A stretch of 64,000 bases of DNA from Marinitoga piezophila KA3 (lineage in GTDB: Bacteria > Thermotogota > Thermotogae > Petrotogales > Petrotogaceae), in assembly GCF_000255135.1 (NCBI RefSeq), contig NC_016751.1, forward strand, positions 1,364,001 to 1,428,000, written 5' to 3'. Made by a program: the position numbers and the translations under genes. This document shows, one piece after another, positions 1 through 64,000 of this stretch (within the stretch, counting starts at the first letter, position 1; the number at the start of each line of letters is the position of its first letter). The notes beneath the pieces are model-generated. The model did no database searches. It saw only the letters and a list, made by a program, of their open reading frames with translations, and was not told the DNA's origin.

Positions 1-750
1 AGGATAATATCTGCTGATATGTAAAGGTATATTTTTTGAAATGCTGGAAATCCATTTTACCAGTTCTGTGAATTCTCTTTCATCATCATTTCCTTCTGTG
101 ACTATAAGTGTTGTTATTTCAACATCTGAGATAAAATTATATGCCAATTTTATTGTGTTCATTACAGGTTCTTTTTTTCCGCCTATTATTTTGGCATAGA
201 ATTCATTATTGAATCCTTTTAAGTCTATATTCATTGCATCTATATAGGGTAATAATTCCATTAAAGGTTTTTCTGAGATATAACCGTTGGTTACCATTAC
301 GGTTTTTATTCCGTGTTTTTTTACTAATTTCGCAGTATCGAGAACAAATTCATACCATATATTTGGTTCTGAATATGTAAATGCAAGCATTTTTGCATGG
401 TTTTCCAGTAAAAGATTCAGAATGTCCTGTGGAGTTAATTTATAGATTTTCCATGGGGATTCCTGGGAGATTTCAAAGTTTTGACAGAATTTACATCTAA
501 AATTACATCCCCATGTACCTATTGATATTATGTTTTCGCCTGGATGGAAATGAAAAAGGGGTTTTTTTTCTATAGGATCGTTTGCAATTGCTGTTATTTC
601 ACCATAGTTTAATGTGTATAATTTTCCGTCAACATTCTTACGCACTCTACATATTCCTGTAGAGCTGTTTTTTATTATGCAATTGTGAGGACATAATGTA
701 CATTGAACTTTATTATTTTCAAGTGTTTTATAATATAATGCTTCTTTCAT
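1..750 (-). CDS. amrS: AmmeMemoRadiSam-type radical SAM enzyme (partial)
   Basis: My translation of the minus strand from an ATG at 748-750 stays open to the window edge, so the 3' part is missing (250 codons visible; family members are about 330). Seen: an N-terminal four-cysteine patch (CTLCPHNC...GICRVR) and then the radical SAM motif CNFRCKFC. This pair of motifs is typical of the AmrS family, which travels with AMMECR1 and Memo proteins. The start lies 1 base from the stop of the AMMECR1 gene, so the two are translated together. The reaction catalysed by this family is not established to my knowledge; radical generation from S-adenosylmethionine at a [4Fe-4S] cluster is family knowledge. 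An alternative is a pyruvate-formate-lyase activase-like enzyme, but the AMMECR1 neighbour argues for AmrS. Confidence 0.88.
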   Translation of the reverse strand, partial: MKEALYYKTLENNKVQCTLCPHNCIIKNSSTGICRVRKNVDGKLYTLNYGEITAIANDPIEKKPLFHFHPGENIISIGTWGCNFRCKFCQNFEISQESPWKIYKLTPQDILNLLLENHAKMLAFTYSEPNIWYEFVLDTAKLVKKHGIKTVMVTNGYISEKPLMELLPYIDAMNIDLKGFNNEFYAKIIGGKKEPVMNTIKLAYNFISDVEITTLIVTEGNDDEREFTELVKWISSISKNIPLHISRYYP

Positions 751-751
751 T

Positions 752-1270
752 TTAGAAATATCTTTCCACTGTGAATCTATATATTTCGTATGGCTCTGAG
801 AAGATACCAGCTTTTAATTTAGCAATTCTTAATTGTTCTTCAACAGTGTTTACGCCATCAAGTGCTGGTAGTAAAACTCCTTTTTTCCAGCCGCTAACAA
901 CTATTACACCATATATTTCCGGGTCTAAATCTTCTTCTGATTCAACGTATTCAGGTTCGCTTAATACGTCAACACTTACCATTATGTCATCGAGTTCATC
1001 AGCTGTAACAGGATTAAACCTGTAATCTCTTGTAGCTGCAGCAATTGCATTTTCTCGTATTTCTATTGCAAGATTGTCATATACTGGTTCTATTGTTCCT
1101 ATACAACCCCTTAAATCTCCGTTTAATTTATGAAGAGTTACAAAACATGCAGCTCTTTTGTTTAATAGGTCATCTGGAAGGTTATCTCTTATTTCGATTT
1201 TTTTCCCATATTTAATGTAATTTTCAATAACTTCTATAGCCCATTTTACATAAGGATGTTTTCCTTCCAT
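752..1270 (-). CDS. amrA: AMMECR1 domain protein
   Basis: A 172-residue protein covering a complete AMMECR1 fold, with the family hallmark LRGCIGTIEP near residue 55 and a conserved run around residues 75-125. The biochemical role is unknown; the family is conserved from archaea to humans and in bacteria is linked with Memo and AmrS proteins. ATG start at 1270 preceded by GGGGTGA at a good distance. It follows truB by 24 bases and is directly followed by the radical SAM gene, so it is the penultimate visible member of the long minus-strand run. No Memo (amrB) gene is visible; it may lie beyond the left edge or elsewhere. Confidence 0.93.
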   Translation of the reverse strand: MEGKHPYVKWAIEVIENYIKYGKKIEIRDNLPDDLLNKRAACFVTLHKLNGDLRGCIGTIEPVYDNLAIEIRENAIAAATRDYRFNPVTADELDDIMVSVDVLSEPEYVESEEDLDPEIYGVIVVSGWKKGVLLPALDGVNTVEEQLRIAKLKAGIFSEPYEIYRFTVERYF

Positions 1271-1294
1271 GTTTTCACCCCATTTAGGTATTTA

Positions 1295-2209
1295 TTAAAT
1301 AAATACCTTTTTTAATTTGAAAACCCTTTCATTTCTATTTTGATTAATAAGGGTGTTTATAAATGAAGAGTTTCTTTCTGCTTTTGCTATGGCCAGTAGA
1401 TTATTTTTATTATCAATTAGCGAAACAAGGGTATCCTTTTTAAAATCTTCAAATTTTATAATATTATCTACAACAATTTGACGACCATGTTTTACGTTTT
1501 CAATACCCTCATTGTTTAGAATAACTTTTGGGAAATCTAAAACATCTAATAAAGGAATTAAATTTTCTGAAGATATTTTTTCCAATTCAACAGCTTTGTC
1601 TATTGAGAATTTGCCCACATTTAATCTTCTGAGCTCTGTGGTTACTGCTCCACATCCTATTTTATATCCTATATCCATTATTAATGAACGGATATATGTT
1701 CCTGATGAAACTTTGCAGGTAAATTCAAATTCTCCATGGTCTTTTATGGATATGTTCCAGATATCATAAATCTCCACCTCTTTGGGTGGCATTTTTATTA
1801 TTTTACCTTCTCTGGCTAATTCGTATAATTTTTTTCCTTTGTATTTTCGTGCAGAATACATTGGTGGAACCTGTTTGTATTTTCCAATAAATGATATTAT
1901 TGTATCCTCAAGTTTTTCTATTTCAGAATCTGTAAATTCATTTTTTTCTGTGATTTTACCGGTGATATCAAACGTATCTGTTATTATTCCTAATTTTGCT
2001 TTTACATGATAAACCTTGTCCTGATGTTGTAAATATTCTAAAAGTCTGGTTCCTTTATTTACTCCAATTATCAATAATCCAGTTGCAAAAGGGTCTAATG
2101 TTCCAGAATGCCCAACTTTTTTAGTTGAAAAGATTTTTCGTATTTCGTTTACAACATCGTGTGATGTTATTCCTTCTGGTTTATCAACCAAAAGAAATCC
2201 ATTATTCAT
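1295..2209 (-). CDS. truB: tRNA pseudouridine(55) synthase
   Basis: TruB makes pseudouridine at position 55 of the T-loop of tRNAs. The conserved N-terminus (MNNGFLLVDKPEGITSHDVV) and the catalytic motif GHSGTLDPFATGLL, whose Asp is the nucleophile, are both present. The C-terminal part is PUA-like and diverged. An open frame extends 10 codons further upstream to 2239, but I set the start at 2209: AGGTGAAG lies just before this ATG, it matches the family N-terminus, and it gives an 8-base overlap with rbfA, as at other junctions here. Product 304 aa, usual for bacterial TruB. The pairing with rbfA is a common bacterial arrangement, though ribF, often adjacent, is absent. Confidence 0.95.
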   Translation of the reverse strand: MNNGFLLVDKPEGITSHDVVNEIRKIFSTKKVGHSGTLDPFATGLLIIGVNKGTRLLEYLQHQDKVYHVKAKLGIITDTFDITGKITEKNEFTDSEIEKLEDTIISFIGKYKQVPPMYSARKYKGKKLYELAREGKIIKMPPKEVEIYDIWNISIKDHGEFEFTCKVSSGTYIRSLIMDIGYKIGCGAVTTELRRLNVGKFSIDKAVELEKISSENLIPLLDVLDFPKVILNNEGIENVKHGRQIVVDNIIKFEDFKKDTLVSLIDNKNNLLAIAKAERNSSFINTLINQNRNERVFKLKKVFI

Positions 2210-2564
2210 TTTCTTCACCTTTATTTTGAGATATTTCATCTAGTAATTTATGAATTTTTATGCTTTCTTCAATCCCGGTGTCTTTATGAAATCTTAATTC
2301 TGGAATTTTATACATTCTAATGTTTCTACCAATTATGCTTTTAAAGAATCCTTTTGCTTTTTCAAGAACAGCAATGATTTCATCGGCATCACCACCAAAT
2401 ACAGAAACATATATATCTGCATATGATTTGTCTCTTGATAATTCTACCCTTGTGGCTGAAATTAATTTTCCCTGTATTTTAGGGTCTCGTAAATTTGAAA
2501 CATTTGTATTTATTATTTTCATTATTTCTGATTCTATCATTTCTCTTCTAAATTCTTTAGCCAT
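2202..2564 (-). CDS. rbfA: 30S ribosome-binding factor A
   Basis: RbfA is a small KH-fold protein that binds the 30S subunit during late 16S rRNA maturation. The sequence shows the typical N-terminus (MAKEFRREMIESEIMKII) and the core KSYADIYVSVFG. The frame is open 15 codons further upstream, but GGAGGA sits directly before the ATG at 2564 and the extra residues would be read inside the HDOD gene. Product 120 aa, normal for the family. It overlaps the HDOD gene by 8 bases and truB by 8 bases, so translation of the three is probably coupled. Confidence 0.94.
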   Translation of the reverse strand: MAKEFRREMIESEIMKIINTNVSNLRDPKIQGKLISATRVELSRDKSYADIYVSVFGGDADEIIAVLEKAKGFFKSIIGRNIRMYKIPELRFHKDTGIEESIKIHKLLDEISQNKGEENE

Positions 2565-3459
2565 TGTTATCCTCCTCCGTTTCTGTATCGCTTTCAAGGA
2601 ATGAATCAAGATTCATGAAGTCATTTGATTCTTCAAGTTTTTGTTCGAGATTTTTTAGAAATTCAAGGTATTTTGTTGCTGTCATGTTGAATTTGTTCCA
2701 GACGACATCTGATGGAACAGGTATGTCGTAACTTCCAGAGTATCCGTAATAAATAGTATTTATGGTTGAATTGGCAAGATGTACAATATATACGTTCATA
2801 ATAAATGAATCTATTTGAAGTTTTTCTGGATCGTTATGGAATTCTGCAGTATATACAACATTTTCCGGTAAATTCCAATTTTCAAATAAGGTTTTTCCAA
2901 GGGTAGTATGAGACATTACGTTTAACATTTGTTCTGCCCTTGAAAAAGAAACTTTTTTGTATTCAGATACGTTTAATATCATTTCTACTGTTTCAGGGGT
3001 TACTATACCCATAGCTATTTTACCAAGATCATGTAACATCCCACTTAAAAATATTTCTTCTTTGTCAGGATAATTTACAATTTGAGCAAGTTGTTCAGAA
3101 GCTATGGCAACTGCTATACTGTGCTGCCAGAATTTTTTTGAATCAAGAAAGTCAAAGTCGCGTCTGAAAAAAGAATCAGCGACAAATATTCCCATAGCAA
3201 GGTTTCTAACGGTTTTGAATCCTAAAATATTTATAGCCTGAGAAATTTTGGTAATTTTTCGTGGTAATGCATAATACGCAGAATTACATAATTTTAAAAT
3301 TTTTGCCACCAGTGGTGGCGATTGTAAAACAGCTTTTTCCAGTTCTTTGGTATTTGAGGTTGGATTGGAAGCTATGTCCATTATTCGTTGAATTATAAAA
3401 TCAGGTGTTGGGAGTTCGGATAATTTTTTTAAAATTTCTTTCATTGTAGGATTAGCCAT
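2557..3459 (-). CDS. HDOD domain protein
   Basis: A 300-residue protein. The HDOD domain (degenerate HD-type output domain) spans about residues 10-210, recognisable from LPTPDFIIQRIMDIASNP, the SYY/AILGFK-type core (AINILGFKTVRNLAMG) and MLHDLGKIAMG. HDOD proteins act in signal transduction and are usually not classical phosphodiesterases. The C-terminal 25 residues are acidic. I chose the ATG at 3459, because GGAAAGTGA precedes it; an in-frame TTG at 3480 lacks a ribosome site and lies inside the kinase gene. It follows the histidine kinase by 4 bases, which suggests a kinase-output partnership (inference). Confidence 0.85.
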   Translation of the reverse strand: MANPTMKEILKKLSELPTPDFIIQRIMDIASNPTSNTKELEKAVLQSPPLVAKILKLCNSAYYALPRKITKISQAINILGFKTVRNLAMGIFVADSFFRRDFDFLDSKKFWQHSIAVAIASEQLAQIVNYPDKEEIFLSGMLHDLGKIAMGIVTPETVEMILNVSEYKKVSFSRAEQMLNVMSHTTLGKTLFENWNLPENVVYTAEFHNDPEKLQIDSFIMNVYIVHLANSTINTIYYGYSGSYDIPVPSDVVWNKFNMTATKYLEFLKNLEQKLEESNDFMNLDSFLESDTETEEDNNG

Positions 3460-3463
3460 TTTA

Positions 3464-4933
3464 TCACTTTCCTTTATCAAATTCTATATAAAAACGGGTT
3501 CCCTTATTTTCAACGCTTTTTAGCCAGATTTTTCCTCCCTGCATTTCAACAAGTTCTTTTACAACAGATAACCCTATTCCTGTTCCAGAAACTTCATATG
3601 TCAATGATGAATCAACTCTATAGAATTTTTCGAAGATTTTTTCGTGATGTTCTTTTGGAATTCCAATTCCATTATCTTCTACGAGTATCCATACCTTATC
3701 TCCCCTGTCCTGTAGGGTTATTTTTACAAATTTTAAATCTTTTCTTTTATCACTGTATTTTATGGCGTTATCTATTAAATTAGACAGTATTTGTTTTACT
3801 CTTGTTCTATCGAGATTAACAATTATATTTTCTTTTGGTAAAACTTTATACAATTTAACATCATTGCTTTCAGCTTTTGATTTATTTGAGGAATATACTT
3901 CATCAATTAATTCATTTAATGAAAATTCTTCTTTTTTAATATTTATACTCTTCATTTCAAGTCTTGAGAAATCGAGGATTTCATCTAATAGGTTTTGTAG
4001 ATGATTTGCCTCATTTAGTATTGTTTCCATAAAATCTTTCAAGGTTTCTGTATCCATGAAATCTAAACTTTCTACAATTGATTCAGAATAAGCTTTAATA
4101 GCTGCTAAAGGTGTTCGCAATTCATGAGATACAGTAGATAAGAATTCTGTTTTCATCTGATCTAATTTTCTTAAACGTTCCAATTCCTTTGTTCCAGTTA
4201 TATCCGATATAATAACAAGATAATTATCTTCTTCGGTTCTTAGCAAATCTATTGAAAGAAAGTGTTCATCAAACTCTTTTTCTTTGGTAATTTTTTCTCC
4301 AAATATTTCTAATTTTACCAATTCTTCTTTTATGAATTCTATTAACTTTTTTCCATATTCCTGTTCAAACTTTTCAAAATTTTTGTTTCTAAATAATTCT
4401 TTGTATTCATTATCATATACTGCTAAACCGCTAATCATTGAATCAAGGATTTGGTTTAAGAATTTTCTATTGCTTTCAATTATTTCATTTGTTTTTAGTA
4501 TTTCTTCATATAATTCAAGGTTTTCAATTATTGTTGCTGTTAAGAAACTCATTATATTTAAAAATACAGTTGCTTCATTTGAAATTTCTTCTGTATCAGT
4601 TTCACATGCATATATCAGCAGTAATTTTTGGGATCGTGAAAATGGGATAATTAAAGCACTCCCGCCTTCTTCAAGCGGGAATACTGATATTTTTAATGAT
4701 TTTGCAGCCCAGGATACAAGATCCATAATTTCTTCCGGAACGTTTTTGTTGTTTACTTCTTCAAAACCTTTCTCTGTCGGTTTTAAGAAATATGCATTAT
4801 TTACTGTTAATATTCTATTTACCAGTGTATTAATGGAATTTTCAATTTGGGAAAGGTCTTTTAGAGAACTTATTTCCATTACAAGATCAGAAATTTTGGA
4901 ATATGTTTCCAGAATTAAGTCTTTTTGTTCCAT
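3464..4933 (-). CDS. Soluble sensor histidine kinase (GAF-PAS-HisKA-HATPase)
   Basis: A 489-residue kinase without membrane segments. Residues about 1-145 resemble a GAF sensor, 155-255 a PAS domain, then the HisKA box VSHELRTPL with the phospho-acceptor His270, and a HATPase with N box (LSNLIDNAIKYS), G1 (EDNGIGIP) and G2 (GTGIGLSVV). It should therefore sense a cytoplasmic signal. ATG start with AAGGAG. It lies 3 bases after the DUF1667 gene, so it belongs to the redox operon, which makes redox state or a glycerol metabolite a plausible input (inference). No response regulator is adjacent; the nearest in the window is the plus-strand sigma54-type regulator at 10008. Confidence 0.92.
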   Translation of the reverse strand: MEQKDLILETYSKISDLVMEISSLKDLSQIENSINTLVNRILTVNNAYFLKPTEKGFEEVNNKNVPEEIMDLVSWAAKSLKISVFPLEEGGSALIIPFSRSQKLLLIYACETDTEEISNEATVFLNIMSFLTATIIENLELYEEILKTNEIIESNRKFLNQILDSMISGLAVYDNEYKELFRNKNFEKFEQEYGKKLIEFIKEELVKLEIFGEKITKEKEFDEHFLSIDLLRTEEDNYLVIISDITGTKELERLRKLDQMKTEFLSTVSHELRTPLAAIKAYSESIVESLDFMDTETLKDFMETILNEANHLQNLLDEILDFSRLEMKSINIKKEEFSLNELIDEVYSSNKSKAESNDVKLYKVLPKENIIVNLDRTRVKQILSNLIDNAIKYSDKRKDLKFVKITLQDRGDKVWILVEDNGIGIPKEHHEKIFEKFYRVDSSLTYEVSGTGIGLSVVKELVEMQGGKIWLKSVENKGTRFYIEFDKGK

Positions 4934-4936
4934 ATC

Positions 4937-5320
4937 CTACTCCTTTTCTACAGTTCTTGTTATTATAAGATTTGCAGATGTGTTCATGAAGCCTTCTATT
5001 ACTATATCGCCTCTTTTTACAGGAGCTTCAACTTCAATTTTGTTTATTTCTTTCATAGCCTCCTCAAATAATCTTAAAGGAATTGCTTCAGTTGTTTTTA
5101 CAGAAGCGAGAGGATATTTTCCATTTTTAACTTTTATACTTGTTACGAGTATTCTATGAGGATCTTTTATTTCCTGAATAGCATATTCTTTACCTCGAGG
5201 ACACCTGTTTCCTGAGATATTTATTATTTCCATATTTTGAGTATATTCAACATGTACTTTACAACCAATTGGACATCTAACACATACGAGATCCTTAGCC
5301 AAGTTTTGAGATGAGTTCAT
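4937..5320 (-). CDS. DUF1667 iron-sulfur-like protein
   Basis: A 127-residue protein with CVRCPIGC (Cys13, Cys16, Cys20) and a further Cys40 in NRCPRG, a four-cysteine set suited to an Fe-S cluster or zinc. This is the DUF1667 family, which is regularly encoded beside a GlpA-like dehydrogenase and a small FAD/NAD oxidoreductase. I infer that the three form an electron-transfer complex, analogous to GlpABC, with this protein as the third subunit. Start ATG at 5320 behind GAGGTGA, overlapping the upstream oxidoreductase by 26 bases, an unusually long overlap. Confidence 0.85.
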   Translation of the reverse strand: MNSSQNLAKDLVCVRCPIGCKVHVEYTQNMEIINISGNRCPRGKEYAIQEIKDPHRILVTSIKVKNGKYPLASVKTTEAIPLRLFEEAMKEINKIEVEAPVKRGDIVIEGFMNTSANLIITRTVEKE

Positions 5321-6518
5321 CAGCTGTCACCTCGATTTCATCAATATTTTCACCATCAAATGGTCTGATTTTAACAACTATCATTTCTGGAGGTCGAGCA
5401 TCTTCTTCGACTTTTTCAATTCCTAAAGGATTTATTTTTATACTTGCCTTTTCAAATACAGTAGATACCCTTATGTATAAAGTAGATTCTTCTGTAGGAT
5501 CTATATAAACAGGATGCACTATACCAATGTTTTCACCTTTTCTAACTTTAATTAATTTCTTTTTTTCATATTTTCCCTGAGCATATAATGCTGCATATTT
5601 ACCTGCTTTTTCTCCTTCTTTTGCAACGAAATCTACGAGATCAAAGATTACAGTACAGTTTCCTGCTGCAAATATCCAGTCTTCACTTGTCTGGTTAGTA
5701 TTTGATACTAAAAATCCAGGATCAGCATCAACAAAATCAACAGGTTTGGTTGATGGAATTAATCCAACAGATGTAATTAACATATCTACATCAAAAACTT
5801 TTTCTGTTCCAGGTATAGGATTCCATTTATAATCCACCTGTGAAGCTATTACTTTTTCCAGTCTTTTTTCACCTTCTATAGCAGTAACTGTGTGCGAAAG
5901 ATATAATGGAATATTAAAATCCCTTAAACATTGTTGGATATTTCTTTCAAGACCACCAGGATAAGGCATTATTTCAAGTACAGCTTCAACCTTTATTCCT
6001 TCAAGTGTAAGCCTTCTTGCCATAATTAAACCAATATCACCAGAACCAAGAATAACAGCTTTATTTCCAGGTTTTAAATTTTCTAAGTTAATAAATCTTT
6101 GTGCAAGTCCTGCAGTAAATACTCCTGTTATTCTCTTTCCTGGAACTGGTAACGAATTGAAATGTCGTTCTCTTGCTCCTGTTGCCATAACAAGAGCTTT
6201 TGTTTCAATTTCATGTATACCTCTTCTGTCTACAAAAATTATTCTTTTATCTTTTGTAACTTCCAGAACATATGTTCCATATAGTATATTTAAGTCTTTT
6301 ATTCTTTCTTTAGCTAACTCTTTAAATTCCGGACCTGTTAAGTCTTTTTTGAAATAATGCAAACCAAAACCATTATGAATACATTGATTTAATACTCCAC
6401 CTGTATCTTCATCTCGTTCTAATAATATTACATCTGCACCTTCTCTTGTTGCACTATATGCAGCTGCCATTCCAGCAGCACCGCCACCTATAATTACCAC
6501 ATCTGTTTTATATTTCAT
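5295..6518 (-). CDS. NAD(P)/FAD-dependent oxidoreductase, GlpB-position subunit
   Basis: A 407-residue pyridine-nucleotide disulfide oxidoreductase-type flavoprotein: an FAD-binding GGGAAGMAAA motif near residue 15, a second Rossmann motif GSGDIGLIMARRL near 170 and a conserved TSVGLIPST segment. It lacks a redox-active CxxC pair. Family knowledge puts such proteins in complexes with GlpA-like and DUF1667 proteins for oxidation of glycerol 3-phosphate or a similar polyol phosphate. I set the start at the ATG at 6518: AAGGTGAG precedes it and it forms an ATGA overlap with the GlpA-like gene. An earlier in-frame ATG at 6545 is inside that gene and poorly placed. Confidence 0.88.
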   Translation of the reverse strand: MKYKTDVVIIGGGAAGMAAAYSATREGADVILLERDEDTGGVLNQCIHNGFGLHYFKKDLTGPEFKELAKERIKDLNILYGTYVLEVTKDKRIIFVDRRGIHEIETKALVMATGARERHFNSLPVPGKRITGVFTAGLAQRFINLENLKPGNKAVILGSGDIGLIMARRLTLEGIKVEAVLEIMPYPGGLERNIQQCLRDFNIPLYLSHTVTAIEGEKRLEKVIASQVDYKWNPIPGTEKVFDVDMLITSVGLIPSTKPVDFVDADPGFLVSNTNQTSEDWIFAAGNCTVIFDLVDFVAKEGEKAGKYAALYAQGKYEKKKLIKVRKGENIGIVHPVYIDPTEESTLYIRVSTVFEKASIKINPLGIEKVEEDARPPEMIVVKIRPFDGENIDEIEVTADELISKLG

Positions 6519-7939
6519 ATTCTCACCTTCGAATTCACTATCCATGTTCCTTTTTCATTTTGAGTAATTTCTTCAGGTTTTCGGCCTGTATATTCAGCAA
6601 GTATTTTAAGGATTTTCGCTGTACAGAATCCGCCCTGACATTCTCCAAATGATGCACGTGTCATAAATTTTATATCATCCAGGGTTCTTGCACCATTGTT
6701 TATGGCATCGATGATTTCTTTTTTTGTAACTTTATTACAATGACAGATCATTTCTCCAGCATTTGGATCTTCCTGGATAATTTTATTCCATTCGTTTCTA
6801 TCAATGTGAACTAAATGAGGTGTTCTTTGAGTGATAGGATTATAGTCGTTTCTTTTTGAAAGGTTTATTCCCAATTTTTCCTGAATTAGATAATCAACAA
6901 CATATTTTGCTATAGCAGGAGCTGCTGTTAAACCAGGTGATCTAATTCCAGATACGTGGATAGCACCACTTTTTCCAACGTCTATATAAAAGTCTTTTTT
7001 CTCAGTTTCCGGACGTAATCCTGCAAAGGTTTTCACAAGATGTCTTCTAAAATTAAGATTTGGAACGAGTTTCATACCTTTTTCTTTTACTTCATTTAAT
7101 CCTTCTCTGGTTGTTGCTGTATCCTTTTTGGAAATTACTCTATTTGCATTTGGTCCAACTAAAAATCCACCATCTACAGTAGGTAAAACGAGACAACCTT
7201 TTGATATTCCAGTAGGTACAGGGAATATTATTGAATTGACATAGTTATAATCTTTTGATAATAAAAAATATTCACCTTTTACAGGAAATATTTCAGGAAC
7301 TTCATCGCCAAACATCTTTGCAATTTCATCTGCATATAATCCTGTGGCATTTATTACAATATCTGCTTCAAAAGTGGTATTATCGGAAAATTTTAAAAGG
7401 AATTTGTTATTTTTCTTTTCAACATCGATTAATGTTTTTCCTATAAAAGTTTTACCGCCATTTTCCCTTACTGATTTGGCAGCCTGAATTGCAACCATCC
7501 ATGGATCAAATATTCCAGCAAATTCTGCATATAATGAACGTTTGGCTCGTGGATTGATATTTGGCTCCATTTCCAGCAATTCAAGTTTTTCAACAATTCT
7601 AACGCCTTTTACGCCATTTCTTTCAGCTTTTTTTAGCAGTTCATATATATAATGTGTTTCTTCATCCTCAATAGCAACAACATGTGAACCAACTCTTTTC
7701 ATATCGAAGTTTAATTCTTTTTGCAATTCTGTATAAAGCTGATTTCCCATATAACATAGTTTAGCCCTCATTGTTCCCGGCGGATCATCGTAACCGCCGT
7801 GTAAAACTGCAGAATTTGATTTTGTTACCCCCATACCAAAATTCGTTTTTGCTTCAAATAGATAGACATCTTTTTCATATTTGTTTAACTCTCTGGCAAT
7901 TAATGTGCCAACAATTCCTCCCCCTATAACAGCAATCAA
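6515..7939 (-). CDS. GlpA-like FAD dehydrogenase with C-terminal BFD-type [2Fe-2S] domain
   Basis: A 474-residue protein. Residues 1-360 form a DAO-type FAD domain (GGGIVGTLIARELNKYE; LHGGYDDPPGTMRAKLC), followed by a BFD-like domain with Cys-His-Cys and CQGGFC cysteines near residues 400-440, as in glycerol-3-phosphate dehydrogenase GlpA and hydroxyglutarate oxidases. Likely role: oxidation of glycerol 3-phosphate, with electrons passed through the two following gene products. The start codon is TTG at 7939, the only start that leaves the FAD motif intact; a TGA lies just upstream in frame, and GGAAGTGAG is well spaced. It lies 2 bases after the secreted-protein gene. Confidence 0.87.
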   Translation of the reverse strand: MIAVIGGGIVGTLIARELNKYEKDVYLFEAKTNFGMGVTKSNSAVLHGGYDDPPGTMRAKLCYMGNQLYTELQKELNFDMKRVGSHVVAIEDEETHYIYELLKKAERNGVKGVRIVEKLELLEMEPNINPRAKRSLYAEFAGIFDPWMVAIQAAKSVRENGGKTFIGKTLIDVEKKNNKFLLKFSDNTTFEADIVINATGLYADEIAKMFGDEVPEIFPVKGEYFLLSKDYNYVNSIIFPVPTGISKGCLVLPTVDGGFLVGPNANRVISKKDTATTREGLNEVKEKGMKLVPNLNFRRHLVKTFAGLRPETEKKDFYIDVGKSGAIHVSGIRSPGLTAAPAIAKYVVDYLIQEKLGINLSKRNDYNPITQRTPHLVHIDRNEWNKIIQEDPNAGEMICHCNKVTKKEIIDAINNGARTLDDIKFMTRASFGECQGGFCTAKILKILAEYTGRKPEEITQNEKGTWIVNSKVRI

Positions 7940-7941
7940 CG

Positions 7942-9312
7942 TTACTCACTTCCTTTCAAATAAGCAATCTTTAATTCATTTTTGTTGTTAAAATAATATA
8001 CGCCATTTCCATATATGGAATAACTTTTTATTCCGTCATTTAAATATAGATAATTTATCAAATTTAAATTGTGGTCAAAAATATATAATTCCTTATTTTT
8101 GGTTGAGAAAGATATTATATTTTTTGAAATAAAATAATTGTTTATAAGTTTAAGGGAAAATTCTTTTTCTGTTTTGAATTTATTGTTTTTATATGAAATC
8201 TTTTTTATTGAATCATTTGTTAATATAATCAAACCAGCATTATCATTGTAAATGATTTTTACATTATTAAAGTTTCTGGATATATTTAGTTTTTTAAAAT
8301 TATGATTCATAACAGTAATAGTGTTTTTTGAGAGTAAAAATATATATTTTGAGTTTGTTGACACAGAGATATAGTCGCCTTTTAATTTTTTCAAAATATA
8401 GGGATAATAGGGATTGGTTATATCATAAACACATAATTGATTATCAGTTGTAATATATAATAGCACCTGATTATTATATTCTTCAATATAAAAATCGCTT
8501 ATTTCATTATTTAATAAAATTTCAGAGGTTTTATTTCCAAGATTATGTATAATTTCAATTTTGCTTTTTATATTTATTATAATAAATTGATGAAAAGGGA
8601 TATAATTTTTTATACGATCTTTTGAATTAAAAATTTCTTTTTTTTCTAAAAATTCTCCATAGGTTTTAACTTTAAATATTGAATATTCATTTGAAATATA
8701 GAATTCGTAAGGTTTTGTATAGAAAATATATGGTCCATAATAATATTTTTTTCCAAACTCATCGGTTATTATTATTTTCCATTTGTATTGTAAACCAGGT
8801 TTTAAATATGTAATTTTTAATGAATTATTTTCCACCCTTTTTTCAAGTATTTTTTTGTTTTTTTCATATAATATGAAGTTTTGTATGTAATTCGCATTAA
8901 AATCTACATTCCATTTAAATTCAATATTTTCTGGAAAAACATTGTATAAATTAGCAGGAGAACAATTGGTTATAACCGGTGATTTTAGTTCTAAAAAGAA
9001 TTTTAATGTTTCTGTGGAATAAATTTTGTCTTTAGTATATGCAATAACCTTCCAGAAATAATTTTTATTTGGCGTAAGTTGAATATGAACATAATTTTCT
9101 TTTCCTTTATATATATCTTTTAAGTTATTTTTGTTTTCACCCAGATACACAATATAAAAAAGGACATCTCTTTCTATAAGATTAAAATTTAAAGTTATTG
9201 TTTTGTTATATGGTACTATTTCATAATTGGAAGGTGATGTATTCCATTGGATTTGTGAAAATAAAAAAGTAAAAGTTAACAGGAACATCATTGTTAAAAG
9301 ATATTTTTTCAT
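7942..9312 (-). CDS. Secreted protein with FN3-like domains and a propeller-like C-terminus
   Basis: A 456-residue protein with a clear signal peptide (MKKYLLTMMFLLTFTFLFS) and no lipobox. Residues 20-200 show two beta-sandwich units of fibronectin-III type: each ends with a Y-x-W-K segment (NYFWKVIAYT, QYKWKIIITDE), as in FN3 domains. Residues 200-456 contain short repeated beta units (LLYITTDNQLCVYDITNPYYP; IFLLSKNTITVMN; LYIFDHNLNLINYL) that resemble LVIVD/propeller blades. Base composition is more AT-rich than the enzymes downstream. The function is unknown; an extracellular or outer-envelope scaffold is likely. ATG with GGAGG. It is the first gene of the minus-strand run. Confidence 0.7.
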   Translation of the reverse strand: MKKYLLTMMFLLTFTFLFSQIQWNTSPSNYEIVPYNKTITLNFNLIERDVLFYIVYLGENKNNLKDIYKGKENYVHIQLTPNKNYFWKVIAYTKDKIYSTETLKFFLELKSPVITNCSPANLYNVFPENIEFKWNVDFNANYIQNFILYEKNKKILEKRVENNSLKITYLKPGLQYKWKIIITDEFGKKYYYGPYIFYTKPYEFYISNEYSIFKVKTYGEFLEKKEIFNSKDRIKNYIPFHQFIIINIKSKIEIIHNLGNKTSEILLNNEISDFYIEEYNNQVLLYITTDNQLCVYDITNPYYPYILKKLKGDYISVSTNSKYIFLLSKNTITVMNHNFKKLNISRNFNNVKIIYNDNAGLIILTNDSIKKISYKNNKFKTEKEFSLKLINNYFISKNIISFSTKNKELYIFDHNLNLINYLYLNDGIKSYSIYGNGVYYFNNKNELKIAYLKGSE

Positions 9313-9350
9313 GGGAACCTCCTAAATAATTTTTACCTTTTCTTAATAAT

Positions 9351-9379
9351 ATTATACATGAAAAAAAGCAAAAAACAAA
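9351..9379 (-). promoter_or_regulatory. Candidate promoter for the minus-strand redox operon
   Basis: On the minus strand TATAAT occupies 9356-9351, preceded by TG, with a weak T-rich -35 near 9379-9374 and a 17-base spacer. It lies about 40 bases before the start of the secreted-protein gene at 9312. Confidence 0.5.
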
Positions 9380-9432
9380 GTTATAATGAAATTCCTGATT
9401 TTCATTTTTTTAAAATCTTGAATACTGTAGTA

Positions 9433-9461
9433 TTTATTAAATAGGGAGTTTATGTTATAAT
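9433..9461 (+). promoter_or_regulatory. Extended -10 promoter for the Mpv17-like/regulator operon
   Basis: TGTTATAAT at 9453-9461 is a perfect extended -10 element; the -35 region (TTTATT at 9433) is weak. The first gene starts 48 bases downstream at 9509. Confidence 0.65.
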
Positions 9462-9508
9462 TATTATAGTTGAATTTAATAAATTTTTAAAAAGGAGGAA
9501 TTATACAT

Positions 9509-10015
9509 ATGAATCCATTAGTTGCAGCAATGGTTAAATTTGCTATTCTTGGTACAGCAGGTGAAGTAGTTGCAAAGCTTATTACAAAGAGTAAGATATC
9601 CATAACTAAAATTATTCATTCGGCTATATCCTGGGCTATATTAGGAGTAATAATAAAGTATGCATTTATAGGATTTAACGGTTTTGTGCACGAATTGGTT
9701 AATCATCATTATCTTCCATCTGGAAAAATATACGAAGCATTTTTTAAATCATTTTTTACCAATGCAATGTTTGGTCCATGGTTGGTTATAATTCATAGAT
9801 TTCTTGATAATTTGCCAAAGTTAAAGATTCCAACAGAAGGCTTAAAAGGTGCAATGCTGACATTATTATGGTTCTGGGTACCAGCACATACAATAACCTT
9901 TTCATTGCCGGGAGAATGGCAGATTACTTTAGCAGCAGTATGGAGTTTTGTTCTCGGATTGATTTTAGGAATTTTTGCTAATTTAAAAAAGAAAAAAGAG
10001 GTAAATAATGCCTGA
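9509..10015 (+). CDS. Mpv17/PMP22-like integral membrane protein
   Basis: A 168-residue protein with about four hydrophobic segments (residues 5-20, 38-60, 110-128, 138-160). The order FFTNAMFGPWLVIIHRFLDN followed by WFWVPAHTITFSLPGEW and AAVWSFVLG resembles the Mpv17/PMP22 layout, where an F-x-GP-x-x-H-x-W-Y motif precedes an N-F-x-x-V-P-x-x-x-R motif. I treat this as a likely but unproven assignment. ATG with AAGGAGGA. Its last 8 bases overlap the start of the sigma54-type regulator, so the two are co-translated and may form a sensing pair (inference). Function in bacteria is unknown. Confidence 0.5.
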   Translation: MNPLVAAMVKFAILGTAGEVVAKLITKSKISITKIIHSAISWAILGVIIKYAFIGFNGFVHELVNHHYLPSGKIYEAFFKSFFTNAMFGPWLVIIHRFLDNLPKLKIPTEGLKGAMLTLLWFWVPAHTITFSLPGEWQITLAAVWSFVLGLILGIFANLKKKKEVNNA

Positions 10016-11330
10016 AGTTTTGATAATAGAAGACGATAAAGTATTAAATGAAACAATGTGCGATTTTTTGAAAAATTTTAAATACAATATTTTTTGTGCA
10101 TATACCGGAAGTGAAGGTTTAAATATTGCAAAAGAAAAACTTCCGGATGTAGTTATTCTCGATTTAAGATTACCTGATACAAATGGTATGGAAATAATTG
10201 AAGAATTAAAAAAATATGTTGAAGAAATAATTATTATAACAGCACATGGAGATATATCTGATGCAGTAAAGGCCACAAAATTGGGAGTATATAATTTTCT
10301 TGAAAAACCTGTTGATTTAAAATTATTATTAAGTGAATTAAATAGAGCATTTGAAACTGTAAATTTAAAAAAAGAAATAAAAAAATTAAAAGAACAATTA
10401 CAAAAATCCGGGCTTTTAATTGGAAAATCCAAATTTATAGAAAGATTAAAAGAAAAGATTGGGATGATTGCCGAAAAGAATATACCTGTATTAATTACCG
10501 GTGAAAGCGGAACAGGTAAAGAGGTAATAGCAAGAGCTATTCATGAAGCAAGTAATAGAAAAAATTTTGTGGCAGTTAATTGTGGAGCTATTCCTCAGGA
10601 ATTGTTTGAAAGTGAGCTTTTTGGATATGAAAAGGGTGCCTTTACTGGAGCGGAAAAAGGAAAACCCGGGAAATTCGAAATTGCAGATGGTGGAACACTT
10701 TTTTTGGATGAAATAGGTGAATTACCTAAAAATATGCAGGTAAAGTTGTTAAGGGTTTTAGAGACAAAAGAGGTTGAAAGAATAGGCAGTACAACACCTA
10801 AAAAGGTTGATGTGAGAATAATTGCTGCCACAAATCGAGATTTAAAAACATTGGTAAATGAAGGACAATTTAGAGAAGACTTATATTTTAGATTATCGGT
10901 ATTTAATATTGAAGCAAAACCTCTAAGAGAAAGGATTGAGGATATACCTCTATTGGTTAATTATTTTGTGGATATGGCAAATGAAGAATTTGGAACTAAT
11001 ATTAAAGGTGTAAATCCAGATGTAATAGAAATTTTTCAAAAATATTATTGGCCGGGGAATATTAGAGAGTTAAAAAACGTAATATATTCAATGATTGCTA
11101 TAGCTACAGAGGATATTCTTAATAAAAGTTTATTACCAGAGAAATTGCTGGAGAGTTTTGTGGATGAAAAGATAGAATTGCCTCTTGGTTTAACCATTGA
11201 AGAAGTTGAAAAAAGATATACATTAAAAACATTAAACTGGGTGAATAATAATAAATCCAGAGCAGCAAAGATTCTTGGAATTACCAAGATGACATTATTT
11301 TCAAAATTAAAAAAATGGGATATCCAATAA
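10008..11330 (+). CDS. NtrC-family sigma54-dependent response regulator
   Basis: A 440-residue regulator. Receiver domain 1-120 with acidic pocket Glu8-Asp9-Asp10, phospho-acceptor Asp52, Thr78 and Lys100; AAA+ domain with Walker A GESGTGK at 165-171, the GAFTGA loop at 210-215 (the contact to sigma54) and Walker B LFLDE near 231-235; C-terminal Fis-type HTH (NKSRAAKILGITKMTLFSKL). All functional residues are present, so it should be an active sigma54 activator. ATG at 10008 behind GAGGT. No -24/-12 promoter of sigma54 type was found in the intergenic parts of this window. The following acidic/TPR gene starts 22 bases later and is probably co-transcribed. Confidence 0.95.
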   Translation: MPEVLIIEDDKVLNETMCDFLKNFKYNIFCAYTGSEGLNIAKEKLPDVVILDLRLPDTNGMEIIEELKKYVEEIIIITAHGDISDAVKATKLGVYNFLEKPVDLKLLLSELNRAFETVNLKKEIKKLKEQLQKSGLLIGKSKFIERLKEKIGMIAEKNIPVLITGESGTGKEVIARAIHEASNRKNFVAVNCGAIPQELFESELFGYEKGAFTGAEKGKPGKFEIADGGTLFLDEIGELPKNMQVKLLRVLETKEVERIGSTTPKKVDVRIIAATNRDLKTLVNEGQFREDLYFRLSVFNIEAKPLRERIEDIPLLVNYFVDMANEEFGTNIKGVNPDVIEIFQKYYWPGNIRELKNVIYSMIAIATEDILNKSLLPEKLLESFVDEKIELPLGLTIEEVEKRYTLKTLNWVNNNKSRAAKILGITKMTLFSKLKKWDIQ

Positions 11331-11352
11331 AACAGTATTGGGGGGATACATT

Positions 11353-13320
11353 ATGTTAGAAAATAATGAAGAAAAAAAGGAAGTTCAGGAAAATCAGGAA
11401 ATCCAACAGGGAAACATGGAGGAAATGACAGAATTACTTGATAACACAGATGAAATTAACAAACTGATGGATATTGGAACAGAGCAAAGTTCATCAGAAG
11501 AATTATTGGAAAAACAGATTACAGAGGAAGAAATTAATTTAGATGATTTAAATTTAGATGATCTTGACACTCAAAAACCTGAAGAGGAAGAAGTTAAATT
11601 AGAAGAGGTTATTCCTAACCTTGAACTCGATGAATTGGAAAACGAAACAGAAGAATTAATAGAAGAGAATCCGAATTCTGAAGAAGTAGTTGAAGAAGTA
11701 CAGGAAACTATTTCTGAAGAAAAAACAGATGGAGAAAATCCTGAAGAGATGCCAGAATTAAATCTCGAAGAAGAAAAAGAAGAAATTCCATCACTTGAAC
11801 CTGAAGAAAATATTCCAGAATTAGACCTTGAAGAAAATATAGAAGAAAAAAATGAAGAAAGTTTAACAGAAGAGGTAATGATGGAAGAGGCTACAGAAGA
11901 AAAGAAGGTTGAAGATGTCGAAGAGAAAGAAGAAATTCCAGAATTGGATTTAGATGAAGATACAGTAGTTGAAGAAAATAAATCTGAAGAAATTGTAGAA
12001 ACAGAAAATGAAGAAAGTATAATGGAAAACACCGAAGAAAATGAAACAATTGAAGAAGAAATTCCAGAATTAAATCTTGAAGAGGAAACAGAAGAAAAAG
12101 CGGAAATAACTGAAAATGTAGAATCAGAAGAATCTGTGCCAGAACTTGATCTTGATGAAGAAGATGTAAACACAATAGGTTCAGAAGAAAATGCCGATGT
12201 GATAGTTGAAGAGAGTGAAAAAGAAGAAATAGATAATGCGCTTGATGAAATAACAGAACTTGAGCATATTGAAGAAGAATTAAATGAAAAAGAGGAAATA
12301 AAGGAAAGTGAAGAAAGTGAAGTTGAAATAAAAACGGATGAAAAACTTGAAATGCCAGAATTTTCACCCAAACAAATGAATGTGCAAAAAGATTTTGAGC
12401 AGCTTCAGATGAAAATAAACGAAAAGGCTCAAAAATATGATGAAAAAATAGAGTTTTTAGAAGAACAGAATAAGATATTAAAGAAAGAAATAAATATATT
12501 AAAAATTAAACTGGAAAATGCAGAAAAAGGAATTATTTTGCTATTGAGTAATCTAATATCTTTATCTTTTGGAGATACTAACGATTTATTAAATTCCATA
12601 TTAGAAATTAAAAAGTATATATCTCCAACAGAAGGGAATATAACCACTCTCGCAAATCTTGTAATAAAATTAATGGATAAGGTTGGAGAAGAAAATCATT
12701 ATGCATTATATTATATTATTGGTAATTTATATGCGGAAATACATAGATATAGCGAGGCTGAAAAGAATTATTTAAGAGCACTTGACTATTGTGAAAAAAA
12801 TAAATCTGTAGATATGCAGTTTAATGCATCTGTAATGCATAATAGTCTGGGAAATATGTATGTTGATTCTGGAAAATTTGATATAGCCAGAGAGCATTTT
12901 GAAAAAGCTCTGGAAATTAGAAGAGCTTTAACAGAAAAAGCAAGAGAAAAATATATTCCTTCATTATTTGCAATTTTAAATAATCTTGGAGCCTTTGAGC
13001 TTGAAACGGGAAATCTGGAAAATGCCAAAAAATATTTTGAAGAAGCATATCAGCTAACAGAAGAATTTAAAACCTCAAGAGAAGATAAAGGTATGATATT
13101 ATATAATCTTGGTATGCTCTATAAAAAACTTGGAGAAAAGGAAAAGGCTGTTAATTTCTTTGAAGATGCATTGGTTATAAGAAAGAAATTATTTGAAATG
13201 GATAGATTTAAAAACATGGATAAATTAAAGAATATATATAATGAATTATTGGAATTATATGAAGAAGGTAATCAGGTAAAATATGAAAAAATAAAGAAAG
13301 AGATGGAGGAATTATTTTAA
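11353..13320 (+). CDS. Acidic-repeat protein with coiled coil and C-terminal TPRs
   Basis: A 655-residue cytoplasmic protein of unknown function. Residues about 1-340 are extremely rich in Glu and contain a recurring short motif, (I/V/M)PEL(D/N)L(D/E)E, at least five times, ending in a variant MPEFSP. A coiled coil follows (about 355-400), then four tetratricopeptide repeats from about residue 440 to 620 (for example NSLGNMYVDSGKFDIAREHF and NLGMLYKKLGEKEKAVNFF). The layout suggests a scaffold: TPRs bind a partner and the repeated acidic motifs offer several docking sites. The ATG at 11353 follows GGGGGG by 7 bases. A long Ser-rich frame on the opposite strand is only the mirror of the GAA-rich codons. 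Confidence 0.75.
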   Translation: MLENNEEKKEVQENQEIQQGNMEEMTELLDNTDEINKLMDIGTEQSSSEELLEKQITEEEINLDDLNLDDLDTQKPEEEEVKLEEVIPNLELDELENETEELIEENPNSEEVVEEVQETISEEKTDGENPEEMPELNLEEEKEEIPSLEPEENIPELDLEENIEEKNEESLTEEVMMEEATEEKKVEDVEEKEEIPELDLDEDTVVEENKSEEIVETENEESIMENTEENETIEEEIPELNLEEETEEKAEITENVESEESVPELDLDEEDVNTIGSEENADVIVEESEKEEIDNALDEITELEHIEEELNEKEEIKESEESEVEIKTDEKLEMPEFSPKQMNVQKDFEQLQMKINEKAQKYDEKIEFLEEQNKILKKEINILKIKLENAEKGIILLLSNLISLSFGDTNDLLNSILEIKKYISPTEGNITTLANLVIKLMDKVGEENHYALYYIIGNLYAEIHRYSEAEKNYLRALDYCEKNKSVDMQFNASVMHNSLGNMYVDSGKFDIAREHFEKALEIRRALTEKAREKYIPSLFAILNNLGAFELETGNLENAKKYFEEAYQLTEEFKTSREDKGMILYNLGMLYKKLGEKEKAVNFFEDALVIRKKLFEMDRFKNMDKLKNIYNELLELYEEGNQVKYEKIKKEMEELF

Positions 13321-13345
13321 TTAAGGAAGATAGGGGGAGTATAGT

Positions 13346-14587
13346 GTGACAAAAAAAGAGAAGAGCTGGGTAATGTATGACTGGGCTAATTCTGCATATT
13401 CATTAATAGTAACAACGGCAGTTTTACCGATATTTTTTAAAGAAGTTGCGGCAAAAAATCTTGATGGCTATTTGTCTACTGCATATTGGGGGTATGGAAA
13501 TACAATAGCAACTATTATTATTGCTTTATTAGCTCCAATTCTTGGAACCGTTGCAGATTATAAAAATTTCAAGAAACGTTTTCTTGTATTTTTCTGGAGC
13601 ATAGGTGTAATAGCAACATTTTTACTTTCTACTGTTGGTGAAGGTGATTGGTTACAGTGTTTGATAATATATATATTTTCAGCTATAGGTTTTGCAGGAG
13701 CTAATATCTTCTATGATTCAATGCTTATTGATGTAACAACTGATGATAGAATGGATTGGGTATCTTCCAGTGGTTTTGCATGGGGATATATAGGAAGTAC
13801 AATACCGTTTATAATAAGTATGGCAATAATAATGAAACCTGGATTAATAGGTCTTACAAGTACATTGACAGCAACGAGATTGGCTTTTGTTATTACTGCA
13901 TTATGGTGGGCTATTTTCACAATTCCATTATTAAAAAATGTGCATCAGGAATATTATATCGAAAAATCCTCAACACCGATAAAAGACAGTTTTGAAAGAC
14001 TTGGAAAAACATTTAAAGAAATTAAAAACTATAGAAATATATTCTTATTCTTATTAGCATATTTCTTCTATATAGACGGTGTTGGAACAATTATAAAGAT
14101 GGCGACGGTATATGGTAAGGATGTTGGAATTGATACTACACAATTATTAATGGCATTATTTGCAACACAGGTTGTAGCCTTTCCTTTTGCATTGATATAT
14201 GGTAAATTAGCTCAAAAATGGAATGTAAAAACAATGTTATTTACTGGAATAGCAGTATATACATTTATCACAGTTTATGGATATTTTCTTGATTCAGCTT
14301 TTGACTTCTGGGTACTTGCAATGCTTGTTGCAACATCTCAGGGAGGAATACAGGCTCTTAGTAGGTCATTATATGGCAAATTAATTCCAAAGGAAAAATC
14401 TGCAGAATTCTTTGGATTTTATAATATTTTTGGGAAATTTGCAGCAATTATAGGACCATTCCTTGTAGGATTTTTTTCGCAAATTACCAAAAGTTCAAGG
14501 TTTGGCGTATTAAGTGTGGCTATATTATTTATAATTGGAGCTATATTATTATTAAAGGTTAATGAAAACACCATTGAGGAGGCTTGA
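13346..14587 (+). CDS. MFS transporter, UMF1/Atg22-like family
   Basis: A 413-residue protein with 12 predicted hydrophobic helices. The N-terminus ([26 protein letters not shown]) is the signature of the UMF1 family, related to yeast vacuolar amino-acid effluxer Atg22. The bacterial substrate is not established; export or import of a small metabolite is likely. The start is GTG at 13346 with GGGGGAG 6 bases upstream. The uridine phosphorylase gene follows 4 bases after the stop, so a nucleoside or related substrate is worth considering (inference from context only). Confidence 0.88.
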
Positions 14588-14591
14588 TTAA

Positions 14592-15356
14592 ATGGGAGAA
14601 GATCTTAGATATCACATTAGAATTTATGACCCGGAAAAGGTAGGGAAATATGTATTACTTCCTGGAGATAGAGGAAGGGTAAAAAGAATTGCGAAATATC
14701 TTGAAAATGCAGAAGTTGTGGCAGATAACAGAGAATATTTTACAATGACAGGATATTTAAACGGCGAAAAGGTATCTGTAATGTCTACAGGAATGGGTGC
14801 TCCATGTATTTCAATAGGAGTTGAAGAATTAAAAACTCTGGGAGTACATACATTTATTAGAATAGGCACAACAGGTGCTTTACAAAAAAATTTAAAATTA
14901 GGCGACTCTATAATTCCAACTGCAGCAATTCGTGGCGATGGAACTATGGATTATTATTTGCCAAAATCATTTCCAGCAGTGGGGCATTTTGATGTAATTT
15001 CAGCGCTTAAAGAGGCGGCTGGAATTATTGGTAATCCACATCATCTTGGTGTTGTATTATCAACAGACTCGTATTATGGAAGATTTTTTAATACCAAAAA
15101 AGCAGCAGAAGATATGGATTTATTTGTAAGAGCAAATACTCTTGCTATAGAAATGGAAGTTTCAGCATTATATGTTCTTGGAAATATCTATAATTTAAGA
15201 ACAGGTGCTATTATAACAATTAGAGAAGAACTGGGTGAAGATGGAGAGTATAAAAAACAGGCAGGAGAAGAATACGAAAATGGTCTTGAAAAATCAATTC
15301 AAATAGCAATAAAAGCAGTAGAGTTATTAATAGAAAAAGATAAAAATATAAAATAA
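14592..15356 (+). CDS. udp: Uridine phosphorylase-type nucleoside phosphorylase
   Basis: A 254-residue PNP/UDP-family enzyme that cleaves uridine (or another nucleoside) with phosphate to base and ribose 1-phosphate. Seen: the phosphate-binding GDRGRVKRIA segment near residue 25, the STGMGAPCISIGVEEL motif near residue 65, RIGTTGAL and the ribose-binding AIEMEVSALY segment with the conserved Glu-Met-Glu. These fit the uridine phosphorylase subfamily better than purine phosphorylases, but substrate cannot be fixed by eye. ATG with GAGGAGG inside the end of the transporter gene. A strong terminator follows at once. Confidence 0.85.
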   Translation: MGEDLRYHIRIYDPEKVGKYVLLPGDRGRVKRIAKYLENAEVVADNREYFTMTGYLNGEKVSVMSTGMGAPCISIGVEELKTLGVHTFIRIGTTGALQKNLKLGDSIIPTAAIRGDGTMDYYLPKSFPAVGHFDVISALKEAAGIIGNPHHLGVVLSTDSYYGRFFNTKKAAEDMDLFVRANTLAIEMEVSALYVLGNIYNLRTGAIITIREELGEDGEYKKQAGEEYENGLEKSIQIAIKAVELLIEKDKNIK

Positions 15357-15360
15357 AAAA

Positions 15361-15395
15361 ACTCCCTTTCTGGTTTCAGAAAGGGAGTATTTTTA
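15361..15395 (+). terminator. Rho-independent terminator after udp
   Basis: Perfect 12-bp stem ACTCCCTTTCTG / CAGAAAGGGAGT (15361-15372 and 15377-15388), loop GTTT, then ATTTTTA. Confidence 0.92.
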
Positions 15396-15399
15396 TATG

Positions 15400-15408
15400 T
15401 GTTATAAT
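15400..15408 (+). promoter_or_regulatory. Extended -10 element directly before a possible leaderless gene
   Basis: TGTTATAAT occupies 15400-15408, 6 bases before the ATG at 15415. No ribosome site lies between. Transcription would be expected to begin at or next to the start codon. Confidence 0.55.
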
Positions 15409-15414
15409 TACAGT

Positions 15415-16179
15415 ATGAAGAGAAATAAGATTTTAATATTTATAATACTAATACTACAAATTAATATTTTCTCGTATGTCAAAGAAATAGAAATTAAAGA
15501 TTTATCATATTCTTTTTTTGAAGAATATATTTACCCAATAAATATACAGGGATTTAAAATTGAATATATAAAATTACCAGAGTTTAATATAAATGCTAAT
15601 TTAAAACAGTTAAAATATCTCAATTTAAAAATAAAAAATATATCTGATAAATATACAAAACTGAACAACTATATTAATCCATTTCAGAAAATTTCATTTG
15701 ATACCAGAATATCTATAAATGAATACAACGATATAGACATCCAGTTTTTAAATGAAAGTATTTATATAATCTTCCTAAAAATTCCAACAAAATATTATAT
15801 ACCTCAAATAGAAGAAAGTTTATTTTCAGTAAAAATACCTCAAATAAATTTCAATATATCTAAAAAAGGGTTATTTGATGATACATGGGTTCTATATTTT
15901 AGAGGTGATTTAAAGATTAAAAATGCAAAATTATATAGCTATTTTGGATATGGGAATGAAAATATTATAATTGACAATGGTGAAAAAAACAAAACAGAAT
16001 TTATATACATTGAATACATAGAAAAAAGCAGTAAAATAATCTTTAATTATAATAATTTTGGGAAATATTACAAAGCGCTATTAAAAGCCATAAAAACGTA
16101 TAATAAAATTAATTTTTCATTTAATATATCTGAAAAATTAAAACCTTCAATAAGTGTTGCATACACAAAAAATTTTTAA
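15415..16179 (+). CDS. Secreted protein of unknown function
   Basis: A 254-residue protein with a hydrophobic signal sequence (MKRNKILIFIILILQINIFS) and no lipobox. The rest is rich in Asn, Ile, Lys and Tyr with alternating hydrophobic residues that suggest beta strands; I recognise no family. The frame extends upstream to 15397, but that would place the start within the promoter. The ATG at 15415 has no Shine-Dalgarno sequence and lies 6 bases after TATAAT, so the mRNA may be leaderless. It lies 14 bases before the enolase-like gene, which has its own GGGGTGA site. Confidence 0.6.
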   Translation: MKRNKILIFIILILQINIFSYVKEIEIKDLSYSFFEEYIYPINIQGFKIEYIKLPEFNINANLKQLKYLNLKIKNISDKYTKLNNYINPFQKISFDTRISINEYNDIDIQFLNESIYIIFLKIPTKYYIPQIEESLFSVKIPQINFNISKKGLFDDTWVLYFRGDLKIKNAKLYSYFGYGNENIIIDNGEKNKTEFIYIEYIEKSSKIIFNYNNFGKYYKALLKAIKTYNKINFSFNISEKLKPSISVAYTKNF

Positions 16180-16193
16180 AACGGGGTGAAATA

Positions 16194-17126
16194 ATGAATA
16201 GAAAAAGAAGTGTGTATTACTGGCAGGAAAGGAGTATATTAAAATACTTAAACAAAGAATGGATAGAACATGCAGTATTTAAAATAGAATCTGAAGGTGT
16301 AGAAGGAATTGGAGCAGGAACACCTAATCCTGATTTTGGTGAAACATATAAAACAACAATGGCAATAATTGAAAAAATGAGAAAATTAACCGAGGAATGG
16401 GAGGATTTAAATAATTATGCGGATTTTGAAAAGGTAATGAATCAGATAGTTAAATTTGATATGTCCTCGAAAACAGCAGTGGAACTTTCAATTGCTGATT
16501 ATATATTAAATTCAAAATCATTAGATTTATCAAGTGTGCTGTTCTCAAAAAATAAAAATAATACAGAGATATTTAAAATATACTTTCATAAAAATATGAG
16601 TTATGCTGTTTTTGGAGAAATAAAATTTCCAGAAATTTTAAAAATAGAGTTTTTGGAAAAGATGAATTTTGAAGAAATTGAAAAATATAAGAAGTTTGTT
16701 GATAAATATCCAATCTGGTTAGACTTTAAAGGATTATACAATCATTATGAAATTAAACAGATACTTAAAATATTTAAAAATGATAATATAGTAGCTTTAG
16801 AACAACCGTTGCCAGTTGGAAACGAAAGTGCTGTTGTTGATTTATTAGGAAATTACGATATATTCTGGGATGAATCATTTAAGACGCTTCAGGATATATT
16901 TAAATTAAAGGATTATGCAACAGGGTTTGTTTTTGAAATTACAAAATTTGGGGGATTATTAAAAACAGCAGAATACTTAAACGTTATTAGAGATATAGGA
17001 CTTGAAACAGTTATTTCTTCAAGAATAGAGCATCCGTTAAACCTCAAATGGGCAAAAAAAATACAAAAATCCTTTGATTATATAGACCTAAATTATGAGC
17101 ATTATATAGAAAAGACTTCAAAATAA
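16194..17126 (+). CDS. Degenerate enolase-superfamily protein (dipeptide epimerase-like)
   Basis: A 310-residue protein, shorter than the usual 340-370. The C-terminal barrel keeps landmarks of muconate-lactonizing/dipeptide-epimerase enzymes: LDFKG (metal Asp), ALEQPLP (metal Glu), WDESF (metal Asp) and KFGGLLKTAEYL (catalytic Lys region). The second-strand K-x-K catalytic motif appears replaced (KIEFLE), so one of the two general bases may be lost. A lyase-like or non-catalytic role is possible. A peptidoglycan dipeptide (L-Ala-D/L-Glu) epimerase is the nearest functional guess. ATG with GGGGTGA. Confidence 0.65.
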   Translation: MNRKRSVYYWQERSILKYLNKEWIEHAVFKIESEGVEGIGAGTPNPDFGETYKTTMAIIEKMRKLTEEWEDLNNYADFEKVMNQIVKFDMSSKTAVELSIADYILNSKSLDLSSVLFSKNKNNTEIFKIYFHKNMSYAVFGEIKFPEILKIEFLEKMNFEEIEKYKKFVDKYPIWLDFKGLYNHYEIKQILKIFKNDNIVALEQPLPVGNESAVVDLLGNYDIFWDESFKTLQDIFKLKDYATGFVFEITKFGGLLKTAEYLNVIRDIGLETVISSRIEHPLNLKWAKKIQKSFDYIDLNYEHYIEKTSK

Positions 17127-17160
17127 GAAATAGGCTGGATTTCTCCAGCCTATTTCTTAT
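17123..17160. terminator. Bidirectional terminator containing both stop codons
   Basis: Perfect 16-bp inverted repeat (17123-17138 and 17145-17160) around an ATTTCT loop, T-rich on both strands. It includes the TAA of the plus-strand enolase-like gene and the TAA of the minus-strand LVIVD lipoprotein. Confidence 0.9.
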
Positions 17161-19019
17161 TTTGCGATGCCGTTAAATATACCCCATGGCATATCTTTAA
17201 CTATTTCAGGATTCGAAGGATCAGAAATATCTGCTATAATTATGCCGTTTTTGTAATCAGCAATATATGCATAATTTCCAGAAATGTTTATATATAGCGT
17301 AACATCTTTTGAGTTTATATGTCCTTTTTCCTGAATATTATTTATATCAGAAATATCAAATATTTTCATTCCATCCCATAAAGCAGCGACATATAAATAA
17401 TTTCCGGAAATATTAAGTGAATATATATAATTGTCAAAAGATAAAGTGGTTATTTTTTCAATATTTGAAATATCAGAAATACTATAAATATCGATACTTT
17501 TATTTGCTAAAGCAGCATAAAGGTAATTATTATTTACATATATGTCTCTTATTGAATCAGCTAAATCGATAATTTTTAGTAATTCTGGATTATTAATATC
17601 TTTAATATTAAAAATATATAAATGCTTATTATAATCACCCAAATATAAATAATCATCTTTAGCAAATACATTTCTAATATTTTCTGTTGTAGTAATCTTA
17701 TTTATTATCGTTGGACTTCCAGGTATTGTTGTATCAAATATATATGTTTCCGTTGATAAATTTGTAACATATAATTTAGTTCCATCCATACTCAAATCAA
17801 ATGTGGATTTTGATAGAGATGTTTGAGAAACAATGGTACTTTCTTCTGTATTTGAAATATCCAAGGTTTCTAATCCATTATAACCACCAGCAATATATGC
17901 AAAATCATCATAAAAAAGTATATTCTTTGGATATCCTGTTATATTTAATGTTTTTATAAATTCAGGATTTTTAGGATCTTCAACATTAAAAATCTTAATA
18001 CCATCATATAGGTCTAAAGTAAATAAATAATTATCTTTAACACCTAAATTATATACAGCAGTTCCCAACATATAATGTGAAATCTCTTTTAGGTTATTAA
18101 TATCTGAAATATCGACTATTTTTAGACCATCATCACCGGCAAGGTATAAAATGCTATTTTCCAGATAAAAGTCTTTATATGTACCCATTCCACCATATAA
18201 ACCTATTTGTTTTATATTATCAATATCTGAAATATCATAAATTTTAACACCAGCATCGGAAGAAAATAGATAGTTTCCACTGATGTATAAATAAACTACA
18301 TAGGTTCCCTCGTGTTTTAAAGTTGTTATTTGTTCAATATTTTCAGGATCAGAAATATCAATAACAACTATGCCATTTTGACTATCAGCAATAAATGCAT
18401 AATTGTCTTTTACAGTTACATATTGACTATATCCGTCTGTATCAAAGTTAGTAATTTTCTCGACATTATTTATGTCAGAAATATCAAAAATTTCAATTCC
18501 TGAAGATCCTTCAGCAACAAAAGCATAATTGTCTTTAATAAAAATAGAATATGCAAGATCAGAAGTATTGAATTCCGTTAAAGATTTAATATTTTTGGGA
18601 TCAGAGATATCAAAAATTTTTATACCTCCGTCTCCAGCTGCAATAAATAAAAGATTGTTTTTTACAAATAAATCACCACTGTAACCACCGAATATATAAT
18701 CTTTCAATAATAGAGGTTTTTTAGGATCAGAGATATCGAAAACTGATAATAGATTGTTACCAACAGCGAAAATATAATTGTCTTTTTTATATAGATCAAA
18801 TAATTCATGAGTTAACTCGAGATGTGATAATAAAGTAAGTTTAGAGGTATCGCTTACATCAAATAAATTAAGTCCATCATATCCAGCCAGCGCTAAAATT
18901 TCATAAGTGGGTTCTTCGTTTTCGGTATTATCAGAGGGTTTTTCTTCTGTTTGGACACATGCATACATAAAAAACATCATAGAAATAACTAATAAAACAA
19001 CAAAAAGTTTTTTAAACAT
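17157..19019 (-). CDS. Lipoprotein with 14 LVIVD-type repeats (beta-propeller)
   Basis: A 620-residue lipoprotein: signal peptide with lipobox MYAC (Cys21), a short acidic linker, then about 14 repeats of 40-42 residues with the core I-x-(I/V)-(F/Y/V)-D-I-S-D-x-x-N-(I/P)-x. This is the LVIVD repeat, which forms beta-propeller blades; 14 blades would make two seven-bladed propellers. It should sit on a membrane facing the periplasm or the surface. Function is unknown; such proteins are typically binding or scaffold modules. ATG with GGAGG. It converges on the enolase-like gene and diverges from the glucan-binding locus. Confidence 0.85.
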   Translation of the reverse strand: MFKKLFVVLLVISMMFFMYACVQTEEKPSDNTENEEPTYEILALAGYDGLNLFDVSDTSKLTLLSHLELTHELFDLYKKDNYIFAVGNNLLSVFDISDPKKPLLLKDYIFGGYSGDLFVKNNLLFIAAGDGGIKIFDISDPKNIKSLTEFNTSDLAYSIFIKDNYAFVAEGSSGIEIFDISDINNVEKITNFDTDGYSQYVTVKDNYAFIADSQNGIVVIDISDPENIEQITTLKHEGTYVVYLYISGNYLFSSDAGVKIYDISDIDNIKQIGLYGGMGTYKDFYLENSILYLAGDDGLKIVDISDINNLKEISHYMLGTAVYNLGVKDNYLFTLDLYDGIKIFNVEDPKNPEFIKTLNITGYPKNILFYDDFAYIAGGYNGLETLDISNTEESTIVSQTSLSKSTFDLSMDGTKLYVTNLSTETYIFDTTIPGSPTIINKITTTENIRNVFAKDDYLYLGDYNKHLYIFNIKDINNPELLKIIDLADSIRDIYVNNNYLYAALANKSIDIYSISDISNIEKITTLSFDNYIYSLNISGNYLYVAALWDGMKIFDISDINNIQEKGHINSKDVTLYINISGNYAYIADYKNGIIIADISDPSNPEIVKDMPWGIFNGIAK

Positions 19020-19055
19020 ACTTTTCCCTCCTATAAATGATATTTATACATTCCA

Positions 19056-19084
19056 ATTATAATATTATTTTAAAAATAAGTAAA
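19056..19084 (-). promoter_or_regulatory. Candidate promoter for the LVIVD lipoprotein
   Basis: Minus-strand TTTACT (19084-19079), 17-base spacer, TATAAT (19061-19056), about 37 bases before the start codon. Confidence 0.55.
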
Positions 19085-19281
19085 CATCAATACAAATAAA
19101 TTATAATTGATTATAGTTGTTTACAAATAATTAAATAATTATTATTAAAAAAAATAAATAGATGTATTTTTACCAGTAATATTTATTGCTTATATAAAAT
19201 GATAAAAATAATATCAATATTAAATTGCATTTAAGAAAATTTGTAATAATTACCATTATTTACCAATAATATGAAATAAAA

Positions 19282-19295
19282 TGGTTTAATAACCA
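19282..19295. promoter_or_regulatory. Palindromic candidate operator
   Basis: TGGTTTAATAACCA is an inverted repeat (TGGTT-TAAT-AACCA) just upstream of the -35 region of the glucan-binding locus. The half-site ACCA also occurs at about 19170, 19252 and 19262. It fits a dimeric repressor or activator, but the regulator is not in the window. Confidence 0.4.
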
Positions 19296-19304
19296 AAAAT
19301 AGAC

Positions 19305-19333
19305 TTTATATATATTTTTTGAAGTTGTATAAT
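19305..19333 (+). promoter_or_regulatory. Candidate promoter of the outer-envelope locus
   Basis: TATAAT at 19328-19333 with TTTATA 17 bases upstream. The first gene starts 48 bases after the -10, behind GGAGGGGG. Confidence 0.5.
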
Positions 19334-19381
19334 AGTAACGCAACATAATTATTACAAATTTTTGTTATAGGAGGGGGACAG

Positions 19382-21280
19382 ATGAAAAAGGCAGTATTTA
19401 TTTTAAGTTTATTGGTAGTTTTATCTATGGTATTTGTAGGATGTTTTCCAAAGCCTAAAGAGCCTATAAAATTGGAAGATGGTTATTATCTTTATTTTTC
19501 TAATAGCGAATGGAATTTTAGTTTAATTCCTGATTGGAAGTTTGTAAAACAGGATGATGGAACATATAAACTGGAAATTTCTGGTTTGGATTTAGCAGAA
19601 AATGTACCAGCACCTAAAAATGCTGAAAAAGTATGGTGGTGGAAAGTTGTTCAAATTACAGGAGATAGTTCTATAGCTTACGGTGGATTTGAAAAAAATG
19701 ATCCAAGTGTTCCAATGGATCCTGATATAGCAAAGAATATGGATAAGGTTGTATTTTATTTTGATCCTTCAGCAGATACAACAACAGATCACAAAACAAT
19801 AGCAGGAGTTATGGGAGATAATACAAAAGATGCATCAACTATATATTTTGTAGGTTCTCCAACAGGTTGGGATTTTGTTGAAATGACTAATGGTACTTAT
19901 ATAGTTGATACAACAAAAATATCTTCCAGAACAATATTTGGACCAGAAAATCCTATGGGATTCAAAATTTCTTTAGGTTATGATCATTGGGATAAAACAG
20001 ATGAAGAAAAACCTTTTTTCTTTACACAAGGACATTATTATGGAGTTGGTACAGGAAACGAATATAAATATTTCACTGAAGGAAATTATGTAATGGGAGC
20101 AAAAGTTACATTTGATCCACATTTTTCAAAATTAACAGTTGAACCACTTGAAAATATTTCAACAATTTCTAGCGTGATAGATAAAATCGATTCTGAAGGT
20201 ACAATAGAAGCAACTAGTGTTGGGGTAGTTAATTATAAGTACAGTACATATGTTTTTATTCAAGATTCCAGTCGAGGAATTGAAGTATATAAACCATATA
20301 ATATAGAAGATTTGAAAGTTGGAGATCTTATATATGTAGAGGGCAGTGCAAAGAAATATGAAGATACTTACGAATATTCTTTAAATAATTCAGCTACTGT
20401 TACAGTGTTAAAATCAAATATAATTTTAGATCCAGAAGATATTACAGGAATAGAAATAAAGGATAATTGGAATTATTATGGGAAATTAGTAAAATTTAAA
20501 GGGATATGTAAAGAAGCTGATGATAATTATGGCAATGCAACTTTTGAATCTGAAAATGCAACTATAGTTGTAAAAAATTATGTAGGAAAAGAATTTGTAG
20601 AAGGAATAAAATATACAATAACAGGTGTGGTTATGTATAATCATGACCAATTAAAAGTTGTTCCAAGAAAAACATCAGATATTGCAGCACCAGGTCAGAT
20701 AATAATAGATGGTGATTTATCCGATTGGACAGATTATGCAACAAAAACAGTTCTTGATGATGCTGATGATGATAGTAAATGGGGAGAATCAAATGATATT
20801 AATTGGTTGGGATTTGCAAATGATGACGAATATTTATATATAGGTGCTAAATATAAGGCTTCAAGTAATGGATTTATTGTATATGTTTCAAAAGAAGGAG
20901 CTACCGGTGGAGCAACAGATATGAATTTTGGAGCTTGGCCACGAGTTATCCAGACACAAGAAGGAACACCTATACATTTCTTTATAGCTTCATGGGAACA
21001 TGGAGATCCTCAATTGTGGACAGTAGATAGTACCACAACAAAAACTCAGCATGATGAATATATAGTATCAAAAACTAATACAGATCCTATAATGGAAGTA
21101 AAAATAAAATTATCAGATCTTGGTTTAAGTAAGGGAGATAAGATTAAATTTGTAGGAACTATTGTTGGAGGAGATAATGCTTCTGCACCTGATACCACAC
21201 CAGATAATCCATATCCAGATGGTTGGAATTGGAATGTACCTTTAACAATTGTTAATATGCAAGAATATACCGTTCAATAA
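19382..21280 (+). CDS. Large lipoprotein with carbohydrate-binding-like and OB-like domains
   Basis: A 632-residue lipoprotein (lipobox FVGC, Cys21). Domain order by eye: residues 28-90 and 155-250, two beta-sandwich units with W-rich starch-binding-like strands (YYLYFSNSEWN; IYFVGSPTGWDFVEM); 256-420, an OB-fold-like part (YVFIQDSSRGIEVYKP; LKVGDLIYVEGSAKKY); 437-632, a module beginning IIIDGDLSDW, as in CBM9/DOMON-like domains of amylases and dextranases. No catalytic glycosidase motif is seen. Likely a surface glucan-binding lipoprotein, comparable in role to SusE/F (inference). First gene of the locus; a partial terminator follows it, so downstream genes may be expressed at a lower level. 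Confidence 0.65.
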   Translation: MKKAVFILSLLVVLSMVFVGCFPKPKEPIKLEDGYYLYFSNSEWNFSLIPDWKFVKQDDGTYKLEISGLDLAENVPAPKNAEKVWWWKVVQITGDSSIAYGGFEKNDPSVPMDPDIAKNMDKVVFYFDPSADTTTDHKTIAGVMGDNTKDASTIYFVGSPTGWDFVEMTNGTYIVDTTKISSRTIFGPENPMGFKISLGYDHWDKTDEEKPFFFTQGHYYGVGTGNEYKYFTEGNYVMGAKVTFDPHFSKLTVEPLENISTISSVIDKIDSEGTIEATSVGVVNYKYSTYVFIQDSSRGIEVYKPYNIEDLKVGDLIYVEGSAKKYEDTYEYSLNNSATVTVLKSNIILDPEDITGIEIKDNWNYYGKLVKFKGICKEADDNYGNATFESENATIVVKNYVGKEFVEGIKYTITGVVMYNHDQLKVVPRKTSDIAAPGQIIIDGDLSDWTDYATKTVLDDADDDSKWGESNDINWLGFANDDEYLYIGAKYKASSNGFIVYVSKEGATGGATDMNFGAWPRVIQTQEGTPIHFFIASWEHGDPQLWTVDSTTTKTQHDEYIVSKTNTDPIMEVKIKLSDLGLSKGDKIKFVGTIVGGDNASAPDTTPDNPYPDGWNWNVPLTIVNMQEYTVQ

Positions 21281-21292
21281 ATTCAATACATC

Positions 21293-21321
21293 CCCACCTC
21301 AATTTTGGGGTGGGTTTTTTT
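21293..21321 (+). terminator. Intra-operon terminator or attenuator
   Basis: Stem CCCACCTCAA / TTGGGGTGGG (one U-G pair) followed by seven T, between the two lipoprotein genes; the next ribosome site begins 10 bases later. It may reduce read-through or stabilise the first message. Confidence 0.8.
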
Positions 21322-21343
21322 AAAGGAAGTGGAGGTGATTTTT

Positions 21344-22069
21344 TTGAGGAAAGTTTTAATTTTAATACTTTTTTCTATTTTTTTATTTTCTGGATGCTTA
21401 ATGAATATTTTGGGATTATCTGTACCTGAAGGGTTATACGTTGGTTATGATGGAAATAACTGGATGCAGACGGATGATAAAACGCTTATAGAAAATAGTA
21501 AATTTGTTTATGATGCGAATTTAAAATTATATAAGGTAACAATAGATAAAGAAAAAATAAATTTTGGAGAAATCCAAAATAATGATTCAATATTTAAAAT
21601 GGGATATTATAAGGTTTATTATGTAAAGAATGATGGCAATATTGCATCCAATAGTATTCCTATTTTAGAAACTGCTGCAACTGAAGATAAAATAACAATA
21701 TATTTAGATCTTGAAAGATTAAGTGAAGGGAAATCCACAGGTATTGGCGATGATACAAAACTCAATATGGAATGGTATTTTGCAGGAACTCCAAATAATT
21801 GGACTCCTGAAAAAATGACAAAAAAAGATGATTATTTTGAAATTACAATAAACAAAACATATAATGCAAATGATAGTATTGAATACAAAATTCCACCATC
21901 TACAACATGGATGCCATGGCAGATGATTTTCAATGGTGAGGTGTATTCAGATTCATCTCAAAATCAAAGATATACATTTAAAAGCAATGTAAATGGTTTT
22001 ACAGTTAAGTTTTATCCACTGATAGGTAAGGTTGATATTGTTGAATTAAAGGTTGGTGATTCTCAATGA
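21344..22069 (+). CDS. Lipoprotein with two starch-binding-like beta domains
   Basis: A 241-residue lipoprotein (lipobox FSGC, Cys18). Residues 28-115 and 138-235 look like two beta-sandwich units; the second opens MEWYFAGTPNNWTPEKMT, close in form to CBM48/CBM20-type strands and to the second domain of the preceding lipoprotein. Start: TTG at 21344, 5 bases after a perfect GGAGGTGA. An in-frame ATG at 21305 lies inside the terminator and would bury the signal peptide. Its end overlaps the next gene by 4 bases (ATGA). Probable partner of the barrel and of the CBM48 fusion in binding glucans at the cell surface. Confidence 0.7.
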   Translation: MRKVLILILFSIFLFSGCLMNILGLSVPEGLYVGYDGNNWMQTDDKTLIENSKFVYDANLKLYKVTIDKEKINFGEIQNNDSIFKMGYYKVYYVKNDGNIASNSIPILETAATEDKITIYLDLERLSEGKSTGIGDDTKLNMEWYFAGTPNNWTPEKMTKKDDYFEITINKTYNANDSIEYKIPPSTTWMPWQMIFNGEVYSDSSQNQRYTFKSNVNGFTVKFYPLIGKVDIVELKVGDSQ

Positions 22070-23439
22070 AAAAAATCATGATCTATATTTTGTTGATTAT
22101 TCCATTAATTGCGTTTTCTCAGGTGGGAATTAATGCTAATGTTGAAAGTTCGTGGACATATGATTTTGAAGCCTCACCAACTCAATTTTATTGGAATGGT
22201 ATGAAATTTGATATTTATTTAAAACCAGATTCAACAAACTTTTTTGGCTCATTTAATTTGAATAGAGGGGATGACAATAATTATTATGTAACCGATGGAG
22301 AATTTGAATTTAAATTTGATTCCAATAAAATTACAACATTCTGGAAGAAGAAAAGCGTTAATACTACCGATTGGATTAATGCTTTCAATAATGAAAAAAT
22401 TGGTGCTGTAAATGGTTTAAAAGCTAATTTTGATATATCGTTATTTTCTTTAGAAACATATTTAGTAAAAAGAGAAAGTGAAAATTCTTCTTTGTTTATT
22501 TCTCAAATTAGAGGAATACCTTTTGGACAACTTTATTATAGCTATATATATGGTAGAGAGTTTTATACAAAATATATTTATACAGATTGGAGAATGTTTG
22601 ATTTTAATTTTACTCAGGATAATTTTCAATTATTGGGTGAATTTGGATATTCATATGAAAAAGGAGTTTTTTATTTAGAGGATAATTATTTTATTTTTCT
22701 TGGTAATAGGCTTAATTACAAAGATTTTGAGACTGCTGTTTATTTAAAATATTTATCTCCTGAATTTGATAAAAAATATCTTCCAGATAGTTTTAAACAA
22801 AACGTTTATGGAGAGGTAAAAGTAAAAAATATAGGAGTTTCTTCTGAAGTAAATTATTCTTTTGAAGATAATACACTTTCTTTTGATAAATTTAGTATTG
22901 ATTATATAAAAAATTATTTAAAAATAAATGATTTTAATTATCTTTATGTTGGCCTGGCTAAAAATTTTGATTTAAACAAATCAGAAATAGCATTAAATTT
23001 ACCATTTCATTTTAATAATATGTTTGATTTAACAGTTTCTGGTTATAAAAAGGGTATGGAAGATAATTGGTCTAATATAAAGAAATATTCAGATTTTGCT
23101 ATTTCGGCAAACATGAAAGGTAATTTTATGAATACTTATTATAATTTATTGTATATTTTTGGAAATAAAAATGTTGAGATAGAAGATAGCGTGGTATATA
23201 GTGGAGGTTTTTCGGAAGTTCTATATGGTTCTGTTTCGAGAGGATTTGGAGACGTAAACTTTTTTATTAAGGGAATGTATATATATGGTGCAATAGAAAG
23301 ATATAAAACATTATATGCCGAAGCTAAGTATACAGGTTTTTCAAATTCTGAGATTATTTTATCATTAGGCGACGGAAACTTTGGAGCAAGCAAAAATTTT
23401 TCAAAAAGAATCTCATTAACTGTAAAAACAGGATTTTAG
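22066..23439 (+). CDS. Outer-envelope beta-barrel-like protein
   Basis: A 457-residue protein with a cleavable signal peptide (ends about residue 18, AFS-Q) and, throughout, amphipathic strands of 8-12 residues rich in aromatics. It ends SLTVKTGF with a terminal Phe, the signature of barrels handled by the BAM machinery. Few Cys, and no helices. I infer a pore or barrel in the toga, about 18-22 strands long, serving the surrounding binding lipoproteins. Translationally coupled by ATGA to the upstream lipoprotein. No sequence family recognised. Confidence 0.6.
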   Translation: MKKIMIYILLIIPLIAFSQVGINANVESSWTYDFEASPTQFYWNGMKFDIYLKPDSTNFFGSFNLNRGDDNNYYVTDGEFEFKFDSNKITTFWKKKSVNTTDWINAFNNEKIGAVNGLKANFDISLFSLETYLVKRESENSSLFISQIRGIPFGQLYYSYIYGREFYTKYIYTDWRMFDFNFTQDNFQLLGEFGYSYEKGVFYLEDNYFIFLGNRLNYKDFETAVYLKYLSPEFDKKYLPDSFKQNVYGEVKVKNIGVSSEVNYSFEDNTLSFDKFSIDYIKNYLKINDFNYLYVGLAKNFDLNKSEIALNLPFHFNNMFDLTVSGYKKGMEDNWSNIKKYSDFAISANMKGNFMNTYYNLLYIFGNKNVEIEDSVVYSGGFSEVLYGSVSRGFGDVNFFIKGMYIYGAIERYKTLYAEAKYTGFSNSEIILSLGDGNFGASKNFSKRISLTVKTGF

Positions 23440-23451
23440 GAGGTGTAATGG

Positions 23452-24690
23452 GTGAAAAGAATATATGTTATTTTAATTGTATTAATTATGGGTATTTCTG
23501 TTTTTTCAAAGATTTATATAGATAATAATATGGTTGTTTTTGAATATAAAGATATAACAGCATCTGCAGTTTATCTTGCAGGTAGCTTTAATAACTGGAA
23601 TTCATCTGCTTTATTAATGAAAAAAGTAAATAATGGAGTATGGAGAATAGCAATAAAACTTTCTCCTGGTGAATATCAGTATAAATTTGTTATAAATGGA
23701 AGTGATTGGAAGGAAGACCCTGAAGCCCCGGGATATGTGCCTGATGGATTTGGTGGGAAAAATGGAGTTTTTACTTTAGTATTAGAAAATGGAACATTAA
23801 AAATCAAAAAAGCAGAAAAAGAGACAAATAATATATTATCTGGAGGATATAAGTTTAGTTTAAATTCTAAAATAGATAAGGATACTTTTTCGTTAAAAAC
23901 TCCAGAAATAAATCATGAATTTATTTTAACAATTAATCCAGATAAAGGTAATATGAAATTTGAAGCAAATTTATATGCAGATAATACAAACTGGCAATTT
24001 AAATTAAAATCATTAAAGATAAATTGGGAAAACGAAAAATATCTCTTTGGAATATATAACAATGCAGCTTCTAATAATTTATGGAATTTTTATGAAGAAA
24101 ATATAGAAAAAACGAATATAGGTTTTTATGGAGGAATAAAAACTTCTGTATTAGATATAACTCTTGATATTTATTCAAAAAATAACAATATTCAATATAT
24201 GTTATTATCAAAAACAAGTATGGAAGACATAAATGGTTATTTTGGATATATTCCAGCTACAGATGATTCATCTATGAATATTTATGCAAGAGTTAAATAC
24301 TTAAATATTGGTATTGAAGGGAAATATTCAGATTCCTTAGAATATGTAAAAGGAGATTATGAAAATGATGATCTTTATTTTGAAGGAATGTATGAATTTG
24401 ATAAGAAAAATGTAGTTTTATATTCTGAGATATTATCTTTATCAAATATTTATACGGAATATAATACATCAGAAAAAACATATTTTGTAGAAGTTAATTT
24501 AAATATACCGGTTTTAAGTAATTTAAATGGTATTGGGAATTTACATTATGACAATGATGGAAATATAGGTTATAATGCAGGTATAAAATTGATTGAAGAT
24601 GAAAATTCTGTAAGTATAACATTAGGACATAAATTTGATGAAGGTTTTAAAGATTATTATTTTATGTTTAATGCAAGTGCTGAATTCTAA
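23452..24690 (+). CDS. CBM48 domain fused to a beta-barrel-like protein
   Basis: A 412-residue secreted protein. After the signal peptide (about 1-19), residues 25-120 form a clear CBM48/AMPK glycogen-binding domain: YLAGSFNNWN, GVWRIAIKLSPGEYQYKFVI, DWKEDPEAPGYV, DGFGGKNGVF. The remaining 290 residues are alternating amphipathic strands ending NASAEF, a barrel-like ending in Phe. Start is GTG at 23452 with GGAGGTG; a nearby ATG at 23448 is out of frame. I infer a surface barrel that displays or traps alpha-glucan via its N-terminal domain. No hydrolase motifs. Last gene before a strong terminator. Confidence 0.75.
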   Translation: MKRIYVILIVLIMGISVFSKIYIDNNMVVFEYKDITASAVYLAGSFNNWNSSALLMKKVNNGVWRIAIKLSPGEYQYKFVINGSDWKEDPEAPGYVPDGFGGKNGVFTLVLENGTLKIKKAEKETNNILSGGYKFSLNSKIDKDTFSLKTPEINHEFILTINPDKGNMKFEANLYADNTNWQFKLKSLKINWENEKYLFGIYNNAASNNLWNFYEENIEKTNIGFYGGIKTSVLDITLDIYSKNNNIQYMLLSKTSMEDINGYFGYIPATDDSSMNIYARVKYLNIGIEGKYSDSLEYVKGDYENDDLYFEGMYEFDKKNVVLYSEILSLSNIYTEYNTSEKTYFVEVNLNIPVLSNLNGIGNLHYDNDGNIGYNAGIKLIEDENSVSITLGHKFDEGFKDYYFMFNASAEF

Positions 24691-24717
24691 CCCCTGAAAC
24701 ATCAGGGGTTATTTTTT
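24691..24717 (+). terminator. Terminator of the outer-envelope locus
   Basis: Stem CCCCTGA / TCAGGGG with loop AACA at 24691-24708, then TTATTTTTTT. Confidence 0.9.
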
Positions 24718-24779
24718 TGTTAAGGGACTGTTATTTAATATGCATATTGCTGTGAAGATTTTATTATTCACATTTTATA

Positions 24780-24788
24780 TGTTATAAT
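24780..24788 (+). promoter_or_regulatory. Extended -10 promoter for the ylxQ-like/infB operon
   Basis: TGTTATAAT at 24780-24788, no clear -35; the first start codon is 33 bases downstream behind GGAGGT. Confidence 0.65.
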
Positions 24789-24820
24789 AATTGTAGAAAG
24801 AAGAACGGAGGTATTAAAGA

Positions 24821-25156
24821 ATGAATGAACAAAAGATTGTAAATCTTTTGGGATTTGCTGCAAGGATGCGAAAAATAATATTTGGAAAAGATAATATAAG
24901 AGAATATATAAGAAATCCAAGAAAAAGATATAAGTTTATTGTTATTGCATCTGATACAGGTGAGTCTATAAAAGAAGATACAATAAAAAGATGTCAATCA
25001 CATAGAGTTCCATATGTTCTTTTAAAAGATTTTACAAAGGAAACACTTGGTAAGTCTCTTGGAAGAGATGAAATCAGTGTTGTTGGAGTATTGGATGAGA
25101 ATATAGTAAAAGGATTAATCGATGTAGCAAATGTTGGAGGTGATTCGAATGTCTAA
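24821..25156 (+). CDS. L7Ae/YlxQ-like RNA-binding protein
   Basis: A 111-residue protein of the L7Ae/L30e/YlxQ group, which binds kink-turn-like [23 protein letters not shown] and [21 protein letters not shown] match the N-terminal helix and central sheet. Its place directly before infB, with an 8-base overlap, is the classic position of ylxQ in the nusA-infB cluster, although nusA and ylxR are absent here. A ribosome-associated role is likely; the exact target is unknown. Confidence 0.85.
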
Positions 25157-27362
25157 GACACGAGTATATCAATTAGCCAAGGAATTTGGAAAGAATTCCA
25201 GAGAATTTCTAGAAGAATTAAGAGAATTGGGATATGATTTAAAAAGCCATATGTCATCACTTGAAAATAATGAGGTTGAGGCCATAAAAGAATATTTTGA
25301 AGAGAAGAAAAAGGAAGCAGAAGAAAAGAAGAAAGCTGAGAAAAAGAAACAGGAATCACAGCAATCAAAAGAAAAAAAGCATTTTAAAGAGAAAAAGGAT
25401 TTTAAAAAAGATCATAAAAAGGATAAAAAGAATAAGAATAAAAATAAGAAGTTCAATAAAAATAATAAACCTGATTTTGTAAAAGAAGAAAAGAAAAATG
25501 AAGAAAAAAGCGAGGAAGAAGATATTAAAGAAGTAAAGATAACTAAATCAGAATTAAAGTTAGATATTCTTGCAAAAAAACTTGGGAAAGGTCAAAATGA
25601 TATTATAAAAGCTTTCTTTATGAAAGGAAAGATATTGAGACCAGGGCAGGCTTTATCAGAATCTGAAGCAGAAGAGATTGCAATGATGTTTAATACATTG
25701 CTTGATATTGTTGAAGAAACAGCAGAAGTATCAGAATCAACTCCAGCAAATAAAGAAGGTAAAGTTGATCCAGAAGAAGAATTAAAGGAATTCTGGAAGA
25801 AGTTATATGAAGAAAAAGAGGATAAACTCGTTGAAAGAGCTCCAGTTGTTACTATTATGGGGCATGTTGATCATGGTAAGACAACTTTGCTTGATAATAT
25901 TAGAAATACAAGGGTTGCTGAAAAAGAAGCTGGAGGAATTACGCAGTCTATAGGTGCTTATCAGGTAAATTATGAAGGAAGAAAAATTACATTTATTGAC
26001 ACTCCAGGACACGAAGCTTTTACAGAAATGAGAGCTCGTGGTGCTCAGGCTACAGATATTGTTGTGTTAATTATAGCTGCTGATGACGGTGTTATGCCTC
26101 AAACAATTGAAGCATATAATCACGCCAAAAATGCTAATGTTCCTATAATTGTGGCAATAAACAAGATAGATAAACCAAATGCAAATATTGAATTAACAAA
26201 ACAGCAAATGGTTGCAAAATTAAATCTTATTCCAGAAGACTGGGGTGGAGATACAATTACAGTTCCTATTTCAGCTAAGGCTGGTCAGGGAATTGATGAA
26301 TTGCTCGAAATGATTCTTCTGGTTGCAGAAATGCAGGAAATTAAATGTTATCCAGAGGGATTGGCAAGAGGAGTTATTATTGAAAGTAAACTCGATAAAT
26401 TTCTTGGTCCTGTTGCAACTGCAATAATCAAAGATGGAAAATTAAAGGTTGGAGATTATTTTGTAGCTGGAAGTACATTTGGTAAGGTTAGAAGAATGAT
26501 AGACCCAAATGGAAAGAATGTTAAGGTTGCAGGGCCATCTGATCCTGTGCAGATTTTGGGTTTTGAAGAAGTTCCTGATATGCATTCAATTCTTTATGGT
26601 GTGAAAACTTTACATGAAGCAAGAGAATATGTTGAAAAGAAGAAGGAATTAGAAGAAAAAACTGTTCAGAAAAGACATATACGTCTTGAAGATGCATTAA
26701 AAATGATGCAGGAAGAAGGAGAACAGAAGATATTAAATATTATTTTAAAAGCAGATACATTTGGATCTCTTGAAGCATTAAAGAATGCAATAGCTAAATT
26801 GCAAAATCCAGAAATTGAGTTACAGGTGATTCATGGCGGTATAGGTGCTATAACAAAGAGTGATGTTATGCTTGCAACAGCTTCAGATGCTGTTATTCTT
26901 GGATTCAGGGTTAAAGCAGATAGTAGCGCTGTAAAGTTTGCTGAACAGGAAAGAATTCAGATAAAGAGATATGATATAATCTTTAATTTAATAGATGATC
27001 TTAAAAAGGCATTACAGGGTATGCTTGAACCTGAAGAAAAAGAAGAGATTACAGGTTATGGTGAAGTTAAACAGGTATTTAGAATTAAAAAGGTTGGTAA
27101 CATCGCCGGTATTCAATTAAAAGAAGGATATGTTGAAAGAGACGGTGGAGTAAGATTATATAGAGGCGGAAAGCTTGTATATGATGGAAAGCTTGAATCT
27201 TTGAGACATTATAAGGATGAAGTAAAGAGAATAGAAGCTCCAAAGGAATGTGGTGTAAAAATCCTTAATTTTGATGATATTAACGAAGGAGACGAAATGG
27301 AATTCTATAAATTTATTCAGGTTGAAAGAACACTTGAATTTGGAAAAAAGGAAGAAGAATAA
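25149..27362 (+). CDS. infB: Translation initiation factor IF-2
   Basis: IF-2 is the GTPase that places initiator tRNA on the ribosome. The 737-residue product has an N-terminal IF2_N motif, a very Lys/Glu-rich linker (about residues 50-130), the G domain with [20 protein letters not shown] and NKID, and domains II-IV. The start ATG at 25149 follows GGAGGTGA; an in-frame ATG at 25131 would add 6 residues but has no ribosome site. The N-terminal linker is short compared with enteric IF-2, as usual in thermophiles. Confidence 0.97.
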
Positions 27363-27392
27363 AAAAATTAATAAATGCAGGGAAGTGATTTT

Positions 27393-28085
27393 ATGAAAAA
27401 GCTTCTTTTAACGCTAATTTTATTTGTAAATGTGATGTTTTTTGGTTTTGAAACATTATTGCCTTCAGGAGAGGTATTAGATGAAGGGATTTTGAAAATT
27501 GATACAATCACTCCCGGAGTTGCAGCTATTAGATATGGGTTATTTGGAATTATGGAAGTTGGTGTTTCAACAAGCAATGGAGGAGCCTATATTAAAGTTG
27601 GAAGTAATAAGATGGGAGATCTTCCTCTGGCAGGTTCTGTTTCTTTTGGTTTTGAAGGTGTGGAAAGTGCCCACATAATAGGAAATATTTCTTATATAAG
27701 CGATTCGTTAAAACTATCTGTGGGGACAGACTATACACAAAAAATGGAAACAGAATTTAATGAAACAACACAGGAGCCGAAAACTATTATCGATTCATAT
27801 TTCAATATTTTCGGAGGGTTAAATTATTTAATAAGTAGCGACGAAAAGACGGATAAGTTTTTAAATATTGAAGTAACAACAGGATTTAAAAGCAATGGAA
27901 CTGAATATGGTATAGCTGGTTATATTTATGGAATTCAGTCATTTAAAAAGTTCTGGTTGTTTAATAAGGTAAATGTTTTTGGTGGATTGGCTGTGGTAAA
28001 TCCATCAATTCCTCCAAATATTCTGGAAAATTTCAGAGTAGTTTTTGGACTGAATACAGAAATAAATCTATTTGGAAATAAATAA
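27393..28085 (+). CDS. Secreted beta-rich protein of unknown function
   Basis: A 230-residue protein with a signal peptide (MKKLLLTLILFVNVMFFG). The rest is strand-rich with many Gly (LFGIMEVGVSTSNGGAYIKV), like a small outer-envelope barrel, ending EINLFGNK. No family recognised. The ATG at 27393 follows GGGAAGTGA; an upstream in-frame ATG at 27375 lacks a signal peptide. It follows infB by 30 bases and ends in a hairpin terminator. Confidence 0.6.
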   Translation: MKKLLLTLILFVNVMFFGFETLLPSGEVLDEGILKIDTITPGVAAIRYGLFGIMEVGVSTSNGGAYIKVGSNKMGDLPLAGSVSFGFEGVESAHIIGNISYISDSLKLSVGTDYTQKMETEFNETTQEPKTIIDSYFNIFGGLNYLISSDEKTDKFLNIEVTTGFKSNGTEYGIAGYIYGIQSFKKFWLFNKVNVFGGLAVVNPSIPPNILENFRVVFGLNTEINLFGNK

Positions 28086-28110
28086 GCTCGCATTCATGCG
28101 AGCTTCTTTT
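28084..28110 (+). terminator. Terminator after the secreted-protein gene
   Basis: 9-bp stem AAGCTCGCA / TGCGAGCTT, loop TTCA, followed by CTTTT; the T run is short. Confidence 0.75.
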
Positions 28111-28130
28111 AGTATGAGGGGGTATTGTTT

Positions 28131-29393
28131 ATGAATGTTCCACTTTCTGATGCAAGTTTAACAGAAGAAGAAAAAAAGATATTATTAAATGTTTTTAGAA
28201 GAAAAAGATTGGCTTTGGGGTCATTTTTAAATAAATTTGAGGAAAAGATGAAAGAGTATTTTAATGTTGATTATGCCGTTGCTGTAAACAGCGGAACGTC
28301 TGCTTTACATTTGATTTTAAGGTCATTGGGAATAAAGGAAAATGAAGGAATGATAGTTACGCCGTTTACATTTATAGCTTCATCAAATGTTGCCATGTTT
28401 GAAAGAGCACATCCTGTGTTTATTGATATTGATCCAGAAAATTATAATATTGATATTGAAAAGATAGAATTAACCCTTAATGATATAGATCATCCATTAT
28501 GGAAAAGGATTAAAGGTTTAAAGGATATAACTTTTTTTATGGGGGTTGATATTTTTGGTCAACCTCTCGATTGGGATAGATTTTTTGAGTTGAATAAAAA
28601 ATATAATTGGAAGGTTGTTGAAGATTCTTGTGAAGCTATAGGGGCAAAATACAAGGATAGAATGGTTGGAACGCTTGGTGAAGCGGGGACGTTTGCTTTT
28701 TATCCTAATAAGCAGATTACTACCGGTGAAGGTGGTATGATTATTACCAATAATGAAGAGATAGCGAAGCTTTCAAGGTCTATGGCAAATCAGGGCCGCG
28801 GTGATTCATATGAATGGCTGGAACATGTTAGATTGGGGTATAATTATAGAATGGATGAATTATCAGCAGCTCTGGGATATGTTCAAATGAAGAGACTTGA
28901 TGAAATACTGGAAAAAAGGGAAAATGTAGCAAAGAATTATTATGAATTATTTAAGGAAGAGGATAGAGTAATATTACCTCATGTTGAGGAATATACAACA
29001 AAGCCAAGCTGGTTTGTATTTGTTGTTCGTCTTTCCCTGGATTGGATTTCAAATTTTATTGATATTCCAGAATATATGAAAAGTTTTGATTTACCTTTGT
29101 ATATTCCAGATAATGAAAGGGAATTCTGGAAGAGTAAGGTTCTGGAAATAAGGGAAATTACTTATGATATAATAAAACAATTAAATGCAGTTGGAATTCA
29201 GGCAAAAAACTATTTTTCTCCTGTGCATTTACAGAAATTTTATAGGGATTTATATGGTTATGAATATGGTGATTATCCTGTAACTGAATTAATTTCATCG
29301 TTGACGATAGCTATTCCTTTTTATACTGAGCTTGATTTTGAAAAGCAGCAATATGTTGTGGAGAATTTTAGAAATATACTTAATAATTATTGA
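28131..29393 (+). CDS. DegT/DnrJ/EryC1/StrS sugar aminotransferase
   Basis: A 420-residue PLP enzyme that transfers an amino group to a nucleotide-linked keto sugar. Seen: the NSGTSALHL phosphate-site loop, EDSCEAIGA (Asp165 contacts the pyridine N), and the PLP lysine Lys194 in FYPNKQITTGEGG. It should act on the product of the dehydratase encoded downstream at 29590, together building an amino-deoxy sugar for a surface glycan or lipid. Start ATG at 28131, 9 bases after GAGGGGG; a TTG two codons earlier is less well spaced. A 196-bp gap with its own promoter precedes the next gene. Confidence 0.92.
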   Translation: MNVPLSDASLTEEEKKILLNVFRRKRLALGSFLNKFEEKMKEYFNVDYAVAVNSGTSALHLILRSLGIKENEGMIVTPFTFIASSNVAMFERAHPVFIDIDPENYNIDIEKIELTLNDIDHPLWKRIKGLKDITFFMGVDIFGQPLDWDRFFELNKKYNWKVVEDSCEAIGAKYKDRMVGTLGEAGTFAFYPNKQITTGEGGMIITNNEEIAKLSRSMANQGRGDSYEWLEHVRLGYNYRMDELSAALGYVQMKRLDEILEKRENVAKNYYELFKEEDRVILPHVEEYTTKPSWFVFVVRLSLDWISNFIDIPEYMKSFDLPLYIPDNEREFWKSKVLEIREITYDIIKQLNAVGIQAKNYFSPVHLQKFYRDLYGYEYGDYPVTELISSLTIAIPFYTELDFEKQQYVVENFRNILNNY

Positions 29394-29529
29394 GATTTAT
29401 ACATTTTGAAAATTTTTTGTGTTGTTGATTGTTTCTCTTTGAGAATTTTCACCTGCTTGAATGAACTTTTTTATGAATGTTTTCTTAACTAATTTTCCAA
29501 TAATTATGTATGGTTATTGGAAAACCTGA

Positions 29530-29537
29530 TGTATAAT
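29530..29537 (+). promoter_or_regulatory. Candidate promoter for the sugar-dehydratase operon
   Basis: TGTATAAT at 29530-29537 with no good -35. The gene starts 53 bases later. Confidence 0.45.
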
Positions 29538-29589
29538 AATTGAAATAGTTTGTAATTTCAGAAAATAAAAAATTAAAAAGGTGGAGAGT

Positions 29590-31434
29590 ATGAAAAGAAA
29601 AGCACTTTTGATGGTTCTTGATTATATTATATTTTTTGTAAGTTATATAATAGCCCTATTTTTCAGATTTCAAACTGACTATGTTGAAATGGAAAAGTAT
29701 ATATTGCCGATATTTTTGTTTCCGGCAATAATGATTCTGGTTATGTATGTGAATAAAATATATGACCAGATATGGAGATTTGCTACTTTAAAGGAAATAA
29801 AGCCTATTGTATATTCAGCATTTACGGGATATCTTTTAAATTTTCTTGTTGTTGAGGCAATTAGAAGACTATTTTTTAAATCTTTTTCATTGCCTCTTAC
29901 AGTAGGGTTTATAACTGCCCTTTTAGGAAGTATTCTGGTTATTGGGAGCAGGACATGGTGGTTTTCAAAGAATAAACATATAGAAAATCATTATCCTGAT
30001 AATAGAAAGAATATTCTTATTATTGGTGCTGGTGAAGCCGGGGTTGAATTGCTGGATGAGTTTTTAAGAAATCCAGAAAATGGTGTTGTTAAAGGATTTT
30101 TGGATGATGATGAAATTAAGATTGGAAGATTAATAAGAGGGATTCCTGTTTTAGGGAAAACAAATGAAGTAATGGATTATGTTGAAAAGCTAAAAATAAA
30201 TGAGGTTATAATTGCTATTCCTTCCGCAACATCAGAGGAATTAAAGAGGATTATTAGTAATATTGATACAAAACGAGTTAGATTAAAAACATTACCAGGT
30301 TTGTTTGAGATATTAAATAATAAAGTATCGTTGGGATTTTTAAGGGATGTTAATATAGAGGATTTGCTTGGTAGAAAGGAAATAAAGGTTAATTTTGATG
30401 AAATAGGTTTTTATATAACCAATAAAACTGTTTTGGTTACAGGTGCTGGCGGTAGTATTGGTTCTGAAATTTGTCGTCAGGTTGCAGCGTTAAATCCTGA
30501 GAAATTATTGATTTTAGGTCGTGGTGAAAATAGCATATTTAAAATAAACAGGGAATTAAAAGAAAAGTTCCCTAATTTAAAAGTTGTTGAAATTATCAGC
30601 GATGTAACCAATGAAGATAGAATGGAAGAGGTATTTAAAAGATTTTCGCCAGATGTTGTTTTTCATGCTGCCGCACATAAGCATGTTCCCTTAATGGAAA
30701 AGAACCCTTCTGAGGCTTTTAGGGTTAATTCATATGGGACTTATATACTCGCCAGGTTGTCAGATAAATATGATGTTTCACATTTTGTTTTTATTTCAAC
30801 TGATAAGGCAATAAATCCAACATCTATTATGGGAAGTTCCAAACGACTTGGAGAAATAATAATCAGGTCTATTTCCAGAAGGTCAAAGACACATTTTGGA
30901 ATTGTTAGATTTGGAAATGTTCTGGGAAGTAGAGGCAGCGTTGTGCCGATTTTTAAAGAACAAATAAAAAATGGTGGTCCTGTGACAGTTACACATCCAG
31001 ATATGAAAAGATATTTTATGACTATACCTGAAGCTGTAGCATTGGTATTGCAAGCAGGAGCTTTTGCAAATAAGGGAGAAGTATTTGTGTTTGATATGGG
31101 AAAACCTATATCCATAGATTATCTTGCACGAGAGATGATAAGATTATCCGGGTATATTCCAGATCAGGATATTAAAATTGTCTATACAGGAATAAGGAAT
31201 GGTGAAAAATTATATGAGGAATTATTTCTGGATTCTGAAGAGTTTTTAAAAACGCCAAATGATAGAATATATATTTTAAAAGAGAATAAGATTTTAAATG
31301 AGAAAGAATTAGATAATTTGATTTTAAAAATAGAAAGAACCTTTAAAGCTAATGATTTTAAACTTATGAATAGTATAATAAAAGAATATATTCCAGAGGC
31401 AACTGCAAAGGTTATAATAGATGTTGCATATTAA
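29590..31434 (+). CDS. Membrane UDP-sugar 4,6-dehydratase (FlaA1/CapD/PglF-type)
   Basis: A 614-residue protein with four N-terminal transmembrane helices (about residues 5-120), a linker Rossmann domain (ILIIGAGEAGVELLDEF near 140) and an SDR domain with GAGGSIGSE and the catalytic segment STDKAINPTSIMGSSKR. The family removes water from UDP-GlcNAc or a similar sugar to give a 4-keto-6-deoxy sugar, the substrate for the aminotransferase upstream. ATG at 29590 behind GGTGGAG; an earlier GTG at 29581 is within the ribosome site. The WecA-like gene follows after 11 bases. Confidence 0.92.
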   Translation: MKRKALLMVLDYIIFFVSYIIALFFRFQTDYVEMEKYILPIFLFPAIMILVMYVNKIYDQIWRFATLKEIKPIVYSAFTGYLLNFLVVEAIRRLFFKSFSLPLTVGFITALLGSILVIGSRTWWFSKNKHIENHYPDNRKNILIIGAGEAGVELLDEFLRNPENGVVKGFLDDDEIKIGRLIRGIPVLGKTNEVMDYVEKLKINEVIIAIPSATSEELKRIISNIDTKRVRLKTLPGLFEILNNKVSLGFLRDVNIEDLLGRKEIKVNFDEIGFYITNKTVLVTGAGGSIGSEICRQVAALNPEKLLILGRGENSIFKINRELKEKFPNLKVVEIISDVTNEDRMEEVFKRFSPDVVFHAAAHKHVPLMEKNPSEAFRVNSYGTYILARLSDKYDVSHFVFISTDKAINPTSIMGSSKRLGEIIIRSISRRSKTHFGIVRFGNVLGSRGSVVPIFKEQIKNGGPVTVTHPDMKRYFMTIPEAVALVLQAGAFANKGEVFVFDMGKPISIDYLAREMIRLSGYIPDQDIKIVYTGIRNGEKLYEELFLDSEEFLKTPNDRIYILKENKILNEKELDNLILKIERTFKANDFKLMNSIIKEYIPEATAKVIIDVAY

Positions 31435-31445
31435 GGGGTGTTTAG

Positions 31446-32351
31446 ATGCATTATTTAGGAGTTTTTTTCTTATCAATTATAATTACATATATAATGATTC
31501 CAGTTGCAAAGAACATGGGGATAGTGGATAAACCAGATGAAACTTTGAAGATTCATGAGAAAGCAACACCATATCTTGGAGGATTGGCAATATATCTTTC
31601 CAGCATATTTTTTATACATGATTTAAAATTTGTATTTTTCAGTTCTCTTCTGATGTTTCTTGGATTAATAGACGATATAAAAGATGTATCCCCAAAAATT
31701 CGTTTATTAGTAGAATTTGTAATAATTATCGCAACACTTATTCCCTTTTATTCTACTATAGGCATTATTTATTTCTTCTTGCTTATAATACTTGGTGTAG
31801 CCTTGATTAATGCAGTTAATATGATTGATGGAATGGATGGAATATGTGGAGGAAATACATTATTTGTTATTTTGTTTTTAAGCATTATTTCCAAACAATA
31901 CGATTATATATTTATAGTTGCGGCAATAGCAGGATTTTTAATCTTTAATTTTTATCCAGCTAAGATATTTCTTGGTGATGCAGGTTCGTATTTTCTTGCA
32001 TATACCATATTTTATTTGATGGTAATTATGACCAATAATCATGGATTTGGCGGATTTGCAATTTCTGTGATTGTTTCAGCATTGTTTTATACCGATTTGT
32101 TTTTCAGTTTTTTAAGGAGAATTCTCAATCACCGTTCTCCATTTTCCGGGGATAGGGATCATATATATGATAAAATAAAAAAGAGATATAAAATATCTGT
32201 TAAAACAACAGCAATAATAACCTATGTTTTTTCATTTTTATTTGGTATAATTGGTATCATCAGCTGGGACTATCCATATTTAGGCGTAAGTTTAGCCTTT
32301 TTGGAGTACCTATTTTTGGGAATATACTTTAAGTTATATTCCTACGATTAA
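31446..32351 (+). CDS. WecA/TagO-like polyprenyl-phosphate GlcNAc-1-phosphate transferase
   Basis: A 301-residue, roughly 10-helix membrane enzyme of glycosyltransferase family 4. It moves a sugar phosphate from UDP to undecaprenyl phosphate, starting synthesis of a surface polymer. Motifs: LGLIDDIKD (Mg-binding Asp pair), NMIDGMDGICGG and FLGDAGSYFLAY. It is a little shorter than WecA (about 360). Together with the two genes before it, it points to an O-glycan or teichoic-like wall polymer. ATG behind AAGGGGTG. Confidence 0.9.
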   Translation: MHYLGVFFLSIIITYIMIPVAKNMGIVDKPDETLKIHEKATPYLGGLAIYLSSIFFIHDLKFVFFSSLLMFLGLIDDIKDVSPKIRLLVEFVIIIATLIPFYSTIGIIYFFLLIILGVALINAVNMIDGMDGICGGNTLFVILFLSIISKQYDYIFIVAAIAGFLIFNFYPAKIFLGDAGSYFLAYTIFYLMVIMTNNHGFGGFAISVIVSALFYTDLFFSFLRRILNHRSPFSGDRDHIYDKIKKRYKISVKTTAIITYVFSFLFGIIGIISWDYPYLGVSLAFLEYLFLGIYFKLYSYD

Positions 32352-32363
32352 TGGAGGTAAAAT

Positions 32364-33587
32364 ATGGCTGTTTTATATGGAATCGACGGTTCATATTTTG
32401 AATTAAAACCGGGGATTATGAAAAAATTCTGGTTTTCAGATTCAATAGATGAAGATGTAGAAGAAAGGTATATATTTTCAATAAATGCAAAAACAGGGGA
32501 TTATTATTGGAATCCCATGGAGTTTAGTGTGGAAATTCCTGATACCATTGATGTTGAAATTGAGTATATCCCCATGATTCTTACAATGTTCAGATTAAAT
32601 AAATTCTTTAAAAATAAAATGAAAAATATGATATCTTTTGTATCAACAGATTCATTAACGCTTACTGAAAGTGTGATAAATCATGAACTATTAATATATA
32701 TATTAAATGAGAGTATAGATTTTTCAGCAATATATTTAAATAAAGTTGGAAAGTATTATGAACATCACTTTATTTTTTCAAGATATGATTATCAAAGTAT
32801 TTTTGATATTTCAGTAAAAGCAACGATGACAGAAATAAAGAGATTTTATAAAGCGTTAATATATGAATTTAATAAATTTAGAACAAATGTTTTGCCTGAA
32901 ATAATAAATCAGGAGAATTTTCTTAAACAGATTTCTGAAAGAATTAAAGTTATTGGATATAATGAGTTAAAAAATATTGAAGATAATTCATTCCAGCTTT
33001 ATAATATAAAAAATATTCAGGATTATATAGGGCTTAATGAGCCATATGAATCTCTAAGAGCTTTTTCTAATTTTATTGCTGAGATGAAAAAGGATAAGGT
33101 AAAGGTTGAAGATGAAGAAGATGATGATGTTGATATTGAAATATTTATAGACAATGAAGATGATGAGAATGAGAATTTATGGGAGATAATTGAAGAAATC
33201 GAAGAAGAAATAAAGAGTTTACTTGAAGCAGAAGAGACAAAAAGTCAATTGAGAAATGCTGATTATTCTAAATTAAATAGAGATGAAAAGATAGATGAAA
33301 TTTATTCTGAAATAAAAAGAAGTTATTCTATATTTAATAATAAAATAGAAGTAAATAATCCAATAGAAAAAGAAGAAAAACTCTTAAAGAGTTTAATATT
33401 GATATATGGAATAGAGGCAATTGTTGAATTGAAGGATAGGCTTAAAGATGATTTTAAGCATATTTCGGTTGAAGAGATTCTGGATAATTATTTAAAAAAT
33501 TCAGAAGAAGGCAAAATAATGGAGTATAAAAAATGGTATAAGGATGTATTAAAAAATCTTGGAAGAAATCTAAAACAAATAAAATAA
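32364..33587 (+). CDS. Protein of unknown function in the polysaccharide locus
   Basis: A 407-residue protein with no signal peptide or membrane helix. Residues 1-80 are beta-rich (FELKPGIMKKFWFSDSI), the middle is helical, a very acidic stretch (EDEEDDDVDIEIFIDNEDDEN) lies near 250-270, and the end is charged and helical. I do not recognise a family. It follows the WecA-like gene by 12 bases and precedes a terminator, so it is the last gene of this unit. The acidic spacer could be a flexible hinge between N- and C-terminal parts. Confidence 0.55.
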   Translation: MAVLYGIDGSYFELKPGIMKKFWFSDSIDEDVEERYIFSINAKTGDYYWNPMEFSVEIPDTIDVEIEYIPMILTMFRLNKFFKNKMKNMISFVSTDSLTLTESVINHELLIYILNESIDFSAIYLNKVGKYYEHHFIFSRYDYQSIFDISVKATMTEIKRFYKALIYEFNKFRTNVLPEIINQENFLKQISERIKVIGYNELKNIEDNSFQLYNIKNIQDYIGLNEPYESLRAFSNFIAEMKKDKVKVEDEEDDDVDIEIFIDNEDDENENLWEIIEEIEEEIKSLLEAEETKSQLRNADYSKLNRDEKIDEIYSEIKRSYSIFNNKIEVNNPIEKEEKLLKSLILIYGIEAIVELKDRLKDDFKHISVEEILDNYLKNSEEGKIMEYKKWYKDVLKNLGRNLKQIK

Positions 33588-33610
33588 ACCCGTAAGGGTT
33601 TATTTTATTT
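33581..33610 (+). terminator. Terminator after the polysaccharide unit
   Basis: 11-bp stem AAAATAAACCC / GGGTTTATTTT with a GTAA loop, followed by ATTT. The stem includes the last codons and stop of the unknown gene. Confidence 0.85.
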
Positions 33611-33644
33611 GAATAATAAATTTTAAACAGGGGGTAATTAGAAA

Positions 33645-35315
33645 GTGGCAACTAAAAACTATTTTTCACCAGAAGAAATTAACCCACAAAATCCAGTATT
33701 TTCAAGGATCAGAACAACTATTGAAACAGCTTTTTTTAGAAACAACGTGGTAAAGGTAGATTCGCCAAAAGAAGCATATAAGCTTGCTAAAAATTCTCCC
33801 GGGACAATTATAACAGATTTAAATGTTTATAAACCTGAGTTATTGGCTCTTGATGAAGGCGCCAAGATTTTAATTTTTAATGATGGAGCTGTAACAGGTA
33901 GATATGCAGCTGGTAGAAGAATTGTTGGAGAGCCAGATGTTGATGTTGAAAAATATGCAGAAATAATTAGAGAGGCTGTATATAATACAAGATTTAGAAA
34001 AATGTATCATGCAATTTCATTTACAGGTTTACATGAAGATTTTATTATAAAAAATCATCTTTTAATTCCTGAGGGGCATGAAAATATATTATATAATTGG
34101 TTATTAAACTTACAACCATTTACAGTAGAATTCATAAAAATATATGAAAATTCCGTTGTTTTAAATGAAGGAGATGTATATATCTTTTCAGATCCAGATT
34201 GGAAACATCCAGATTTTCCTCTTGGATTATCCTTCTTTGATCCTGAACATAATTGTGCAGCAATACTTGGTATGAGATACTTTGGTGAATTTAAGAAAGG
34301 AACTTTAACATTGGGTTGGGGCATTGCAAATAGAAATGGTTACGCTTCCTGTCATGGCGGATTGAAAAAATATACTTTAAAGGATAATGAAAGTTATGTT
34401 GCAGCATTTTTTGGACTCTCAGGTTCGGGAAAATCAACATTAACTCATGCAAAGCACAATGGAAAATATGATATAACAATATTACACGATGATGCTTTTG
34501 TAATTTCAATGGCTGATGGATCATCGATATCACTTGAACCTTCATATTTTGATAAAACAGCGGATTATCCTGTAAGTTCTGAAGATAATAAATATCTTTT
34601 AACTATACAGAACTGTGGTGCAACTATAGATAATCAGGGTAGAGTAATTCCTGTTATGGAAGATATTAGAAATGGCAATGGAAGAGCTTTAAAATCAAAA
34701 TTATGGTCACCCAATAGAGTATATAAAATAGATGATCCTATAAATGCTATTTTCTGGTTAATGAAGGATCCTGTATTACCACCTATTTTGAAAGTAACAG
34801 ATCCTGTTCTTGCATCAACGCTTGGAGCAACTCTTGCAACAAAGAGAACATCTGCGGAGAAATTAGCTGAAGGTGTAGATCCAGATGCATTGGTATTTGA
34901 ACCATATGCAAATCCATTTAGAACATATCCATTATCCGACGATTATTATAGCTTTAAAAAATTATTTGAAAAGGGAGTAGATTGCTATATTCTCAATACA
35001 GGACATTTCCTTGATAAAAAGATAACCAAGGAAGTAACCCTATCCATTATTGAAAATATTGTTGATGGAAAGGCTGAATTCAAGGAATGGGCAAATGGAA
35101 TAGAGATAATGGAAATTGAAGGGTATACCCCTGATATGACAGATAAGGAATATGTGGAAAACTTTATATCTTCAATGCAGAGAAGAATAGATTTTATTAA
35201 TTCAAGGGAAACAGAAAAAGGTGGAAGGGATAAATTACCTTCAGAATGTAAGGAATCAATTGAAGATATTATAAATCAATGCAGAAGAAATAAAAAGGAT
35301 ATATTGGAGGGATAA
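33645..35315 (+). CDS. Divergent ATP-dependent PEP carboxykinase family protein
   Basis: A 556-residue protein of the PckA group. Seen: the substrate region GMRYFGEFKKGTLTLGWG, matching the Y-A-G-E-M-K-K motif of ATP-type PEPCK, the P-loop FFGLSGSGKSTLTHAKH, and LHDDAF, matching the GDDEHGW metal site in position but not in sequence. The substitutions are many, so the activity (oxaloacetate + ATP to PEP + CO2 + ADP) is probable but not certain. Start is GTG at 33645 with GGGGG. It ends one base before the MFS gene (TAAATG), so both are translated together. Confidence 0.75.
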   Translation: MATKNYFSPEEINPQNPVFSRIRTTIETAFFRNNVVKVDSPKEAYKLAKNSPGTIITDLNVYKPELLALDEGAKILIFNDGAVTGRYAAGRRIVGEPDVDVEKYAEIIREAVYNTRFRKMYHAISFTGLHEDFIIKNHLLIPEGHENILYNWLLNLQPFTVEFIKIYENSVVLNEGDVYIFSDPDWKHPDFPLGLSFFDPEHNCAAILGMRYFGEFKKGTLTLGWGIANRNGYASCHGGLKKYTLKDNESYVAAFFGLSGSGKSTLTHAKHNGKYDITILHDDAFVISMADGSSISLEPSYFDKTADYPVSSEDNKYLLTIQNCGATIDNQGRVIPVMEDIRNGNGRALKSKLWSPNRVYKIDDPINAIFWLMKDPVLPPILKVTDPVLASTLGATLATKRTSAEKLAEGVDPDALVFEPYANPFRTYPLSDDYYSFKKLFEKGVDCYILNTGHFLDKKITKEVTLSIIENIVDGKAEFKEWANGIEIMEIEGYTPDMTDKEYVENFISSMQRRIDFINSRETEKGGRDKLPSECKESIEDIINQCRRNKKDILEG

Positions 35316-36470
35316 ATGGAACCGTTAGCAATATTTATTACGTTTACTAATTTTTTTGTAAGTTTTTTTAAGTCCTATTTTAAACCATTAATTCCATTTT
35401 TTATGGAGTATTTTAATATAAATGAACCAAAAATATTTGTGATGATGGCGTCAATTTTGACGCTATCATCTTCTTTTAGCCAGATATTTTTTGGATATAT
35501 TTCTGATAAATCTGAAAGAAAGTTGATATTATTGTATATATCGGTTATAGTAACCATGACACCTATCTTCTTTTTGGGATATGTCAAATCAATATGGCTA
35601 TTATTTTTAATATTTTTCCTTGGGTATATGGGAAGTGCAGCACAGGAACCTTTAGGAGCAGGTATAAGTGGAACAATTGGTAAAGGGAAAAGTACTACGC
35701 TTGCAATATTTATGGTTGGTGGAACATTTGGCTATGCGCTTGGACCTGTGTTTATAACATATTTTGTTACTCATTATAATTTAAAAAATTTATTGTATAT
35801 AGGATTAATAGGGATTATTTTATACACAATACTCTTTTATTTTGCTTATAATTATTTTAAATCTCATCATCATTTAAAGCCTAAAAATAAAAAAACACGA
35901 TTTTTTGAGAGTTTTAAAGGTTTTAAATATATTTATCCAATATGGTTATTAACAGTGCATAGGGCATTTATCAGTATAATGTTCAGGTCATATGTACCTA
36001 TAAAGTCAAGAATGCTCGGTTATGATTTAACTGTTGGAGGATTGCTTGTAACTCTTGGATTTCTTGCAGGAACATTTTCCAATTTATTAGGAGCAAAATT
36101 AGAAGAAAAAACCAATGTAAGATTTGTTAATTTATTATATTTTTCAGCGTTTTCAATACTGGTATTTTTATTTTCAACATCTACAAATATATGGGTTTTA
36201 TCAATATCTTATATATTGGCAGATGCTTTTATGTTTTTAACAATGTCTGTTAATGTGCATTATGCGCAACAGTTGTTGCCAGAAAACAAGAGTTTTGCTT
36301 CTGGTGCATTAATGGGGTTTACAAGAGCTGTTGGAAATGTATTAATTACAGTATATACCTTCTTTTTTGGTAATAATGTCCCTTTTGTTTTAAATAGCTT
36401 ATGGATATTTGGAATTCTGGGAATATTAATAACAATTATCTTAATTCGTCCCCAACCGGATAGTAAGTAA
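35316..36470 (+). CDS. MFS transporter
   Basis: A 384-residue, 12-helix major facilitator. The conserved loop-2 motif is present in modified form (FGYISDKSERK, replacing GxLaDrxGrkk). It resembles drug-efflux/fosmidomycin-resistance-type members more than sugar permeases. ATG is directly adjacent to the stop of the PEPCK-like gene. The pairing suggests transport of a carboxylate handled by the PEPCK-like enzyme (inference). Confidence 0.85.
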   Translation: MEPLAIFITFTNFFVSFFKSYFKPLIPFFMEYFNINEPKIFVMMASILTLSSSFSQIFFGYISDKSERKLILLYISVIVTMTPIFFLGYVKSIWLLFLIFFLGYMGSAAQEPLGAGISGTIGKGKSTTLAIFMVGGTFGYALGPVFITYFVTHYNLKNLLYIGLIGIILYTILFYFAYNYFKSHHHLKPKNKKTRFFESFKGFKYIYPIWLLTVHRAFISIMFRSYVPIKSRMLGYDLTVGGLLVTLGFLAGTFSNLLGAKLEEKTNVRFVNLLYFSAFSILVFLFSTSTNIWVLSISYILADAFMFLTMSVNVHYAQQLLPENKSFASGALMGFTRAVGNVLITVYTFFFGNNVPFVLNSLWIFGILGILITIILIRPQPDSK

Positions 36471-36473
36471 TTA

Positions 36474-36505
36474 AAAAAGGCTCTTCAATTTGAAGAGCCT
36501 TTTTA
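36474..36505. terminator. Bidirectional terminator between the MFS gene and gdhA
   Basis: 13-bp stem AAAAAGGCTCTTC / GAAGAGCCTTTTT with a five-base loop; T-rich on both strands. Confidence 0.9.
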
Positions 36506-36522
36506 TTATATTTAATTTATGA

Positions 36523-37803
36523 TCATGGATAAATTCCTCTTAATTTTGTAGCTGTAGCTACTCTTTCAATAGCAATTACATATGCAGCTGATCTCATATC
36601 TGTATTGTATTTTTCCATTGTTCTAATTGTTGACCAGAATGCATTTTTCATCTTTTTGTGTAATGCTTCTCTAACATCTTCTAATTCCCAGAAGTAGTGT
36701 TGTAATCCCTGTACCCATTCAAAGTATGATACTGTAACTCCTCCTGAGTTTGCAAGGAAGTCAGGAACAATTAATACGCCTTTTTCGTTTAATATTTCAT
36801 CTGCTTCTGGTGTGATAGGTCCGTTAGCACCTTCAACGATTAATTTTGCTTTTACATCTTTTGCATTCTTTTCTGTGATTACATTTTCAATTGCAGCTGG
36901 GATTAAAATATCAACATCTAAAGTTAATAATTCGTCATTTGATATCTTTTTGAAGTTTACTTCTCCTTCGTAATCATCTAATCTTGCTTTTCTTGCTGAG
37001 ATGTAATCCATAATATCTTTTATTTCTGCAGGTGTGAATCCATCTTCTTTGTAAACACCTGTTGAAGAGTCACTAAATGCAACAACTTTCATTCCTAATT
37101 CTTCAGCTGTTAATAATGCAGCGTATGAACCAACGTTACCAAAACCGTGAATAGCAACTGTTAATTGATCATTTTTCTTGTTGATTTTTCCTTTTTCTCT
37201 CATGTATTCTACAGCTTCTTCAACACATACTCTAACACCTCTACCTGTTGCTTCAGTTCTACCCATTGAACCACCAATATCAAGTGGTTTTCCTGTAACA
37301 ATACCAAGAACTGAATGGCCAACATTCATTGAGTATGTGTCCATGTACCAAGCCATTATTTGTGGATTTGTGTTTACGTCTGGAGCTGGAATATCTCTGT
37401 CTTCTCCAATTATAACCTGAATTTCTGAGAAGAATCTTCTTGATAATCTTTCTAATTCACCGTCTGATAATTCCTTAGGATTTACTGTAACTCCACCTTT
37501 ACCTCCACCGTAAGGAATATCAACAACTGCAGCTTTCCATGTCATCCAGAATGCTAAAGCTCTAACTTCATCAAGAGTTACATCCTGGTGATATCTAATT
37601 CCACCTTTAGCAGGTCCTCTTGCGATGTTGTGCTGTACCCTGTGTCCTGTAAATACTCTTATTGAACCGTCGTCCATTTTAACCGGGAAGTTAACTGTTA
37701 ATTCCCTTTTTGGTTTTGAAAGTACTGCCTGTAAATCTGGGTCTAAATCCATTACTTTACATGCTTTATCAAATTGTTTCAATGCATTATCAAATAAGCT
37801 CAT
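36523..37803 (-). CDS. gdhA: Glutamate dehydrogenase
   Basis: A 426-residue hexameric-type enzyme that interconverts glutamate with 2-oxoglutarate and ammonia. Motifs: RVQHNIARGPAKGGIRYH, the catalytic-lysine segment PYGGGKGGV, and the Rossmann segment AIHGFGNVGSYAA. Full length for the family. ATG with GGAGGG. Transcribed toward the MFS gene, away from ackA, from a 365-bp spacer with a long leader (see other entry). Confidence 0.97.
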   Translation of the reverse strand: MSLFDNALKQFDKACKVMDLDPDLQAVLSKPKRELTVNFPVKMDDGSIRVFTGHRVQHNIARGPAKGGIRYHQDVTLDEVRALAFWMTWKAAVVDIPYGGGKGGVTVNPKELSDGELERLSRRFFSEIQVIIGEDRDIPAPDVNTNPQIMAWYMDTYSMNVGHSVLGIVTGKPLDIGGSMGRTEATGRGVRVCVEEAVEYMREKGKINKKNDQLTVAIHGFGNVGSYAALLTAEELGMKVVAFSDSSTGVYKEDGFTPAEIKDIMDYISARKARLDDYEGEVNFKKISNDELLTLDVDILIPAAIENVITEKNAKDVKAKLIVEGANGPITPEADEILNEKGVLIVPDFLANSGGVTVSYFEWVQGLQHYFWELEDVREALHKKMKNAFWSTIRTMEKYNTDMRSAAYVIAIERVATATKLRGIYP

Positions 37804-38168
37804 GCCTGCACCCTCCTCGGAAGATAAAATAACTTACACCTTAATTTTAAATTTTTTTCTCAAATAAAACAACCTCCATAAGACTAACTTCCAGTCGTAT
37901 ATTACTATTTATTATTAATTACATATAAAAATCTCGTTTGATTATATAATATGAAAAAATTTTCACGAAATTTTTTTCTCAGTATTTATTCTTAGTATTT
38001 TAATATATATGTTAAAATTGAGAGTTTATTCATTGATAAATATATATTATTAGGGAGAACGTTATATTATGATACATTACATATCTTTATTTTTATAGTT
38101 TTTTTTGATATAATCTTTATGTATATTAAGAAATCATAATATACCATTCCACAAAGGAGGATTCCAGA
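37804..38168. other. Divergent spacer between gdhA and ackA, with a possible leader peptide
   Basis: AT-rich. For gdhA, a minus-strand TATAAT at 37946-37941 would give a leader of about 130 bases. In it, GGAGG (37877-37873) precedes a 9-codon frame with TTG start at 37863 to TAA at 37834 encoding MRKKFKIKV. No known riboswitch was recognised. The ackA promoter lies on the other side. Confidence 0.35.
38086..38114 (+). promoter_or_regulatory. Candidate ackA promoter
   Basis: TATAAT at 38109-38114, weak -35 TTTATT 17 bases upstream, 55 bases before the start codon, which has AAAGGAGGA. Confidence 0.5.
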
Positions 38169-39389
38169 ATGAAAGTATTGGTTATAAACTCAGGTAGTTC
38201 ATCTATTAAGTATCAGCTTCTTGACATGAACACAGAAGAAGTATTATCAAAAGGTTTAGTAGAAAGAATAGGTATAAACGGGTCAAGAATCGTTCATAGG
38301 ATCAATGGAGAAAAGCACATTTTGGAAGAAGAAATTCCAGATCATGAAGTTGGATTAAAAAGAGTTTTAGAATTATTAACTTCTGAAAAATACGGTGTTT
38401 TAAAGGATTTAAAAGAAATAGATGCTGTTGGTCATAGGGTAGTTCACGGTGGAGAAAGATTTGCATCTTCAGTAAAAATAACAGATGAAGTTTTAAAGAC
38501 TATAGAAGCTTTATCTTTCTTAGCTCCTTTACACAATCCAGCAAATATTATGGGTATAAAATCTGCAATGAAATTATTACCAGGAGTTCCACAGGTAGGA
38601 GTATTTGATACAGCATTCCATCAAAAAATGCCAGCAAAAGCTTATTTATACGCTATTCCTTATGAATATTATGAAAAATATAAAATTAGAAGATATGGTT
38701 TCCATGGAACAAGTCATAGATATGTATCCAAAAGAGCTGCAGAAATTCTTGGAAAGCCATATAATGAATTGAAGATTATAACTGTACACGTTGGAAATGG
38801 TGCTTCAGTTGCAGCTGTAAATAAGGGTGTTTCTGTAGATACATCAATGGGTTTCACTCCGTTAGAAGGTCTTGTTATGGGAACAAGAAGTGGAGATATC
38901 GATCCAGCTATTGTTGAATTTTTAGAAAAAGAAGAAGGTTTAAGTGCCAAAGAAGTTGTTAATATCTTAAATAAGAAGAGCGGTGTTTTAGGATTAACAA
39001 AAGGATTTAGCAGTGATATGAGAGATATTGAAGATAATGCAATTGAAGGAGATCCTGTATGTAGATTGGCTTTTGATGTTTATGAATATAGAATTGCAAA
39101 GTATATTGGTGCATATGCTGCAGCAATGAATGGAGTAGACGCAATTGTATTTACAGCTGGTGTAGGTGAAAATTCACCTATTATGAGAGAAGAAATTATC
39201 GAGAATTATCTTGGTTATCTTGGAATTACTATAGATAAGGAAGCTAATAATATAAGAGGAGAAGAAAAGATTATTTCAACTCCAGATTCAAAGGTTGTTG
39301 CTATGGTTGTTCCAACAAATGAAGAATTAATGATTGCAAGAGATACAAAAGAAATTATTGAAAAAGGATTAGATGAATTAAAATTATAA
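38169..39389 (+). CDS. ackA: Acetate kinase
   Basis: A 406-residue enzyme that makes ATP from acetyl phosphate in the last step of acetate fermentation. Motifs: NSGSSSIKYQLL at the start, GHRVVHGG, the GFHGTSHRYVS segment with the catalytic His, and FTAGVGENSP. Full length. Monocistronic: own promoter, terminator at 39405. Confidence 0.98.
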   Translation: MKVLVINSGSSSIKYQLLDMNTEEVLSKGLVERIGINGSRIVHRINGEKHILEEEIPDHEVGLKRVLELLTSEKYGVLKDLKEIDAVGHRVVHGGERFASSVKITDEVLKTIEALSFLAPLHNPANIMGIKSAMKLLPGVPQVGVFDTAFHQKMPAKAYLYAIPYEYYEKYKIRRYGFHGTSHRYVSKRAAEILGKPYNELKIITVHVGNGASVAAVNKGVSVDTSMGFTPLEGLVMGTRSGDIDPAIVEFLEKEEGLSAKEVVNILNKKSGVLGLTKGFSSDMRDIEDNAIEGDPVCRLAFDVYEYRIAKYIGAYAAAMNGVDAIVFTAGVGENSPIMREEIIENYLGYLGITIDKEANNIRGEEKIISTPDSKVVAMVVPTNEELMIARDTKEIIEKGLDELKL

Positions 39390-39404
39390 CGAATTTTCTT
39401 TATT

Positions 39405-39438
39405 AACAAGAGGGAGAGATCCCTCTTGTTATTTTTTT
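39405..39438 (+). terminator. ackA terminator
   Basis: 11-bp stem AACAAGAGGGA / TCCCTCTTGTT, GAGA loop, then ATTTTTTT. Confidence 0.93.
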
Positions 39439-39494
39439 GAAAAAGTTTTATAATTTAATTATAAATTATAAAAGATTCTTATGAGGTGATAGAT

Positions 39495-40178
39495 ATGCTA
39501 ATAAAAACTGAAAATCTTACAAAGGTATATAAAAATGAGGGTATAGAAGTTCACGCGCTTAAAGGAGTTAATTTAGAAATTGCTGAGGGCGAAATGGTTT
39601 CTATTTTAGGTCCATCAGGTTCTGGAAAATCTACACTCTTAAATTGTTTATCTGGCATTGATTCGCCTACATCAGGTAAGGTGATTATAGATGGAGTTGA
39701 TATAACAACTTTAAGCGATGATAGATTAACAGAATTTAGGGCAAAATATATGGGTTTTATTTTCCAGTTTTTTAATTTAATACCGGTATTAAATGCTGTT
39801 GAGAATGTAGAGCTTCCTTTATTAATTCAGGGATATAGTGAAAAAGACGCAAGAGAAGCTGCAGAAGAAATGCTTATAGAGGTTGGATTAAAGGATAGAA
39901 TGAAGAATTTTCCAAATATGCTTAGTGGCGGCGAGGCCCAAAGGGTTGCAATTGCAAGAGCTCTTGTTACAAAACCCAAAATAGTCTGGGCAGATGAACC
40001 AACAGGAGCTCTTGATACTAAAACAGGAATGAATATAATGAATTTAATACAGGAATTAAATGAAAAAAACAATCAAACTTTTGTTATTGTTACGCATGAT
40101 CCAAGAATTACAGAATATACACAGAAAACATTTGAAATGGATAGTGGAATTTTAAGATTAAAATCATCTAATGATTAA
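39495..40178 (+). CDS. ABC transporter ATPase, LolD/MacB type
   Basis: A 227-residue ATPase: Walker A GPSGSGKST, Q-loop FQFFNLIPVLNAVENVELP, signature LSGGEAQRVAIARAL, Walker B IVWADEPTGALD, and H-loop VTHD. The FQFFNLIP Q-loop is typical of the MacB/LolD branch that pairs with FtsX-type permeases, as in the next gene. Start at ATG 39495, 5 bases after GAGGTGA; an in-frame GTG at 39486 overlaps the ribosome site. Confidence 0.95.
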   Translation: MLIKTENLTKVYKNEGIEVHALKGVNLEIAEGEMVSILGPSGSGKSTLLNCLSGIDSPTSGKVIIDGVDITTLSDDRLTEFRAKYMGFIFQFFNLIPVLNAVENVELPLLIQGYSEKDAREAAEEMLIEVGLKDRMKNFPNMLSGGEAQRVAIARALVTKPKIVWADEPTGALDTKTGMNIMNLIQELNEKNNQTFVIVTHDPRITEYTQKTFEMDSGILRLKSSND

Positions 40179-40196
40179 AACAGGTGGTGTTTATAT

Positions 40197-42884
40197 ATGA
40201 AGAAGCATATTCTAAAGATTTCATTTAGAAATATTTTTAGGGTAAAAAAAGAGGCCTTTTTAATGATTTTAGGTTCTATGATAGGTATGGCTTTTATTAT
40301 TGGGTCTTTGGGAATTAATGATTCATTTAAAAATTATATTTATAAAAGTGTGGAATTATATTTTGGAGAAATAGATGAGGTGTTGGTATCAAAAGGTACA
40401 ATGGAGTATTCTGAAATAAAGCCATTTCTTTTAGAGCTGGAAGAAAAAAATTTAATTGATGGTAATATTCCCATAGTTTTTAAATTGTATTCTGTTGCTA
40501 AAAAGGGGTCTATTCGTAGATTAAAGGTGTCAGATATATATCAGGCAAGTGTTATAGGTATGGATTATAACTTATTAAAAAATTTTGGAACAGATAAAAT
40601 AAATGTTCCGGAGTCATTATTAGATTTAAAGGGTTATAATGCAGTGCTAACAAAAAAACTTGCTCAAAAGCTGAAGGTGAATGTTGGTGATGAAATAGAA
40701 ATAATTACCGGATCAACAGCTGCTAATTTGCTGTTTCCTAAAATTTTTAAAGTTGTTGAGATTATAGATTCCAGAGGAGTTTTAAATTATAGAGGACTTG
40801 AAGCAAATAATGGAGCAGGTACTATTTTTATTCCTCTTAAAACTATACGTTCCTTTACCGGGATACCTGAAGGAAAGTATCACCAGATACTTATTTCAAA
40901 TAAAGGAGATTATATTCAGGGGAATAAATTAACAAATCAAGTAGAAAAAATATATAATGAAATGAATATAAAGGCTGATTTTATTCCTGTAAAAGATAAC
41001 CAGATAAGAGCGGTGGATCAAGGAGGAGTTTCATATATTTTCCTTGCTTTAAGTTTATTTGCTATTGTTTCAGGTGGTATATTAATAATTAATATGTATT
41101 CAATGCTTGTTGCAGAGAGAAAGAAAGAACTTGGAATGTTAAGAGCAATTGGATTTAAAAGAAAGGAAATACGTTTAATAATTTTTTATGAAAGTTTATT
41201 TTATACGCTTTTGTCAATTCCATTTGGTATTTTTACAGGAATAGTTATTTCGGAATTTACCTTTTCAAAGGTTACATCACTTTTTAAATCGCTTTCTAAT
41301 TTTGAGAATATAATAGGTGAAGTTCCATTATTAGATGCTTATTATATTTCGATGTATTCTATATTCATTGGTGTTATTGTGGGTGTAATAATCCCATTAA
41401 CAATAACATATTTGTATTCATATTCTGTTGGAAGATTGAATATAGTAAATGCGATTAAAGATATTCCAGAAAATAAAAAAGAAAAGGGTATATTTAAATA
41501 TAGACGTATAATAGGAAATATATTTGCTTTACTTTTATTTATATTTGCTCTCTATTTAAAGATAGAAAATTTTCTTTCATTGGGTATAAAGATATTTTCA
41601 ATTCTTGTAGCTTCAATATTGTTTATCACTTTTAATTTAAAGCTTATAGAAAAGTTCCTTTTAAACATTATAAAATTAAAGGGTAAGTTTGTTCCAATAT
41701 TAAAGATATCATTTTCCTATCCAATGAGAAATTCAAAAAGAACAGGTGCAATTATTGCATTATATAGTATGGTTATATTTATAATAACAATTTTAACAAT
41801 AATTCCTTATATTCATTCTGAAAATCTTAGAAACTCTCGTGATGCATTATTTGCAGGTTTTGATGGAGTTGTTGTTGAAATGCCAACAGCAATAGTTATA
41901 AATAAATTAACAAAAGAGGATTTACAGGAACTTCCTGGAGTTAAAAATGTAGGTGAATTTTACTTCATACGCGCATTAAATAATTCAAAACAGGAATATG
42001 CACTTGTATTTGGTTCAAAGGAATTTTTTCTAAATAATAAACTTAAAATAAAAGAAACAATAGATGAATTTAAGGGATTATCAAATGAAGAGGTCTGGAA
42101 TTTAGTTTATAATAATCCAGATTATGCAATTTTACCTGAGAGATTAATTGATCCGAAAAGCGGTTATGATTTTGAATTGGGTAAAGAATTTACCGGCCAT
42201 ATAACAAGTGCAACATTTGGTTTTGGAAAGACATCAAGTGCAACAATAACATATAAGGTTATTGGAATTACCTCTAAAATAAGTGAATCATTGGCTATGG
42301 GACCAATATTGAGTATTAAAAATCCATATCTTGAAAAGTTCAAAAAATCTGCTGTACATGGATTTTTCTTTTCTTTAGACAATCCATCATATAAAGATTC
42401 TGTGGAACAATATTTAAAAAAGAAAAATCAATTTTATATATTTGTTGATGATATAATGAATCTTGGATTAAAGGCAACTCAGGGTATGGTAGATATATTT
42501 AATTCATTTTTGTATTTTGGGTTAATGGTTGGAATTATTGGTGTTTCAATAACCATGATGAAAGCGGTAAATGAAAGAAAAAGGATTATAGGTATGCTAA
42601 AAGCTATAGGATTTACCAGAAATATGATATTTATGACCTTTTTTGTGGAAGCTACAGTAACTATAATGTTAGGGCTTTTAATTGGAATATTTTCAGGAAC
42701 ATTTGCAAGTTATCTTATATACTTAAAACTTTATGAAAATACAGGAATTGCATTTGCTGTGCCATATTCAAAATTACTTTATACAACGCTGATATTCTAT
42801 TTAATTTCAATAATAGCAGTATATTCTCCTTCAAAGGCAGCATCGAAACTATCTCCAAATGAAGCCATGAGAGCTATTGAATAA
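40197..42884 (+). CDS. ABC transporter permease with two FtsX domains
   Basis: An 895-residue permease. One N-terminal helix, a periplasmic MacB_PCD-like domain, two FtsX domains (about residues 275-400 and 755-890) with central helices near 435-490 and 530-545, as in large duplicated MacB-like permeases. With the ATPase it should work as a mechanotransmission or lipoprotein-release type exporter; substrate unknown. It ends in EAMRAIE, typical of FtsX permeases. Confidence 0.9.
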   Translation: MKKHILKISFRNIFRVKKEAFLMILGSMIGMAFIIGSLGINDSFKNYIYKSVELYFGEIDEVLVSKGTMEYSEIKPFLLELEEKNLIDGNIPIVFKLYSVAKKGSIRRLKVSDIYQASVIGMDYNLLKNFGTDKINVPESLLDLKGYNAVLTKKLAQKLKVNVGDEIEIITGSTAANLLFPKIFKVVEIIDSRGVLNYRGLEANNGAGTIFIPLKTIRSFTGIPEGKYHQILISNKGDYIQGNKLTNQVEKIYNEMNIKADFIPVKDNQIRAVDQGGVSYIFLALSLFAIVSGGILIINMYSMLVAERKKELGMLRAIGFKRKEIRLIIFYESLFYTLLSIPFGIFTGIVISEFTFSKVTSLFKSLSNFENIIGEVPLLDAYYISMYSIFIGVIVGVIIPLTITYLYSYSVGRLNIVNAIKDIPENKKEKGIFKYRRIIGNIFALLLFIFALYLKIENFLSLGIKIFSILVASILFITFNLKLIEKFLLNIIKLKGKFVPILKISFSYPMRNSKRTGAIIALYSMVIFIITILTIIPYIHSENLRNSRDALFAGFDGVVVEMPTAIVINKLTKEDLQELPGVKNVGEFYFIRALNNSKQEYALVFGSKEFFLNNKLKIKETIDEFKGLSNEEVWNLVYNNPDYAILPERLIDPKSGYDFELGKEFTGHITSATFGFGKTSSATITYKVIGITSKISESLAMGPILSIKNPYLEKFKKSAVHGFFFSLDNPSYKDSVEQYLKKKNQFYIFVDDIMNLGLKATQGMVDIFNSFLYFGLMVGIIGVSITMMKAVNERKRIIGMLKAIGFTRNMIFMTFFVEATVTIMLGLLIGIFSGTFASYLIYLKLYENTGIAFAVPYSKLLYTTLIFYLISIIAVYSPSKAASKLSPNEAMRAIE

Positions 42885-42891
42885 ATTAATT

Positions 42892-42923
42892 AAAAAGTGG
42901 AAGGATTCATCCTTCCACTTTTT
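42892..42923. terminator. Bidirectional terminator between two ABC systems
   Basis: Perfect 14-bp stem AAAAAGTGGAAGGA / TCCTTCCACTTTTT with TTCA loop, between convergent transporter units. Confidence 0.92.
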
Positions 42924-42939
42924 ATTATTATAATAACAT

Positions 42940-43737
42940 TTAAATGGATATGTCTTTTTTTTCAAAAATATACTGCCCTGTGAATATTAAGCCAATACTA
43001 ATTATTATTATAATTAGCGAATTGAATAAATAAATTTTTCCTGTTGCCACTGTAGAATTAGAAGAGATATATTTAAAAATGCTGAAATATCGTATCCAAT
43101 TAATTGATTCCATTACATTTCCAAGCATATCGCCTATAAGCATAAAGACAAATATTCCCATGGTAATTGAAATAGGCATAAAATTCCTCTGATATATTAC
43201 AGAAAGCATTGCTGTAATAGAACCAAAGAAAACCTCTGTTACAAAGAGATATAATGCAAAAGAAGAAAGGATTTTAACATCATATGGATAATGAACATAA
43301 ATTTTAAAGAGAATTAATATACTTATCCAGAAAATCATGGCAAAAATCAGATAAATCAAGAATAGCGCATAAACTTTTTTCTGATATAACTGTTTTCTAT
43401 TTATAGGTTTTATTAATATATATTCAATAGTCTTTTTTTCAAATTCATGTGCAAATATTGAAGCGGCCGTCATTATTGAAAATATTGCGGTAAATATCTC
43501 TGCCATCATCATAATTTTTACATTAAAAAATCCCTGTGGTGTAAATAAAGAATCTATATTATCCGTAAATGCTTTTAACATAAATTTTGGCATCATATTT
43601 ATAAATTCCTTTAAACTCTGAGAATCATTTAATACATAATCTATAAAAGGTGCTATCATCCACGCAAATGAAATTAATACAATAGCCCATATTATTAAAC
43701 TTTTAAGGGTAGAGTGTATTTCCTTTTTTATAATCAT
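42940..43737 (-). CDS. ABC-2 type permease
   Basis: A 265-residue membrane protein with six helices and an FNxK-style loop (FEKKTIEYILIKPINRKQLYQKK) near residue 100, typical of ABC-2 permeases. It is similar in size and layout to the preceding permease (FDNGTIEYLLIKPYSRFKIFFSKK-like loop), so the two probably arose by duplication and form a heterodimer. Last gene of the three-gene unit. Confidence 0.88.
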   Translation of the reverse strand: MIIKKEIHSTLKSLIIWAIVLISFAWMIAPFIDYVLNDSQSLKEFINMMPKFMLKAFTDNIDSLFTPQGFFNVKIMMMAEIFTAIFSIMTAASIFAHEFEKKTIEYILIKPINRKQLYQKKVYALFLIYLIFAMIFWISILILFKIYVHYPYDVKILSSFALYLFVTEVFFGSITAMLSVIYQRNFMPISITMGIFVFMLIGDMLGNVMESINWIRYFSIFKYISSNSTVATGKIYLFNSLIIIIISIGLIFTGQYIFEKKDISI

Positions 43738-43748
43738 ATTCTCATCTC

Positions 43749-44555
43749 CTACGCTAAAGAAATATCTTCTTTATTGAACCATAAAGCGGAAACTATTAAT
43801 AAAACAATACTTAAGAGAATAATAAATATCCCGTTTTGATAATAAACAGTATTATTTTTTACTGTAGCAACAAGTGGAATGTATTTAAATACACTGATAT
43901 AACTTAAAAAAGATAAACCTTTTATATCTTCAAGCAATGTATAACCAAAATACATAAGGAATAAAATTCCCATTGCAATGGAATTTACCAGAGACCCTTT
44001 TTTTATTGTGAAAGAAAGAAATAATGTAAAAGAAATAAAGAATATTTCAACAACATATGTATAAAAACCAAAGCCATATAATATTTCAACGTTATAATTA
44101 GAAGCAACAAAAAATTTAAACATCCATACTATCGTTACTGTGAAGATTGCAGCTATAACAGTAATATTAAAAAACATAACCAATAATTTGCTAAAAAAAA
44201 TCTTAAATCTTGAATATGGTTTTATTAATAAATATTCAATTGTACCGTTATCGAATTCACCGGCAAAACTTTTTGATACAAGCATAATTGAATAAACTGC
44301 AGCAAAAATAAAAACTATGGCCATACCTTCTGAACCAAAAAAACCTTCTGGTTTCAAAAACATTTCCATATCTGATATATTAAAAGCTTTTAAAAATGTT
44401 CTGGGTATGGAATTAAAAAATCTGCTTATAACATCTGATTTTTCAGTCATTTTATCAGTAAAGGGTATATATAATCCAGAAAATAAAATAAATATAATAT
44501 TCCATATAATTAACCCTTTAAAAGTATCCTTAAATTCTTTTTTTATTAATCCCAT
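43749..44555 (-). CDS. ABC-2 type permease
   Basis: A 268-residue six-helix permease paralogous to the following one (shared TIEYLLIKPYSRF loop). The frame is open 25 codons upstream, but those residues lie in the ATPase gene; GGGGAGTGA precedes the ATG at 44555, leaving 4 bases after the ATPase stop. It should pair with the ATPase at 44560 and the permease at 42940. Confidence 0.88.
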   Translation of the reverse strand: MGLIKKEFKDTFKGLIIWNIIFILFSGLYIPFTDKMTEKSDVISRFFNSIPRTFLKAFNISDMEMFLKPEGFFGSEGMAIVFIFAAVYSIMLVSKSFAGEFDNGTIEYLLIKPYSRFKIFFSKLLVMFFNITVIAAIFTVTIVWMFKFFVASNYNVEILYGFGFYTYVVEIFFISFTLFLSFTIKKGSLVNSIAMGILFLMYFGYTLLEDIKGLSFLSYISVFKYIPLVATVKNNTVYYQNGIFIILLSIVLLIVSALWFNKEDISLA

Positions 44556-44559
44556 AATA

Positions 44560-45423
44560 TCACTCCCCGTAAAAATCAAGGAATATATCTTCAAGATCCG
44601 GATTCTTAATTTCCATATCTTTAAAATCATAATTTAAAAGCACTTTTAAAAAGTCCTTAAGCTCCACTGTTTTTACATAAAAATTAATTTTTTCACTGTT
44701 TTGCTTTTCATATTTAAATCTTTTCAAATTATCATCTAATTTTATATCCCAAACAGTTATTATTTTCTTCGAAATATCCTTTAATCCTTCTATTGTTCCC
44801 GATTTTATAACCGTTCCATCCTTTATCATTGTAAATCTGTCGCATAGTTTTTCCACTTCAGATAAAATATGAGATGAAAAGAGAATAACAGCACCATTTT
44901 CTTTATGTTTTTTTATTAAAGAATAAAATCTCTGCTGGATAAGCGGGTCCAATCCGCTGGTTGGTTCATCAAGAATTAAATATTTCGGTTTATGCACAAG
45001 AGCCTGTAAAATCGCTATCTTTTTCTTATTACCAAGTGAAAGGTTTTTAATTTTTTTGTTTACATCTATATTCAGTGTTTCTATTATTTCTTTTTCATAA
45101 TTAATATCAATGTTTTTATAAAATGATCTATTAAATTCAAGAAATTCCTTTACCCTCATATCGCCATAAAAATTTACCTCACCAGGAATATAACCTAAGT
45201 TCTCTTTTATTTTATCAATCTCAAAGGGAACTTTCTTATCTTCAATAAAAGCTTCTCCGCTGTCCGGGGTTAAAAATCCTGTTAGAATTCTTATTGTTGT
45301 TGTTTTACCTGCACCGTTTGGCCCTATAAGTCCCAATATTTCCCCTTCTTTAATTTCAAAATCAACCTTTTCAATACCTCTATTTTTTCCATAATACTTT
45401 TTAAGTCCATGGACCTTAATCAT
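44560..45423 (-). CDS. ABC transporter ATPase (ABC-2 exporter)
   Basis: A 287-residue ATPase: Walker A GPNGAGKTT, signature LSLGNKKKIAI (the usual LSGGQ is LSLGN, common in this family), Walker B YLILDEPTSGLD, and H-loop FSSH. It resembles drug/bacteriocin exporter ATPases with a C-terminal extension. I prefer the ATG at 45423, well spaced from AAGGGGG; the ATG at 45429 is only 1 base from it, so MKMIKV- versus MIKV- starts remain possible. Confidence 0.92.
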   Translation of the reverse strand: MIKVHGLKKYYGKNRGIEKVDFEIKEGEILGLIGPNGAGKTTTIRILTGFLTPDSGEAFIEDKKVPFEIDKIKENLGYIPGEVNFYGDMRVKEFLEFNRSFYKNIDINYEKEIIETLNIDVNKKIKNLSLGNKKKIAILQALVHKPKYLILDEPTSGLDPLIQQRFYSLIKKHKENGAVILFSSHILSEVEKLCDRFTMIKDGTVIKSGTIEGLKDISKKIITVWDIKLDDNLKRFKYEKQNSEKINFYVKTVELKDFLKVLLNYDFKDMEIKNPDLEDIFLDFYGE

Positions 45424-45499
45424 CTTCATGCCCCCTTTTTAACCAATATAATTTTATTTTTGATGTTTATAATTTCACAATAATTACAGCAAAAATCAG

Positions 45500-45513
45500 A
45501 CCAACCGGTCGGT
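45500..45513. promoter_or_regulatory. TetR-type operator of the ABC-2 unit
   Basis: ACCAACCGGTCGGT is nearly palindromic around ACCGGT (mismatch only at the fourth position of each arm), the form seen in many TetR-family operators. On the minus strand a promoter-like TTGTGT -18- TATAAA lies next to it, so binding would block transcription of the exporter. No TetR gene is in the window. Confidence 0.6.
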
Positions 45514-45647
45514 ATTTATATACTACACCTTTTAGATTACACAAATTTGACAGTATGAATAAAAATTTAAAAAAGTCAATATATATCAATTCACACGGTA
45601 TTTTCACAATGTTTTTCATACCTTAAACAAAAAACACTTTTCTTAAC

Positions 45648-45676
45648 TTGACAAATTGAAAAAAATAATATATAAT
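45648..45676 (+). promoter_or_regulatory. Consensus promoter of the tRNA operon
   Basis: TTGACA at 45648-45653, 17-base spacer, TATAAT at 45671-45676: a perfect sigma70/sigmaA promoter 18 bases before the first tRNA. It is the strongest promoter in the window. Confidence 0.9.
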
Positions 45677-45694
45677 AATACTCGGATTGAGCGT

Positions 45695-45770
45695 GACCCG
45701 CTAGCTCAGGCGGTAGAGCACTTGACTTTTAATCAAGGGGCCCTGGGTTCGAGTCCCAGGCGGGTCACCA
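45695..45770 (+). tRNA. tRNA-Lys (UUU)
   Basis: 76 bases with encoded CCA. Acceptor GACCCGC/GCGGGTC, D stem GCTC/GAGC, anticodon stem CTTGA/TCAAG with loop CTTTTAA (anticodon TTT), T stem CTGGG/CCCAG with TTCGAGT. Confidence 0.97.
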
Positions 45771-45789
45771 GTTTTTTATACCTGCCAAC

Positions 45790-45875
45790 GCGCGAGTGGC
45801 GGAATTGGCAGACGCGCTGGACTTAGAATCCAGTGGGATTTACCCGTGTGGGTTCAAGTCCCACCTCGCGCACCA
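45790..45875 (+). tRNA. tRNA-Leu (UAG)
   Basis: 86 bases with a long variable arm (class II) and encoded CCA. Acceptor GCGCGAG/CTCGCGC, anticodon stem CTGGA/TCCAG with loop CTTAGAA (anticodon TAG), T arm TGGG-TTCAAGT-CCCA. Confidence 0.96.
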
Positions 45876-45888
45876 AATATATACTCAA

Positions 45889-45963
45889 GCGGAAATAGCT
45901 CAGTGGTAGAGCACCTGCTTGCCAAGCAGGGGGTCGCGGGTTCGAATCCCGTTTTCCGCTCCA
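45889..45963 (+). tRNA. tRNA-Gly (GCC)
   Basis: 75 bases with encoded CCA. Acceptor GCGGAAA/TTTCCGC, anticodon stem CCTGC/GCAGG with loop TTGCCAA (anticodon GCC), T arm GCGGG-TTCGAAT-CCCGT. Confidence 0.96.
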
Positions 45964-45970
45964 TACAAAA

Positions 45971-45994
45971 AGCTCCCAGATGGGAGCTTTTTTG
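45971..45994 (+). terminator. Terminator of the tRNA operon
   Basis: 8-bp stem AGCTCCCA / TGGGAGCT, loop GA, then TTTTTTG. It ends the three-tRNA transcript. Confidence 0.92.
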
Positions 45995-46090
45995 TTATTA
46001 CCTTATTTATTTTCTAATATTTCTTCTTTTTTATTTCTTTTCGGGAATTTTCAAGTTTTCGCTCACATTATTCTAACTATTTTCTTCTAT

Positions 46091-46300
46091 ATAAATAAAA
46101 AGATGAATGAATGCTTAAAGAGTGTTCTGTTAGATGTAATGAGAAAAAAGAAAAATAATGTGAATGAAAACTAAGAATTTCCCGCAGCGGTGATGACAGG
46201 ATAGTTGGAAAAAATAAAAGCGAGTGAAGGCTCGCAGAGTGTCCAAGGTAAAATTACAAACGATTGAAAAAATAAAAGTGAATGAATACTCGCAGGTTGT
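46091..46300 (+). repeat. Four degenerate tandem repeats, about 58-60 bp each
   Basis: TGAATGAA-type cores lie at 46104, 46161, 46221 and 46279 (spacing 57, 60, 58). Units 3 and 4 share about 31 of 38 bases (TTG, A-run, AATAAAAG, GA-TGAA, CTCGCAG); units 1 and 2 are weaker copies. The middle of each unit differs, so this is not a simple CRISPR. Short open frames here (such as 46224-46412) contain the same peptides in repeated form and I do not regard them as genes. The 447-bp span 45995-46440 holds nothing else I recognise. Confidence 0.6.
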
Positions 46301-46440
46301 AGATTATTTTTCTACTTTCAAAGATAAATTTCGAGGATCAGCAACCAAGTCGTTTGAGGGAGTTTTTATTTTTCTCAATCAACACCAATTCTATTTAATT
46401 AAAAGAAAATGATATTAAGGATATTAATTAAAGATATAAA

Positions 46441-46466
46441 AAATTGTGGCATAATCGCCACAATTT
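46441..46466 (-). terminator. Terminator of the mreB/phosphodiesterase run
   Basis: 10-bp stem AAATTGTGGC / GCCACAATTT with ATAATC loop; the minus-strand side continues as T. It lies just beyond the stop of the phosphodiesterase gene. Confidence 0.88.
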
Positions 46467-46468
46467 TT

Positions 46469-46945
46469 TTATATCTCCATTATATTTACTTCTCCGTCCT
46501 TTGGATCAACAAGCGCCACTGTTGCCCTTCCTGTAAGCCATCCTGAGGCTTCTCCTGGATTTACGATTACACTTTTTCCAGTTACTCGATGAACAATTTC
46601 ATGCGTATGTCCAAAGAATATGAAGTCATATAACCCACTTTTTTCAGCTGCTTCAAGAGCAAAAGGTTCATGCATCATCATAATTTTTTTACCTTCAACT
46701 TCAATAATTCTTGGTCCAGGTAATATTCTGCCATTTGAACGTTCAGAAAGTAATAATTTTTCACCGTCATTATTTCCAAAAACGCCATAAAATTCTATAT
46801 TTTCTTTTATTATATATGGCAGAATAAATGGTGCTACAAAATCTCCGCAATGAAATACAGCGGTTATATTTTCTCTTTCTATTATCTTTTCTATTTCTTT
46901 CATTTTATGCATGTTATCATGTGTATCAGAGACTACCAACCACAT
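46469..46945 (-). CDS. Metallophosphoesterase (YfcE/MJ0936-like phosphodiesterase)
   Basis: A 158-residue calcineurin-like phosphodiesterase with the five metal motifs: D-T-H near residue 7, GD near 34, GNND near 58, an HE segment near 92 and GHTH near 115. Family members hydrolyse model phosphodiesters; the natural substrate is unknown. It is the last gene of the long minus-strand run, 22 bases after mreB, with ATG behind AGGGGTGAGG. Confidence 0.92.
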   Translation of the reverse strand: MWLVVSDTHDNMHKMKEIEKIIERENITAVFHCGDFVAPFILPYIIKENIEFYGVFGNNDGEKLLLSERSNGRILPGPRIIEVEGKKIMMMHEPFALEAAEKSGLYDFIFFGHTHEIVHRVTGKSVIVNPGEASGWLTGRATVALVDPKDGEVNIMEI

Positions 46946-46967
46946 ATCCTCACCCCTTATATTTTCA

Positions 46968-47969
46968 TTAAATTACAGCAACCTTTGATAATAATTCCGG
47001 ATTTTCAAGTAGTATACCTGCCCCTCTTGCAACACATAGTTGAGGTTCTTCAGCTACATTTGTGGTAACACCTGTTTTTTCTTCAAATAATTGAGCTAAA
47101 CCTCTTAATTTGGCAACACCACCTGCTAAATATATTCCATTTTTTAATATATCTGCTGATAATTCTGGAGGAGTAATTTCTAAGACATTTTTTGTTTTTT
47201 GAATTATATCATTTAAAACATCTTCTATGGCTTCGTATATATCATCGGAGTTTATAACTCTTGAAGATGGCATACCTGTAGCCAGATCCTGTCCTCTTAC
47301 TTCTAATTCAAGTGTTTCAATATCTCTGTGTGCTTTACCTATTTCTTTTTTTAGATATTCTGCTGTGGATTCGCCAATTAAGAATTTGTATTTTCTTTTT
47401 ACATATTTTATTATTTCCTGATCCATTATTTCTCCTGCGAATTTTATTGATTCCGAAACAACGCTACCGCTAAGACTGATTACTGCTATATCGGTTGTTC
47501 CGCCGCCAATATCAACTATTAAATGTCCATTTGGCTTGGTAATATCCAATCCAATTCCAATTGCAGCAATAATAGGTTCTAAAACAAGATAAGCTTTGTT
47601 TGCTCCAACTTTTTCTGCAGCATCTTTTACAGCTCTTCTTTCAACGTCTGTAGTACGTGCTGGAATACCTATAACGAGGTTTGGTTTAGAAGGGAAAAAA
47701 CCTGTTTTAGCCTGTTTTATAAAATATCTTAATAACTGTTCAATTAATGATGGATATGCAATTACTCCATCCTGCATAGGTCTTATTATTTCAATACCAT
47801 ATGGTGTTTTACCAACCATTGCTTTTACTTCACTGCCAAAACCGGTAATGGTATTTGTTAATTTGTCAACAGCCACTACTGAAGGTTCATTTATTATAAC
47901 TCCTTCATTTTTTTTGTATACTATAAATGTTGCTGTACCAAGGTCTATTCCTAAATCATGTTTTGCCAT
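46968..47969 (-). CDS. mreB: Rod shape-determining protein MreB
   Basis: A 333-residue actin-like protein that forms filaments under the membrane and guides cell-wall synthesis. The nucleotide-binding motifs are clear: IDLGTATF, VDIGGGTTDIAV and LAGGVAKL. I use the ATG at 47969, 8 bases after GGAGGA; the frame is open to 47987 but has no ribosome site. mreC and mreD are not adjacent. It follows the clostripain-family gene by 87 bases. Confidence 0.96.
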   Translation of the reverse strand: MAKHDLGIDLGTATFIVYKKNEGVIINEPSVVAVDKLTNTITGFGSEVKAMVGKTPYGIEIIRPMQDGVIAYPSLIEQLLRYFIKQAKTGFFPSKPNLVIGIPARTTDVERRAVKDAAEKVGANKAYLVLEPIIAAIGIGLDITKPNGHLIVDIGGGTTDIAVISLSGSVVSESIKFAGEIMDQEIIKYVKRKYKFLIGESTAEYLKKEIGKAHRDIETLELEVRGQDLATGMPSSRVINSDDIYEAIEDVLNDIIQKTKNVLEITPPELSADILKNGIYLAGGVAKLRGLAQLFEEKTGVTTNVAEEPQLCVARGAGILLENPELLSKVAVI

Positions 47970-48056
47970 GTTTTTTTCCTCCTGCATTTTTATCTTTTCT
48001 TATATTATATTCTTTTTCCACATATGATATTATATCATATTTAAAGGGTTATATTG

Positions 48057-49502
48057 TTAATCTGCGTTTTCCAGAATAATAGCTTTCCATGTTGTTTCTA
48101 TCCAGTTTTTATAGTTGGTGTAGAAATCCAGAGCTTTATAATCATCATAAAGGCTTTTATTAAATATATCTTCAAACATCATTCCTATTCCACTGTAATT
48201 ATTCAATATATTTCCATTTATTTTTACAATAGAATTTATAATAGCATTATTTATATAATTTGATAAAGTTTCATTATCTATTTTAAGTTTAATAATATCA
48301 ATCATGTCTGTTGGTTCTGAAACATATGCACTGTCGGAGTTTTTATATAAGAATTGTGTATCGGATATGTTGTTTGTATATTCCAATTTGTCCCATATAT
48401 TTTTAAATTCATTTAGATTTACTGCGCTCAGTGATATGTATTTTAATGGATATATTGAGGAATAATAATATCTGTAGTTTTCTATTAAATTATATAATAG
48501 TGAATATTCCAGATTATTTAAATCTAAATCATGAAAAAAATTATAATAAAATCCAAATGCTGCAATAGAATATACAGAACCCACGAAATAATCGGTTAAA
48601 TCTCTAAATTCATACATAATTTCCAGACTCATCATATTACATGCATCAAAAAGAAGCATGTTTATTTTTTGATTATAGGTGTTTTTGTATTTTTTTAGTA
48701 CATTTTGTATGTTTTTGATTTTAAGATATGAACCATTATCATCAACAATTAATTTTGGTTTTATTGCTTCATTTTTTAATGTTTTTGATTCATCTTTCCA
48801 TCCATTTCCGTGATCCCATATGTCAAGTATTTTTATTATATTAGAATCTTTTATGGTAAAATCATTTATAAATTTATATAGAGTATCTTCTGATGCTGAA
48901 GATAATTCTTTTTCATATCCAAAATTTTCTGTTGAAAATTTCAGTTCTTTGTAACCATTAAAATTGGTTATGAAAAGGAAATAATCATCTATATTTTGTC
49001 TGTCTGCTAATATTATGGTTACAATTGGAGTTGTAGATTTTTTTATGGAATTTCTAATTTCATTAATATCATAATTGAAGAAATAATCGAGATTATTTGT
49101 TAGCGGATCTTTGTAATCTTCTGAATTGCCTATATAGTCAAGATTGTTATCAGCTCCACCGTAAAGGAGAAAAACTATTTTTGGTTTTATCACATTTATA
49201 TTATTGATATAATGTCTATTTGATTCACTTTCATAGAATTCCACTTTAATATTGCTATTGACTATATATGGAAGCTTTAAAGAAAGGATTGGATTTCCTT
49301 CATATTTGTATATTAATTTTCCATTTGAATCATAAATATAGATTTTTTCTATTTTTCTTGTAAAAGTGAGACTTAAAGGATATCCAGCAATATACTCTTT
49401 TTCTGTTAGCGGAGAATCTTTCTGGAAAAAAACGCATGAGTTTAATGTAAGTAATAATAATATATATATAAGAATATTTGTTATCTGGGGTTTGTATTTC
49501 AA
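48057..49502 (-). CDS. Clostripain-family (C11) peptidase-like lipoprotein
   Basis: A 481-residue protein. Signal peptide ending in lipobox LNSC (Cys23). The C11 fold is marked by VFLLYGGADNNLD, the catalytic His in WDHGNGW and the catalytic Cys in LFDACNMMSLEIMYE. Family knowledge: C11 enzymes are Arg- or Lys-specific cysteine peptidases that often self-process. It should act on the outer side of the inner membrane. Start TTG at 49502, 6-7 bases after AGAGGTG; upstream in-frame ATG at 49535 lies in a hairpin and would destroy the signal peptide. It sits between rny and mreB. Confidence 0.85.
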   Translation of the reverse strand: MKYKPQITNILIYILLLLTLNSCVFFQKDSPLTEKEYIAGYPLSLTFTRKIEKIYIYDSNGKLIYKYEGNPILSLKLPYIVNSNIKVEFYESESNRHYINNINVIKPKIVFLLYGGADNNLDYIGNSEDYKDPLTNNLDYFFNYDINEIRNSIKKSTTPIVTIILADRQNIDDYFLFITNFNGYKELKFSTENFGYEKELSSASEDTLYKFINDFTIKDSNIIKILDIWDHGNGWKDESKTLKNEAIKPKLIVDDNGSYLKIKNIQNVLKKYKNTYNQKINMLLFDACNMMSLEIMYEFRDLTDYFVGSVYSIAAFGFYYNFFHDLDLNNLEYSLLYNLIENYRYYYSSIYPLKYISLSAVNLNEFKNIWDKLEYTNNISDTQFLYKNSDSAYVSEPTDMIDIIKLKIDNETLSNYINNAIINSIVKINGNILNNYSGIGMMFEDIFNKSLYDDYKALDFYTNYKNWIETTWKAIILENAD

Positions 49503-49521
49503 AATTAACACCTCTAATCTA

Positions 49522-49552
49522 TTAAATGGCGGCAAAAATTGCCGCCATTTAA
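49522..49552. other. Hairpin between rny stop and the C11 ribosome site
   Basis: Perfect 14-bp stem TTAAATGGCGGCAA / TTGCCGCCATTTAA, AAA loop. It begins 2 bases after the rny stop and ends about 8 bases before the C11 ribosome site. No T tract on the minus strand, so it may act in processing or translation rather than termination. Confidence 0.7.
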
Positions 49553-49553
49553 T

Positions 49554-51125
49554 TTATGATGCGTAGGATACGCTTCTTTTTTCTCGAATAACAGTAACTT
49601 TTATAACTCCAGGATATTCCATTGTTTCTTCGATTTTAGCTGAAATATCCCTTGCAAGTTTATCTGCAAGAGCATCATCAATTTTATCAGGTTGAACAAT
49701 AACTCTTAGTTCTCTACCAGCCTGAATAGCATAAGCTTTATCCACATGTCTAAATTCTTTTGCAATTTCTTCTAGTTGTTCAATTCTTCTAATATAGTTT
49801 TCAAGTGTTTCTCTTCTTGCACCTGGTCTTGCAGCTGATACAGCGTCTGCAGCACCAACAATTACAGCTTCAGGTGTCATAGGATCAACTTCATTGTGGT
49901 GATATTGTATTGCATTAACTACTTCTAATTTTTCATTATATCTCTTTGCGATCTGGCCACCTACTATAGCATGTGACCCTTCAACTTCGTGGTCTATTGC
50001 TTTTCCTATATCGTGCAACAATGCTGCTCTTTTAGCTAATTCAACATTAAGTCCCAATTCTGCTGCCATTAATCCTGCGAAGTTTGCAACTTCAATTGAG
50101 TGTTCAAGAACATCCTGACCATAACTTGTTCTGAATTTTAATCTTCCCAAAAGTTTTACCAATTCTGGATGTAATGGTTTAATGCCAACTCTCATTACAG
50201 CTTCTTTACCAGCTTCTTTTATTATATCTTCCAATTCTTTCTTTGTTTTTTCATATACTTCTTCAATTCTTGCTGGATGAATTCTTCCATCTACAACAAG
50301 TGCTTCAAGCGTTCTTTTTGCTATTTCTCTTCTTAATGGATTAAATCCTGATATTACAACTACTTCTGGTGTATCATCAATAATTAAATCACAGCCTGTC
50401 ATTTTTTCAAATGCCCTTATATTTCTACCTTCTCTACCTATAATTCTACCTTTCATATCATCGGTTGGTAATGAAACTGTAGATGTTGTAATTTCAGATG
50501 TTACATCGGAAGCGTATCTTTGAACTGCTATGCTAACTACCCACTGAGCATGTTTCTTTGCATCTTCTTCATATTCTTCTTTCATTGCCTTATATGTTTG
50601 AGCAAGTTCTAATTCATATTTTTCTTTTGCTTCATTAAGCACCTTTTCTCTTGCTTCTTCCATTGTTAAATTCGCTATTTCATATAATTTTGTTTCAAGT
50701 TCTTCCTTTAGCTTTGAGATTTCTTCTTTTTCTGAGTCTAATCTATTTTTTAATTCTTCAAGGTTTTGCTCTTTTCTGTCAATCATTTCTTCTCTTCTGA
50801 TTAAACGCTCTTCCATTGATTTTAATTCTTCTTTTTCTAATTTTATTTCTCTGTTGAATTCTTCTTTCATTTTTTGAATTTCTTCTTTACTTTCAATGAG
50901 AGCTGATTTTACTATGTTGTCTGCTTCTTTTTGTGCATTTCTTATTATTTCATCTTTTTCTCTCTTAGCTATTTCAATTTCCATTTTTAACTGTTCTTTT
51001 TCAGATTTTAATTTTTCAAGAAACTCTTTATTTCCTTTTTCTAAACCTTTTGTCATACCTGTTTTATATGCTACAAATACCAAAATTACCAATATAACGA
51101 TTAACGTATATAACAACGTTACCAT
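49554..51125 (-). CDS. rny: Ribonuclease Y
   Basis: A 523-residue membrane-anchored endoribonuclease that starts mRNA decay. N-terminal helix (LLYTLIVILVILVFVAY), long coiled coil (about 20-210), KH domain (GRIIGREGRNIRAFE) and HD domain with HSIEVANFAG, AALLHDIGKAIDHE. ATG at 51125 behind GGAGGTGA; the frame opens at 51140 but inside recX. One base separates it from the recX stop. Confidence 0.96.
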   Translation of the reverse strand: MVTLLYTLIVILVILVFVAYKTGMTKGLEKGNKEFLEKLKSEKEQLKMEIEIAKREKDEIIRNAQKEADNIVKSALIESKEEIQKMKEEFNREIKLEKEELKSMEERLIRREEMIDRKEQNLEELKNRLDSEKEEISKLKEELETKLYEIANLTMEEAREKVLNEAKEKYELELAQTYKAMKEEYEEDAKKHAQWVVSIAVQRYASDVTSEITTSTVSLPTDDMKGRIIGREGRNIRAFEKMTGCDLIIDDTPEVVVISGFNPLRREIAKRTLEALVVDGRIHPARIEEVYEKTKKELEDIIKEAGKEAVMRVGIKPLHPELVKLLGRLKFRTSYGQDVLEHSIEVANFAGLMAAELGLNVELAKRAALLHDIGKAIDHEVEGSHAIVGGQIAKRYNEKLEVVNAIQYHHNEVDPMTPEAVIVGAADAVSAARPGARRETLENYIRRIEQLEEIAKEFRHVDKAYAIQAGRELRVIVQPDKIDDALADKLARDISAKIEETMEYPGVIKVTVIREKRSVSYAS

Positions 51126-51126
51126 A

Positions 51127-51597
51127 TTATTCACCTCCATCTTCTGCCAAAACTTCTTCTATTTGATAAATTTCAAATCCTCTTTTATACAAATACTCTT
51201 TTATCTTTCTTGAATCTTTTCCCAATCTTTTTTGTTTTTTCACTATCTCACGAATTATTTCTTTCAAATTTATTTCTTCCAATACTTTTTGTAAAGCTTT
51301 ATATATAATCTCTTCTTCTATATGATATTTTGAAATTAATTCCATTTTCAATAAAAATGGTCCTTTGTAATTAAAGGTGATTTTATCATATAGATAATAA
51401 TATGCAAATAGCTCATCATTAATCATATCAAAGCGTTTGAGCTTTTCTATTACCTCGTCAACGGTTTCTTTATAAAAACCTGTTTCGAGCAGTCTTTTTC
51501 TTAATTCATATTCTGATCTTGCTCGATACTTTAATAAGCTAATGGCCTTTTTTTCTGCCTGCATAATATCTGTAGGATCAATCTTCTTTTTCTTCAT
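51127..51597 (-). CDS. recX: RecA regulator RecX
   Basis: A 156-residue helical protein of the RecX family that binds RecA filaments and limits strand exchange. Three-helix repeats: [20 protein letters not shown], then [23 protein letters not shown], and the C-terminal repeat with EIVKKQKRL. It overlaps the end of recA by 20 bases, so it is co-translated. Confidence 0.9.
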
Positions 51598-52729
51598 TAT
51601 TTGTAATTTCTTCTCCTTCTGCTTCTTCTAAGGTGTTAGATGGATTTTCCACTTTTTCTTTTAAATCATCTGGAATTGGTAAATCCATTTCTTTTCTTAT
51701 TCGATATTCAATTTCATCAAGTAAATAGGAATTTTCTTTTAAATAATCAAGAGATTTTATTTTACCCTGTCCCAGACTAATTTCATTGCCATTTAAATCT
51801 GTATAGGAGAACCATGCTCCACTTCTTTTTACGATATCATGATTTACAGCAATGTTGAAAATATCATTGATTTTTGCTAACCCCTGGCCATAGATCATAT
51901 CAACCTTTGCTTCTTTAAATGGCGGAGCCACTTTGTTTTTTACAACTTTGATGTTTACTTCGTTACCATATGCATCTTTACCTTCTCTTAATGTGGTACC
52001 TTTTCTTACTTCCATTCTTATTGTTGAATAGAATTTAAGAGCTACACCACCTGCTGTTGTTTCCGGATTTCCATAGGCTACACCAATTTTCATACGTGTC
52101 TGGTTAATAAAAATAACTATAGTTTTTGACTTATTAACGCTTCCAGCAAGTTTTCTCAATGCCTGAGACATTAATCTTGCCTGAAGCCCGACGTGTGAAT
52201 CTCCCATATTACCTTCTATTTCTGCCCTTGGAACCAAAGCAGCAACAGAGTCTATAACAACAAGATCAACGATATTTGAACGAACAATGCTATCTACTAT
52301 TTCAAGTGCCTGTTCTCCAAAATCTGGTTGAGAAAGAATCAAAGTGTTAGGATCAACTCCTAACTTTTTTGCATATTCAAGATCAAGAGCGTGTTCAGCA
52401 TCAATAAATGCTGCTATACCGCCTCTTCTCTGAACTTCAGCAATTGAATGAAGAGCAAGGGTTGTTTTACCACTTGATTCATTACCGTATATTTCGATAA
52501 TTCTTCCTCTTGGATATCCACCAACACCTAAAGCAATATCAACAGATAATACACCTGTTGGAACTATATCCAGCTTTCTTTCATCTTCCAGACCTTTTCC
52601 CAGGATCATTATAGAACCCTGACCATAATTTTTTTCTAACTCTTTAACGAGTTTATCGAGCATTTCTTCTTTATTTACACCTTTGTTTGAACTGACACTG
52701 CTCTTTTTATTTGATGCCTTTTTAGCCAT
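51578..52729 (-). CDS. recA: Recombinase RecA
   Basis: A 383-residue recombinase that forms filaments on single-stranded DNA for repair. Walker [10 protein letters not shown], Walker [13 protein letters not shown], and loop regions ([19 protein letters not shown]) are conserved. The N-terminal 15 residues and the acidic C-terminal 30 residues are less conserved. The ribosome site GGGAGG is 11 bases before ATG, rather far. It begins inside thpR by 8 bases. No LexA box is visible nearby. Confidence 0.98.
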
Positions 52730-53312
52730 TAATAATCAAACCTCCCTCAAAATCGATGGTGTACAACCTCTTATATATGGGTCCCTTTTTGGTTAATGTT
52801 GAAGAATATATACCAACAGAACTTACTGGAACCAGAACTCTTTCTACAGGTAATACCGCTATGAGCTTTTCCCAGAATTCTGGTGCCTTTTTTATTCTAC
52901 CGACTGTAAGATGTGGATGGAATTGTTCTTCACTTTCAGAAACATGAATACCTGATAATTTTAAGGATTTTATAACCTCATTGTGTAACTGTTTTAGAGT
53001 ATTTCCACCGTCTACTCCCAGCCATACAACACGTGGAAAATTCCTGTTTTTAAAATATCCAACCCTATTAACTTCAAATGCAAATGTTGGAAATCCGGTT
53101 ATTCTTTCTTCCATTCTTTTTGCGATTTCTGCTATTTTTGTGATATGAGTATCTCCAAGGAAATATAGGGTTAAATGAATATTTTCGGGTTTTGTCCAGT
53201 TTCCCTTAAACCCCATTCTTTCCAATCTTACAATTGTATCTCTCAATATATCCTGAATACTTTGATTTACTTCTATTGCTATAAATGTTCTGATTTTTTT
53301 ATTTCTGTCCAT
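52722..53312 (-). CDS. thpR: RNA 2',3'-cyclic phosphodiesterase (2H family)
   Basis: A 196-residue 2H phosphoesterase with both H-x-T motifs: HLTLYFLGD (His46) and HPHLTVGRI (near residue 133). It opens 2',3'-cyclic phosphates and can ligate tRNA halves in related enzymes. It overlaps pgsA by 14 bases and recA by 8 bases. Thermotogae commonly keep thpR beside recA (family recollection, not checked). Confidence 0.9.
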
Positions 53313-53850
53313 TTTCCTCCCCCTTAAATCCTGCTATGTTTTTTACCAGATAATTATATCCCGAAAAGATGGAAAAGAAAGCTGTAATCCATATTAAAAA
53401 TGTATTTATACTATTTAAAAATGAAAACTGAACGCTTAAGTATAATGAACCAATTAAGATAGTCTGAGAAAAGGTTTTTAATTTTCCCCACATATCTGCA
53501 GCCACTACAATATTTTTATTTGCCAGAAACATTCTCAATCCACTAATGAAAATATCGCGAACTATAATAATAGCCACAAACCAACCTGGAATTAAATGAA
53601 TATCCAGAAAGGCTATAAACAAAGCATTTATTAATATTTTATCCGCTATCTGATCCATAAATTTTCCAAAATCACTAACAAGATTATATTTTCTCGCAAT
53701 ATATCCATCTAATAAATCTGTTAAAGATACTAATATATACACAAAAAAAGCTATTATATAGAGATTTTTGTCATATGTAATCATAAACATTGGAATTGTT
53801 GCTATTATTCGTATAAAGGTTAATATGTTTGGAACAGTCCAGAGATTCAT
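53299..53850 (-). CDS. pgsA: CDP-diacylglycerol-glycerol-3-phosphate phosphatidyltransferase
   Basis: A 183-residue membrane enzyme making phosphatidylglycerol phosphate. The CDP-alcohol phosphotransferase motif D-G-x2-A-R-x8-G-x3-D-x3-D is visible as DLLDGYIARKYNLVSDFGKF followed by MDQIADK. About five transmembrane helices. It overlaps rimO by 4 bases (ATGA) and thpR by 14. Confidence 0.93.
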   Translation of the reverse strand: MNLWTVPNILTFIRIIATIPMFMITYDKNLYIIAFFVYILVSLTDLLDGYIARKYNLVSDFGKFMDQIADKILINALFIAFLDIHLIPGWFVAIIIVRDIFISGLRMFLANKNIVVAADMWGKLKTFSQTILIGSLYLSVQFSFLNSINTFLIWITAFFSIFSGYNYLVKNIAGFKGEENGQK

Positions 53851-55151
53851 ACTGTAAAGCCCTCCATATCATATTCAAATGTATTGGTTATTTCAACTTC
53901 GACAAAATCTCCAATTTTTATTTCTCTGTTTGAGGATACAAATATATTTCCATCAATTTCAGGTGCATCCATATATGTTCTTCCAACATATACATTATCC
54001 TCTAATTCTTCTATTAACACTTTTAATTTCTTTCCTTCAAATTGTTCTAATTTTTCCAGTGAGATTTCTTTTTGCAATTCCATAAGTTCTTCAAGTCTTA
54101 TTTCTTTTGTTTTTTCATTAACTTTTTTATCAAAGGCATATGAAGGTGTCCCTTCTTCATCATAATATGTAAAGGCTCCAAGTCTATCAAATTCCATTTC
54201 ATCAACAAATTGAATTAATTTTTCAAAATCCTCATCCGTTTCACCAGGAAAACCCACTATAAATGTTGTTCTTATTATGCTATCTGAATTTTTTCTTATT
54301 TTTTGTATAATTTCTTTTAATTGTTCAACCGTTCTTATTCTTCCCATGCGTTTTAAAACATTATTTGAACCATGTTGCAAAGGAATATCAAAATAATTTA
54401 CAACTTTATCCAGTTGATGTATAGTATTTATAATTTCGTCATTGATGAAATCTGGATGTAAATACATAACCCTAATCCAGAAATCACCTTCTATTTCGTT
54501 AAGCGCTTTTAAAAGCTCTGGTAAAGCCTGTTTTTTATATAAATCCACACCATATAATGTATTATCCTGGGATACAAGTACTATTTCTTTTATTCCTTTA
54601 CTTATGAGGAATTTTGCTTCATTTACGATATCTTCTATTTCCCTGCTTGAAGGATTCCCCTTAAAATATGGTATAGAACAAAAAGCGCATTTTCTATTAC
54701 ATCCATCTGCTATTTTTATATATGCATATGGTTTATCTGGAATAACTCTAAAATCACATGAATATACATCATATGGCTGTTCTAATTTAAAATAAAAATT
54801 ACCTTTATCTATATTTTCAGCAATTAACGAAGGCGGAACAACACCTATAAGACCATCTACTTCTTTTAATTCTTTTTTTAAGTCTTCATAATATCTTTCA
54901 ATAAGACAGCCAATAGGAATGACCTTTAAATCCGGATTTTCTTCTTTTAATGCAACAAGATTAAATATTTCATTTATAGATTCTTCTTTTGCAGGTTCTA
55001 TAAATCCACATGTATCTATTATTGCTATATCCGCCTTTAGCGGATTATCTATTATTTCATATCCTCGTTTTATAAATTCTCCCTTTAAAACATCCATATC
55101 TGCCTCATTTTTGGGGCAGCCAAGTGTTAAAATATATATTTTTTTGCTCAT
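53847..55151 (-). CDS. rimO: Ribosomal protein S12 methylthiotransferase
   Basis: A 434-residue radical SAM enzyme that adds a methylthio group to Asp of ribosomal protein S12. N-terminal UPF0004 domain (TLGCPKNEADMDVLKG, DTCGFIEPAKEES) with three cysteines for the second Fe-S cluster, radical SAM motif CNRKCAFC, and a C-terminal TRAM domain. The KIADGCNRKCAFCSIP segment and GVDLYKK favour RimO over MiaB. ATG with GGAGGA. First gene of the minus-strand run to 46469. Confidence 0.94.
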   Translation of the reverse strand: MSKKIYILTLGCPKNEADMDVLKGEFIKRGYEIIDNPLKADIAIIDTCGFIEPAKEESINEIFNLVALKEENPDLKVIPIGCLIERYYEDLKKELKEVDGLIGVVPPSLIAENIDKGNFYFKLEQPYDVYSCDFRVIPDKPYAYIKIADGCNRKCAFCSIPYFKGNPSSREIEDIVNEAKFLISKGIKEIVLVSQDNTLYGVDLYKKQALPELLKALNEIEGDFWIRVMYLHPDFINDEIINTIHQLDKVVNYFDIPLQHGSNNVLKRMGRIRTVEQLKEIIQKIRKNSDSIIRTTFIVGFPGETDEDFEKLIQFVDEMEFDRLGAFTYYDEEGTPSYAFDKKVNEKTKEIRLEELMELQKEISLEKLEQFEGKKLKVLIEELEDNVYVGRTYMDAPEIDGNIFVSSNREIKIGDFVEVEITNTFEYDMEGFTV

Positions 55152-55181
55152 AAAATCCTCCTAAAATTATTCTCAAATTTA

Positions 55182-55190
55182 ATTATAACA
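55182..55190 (-). promoter_or_regulatory. Extended -10 promoter of the rimO-recA-mreB run
   Basis: On the minus strand TGTTATAAT runs from 55190 to 55182, about 30 bases before the rimO start. Confidence 0.65.
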
Positions 55191-55271
55191 TAATTTTTTC
55201 ATTACAGGAAAAGATGTTTCACAAATAAAGAAATTTTTACAATGTTACAGTTTTTTTTATTCGAAAATTTT

Positions 55272-55280
55272 TGTTATAAT
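55272..55280 (+). promoter_or_regulatory. Extended -10 promoter of the metalloprotease-like gene
   Basis: TGTTATAAT at 55272-55280, 32 bases before the TTG start; no clear -35. Confidence 0.65.
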
Positions 55281-55312
55281 CTTAGTGGATATTTTCAATG
55301 GAGGTGGGGATA

Positions 55313-57883
55313 TTGAAAAGATTCTTTTTTTTATTTTTTTTAATAGTTCTGGCTATTGTATCCTTTTCTATTAATTACGGAAAAATTGATCAAAATCGTT
55401 TTGTTTTAAGAAATATTAAAGAATACGCTGATAAACATTGGTGCAAAATCGAAACAAAAAACATTATATTTCATTTTGAAAAGGACAGCGAATTTGCCAG
55501 GTATTCAAGAATAATAGCCGAAAGAGAACAACAAAATCTTGATAAATTATTTGATTTTTTTAAACTCAAAAATGTGAAAAATAAAGCAAATGTGTATATA
55601 TTAAAGGATTTTGAAATGAATAATATCATAGATGTTGGGGGATTAAATACCGGTGGTAGTACAATTTATACTACCAGCTGGGCTTTACGTCATGAATTAA
55701 TACATTTTGTTGAAGCACAATTTGAATATGAAAAATACCAAAATGAATATAAAAAGGATAAAATACATTCTGAAATACTTGTTGAGTCAATTCCTCAATA
55801 TTTTACCTCAGGATATAATACTGCGTATTTAAAATTTATTTTTAAATACGGGAAAAAACTTGATTTTGATAATCCAGATAAAATGCTAAAAGAAATGGCA
55901 AAAAACGATAATATATACGCATATGGTTCTTCATTTTTTGAGTATATGTTGCAGCATTATACAATTGATGAAATAAAAAATCTTTACATAAATTACTTTA
56001 CGAATATTGAAGATATTTCTGGAAAAAACTTTGATGAATTAATAGGCGATTGGCTTAAATGGGTTAAAAATTATTCTGGAAATTCATTTAATGGTATATA
56101 TGCTGCAAATTATTTTTATTATTTATATTATGAAAATTATATTATAGGAAATATTCAGCTTCAAAATATATATAATCTTAAGGGGGAAATTGGTTTAAAT
56201 TATAATAATCAAATAGTTGGAAGAATAAATAATTCTATTGCAGTATATGATCTTTTTAATAAAAGGTATTCTCTTTATAACGGAAGATTTTTATCCTATA
56301 TTGATAATAATTATGTTATAACCTATAACTATTTGGCAGATTATATAATTATAAATATATATAATAAAAACACCGGTCTTTTAATTCATAAAATACCTTT
56401 AGAAGTTGATAAACCTGCGCTTATTAAAGGAGATATTTTAGATAATATATTTGTGTTTTCAACTGGATATGAAATATATAAGTACAACTTAAATACAGGA
56501 AAACTACAGAAAATAATAGATAATATAAATACCGATGTTGTAAAAAGAATTGGAAATAAATTACTCCTTGGAAATGAAGACGGAACGGTATCTATTTTTG
56601 AAAACAATAAAATTACAAAAAGTATTAAAATCTCAGACTGGTTTATAAAGCATATAATTCCTGCAGAAAATTATATTATAGTAACCTCCGGATTTAATAA
56701 AATAACCATTTTAGATAAAAACACTTTGAAAATAGTAAAAGAACTATTTTTAGAAAATGATTATCTCAGCCAGATTTCAAATAACAAAAATTATCTGTAT
56801 GTATTATATCTTTCCGGTAAAATACTGAAAATAGATTTAAATACATTTAAAACTGTTAATATTATGCATGTTGGAAGGGTTGCATATCCTGAAATAGGAT
56901 ACCTTACAAAAAATCTATTTGCAAAAAATATCGATGGATATTTAAGGTTTTATGCTCTGGACTATACAATACCTGAAAATAAAGAATTATACAGAAAAAT
57001 TCGTAGCTTAAAGGACTATCCAGATTATATCGAAAACGAAAAATTACTTTTTAAAACAGAAAATAATATAAATAATTACTGGAAAATAGGAGATTATGAA
57101 ATAATAGAAAATGAATTTTGTGAAGTATCAATAAAAAAAGATGGAAATGAAATCTTAAATATAGAATTATTTGATTACCTTTCAAATTTAAAAATAATAA
57201 AGGATATTTTATTTATTTCATGTAATGACGGTGAAGTTAGATTATATAACTTAAAAAATGGCAAAGAACTATTTGAAGACCAGAAATTGCAATTATCTGC
57301 AGACTTTGATGGTGATTATATCTATTATGGAAATAAAAACAGAGAAATAGTAAAATATGACTATAAAAATAAAAAAATAGTAAAAAAATACTATGGAAAT
57401 TGGGGATTGATTTCGGAAATCAAAAGAACACCTGACAATAAAACCATGATTTCATATTATTCAAAAGACAAATTTAAAAGATTCACAACCTCGCCATCAA
57501 ACAGGATTATAATTCATTATAACGATAAACCAGAATATGATAGAACAATTGTAATTCGTTATCCAGTAAGAACAATAATTCCATACTCCAGCGATAAACT
57601 TCTTGTTGAAGATACAAAATTTAATTTATATATATATAATATTTTCACAGGCAATATGGAGAAAATAATATCTCATTCACTTAGAAAGATTATTTCGCTG
57701 GATATATATAATGGAAGGATAATATTTACAGATGGAAAGTTTATATTAATAAAGGATATAAATACAAATGAAACTATAGCGAAGTATATTACTGATTATG
57801 AACATATAACCTTTGTAAAATGGATTTCTAATACCACATTTATTTACGGAAGCGATAATAAAATATATAGCTACTCTTTTTAA
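55313..57883 (+). CDS. Secreted gluzincin-like metalloprotease with propeller-like C-terminus
   Basis: An 856-residue secreted protein. Signal peptide 1-19. The N-terminal domain (about 20-270) carries the zinc motif HELIH at 127-131 and a downstream Glu158 in VESIPQYF, the gluzincin arrangement (peptidase_MA-like). From about 290 the sequence is a long array of beta units with Asp/Lys-rich turns (INIYNKNTGLLIHKI; VSIFENNKITKSI; RLYNLKNGKELF), as in WD40/PQQ-like propellers. Likely a surface protease whose propeller binds a target. Start TTG at 55313 after GGAGGTG; the ATG at 55298 is inside the ribosome site. Confidence 0.75.
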   Translation: MKRFFFLFFLIVLAIVSFSINYGKIDQNRFVLRNIKEYADKHWCKIETKNIIFHFEKDSEFARYSRIIAEREQQNLDKLFDFFKLKNVKNKANVYILKDFEMNNIIDVGGLNTGGSTIYTTSWALRHELIHFVEAQFEYEKYQNEYKKDKIHSEILVESIPQYFTSGYNTAYLKFIFKYGKKLDFDNPDKMLKEMAKNDNIYAYGSSFFEYMLQHYTIDEIKNLYINYFTNIEDISGKNFDELIGDWLKWVKNYSGNSFNGIYAANYFYYLYYENYIIGNIQLQNIYNLKGEIGLNYNNQIVGRINNSIAVYDLFNKRYSLYNGRFLSYIDNNYVITYNYLADYIIINIYNKNTGLLIHKIPLEVDKPALIKGDILDNIFVFSTGYEIYKYNLNTGKLQKIIDNINTDVVKRIGNKLLLGNEDGTVSIFENNKITKSIKISDWFIKHIIPAENYIIVTSGFNKITILDKNTLKIVKELFLENDYLSQISNNKNYLYVLYLSGKILKIDLNTFKTVNIMHVGRVAYPEIGYLTKNLFAKNIDGYLRFYALDYTIPENKELYRKIRSLKDYPDYIENEKLLFKTENNINNYWKIGDYEIIENEFCEVSIKKDGNEILNIELFDYLSNLKIIKDILFISCNDGEVRLYNLKNGKELFEDQKLQLSADFDGDYIYYGNKNREIVKYDYKNKKIVKKYYGNWGLISEIKRTPDNKTMISYYSKDKFKRFTTSPSNRIIIHYNDKPEYDRTIVIRYPVRTIIPYSSDKLLVEDTKFNLYIYNIFTGNMEKIISHSLRKIISLDIYNGRIIFTDGKFILIKDINTNETIAKYITDYEHITFVKWISNTTFIYGSDNKIYSYSF

Positions 57884-57918
57884 TTAACCCCCCGGCTAAA
57901 TACCCGGGGGGTTAATTA
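57881..57918. terminator. Bidirectional terminator containing both stop codons
   Basis: 15-bp stem at 57881-57895 and 57904-57918 with an 8-base loop and a GC-rich CCCCCCGG core; it holds the TAA of the plus-strand gene and that of the racemase gene. Confidence 0.9.
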
Positions 57919-58983
57919 TTTATGGATTATTTTTTCAACATATTTACCTGTCATTACTTTTAAAAGACATCCATAACTCATTCTGAATTTTATAGTGTCT
58001 CCAAGCTTATATTCTTTTTCAGAATCAGTTACATCTACGATGGTATGGTCGCTACTTGCGTGCAATACTTCTAATTTTTCATCTAAAGGAATAAGTCCAT
58101 CTGCGATAATATCCTGTTCACCTATAGCCAGAATGGCTTTTTTTCTTATTCCTTTATCTTCAAATTCTGGTTTTCTTCCAAAAGCATCAAAACCTATTTC
58201 TCCAACAGGTACTGAAGGTTTATCCTTTAATTCTATAATTTGTGCTTCTAAAATCATTGTATCAACATTGTTTCCTGGTACAATTCTATTATTTGTTACA
58301 TCGGTTCCGCATATAATAGATTCGCCAAGTCTGAAATGATTAATTCCTTCAGGCAATAGATTTTTCTCTACAAGCGGTAATGCTGCAGTATTTCCACCGG
58401 ACACTATTTCAATTTTTATGTTTAATTTTTCCTCAATCTCTTTTTTTATGTTCAATAATGTTGTCATATTTTCTTTTGAAGGTAAAACTCCACCAAAACA
58501 TCCAAGGTTTGTTCCTATACCTTTGAGTTTTATATTTTTAAAATCTTTGACTTTAGATATTTCTTCTACGGCATTTTCATACCATACGCCTTCTCTTAAA
58601 TCACCAACATCAACCATATAGATTATATCCTGTATTTTTCCAGTTTTTTCAGCTGCATCATTTATCCATTTTACTGTTTCTATTTCAGAAACAAGTGTAA
58701 CGTCAACATATTTAACCAACAGTTCTATTTCGTCTTTCATAGGAATTCTTAAGAGCATATATTCTGCATCAATACCGGCATTTTTCATATCAATTATATT
58801 TTGTATTCTTGAATCCCCAATTGATTTAACGCCAGCTTCTATTAAAGCATTTGCTACATCAATATTTCCGGCGGTAACTTTTGTAACAGCAGTAAATGAA
58901 ATTCCTCTTTCTTCAAAAATTTTTTTGATGTTTAGAGCATTTTCCTTTATTTTTTCAGGATAAATATGAACTACAGGATACAC
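57916..58983 (-). CDS. Ornithine/lysine racemase-type PLP enzyme
   Basis: A 355-residue alanine-racemase-family enzyme of the Orr type: fold-III barrel with PLP lysine in TAVTKVTAG (Lys35), SIGDSRIQN, MVDVGDLREG, VSGGNTAALP and GESIICG. It differs from alr by its short C-terminal domain. The product would be D-ornithine or D-lysine; Thermotoga wall peptides contain D-lysine, so a role in peptidoglycan is plausible (established for relatives, inferred here). It starts 2 bases after the CDF gene. Confidence 0.85.
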   Translation of the reverse strand: MYPVVHIYPEKIKENALNIKKIFEERGISFTAVTKVTAGNIDVANALIEAGVKSIGDSRIQNIIDMKNAGIDAEYMLLRIPMKDEIELLVKYVDVTLVSEIETVKWINDAAEKTGKIQDIIYMVDVGDLREGVWYENAVEEISKVKDFKNIKLKGIGTNLGCFGGVLPSKENMTTLLNIKKEIEEKLNIKIEIVSGGNTAALPLVEKNLLPEGINHFRLGESIICGTDVTNNRIVPGNNVDTMILEAQIIELKDKPSVPVGEIGFDAFGRKPEFEDKGIRKKAILAIGEQDIIADGLIPLDEKLEVLHASSDHTIVDVTDSEKEYKLGDTIKFRMSYGCLLKVMTGKYVEKIIHK

Positions 58984-58985
58984 AA

Positions 58986-59933
58986 TTATTCCCCCTTCAT
59001 GTGTTTTATATTATCTATTGATAATCCAAAACATTCCTTTTCGGCATTGCCATATGGTTCTACGTGAATTATTATATCTTTAATAGCAGGATTTTTTTCT
59101 TTTATTCTTTTTTCCAATTCTGCACATATTTCATTTGCTTCTTTTACTGTCATTTCCGGTGGCAATTCAATATGCATATCAACAAAATATCTATGACCAA
59201 ATTTTCTTGCCCTTATTTTATGAGGATTTTGTGCTTTGGCTGTTTTGCATGAACAGTTTGCGACGAGTTCATATAATTCTTTTAGTTCAGGGGAACTTTC
59301 CATTAATTCACTTGATGATTCCATAAACTGTTCAAATCCTGTTTTTAAAATCATTAAAGATACAAAAATAGCTAATACGGAATCAATCCACCATAATCCT
59401 GTGAAGTATAGAACTAATATTCCTATTAAAACAGAAGAAGAAGTAAAAACATCATTTCTCATATTTAAAGCATCTGCAATTGTTGCGTTGCTATTTATTT
59501 TTTTTCCTATATATAATCTATATTTGTACAGGGAGTACTTTACCACTACGGAAATAGCAGAAATAATAACTACAAAAAGCAGATTATCTATATTTGCATC
59601 ATGATTTATTAAACGTTTTATGGAATTTGTAAATACTTCTATACCCGCATACATTATTATAAGAGATACAATTTTTGTGGCTATTGTTTCCGCACGTTCA
59701 TGTCCATATGGATGTTCAATATCCGGTGGTTTATTGGAGATTTTTCCTGCGATTAATGTCATAACAGAGGTTAATATATCTGTTGCTGTGTCAAGACCAT
59801 CGGCTAATATAGCCATACTATTGGTAAAGAATCCAATACCTATTTTGAGTATTGCAAGTAATGCGTTTGCAATTATGGAAACTATAGATGATATGGTTGA
59901 TAATCTTTCTCTTTCTTTGTAATTCAAATTCAT
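58986..59933 (-). CDS. Cation diffusion facilitator (CDF) metal transporter
   Basis: A 315-residue CDF exporter with six helices; metal-site residues appear in LADGLDTATDILTS (helix II) and the family signature HPYGHERAETIA lies between helices II and III. The C-terminal cytoplasmic domain has a Cys-Ser-Cys motif (NCSCKTAKAQN) near residue 230. Exports Zn, Fe, Mn or similar from the cell. Start taken as ATG 59933 (TGATG with the PHP stop); a TTG at 59927 is better spaced from AAGGG and remains possible. Confidence 0.93.
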   Translation of the reverse strand: MNLNYKERERLSTISSIVSIIANALLAILKIGIGFFTNSMAILADGLDTATDILTSVMTLIAGKISNKPPDIEHPYGHERAETIATKIVSLIIMYAGIEVFTNSIKRLINHDANIDNLLFVVIISAISVVVKYSLYKYRLYIGKKINSNATIADALNMRNDVFTSSSVLIGILVLYFTGLWWIDSVLAIFVSLMILKTGFEQFMESSSELMESSPELKELYELVANCSCKTAKAQNPHKIRARKFGHRYFVDMHIELPPEMTVKEANEICAELEKRIKEKNPAIKDIIIHVEPYGNAEKECFGLSIDNIKHMKGE

Positions 59934-60757
59934 CACCCTTTTAATACATCTATAGATTTTTTTAGGTATTCATCTTCCACGCTCATTCCAAGGTCAATTT
60001 CAGGTTTGTTTTCTCCGTGGAAATCACTTCCTGCTGTTATCATTAATCCTGTTTTTAAAGCAATATCCTTGAAAATTTCAATTTCTTTTCTTGTATGTTT
60101 GGAATAATAAACTTCAATACCCCATAATCCAAAAGGTTTTAAATAGTATATTAAATCTATAAGTTTCGATGGAGATAATTTTAAATACTTTGGATGAGCA
60201 ATTACAGGATAACCCCCAGCCTGTTTTATTAAAGAAACAGCTTCTTCTGGTTGTAATTTTTGTTTTGGAATATATGCAAGTTTTCCGTCTCCAAGATATT
60301 TATCAAAAGCTTCTTCTCTATCTTTGACATATCCTTTTTTTAACAGAACACGTGCAAAATGTGGTCGACCAATAACATCTCCCTGAGCTTCTTCGGCAAC
60401 TTCATCTAAGGTTATTTCAAAACCAAGTTCTTTGAGTCGTTCTATCATTAAATTATTTCTATTTTTTCTATAATCCTGAATTCTATTAAGTGTGGATATT
60501 AATTTTTCGTTATTTATGTCAATGCCATATCCCAAAAGATCAAACATATTTTTAAATTTGCAACTGATTTCTACGCCAGTAATATAATTTACATCATATT
60601 TTTTTGCAAATTCAATAGCTTCTTTTTGTGCATCTATATTATCGTGGTCTGTTATAGAATATAATTCTAAATTTTTTTCTTTAGCCAATAATATTAGATC
60701 TTCTGGTTTGTATGTTCCGTCTGAATATGTTGAATGTGAATGTAAGTCTAAAAGCAT
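59933..60757 (-). CDS. PHP-domain phosphoesterase (YciV/nucleotidase-like)
   Basis: A 274-residue PHP protein with the metal-binding motifs DLHSHSTYSDG, ITDHDN, TGVEIS, VIAHPKY and GSDFHG. Relatives (YciV/RnaAM) remove 3'-phosphate from 3',5'-bisphosphate nucleosides or act as 5'-3' RNases. ATG with GGAGGG. It follows a hairpin after the 77-aa gene and overlaps the CDF gene by 1 base. Confidence 0.9.
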   Translation of the reverse strand: MLLDLHSHSTYSDGTYKPEDLILLAKEKNLELYSITDHDNIDAQKEAIEFAKKYDVNYITGVEISCKFKNMFDLLGYGIDINNEKLISTLNRIQDYRKNRNNLMIERLKELGFEITLDEVAEEAQGDVIGRPHFARVLLKKGYVKDREEAFDKYLGDGKLAYIPKQKLQPEEAVSLIKQAGGYPVIAHPKYLKLSPSKLIDLIYYLKPFGLWGIEVYYSKHTRKEIEIFKDIALKTGLMITAGSDFHGENKPEIDLGMSVEDEYLKKSIDVLKG

Positions 60758-60775
60758 TTTTTCCCTCCAATAACT

Positions 60776-60799
60776 AATGCGGGCATTAAAGCCCGCATT
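60776..60799. other. Hairpin between the 77-aa gene and the PHP gene
   Basis: 9-bp stem AATGCGGGC / GCCCGCATT with ATTAAA loop; one arm contains part of the stop codon of the 77-aa gene. No T tract on the minus strand. It resembles the hairpin at 49522 in position. Confidence 0.7.
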
Positions 60800-61032
60800 T
60801 AAGCTAAAATATCCAGATTTTTTCCCTGATACATATCACCGATTATCCTTACTAATTTTCGGGTTAAACCATCCTGTTGATAAACTATAGCGTTTAATAG
60901 ATTATCAAAGTCCTGGCTGGTTTTTTGAGCCATTTGCTGATTAGCTGCAGATGATGCAGCATTTCTGGTATTGATTTGAGGTGTATATTGATATGAGCCA
61001 ACTCCCGATACACCATTAATCATCTTTATCAC
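60799..61032 (-). CDS. Small protein of unknown function, possibly motility-linked
   Basis: A 77-residue protein. The first 40 residues are rich in Ser, Ala, Asn and Gln and look disordered; residues 42-77 (FDNLLNAIVYQQDGLTRKLVRI) are helical and amphipathic and end GKNLDILA. It resembles small flagellar or motility-associated proteins in form only. A possible sigma28-type promoter precedes it, which supports that reading. Start ATG at 61032 with GAAGGTGA; an ATG at 61023 is possible. Confidence 0.55.
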   Translation of the reverse strand: MIKMINGVSGVGSYQYTPQINTRNAASSAANQQMAQKTSQDFDNLLNAIVYQQDGLTRKLVRIIGDMYQGKNLDILA

Positions 61033-61059
61033 CTTCTTTGTTTTCAGGGTCCATTATAT

Positions 61060-61086
61060 ATATCGTATAAAAAAATCGGGGCTTTA
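61060..61086 (-). promoter_or_regulatory. Sigma28-like promoter of the 77-aa gene
   Basis: Minus strand TAAA (61086-61083), exactly 15 bases, then TACGATAT (61067-61060), which matches five of eight positions of the FliA -10 (GCCGATAA) including the CGATA core. A TATAAT at 61058-61053 overlaps as an alternative. Confidence 0.45.
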
Positions 61087-61146
61087 CAGAATAATTCTAC
61101 CATATTTATCCTTTTATGTCAAAGCTTTTTAAATTGTACATGATTA

Positions 61147-61155
61147 TGATATAAT
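61147..61155 (+). promoter_or_regulatory. Extended -10 promoter of the pilus operon
   Basis: TGATATAAT at 61147-61155 with no clear -35, 39 bases before the GspF-type gene. Confidence 0.55.
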
Positions 61156-61193
61156 TTTTTTCGGATTGTTTAAAGGGATAGGGGGTATAGTCT

Positions 61194-62318
61194 ATGAAAC
61201 TCTTTTATTTCGAAGGCGAAGAATATTCCAGAGAAATAAAAGGATATGTATTTGGAAAAAATGAAACAGATGCACTTAAAAGGGTTAATAAAAGTATTTT
61301 AATAAAGAAATTCGAATTTGTGAAAAGAATAAAATTTAAGAAGTTATCTCAAAAAGAACATCTTACCTTTATAAAATCTTTAAAAGCATTACTGGCAACC
61401 AATATTACATTTTTTGATGCTGTAGATTTAATGAGAAAAAATACAGGGATTACATATCAATTAAAGGTTGCACTTGATTTTATTGTAAATAATTTAATAG
61501 CTGGTAATACATATGTGGAAAGTTTACGTTCCGCATATTTTTTTGATTATGAATTAAGGGTATCGCTTTCTGGTGTTTCAGATGAAAAAGAAATGATTAA
61601 AATGCTTGAAAGGCTTGAGAATATATATCAAAATAGAATTAATAATTATAAAGAATTTAAAAATATAATTGCTTACCCTTTGTTATTGTTTTCTGCAATA
61701 ATATCCCTTCTTTTCTTTCTTCAATTTTATATATCCCCTATTTTTTCAAAAACATTTAATGTAAAATTTAATTTTCTTTTCTCCTGGGGGATAATATTAT
61801 TGTTTTCAATTATTGCTATAGCCGTAGCTGTTCTATTAAAGTATAGAAGAAAATTTGATAAAACAATATATAAAATCCCCTTTTTAGGTAATTTATATAT
61901 GAAGTTTTATTTGCTGGAATTTATTGAGAATACATTAATTTTTATAGAAAGTGGGGATACTTTATATTCAGCATTTGAAAAGAGCTCGGAAATTGCAACA
62001 TCTAAAAAAGTAGCGGAAGAAATAAATGAGATGCTTTTGAAAATAAAAAATGGAAAAGATTTATCCGATGCATTTAAAGACAGCTCTTTTGGTGAATTAA
62101 TATATGCACTATCTTTATCAAATGATATTGGAAATATGAAAAAGCCATTGGAGATAATGGAAACCCATCTTAATCTGGAAATAGGTACTTATGTTCAAAA
62201 ATTAAAAAAGATATTTGAACCAATTTTAATATCAATATTGTCCGTTATAATTTTAGAAATTGTATATACCTTTTATAATGGGATGTTTAATGCTATTAAT
62301 ATGTTTGAGGGGATATAG
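61194..62318 (+). CDS. PilC/GspF-type inner-membrane platform protein
   Basis: A 374-residue protein of the type IV pilus/type II secretion platform family. Two T2SSF domains (about 55-175 and 250-370); helices near 158-182, 195-220 and 345-368. Conserved motif around EHLTFIKSLKALLATNITFFDAVDLM. It anchors the assembly ATPase, which is not in this window. Divergent from other PilC proteins, as are the genes after it. Confidence 0.85.
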   Translation: MKLFYFEGEEYSREIKGYVFGKNETDALKRVNKSILIKKFEFVKRIKFKKLSQKEHLTFIKSLKALLATNITFFDAVDLMRKNTGITYQLKVALDFIVNNLIAGNTYVESLRSAYFFDYELRVSLSGVSDEKEMIKMLERLENIYQNRINNYKEFKNIIAYPLLLFSAIISLLFFLQFYISPIFSKTFNVKFNFLFSWGIILLFSIIAIAVAVLLKYRRKFDKTIYKIPFLGNLYMKFYLLEFIENTLIFIESGDTLYSAFEKSSEIATSKKVAEEINEMLLKIKNGKDLSDAFKDSSFGELIYALSLSNDIGNMKKPLEIMETHLNLEIGTYVQKLKKIFEPILISILSVIILEIVYTFYNGMFNAINMFEGI

Positions 62319-62729
62319 ATGAAGTCAAAAAAAGGATTTATACTTTTTGAAGTGATTGTTGTACTGTTAATAGAAAGTATTTTAATATTAGTTGCTCCTA
62401 TAATTATAAAACATACATTTTTTGAAGACATAAAAAAGAGAATAGATTTTGTGTATATGATGGATACTTTTGTGCAGGCAAAGTATCATTCTATAGATTT
62501 TAAAAAGAAGAATTCAAGGGTTATAGTAGCAGGTAAAATATATTTTATTGGTAATATATTTCTTCAGCTTCCATACACCCAGTATAAAAATTATGCTCAT
62601 GTATATCAATTTTTTAATTTTATGATGCAGGGGCCTGGAGGAACTATATATATAAACGATAATGTATATTTAAGATTTTCAATACTTCCTGTAACTTCGG
62701 CCTTTTCATGGGGAGGGATAAAGTGGTAA
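62319..62729 (+). CDS. Type IV pilin-like/pseudopilin protein
   Basis: A 136-residue protein. N-terminus KKG|FILFEVIVVLLIESILILV matches the prepilin peptidase site (cut after Gly, Phe1 and Glu5 of mature form) followed by the hydrophobic helix. The C-terminal part is not a recognisable pilin head and has no cysteine pair. Likely a minor pilin or GspG/H-like subunit. Directly follows the platform gene (adjacent stop/start). Confidence 0.8.
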   Translation: MKSKKGFILFEVIVVLLIESILILVAPIIIKHTFFEDIKKRIDFVYMMDTFVQAKYHSIDFKKKNSRVIVAGKIYFIGNIFLQLPYTQYKNYAHVYQFFNFMMQGPGGTIYINDNVYLRFSILPVTSAFSWGGIKW

Positions 62730-63241
62730 AAAAGTATTATTATAACAATAAATATCTTTTTAAAGAAAAGATAAAAGAGAAATCTTTTTTTGGAGAAAAG
62801 AGAATAAATATTGTTCATAATTACGGAATTATAAAAAAATTCAGTGATAAAGATGAATTAAACATGTATATTATAAATAATGCAAGAGATTACGAGAGTT
62901 CAAAGGAAAAGGTTGGTGTTATAGATTTAGGAGAAAATATGTATTATTTATATTTGAAAAAATCTATGTTTAAATACAGATTTTCAATTAAATATGATTA
63001 CTATATACCAATAAATTTATTATTATGGAAACACCTTTCTAATAATGATTTTTCAAAATATAAAACAATAGTATTTGAAATTCAGGAAAGAAAAATTCTT
63101 TATTATAGAGAAAAAGAGTTTTTTGAGTATGGAATATATATAAATAATGTGTCAGAAGATATTTATTGTGTAAATCTGGATTGTGAAAAAATAAAAAAAA
63201 TAATATTAGAAGGTGATTTTAAAAATGTTGTGGGGGTTTGA
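62723..63241 (+). CDS. PilM-position cytoplasmic protein (unrecognised)
   Basis: A 172-residue soluble protein with no family that I can name. The segment VGVIDLGENMYYLYLKKSMFK resembles the first strand pair of the actin-like PilM/GspL proteins, but the ATP motifs are missing, and the length is half that of PilM. Its place before PilN-like and PilO-like genes supports a PilM/GspL-like adaptor (inference). Start GTG at 62723, 5 bases after GGGAGGGA; it overlaps the pilin stop by 7 bases. An in-frame ATG at 62708 sits in the ribosome site. Confidence 0.5.
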   Translation: MVKKYYYNNKYLFKEKIKEKSFFGEKRINIVHNYGIIKKFSDKDELNMYIINNARDYESSKEKVGVIDLGENMYYLYLKKSMFKYRFSIKYDYYIPINLLLWKHLSNNDFSKYKTIVFEIQERKILYYREKEFFEYGIYINNVSEDIYCVNLDCEKIKKIILEGDFKNVVGV

Positions 63242-63641
63242 ATCTCGATTGAGAAAATATTTAAATATATTTTCCTATGTGATATTATCAATTTCAATAA
63301 TATTTATGGGATTTTCTATATATTACTACAATAATAAAATTTATGAAATTAAACTCAATTATATTGATAATAGAGAAAAGATGTTTCAGGAATACAAAAA
63401 AAGAATAGAATTAGCCAGAAAGACTAATGAAGAATTTTTTAATTTTTTAAAATTTCTTGAGAAACTTGAAACTGAAGTTCGTATATTATCTCTGAAATAT
63501 TCTGCTAATACAACACTGGAAGCGACAATAGCAGTATCTATTAAAGATTCGGTTGAAATAGTGGCACCATTTGAAATTGAAGAAAAGGGAGATATAGATC
63601 TGGTATACAAGCAATATAAAATACTGGAGTTGAGAAAATGA
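63225..63641 (+). CDS. PilN-like bitopic membrane protein
   Basis: A 138-residue protein with a single helix (about 18-42), a periplasmic coiled coil (45-85) and a small alpha/beta domain at the end (TTLEATIAVSIKDSVEIV), the layout of PilN/GspL C-terminal parts. Too diverged to fix by eye. ATG at 63225, 8 bases after GAAGGTGA. Stop overlaps the next gene by ATGA. Confidence 0.55.
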   Translation: MLWGFESRLRKYLNIFSYVILSISIIFMGFSIYYYNNKIYEIKLNYIDNREKMFQEYKKRIELARKTNEEFFNFLKFLEKLETEVRILSLKYSANTTLEATIAVSIKDSVEIVAPFEIEEKGDIDLVYKQYKILELRK

Positions 63642-64000
63642 TATATAGATACGCTCTTTCAATAATAATTATTATAATTTCTTTGTTTATTATGAATAAA
63701 ACACAGGTAAATATCCCGAAAAAAAGTGTGGAAATTCCTCAGTATAAGATAGCATGTTCTGAAAACCCGATAATAAAAAAAAATCTATCCTCAATTGAAA
63801 TATCCAGTATAATATCTAAATTGGAAAATGAAAATGGAGTAATAATAGACAAATTATTTTTGAGAAAAAAAGATATTTTTGATAATAGTTATGATATATA
63901 TATTGAAAGACAAATTCCTGAAAATGTTAAAGTTATAAATATTCAGTTAGAGAAACAAAATAAGTATAAAAATTTCTTTCAAGGGATAGATTTTGATGTA
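63638..64000 (+). CDS. PilO-like membrane protein (partial)
   Basis: Open from ATG 63638 to the window edge (121 codons). N-terminal helix about residues 5-20 (ALSIIIIIISLFIM), then a Ser/Lys/Ile-rich periplasmic part with no recognised motif. By position it is a PilO/GspM-like subunit. The 3' part is outside the window. Confidence 0.5.
   Translation, partial: MIYRYALSIIIIIISLFIMNKTQVNIPKKSVEIPQYKIACSENPIIKKNLSSIEISSIISKLENENGVIIDKLFLRKKDIFDNSYDIYIERQIPENVKVINIQLEKQNKYKNFFQGIDFDV

Follow-up and report, generated by a model that had tools for sequence, protein, structure and literature searches.

The amylases of the toga have been studied for decades in the Thermotogota, whose genomes are without the plugs of TonB receptors. 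A locus of four genes in Marinitoga piezophila KA3 (genome of 2.24 Mb) bears on how large glucans pass across the outer envelope of these bacteria, and it was analysed within a stretch of 64,000 nt (NC_016751.1, positions 1,364,001-1,428,000), referred to below as the window. Judged from their sequences, the four genes, named A to D, probably encode (at a rough probability of 0.78) an outer-envelope system of the Thermotogota for the capture and uptake of alpha-glucans such as starch, glycogen and maltodextrin, which would be independent of TonB. The locus, found in 33 of 103 genomes of the class, offers a likely pore and likely binding proteins for the entry of glucans, and a porin that carries a fused CBM48 module would represent a novel design for taking up glycans.

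Organization of the locus

The four open reading frames proposed by the initial annotation are real, correctly placed and all encoded on the + strand (Table 1). Its two lipoproteins are A and B, both of which carry lipoboxes. The start of B was revised to a TTG at 21344, which is preceded by GGAGGTG, and its lipobox cysteine is invariant among 13 diverse homologues. The barrel gene with a terminal Phe corresponds to C, and the fusion of CBM48 with a barrel corresponds to D. The signal peptides of C and D are without Cys, and Phe is the last residue of both proteins. Nearly every other locus also has Phe at the end of D, and either Phe or Trp at the end of C; the split C of Marinitoga lauensis is likewise terminated by Phe.

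Proteins A, B and C matched no Pfam or NCBIfam family above the cut-off, and the NCBIfam search of A-D returned nothing beyond the CBM48/AMPK module that Pfam assigns to D. Searches of PDB sequences with the profiles of B and C and with A retrieved zero relatives.

Table 1. Features of the Marinitoga piezophila KA3 locus, in positions of the window.
Feature	Position	Strand	Basis
Sigma-70-like promoter candidate 5' of A	19305..19333	+	TTTATA-17-TATAAT
A, 632-aa lipoprotein	19382..21280	+	ORF and lipobox ...MVFVGC
DGDLSDW domain of A, residues 431-632	20672..21277	+	HMM of the family, run on all loci
Terminator-like hairpin between A and B	21293..21314	+	9 pairs, then TTTTTTT
B, 241-aa lipoprotein, core gene	21344..22069	+	Tandem CBM48-like domains (predicted); lipobox ...FLFSGC
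C, 457 aa, predicted outer-membrane beta-barrel, core gene	22066..23439	+	~20-23 strands, C-terminal Phe
D, 412 aa, core gene	23452..24690	+	CBM48 fused to predicted porin-type barrel
CBM48 module of D, residues 20-122	23509..23817	+	Profile match and conserved residues
Predicted barrel domain of D	23836..24687	+	~16 strands, C-terminal Phe
Intrinsic-terminator-like hairpin directly 3' of D	24688..24711	+	Closes the unit at its 3' end

The description of the four genes as one unit holds for B, C and D, which are contiguous, with an overlap of 4 bases between B and C and a spacing of 12 bases between C and D; it does not extend simply to A, which is separated from B by a terminator-like hairpin. 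The promoter candidate upstream of A is weak, since similar sites are as frequent in shuffled sequence. Hairpins occur in the A-B gap of most relatives, with differing sequences, and the folding z was <= -2 in 16 of 23 testable gaps. The gap of the window has a folding z of -0.9, which alone is not significant; what speaks for its hairpin is the terminator scan together with the relatives. Thermotoga-type loci have practically no gap at this position. The recurrence of the hairpin (L070-L107, across families) suggests a conserved differential expression inside the operon, most simply understood as production of the 5' lipoprotein (and of the amylase treated below) in excess over B, C and D.

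Conservation and genomic context

Genes B, C and D were each searched separately in 40 relatives and always co-occurred, in an identical set of 12 family genomes (that of M. piezophila included). The profile of C gave strong matches in the 33 class genomes mentioned above, 12 in the family and, in two additional families, 15 and 6; two more genomes of the class were marginal. In addition, a contig profile search with the C alignment detected two loci, one in M. lauensis and one in a Thermotogota MAG. The surroundings of 25 loci besides that of the window were inspected, making 26 from three families, and in 26/26 the genes B, C and D directly follow one another on one strand, in an unchanged order. 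The conservation of gene order expected for Marinitoga and Petrotoga is thus present there and beyond these genera. By homology, the locus appears to be spread across the class, including the amyA-pulA region of Thermotoga, and its distribution is wider than Marinitoga and Petrotoga.

The genomic context of the locus differs: it is found at infB in the genus of the window, at zwf-pgl in Petrotoga-type genomes and in other places elsewhere. Three Petrotoga-type genomes lack the locus, and in them zwf-pgl runs directly into the next gene; these clean empty sites show the locus to be present or absent as a block. One locus (L071, 4005-4346) contains, 3' of D, a repeat of a C-terminal piece of the flanking epimerase gene, and in a genome of the same genus that lacks the locus (L115, 10922-12143) the epimerase is followed directly by a gene from the far side; these two arrangements hint at gain or loss of the locus by recombination. 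Frameshifts or stops split C of M. lauensis (L074/L092), the amylase of L076 and B of L072. The split C of M. lauensis is likely a sequencing error, because infB and other genes are split too. In the window, a 236-aa exported protein with no Pfam or NCBIfam match is encoded 3' of infB (27375-28085).

What varies in the locus is the large lipoprotein A, which stands outside the core formed by B, C and D. The whole gene is present in 4 of 7 genomes of the same genus (window included), and its C-terminal domain in one other genus. This DGDLSDW domain belongs, according to a family HMM that included the copy of the window, to the same family as the lipoprotein located between the amylase and B in Thermotogaceae-type loci. 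Across the loci, the position of A is occupied by DGDLSDW proteins, CBM48 lipoproteins or combinations of them. Residues ~293-373 of A gave a weak OB-fold match. Divergent from A in the window lies the gene of a lipoprotein of 620 aa built from LVIVD beta-propeller repeats (17157-19019, - strand), which is not found at the corresponding site of other same-genus loci.

CBM48 module of D and CBM48-like domains of B

Residues 20-122 of D matched PF16561 with 46.8 bits (cut-off 26.8) and PF02922 with 35.2 bits (cut-off 22.4), and the N-terminus was assigned by Pfam to CBM48/AMPK1_CBM with an E-value of 3.6e-12. The module aligns with the glycogen-binding structures of AMPK-beta and with a type II pullulanase. 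The AMPK residues W100, K126 and W133 are required for glycogen binding (PMC2642990), and they align with W49, K78 and W86 of D, which are invariant in 12/12 Petrotogaceae-type homologues, as is N104. Petrotogaceae-type genomes have one CBM48 copy per D, and those of other families have three in tandem. Close to one of the loci (L102, 12978-13727) a truncated D-like protein is encoded that has two CBM48 modules but lacks the barrel.

Similar modules were detected in B, whose second domain aligned with the CBM48 profile with a value of 94% and an E-value of 1.2e-7 (hhalign). A CBM48 HMM derived from D matched each half of several distant B homologues, and the equivalents of the ligand residues of D (W153, K182 and W189 of B) are invariant over 13 diverse sequences. 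From these profile relationships, B is predicted to be a tandem of CBM48-like domains. The N-terminal part of A is distantly related to B, the HMM of B also matching A-type proteins. The proposal of starch-binding-like sandwich domains in both lipoproteins is in line with the profile-profile match of B and with the distant relationship of A to it. A and B have no Pfam-level CBM assignment of their own, and both are putatively specific for glucans.

Barrel proteins C and D

AlphaFold models reached modest pLDDT values (C, 55; D, 63), since only 3-4 sequences were available for each alignment. The best Foldseek matches of both models were almost all outer-membrane beta-barrels. Residues 124-412 of D matched porins of the BenF/OprD type (Z 12.6, rmsd 4.4, 258 residues); maltoporin, a trimeric pore of 18 strands with a greasy slide, gave a Z of 10.8, tied with many porins, and chitoporin was also near. 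C matched many barrels with Z of 12-14 and a large rmsd. A test free of structure models gave the same picture: the two-residue hydrophobic alternation, compared with shuffled sequences, had a median z of 2.3 in 26 C proteins and 2.8 in 26 D proteins, and of -0.6 in 290 neighbouring proteins (p ~1e-15, merely indicative because homologues are not independent). Peaks of the profile correspond to ~16 strands for the barrel of D and 20-23 for C. The agreement between fold class and alternation supports the prediction, already made in the initial annotation, that C and D are outer-membrane beta-barrels. Because the barrel models are of low confidence, the conducting protein, the number of strands and the size of the pore are uncertain.

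Neither C nor D had a Pfam match to the LamB family. The identification of C as an LptD or a TonB receptor, suggested by the top Foldseek rows, was rejected: the rmsd was 11-25 A with a poor model, a search for a plug domain found none and many unrelated barrels score alike. D was also considered as an autotransporter passenger or type V protein, a candidate discarded given no Pfam match at the sequence level and ~16 or more strands by two methods.

The presence of these barrels speaks against a purely adhesive function, in which the cells would attach to particles of starch or glycogen and the sugars would enter through the general porin OmpB. The several binding domains and the variable lipoproteins would suit adhesion, and a general porin of the toga exists (PMC3387000). 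On the other hand, the locus has two barrel genes, with C inside the invariant core. Maltodextrins beyond a few units normally require a dedicated pore, which also counts against adhesion alone, and we consider this explanation improbable.

Enzymes of the locus and the Thermotoga amyA-pulA region

In 13 of the 25 other loci (one of them frameshifted) the 5' gene encodes a GH13 alpha-amylase lipoprotein. It occupies this end in 5 of 6 Petrotoga-type loci, the sixth stopping at a contig edge, and in 8 of 14 loci of the other families. The three Thermotoga-type loci inspected have the order amylase, DGDLSDW lipoprotein, B, C, D and pullulanase; in them the gene 3' of D encodes an 843-aa pullulanase, which matches a T. 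maritima pullulanase module of solved structure (2j71), and malE is divergent at the other end.

A synteny table lists TM1839-TM1845 for the amyA-pulA region (PMC2246101), and TM1840 is AmyA, an enzyme of the toga (PMC3387000). Based on the gene order and on the PulA match, we infer that TM1841 is the DGDLSDW lipoprotein, TM1842 is B, TM1843 is C, TM1844 is D and TM1845 is the pullulanase. In the literature searchable here, TM1841-TM1844 appear solely in the synteny table, with no function, and the searchable literature on starch with toga or TonB and on CBM48 in Thermotogae assigned no function to them. The middle of the Thermotoga region thus identified is apparently the nearest relative of the locus of the window. 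The two are homologous, with B, C and D in the same order; the Thermotoga region has three CBM48 modules in D and the enzymes within the locus, whereas in the window D has a single CBM48, A is larger and the enzymes are missing.

No GH13 amylase or pullulanase was found by Pfam in the locus of the window. The absence of a glycosidase described initially is hence true for the genus of the window, but many relatives have the amylase, the pullulanase or both within the locus. The M. piezophila genome itself encodes an unlinked amylase lipoprotein (C2:542243-544081), 40% identical to the in-locus enzyme of Petrotoga; an unlinked pullulanase, exported and sharing 55% identity with PulA of Thermotoga; and a CBM48-GH13 protein, also exported. 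Homologues of the amylase and the pullulanase are thus retained in this genome, though unlinked from the locus.

The amylase, pullulanase and malE genes that adjoin the locus in relatives indicate an alpha-glucan as substrate, and together with the preserved ligand residues of CBM48 they favour the alpha-glucan reading of the initial annotation. These neighbours also bear on the opposite direction of transport, in which the cell would export or display on its surface an alpha-glucan of its own making, with barrels like AlgE or Wzi and with CBMs that retain the exopolysaccharide. AlgE and Wzi are in fact among the fold matches of D, and AlgE among those of C, and an exopolysaccharide would be bound by CBMs; but these matches are unspecific, as OprD-type porins, chitoporin and maltoporin score alike, and the genes next to the locus in relatives encode degradative enzymes and an importer, with no synthases. 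Export is for us a very unlikely explanation.

Proposed mechanism

For the capture and uptake of alpha-glucans we propose the following sequence of events. Anchored in the outer membrane (toga), A and B would hold glucan chains by their CBM48-like sandwich and DGDLSDW domains; their exposure at the surface is assumed by analogy with AmyA of T. maritima. The alpha-amylase lipoprotein, whose gene stands at the 5' end of the locus in many relatives but apart from it in the M. piezophila genome, would cut the chains, and the oligosaccharides would diffuse through barrel C, the barrel of D or both, independently of TonB. Incoming dextrins would be caught at the pore mouth, by default on its periplasmic side, by the CBM48 module(s) that D carries there; D may then pass them to the exported pullulanase and CBM48-amylase, followed by the MalEFG importer. 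In this scheme we infer the conducting barrel, the orientation of D and the direction of transport.

In an even-stranded barrel the N- and C-termini are both periplasmic. The ~16-strand barrel of D would therefore place its N-terminal CBM48 inside by default, and surface capture by this module, which the initial annotation implied, is not favoured by the topology rule. A periplasmic CBM48 fits the retention of glucans after entry, not their capture from outside.

This orientation is also the one that a structural role would have, in which D would fasten the toga to the cell in the manner of the SlpA/OmpM tethers, its periplasmic CBM48 holding on to a glycan made by the cell, with A-C as accessory envelope proteins. 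An N-terminal domain followed by a C-terminal porin barrel recalls OmpM1, which is present among the fold matches, and the toga is a loose sheath. However, close relatives with ordinary togas are without the locus, the locus is accompanied by amylase, pullulanase and malE, and the ligand residues of CBM48 are of the kind that binds alpha-1,4-glucan. In addition, OmpA and OmpB already serve as anchor and porin of the toga (PMC3387000). A tether thus seems unlikely in comparison with glucan uptake.

Going further than glucan uptake as such, a porin bearing CBM48 at its periplasmic mouth, a second barrel and CBM-lipoproteins could constitute a separate TonB-independent route for polysaccharides across the outer membrane. 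We advance this only tentatively, as a possibility somewhat short of even odds. It would be a device of capture and retention in the large periplasm of the Thermotogota, serving the toga amylases and replacing SusC/D.

Comparison with known systems

Among known systems, the tethers of the SlpA/OmpM type share with D an N-terminal domain and a C-terminal porin-like barrel, but their N-terminal domain is an SLH/coiled-coil anchor, and D has a CBM48 instead. The enterobacterial maltose/pullulan system (LamB/PulA/MalEFGK) resembles the proposed pathway in its TonB-independent pore, its pullulanase and its MalE-type importer, and differs from it in that C and D have no LamB-family sequence match; to our knowledge, the binding lipoproteins and the CBM-barrel fusion have no counterpart there.

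With the SusCDEFG system of Bacteroides the locus shares its logic, that is, glucan-binding lipoproteins, an amylase lipoprotein and an outer-membrane barrel in one operon. At the sequence level, A and B had no Pfam match to SusD, even at an E-value of 1, nor to SusE/SusF; C and D had no match to Plug, and PF07715 is absent from 82/82 good genomes of the class. The reported absence of a SusC/D homologue is consistent with these searches, and SusC-type active import is ruled out because the class genomes are without the plugs of TonB receptors. Unlike SusCDEFG, therefore, the locus has no TonB-dependent barrel and no Pfam match to SusD or SusE/SusF; CBM48, in part as a barrel fusion, is its module for binding, and in the window there is no SusG-like amylase in the locus. 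The earlier view of a Sus-like logic built from unrelated parts, with binding lipoproteins and a barrel in place but no SusC/D homologue, agrees with this comparison. By its gene content, the locus would work like Sus, yet it is not a Sus member, and such a logic may have arisen more than once from unrelated parts.
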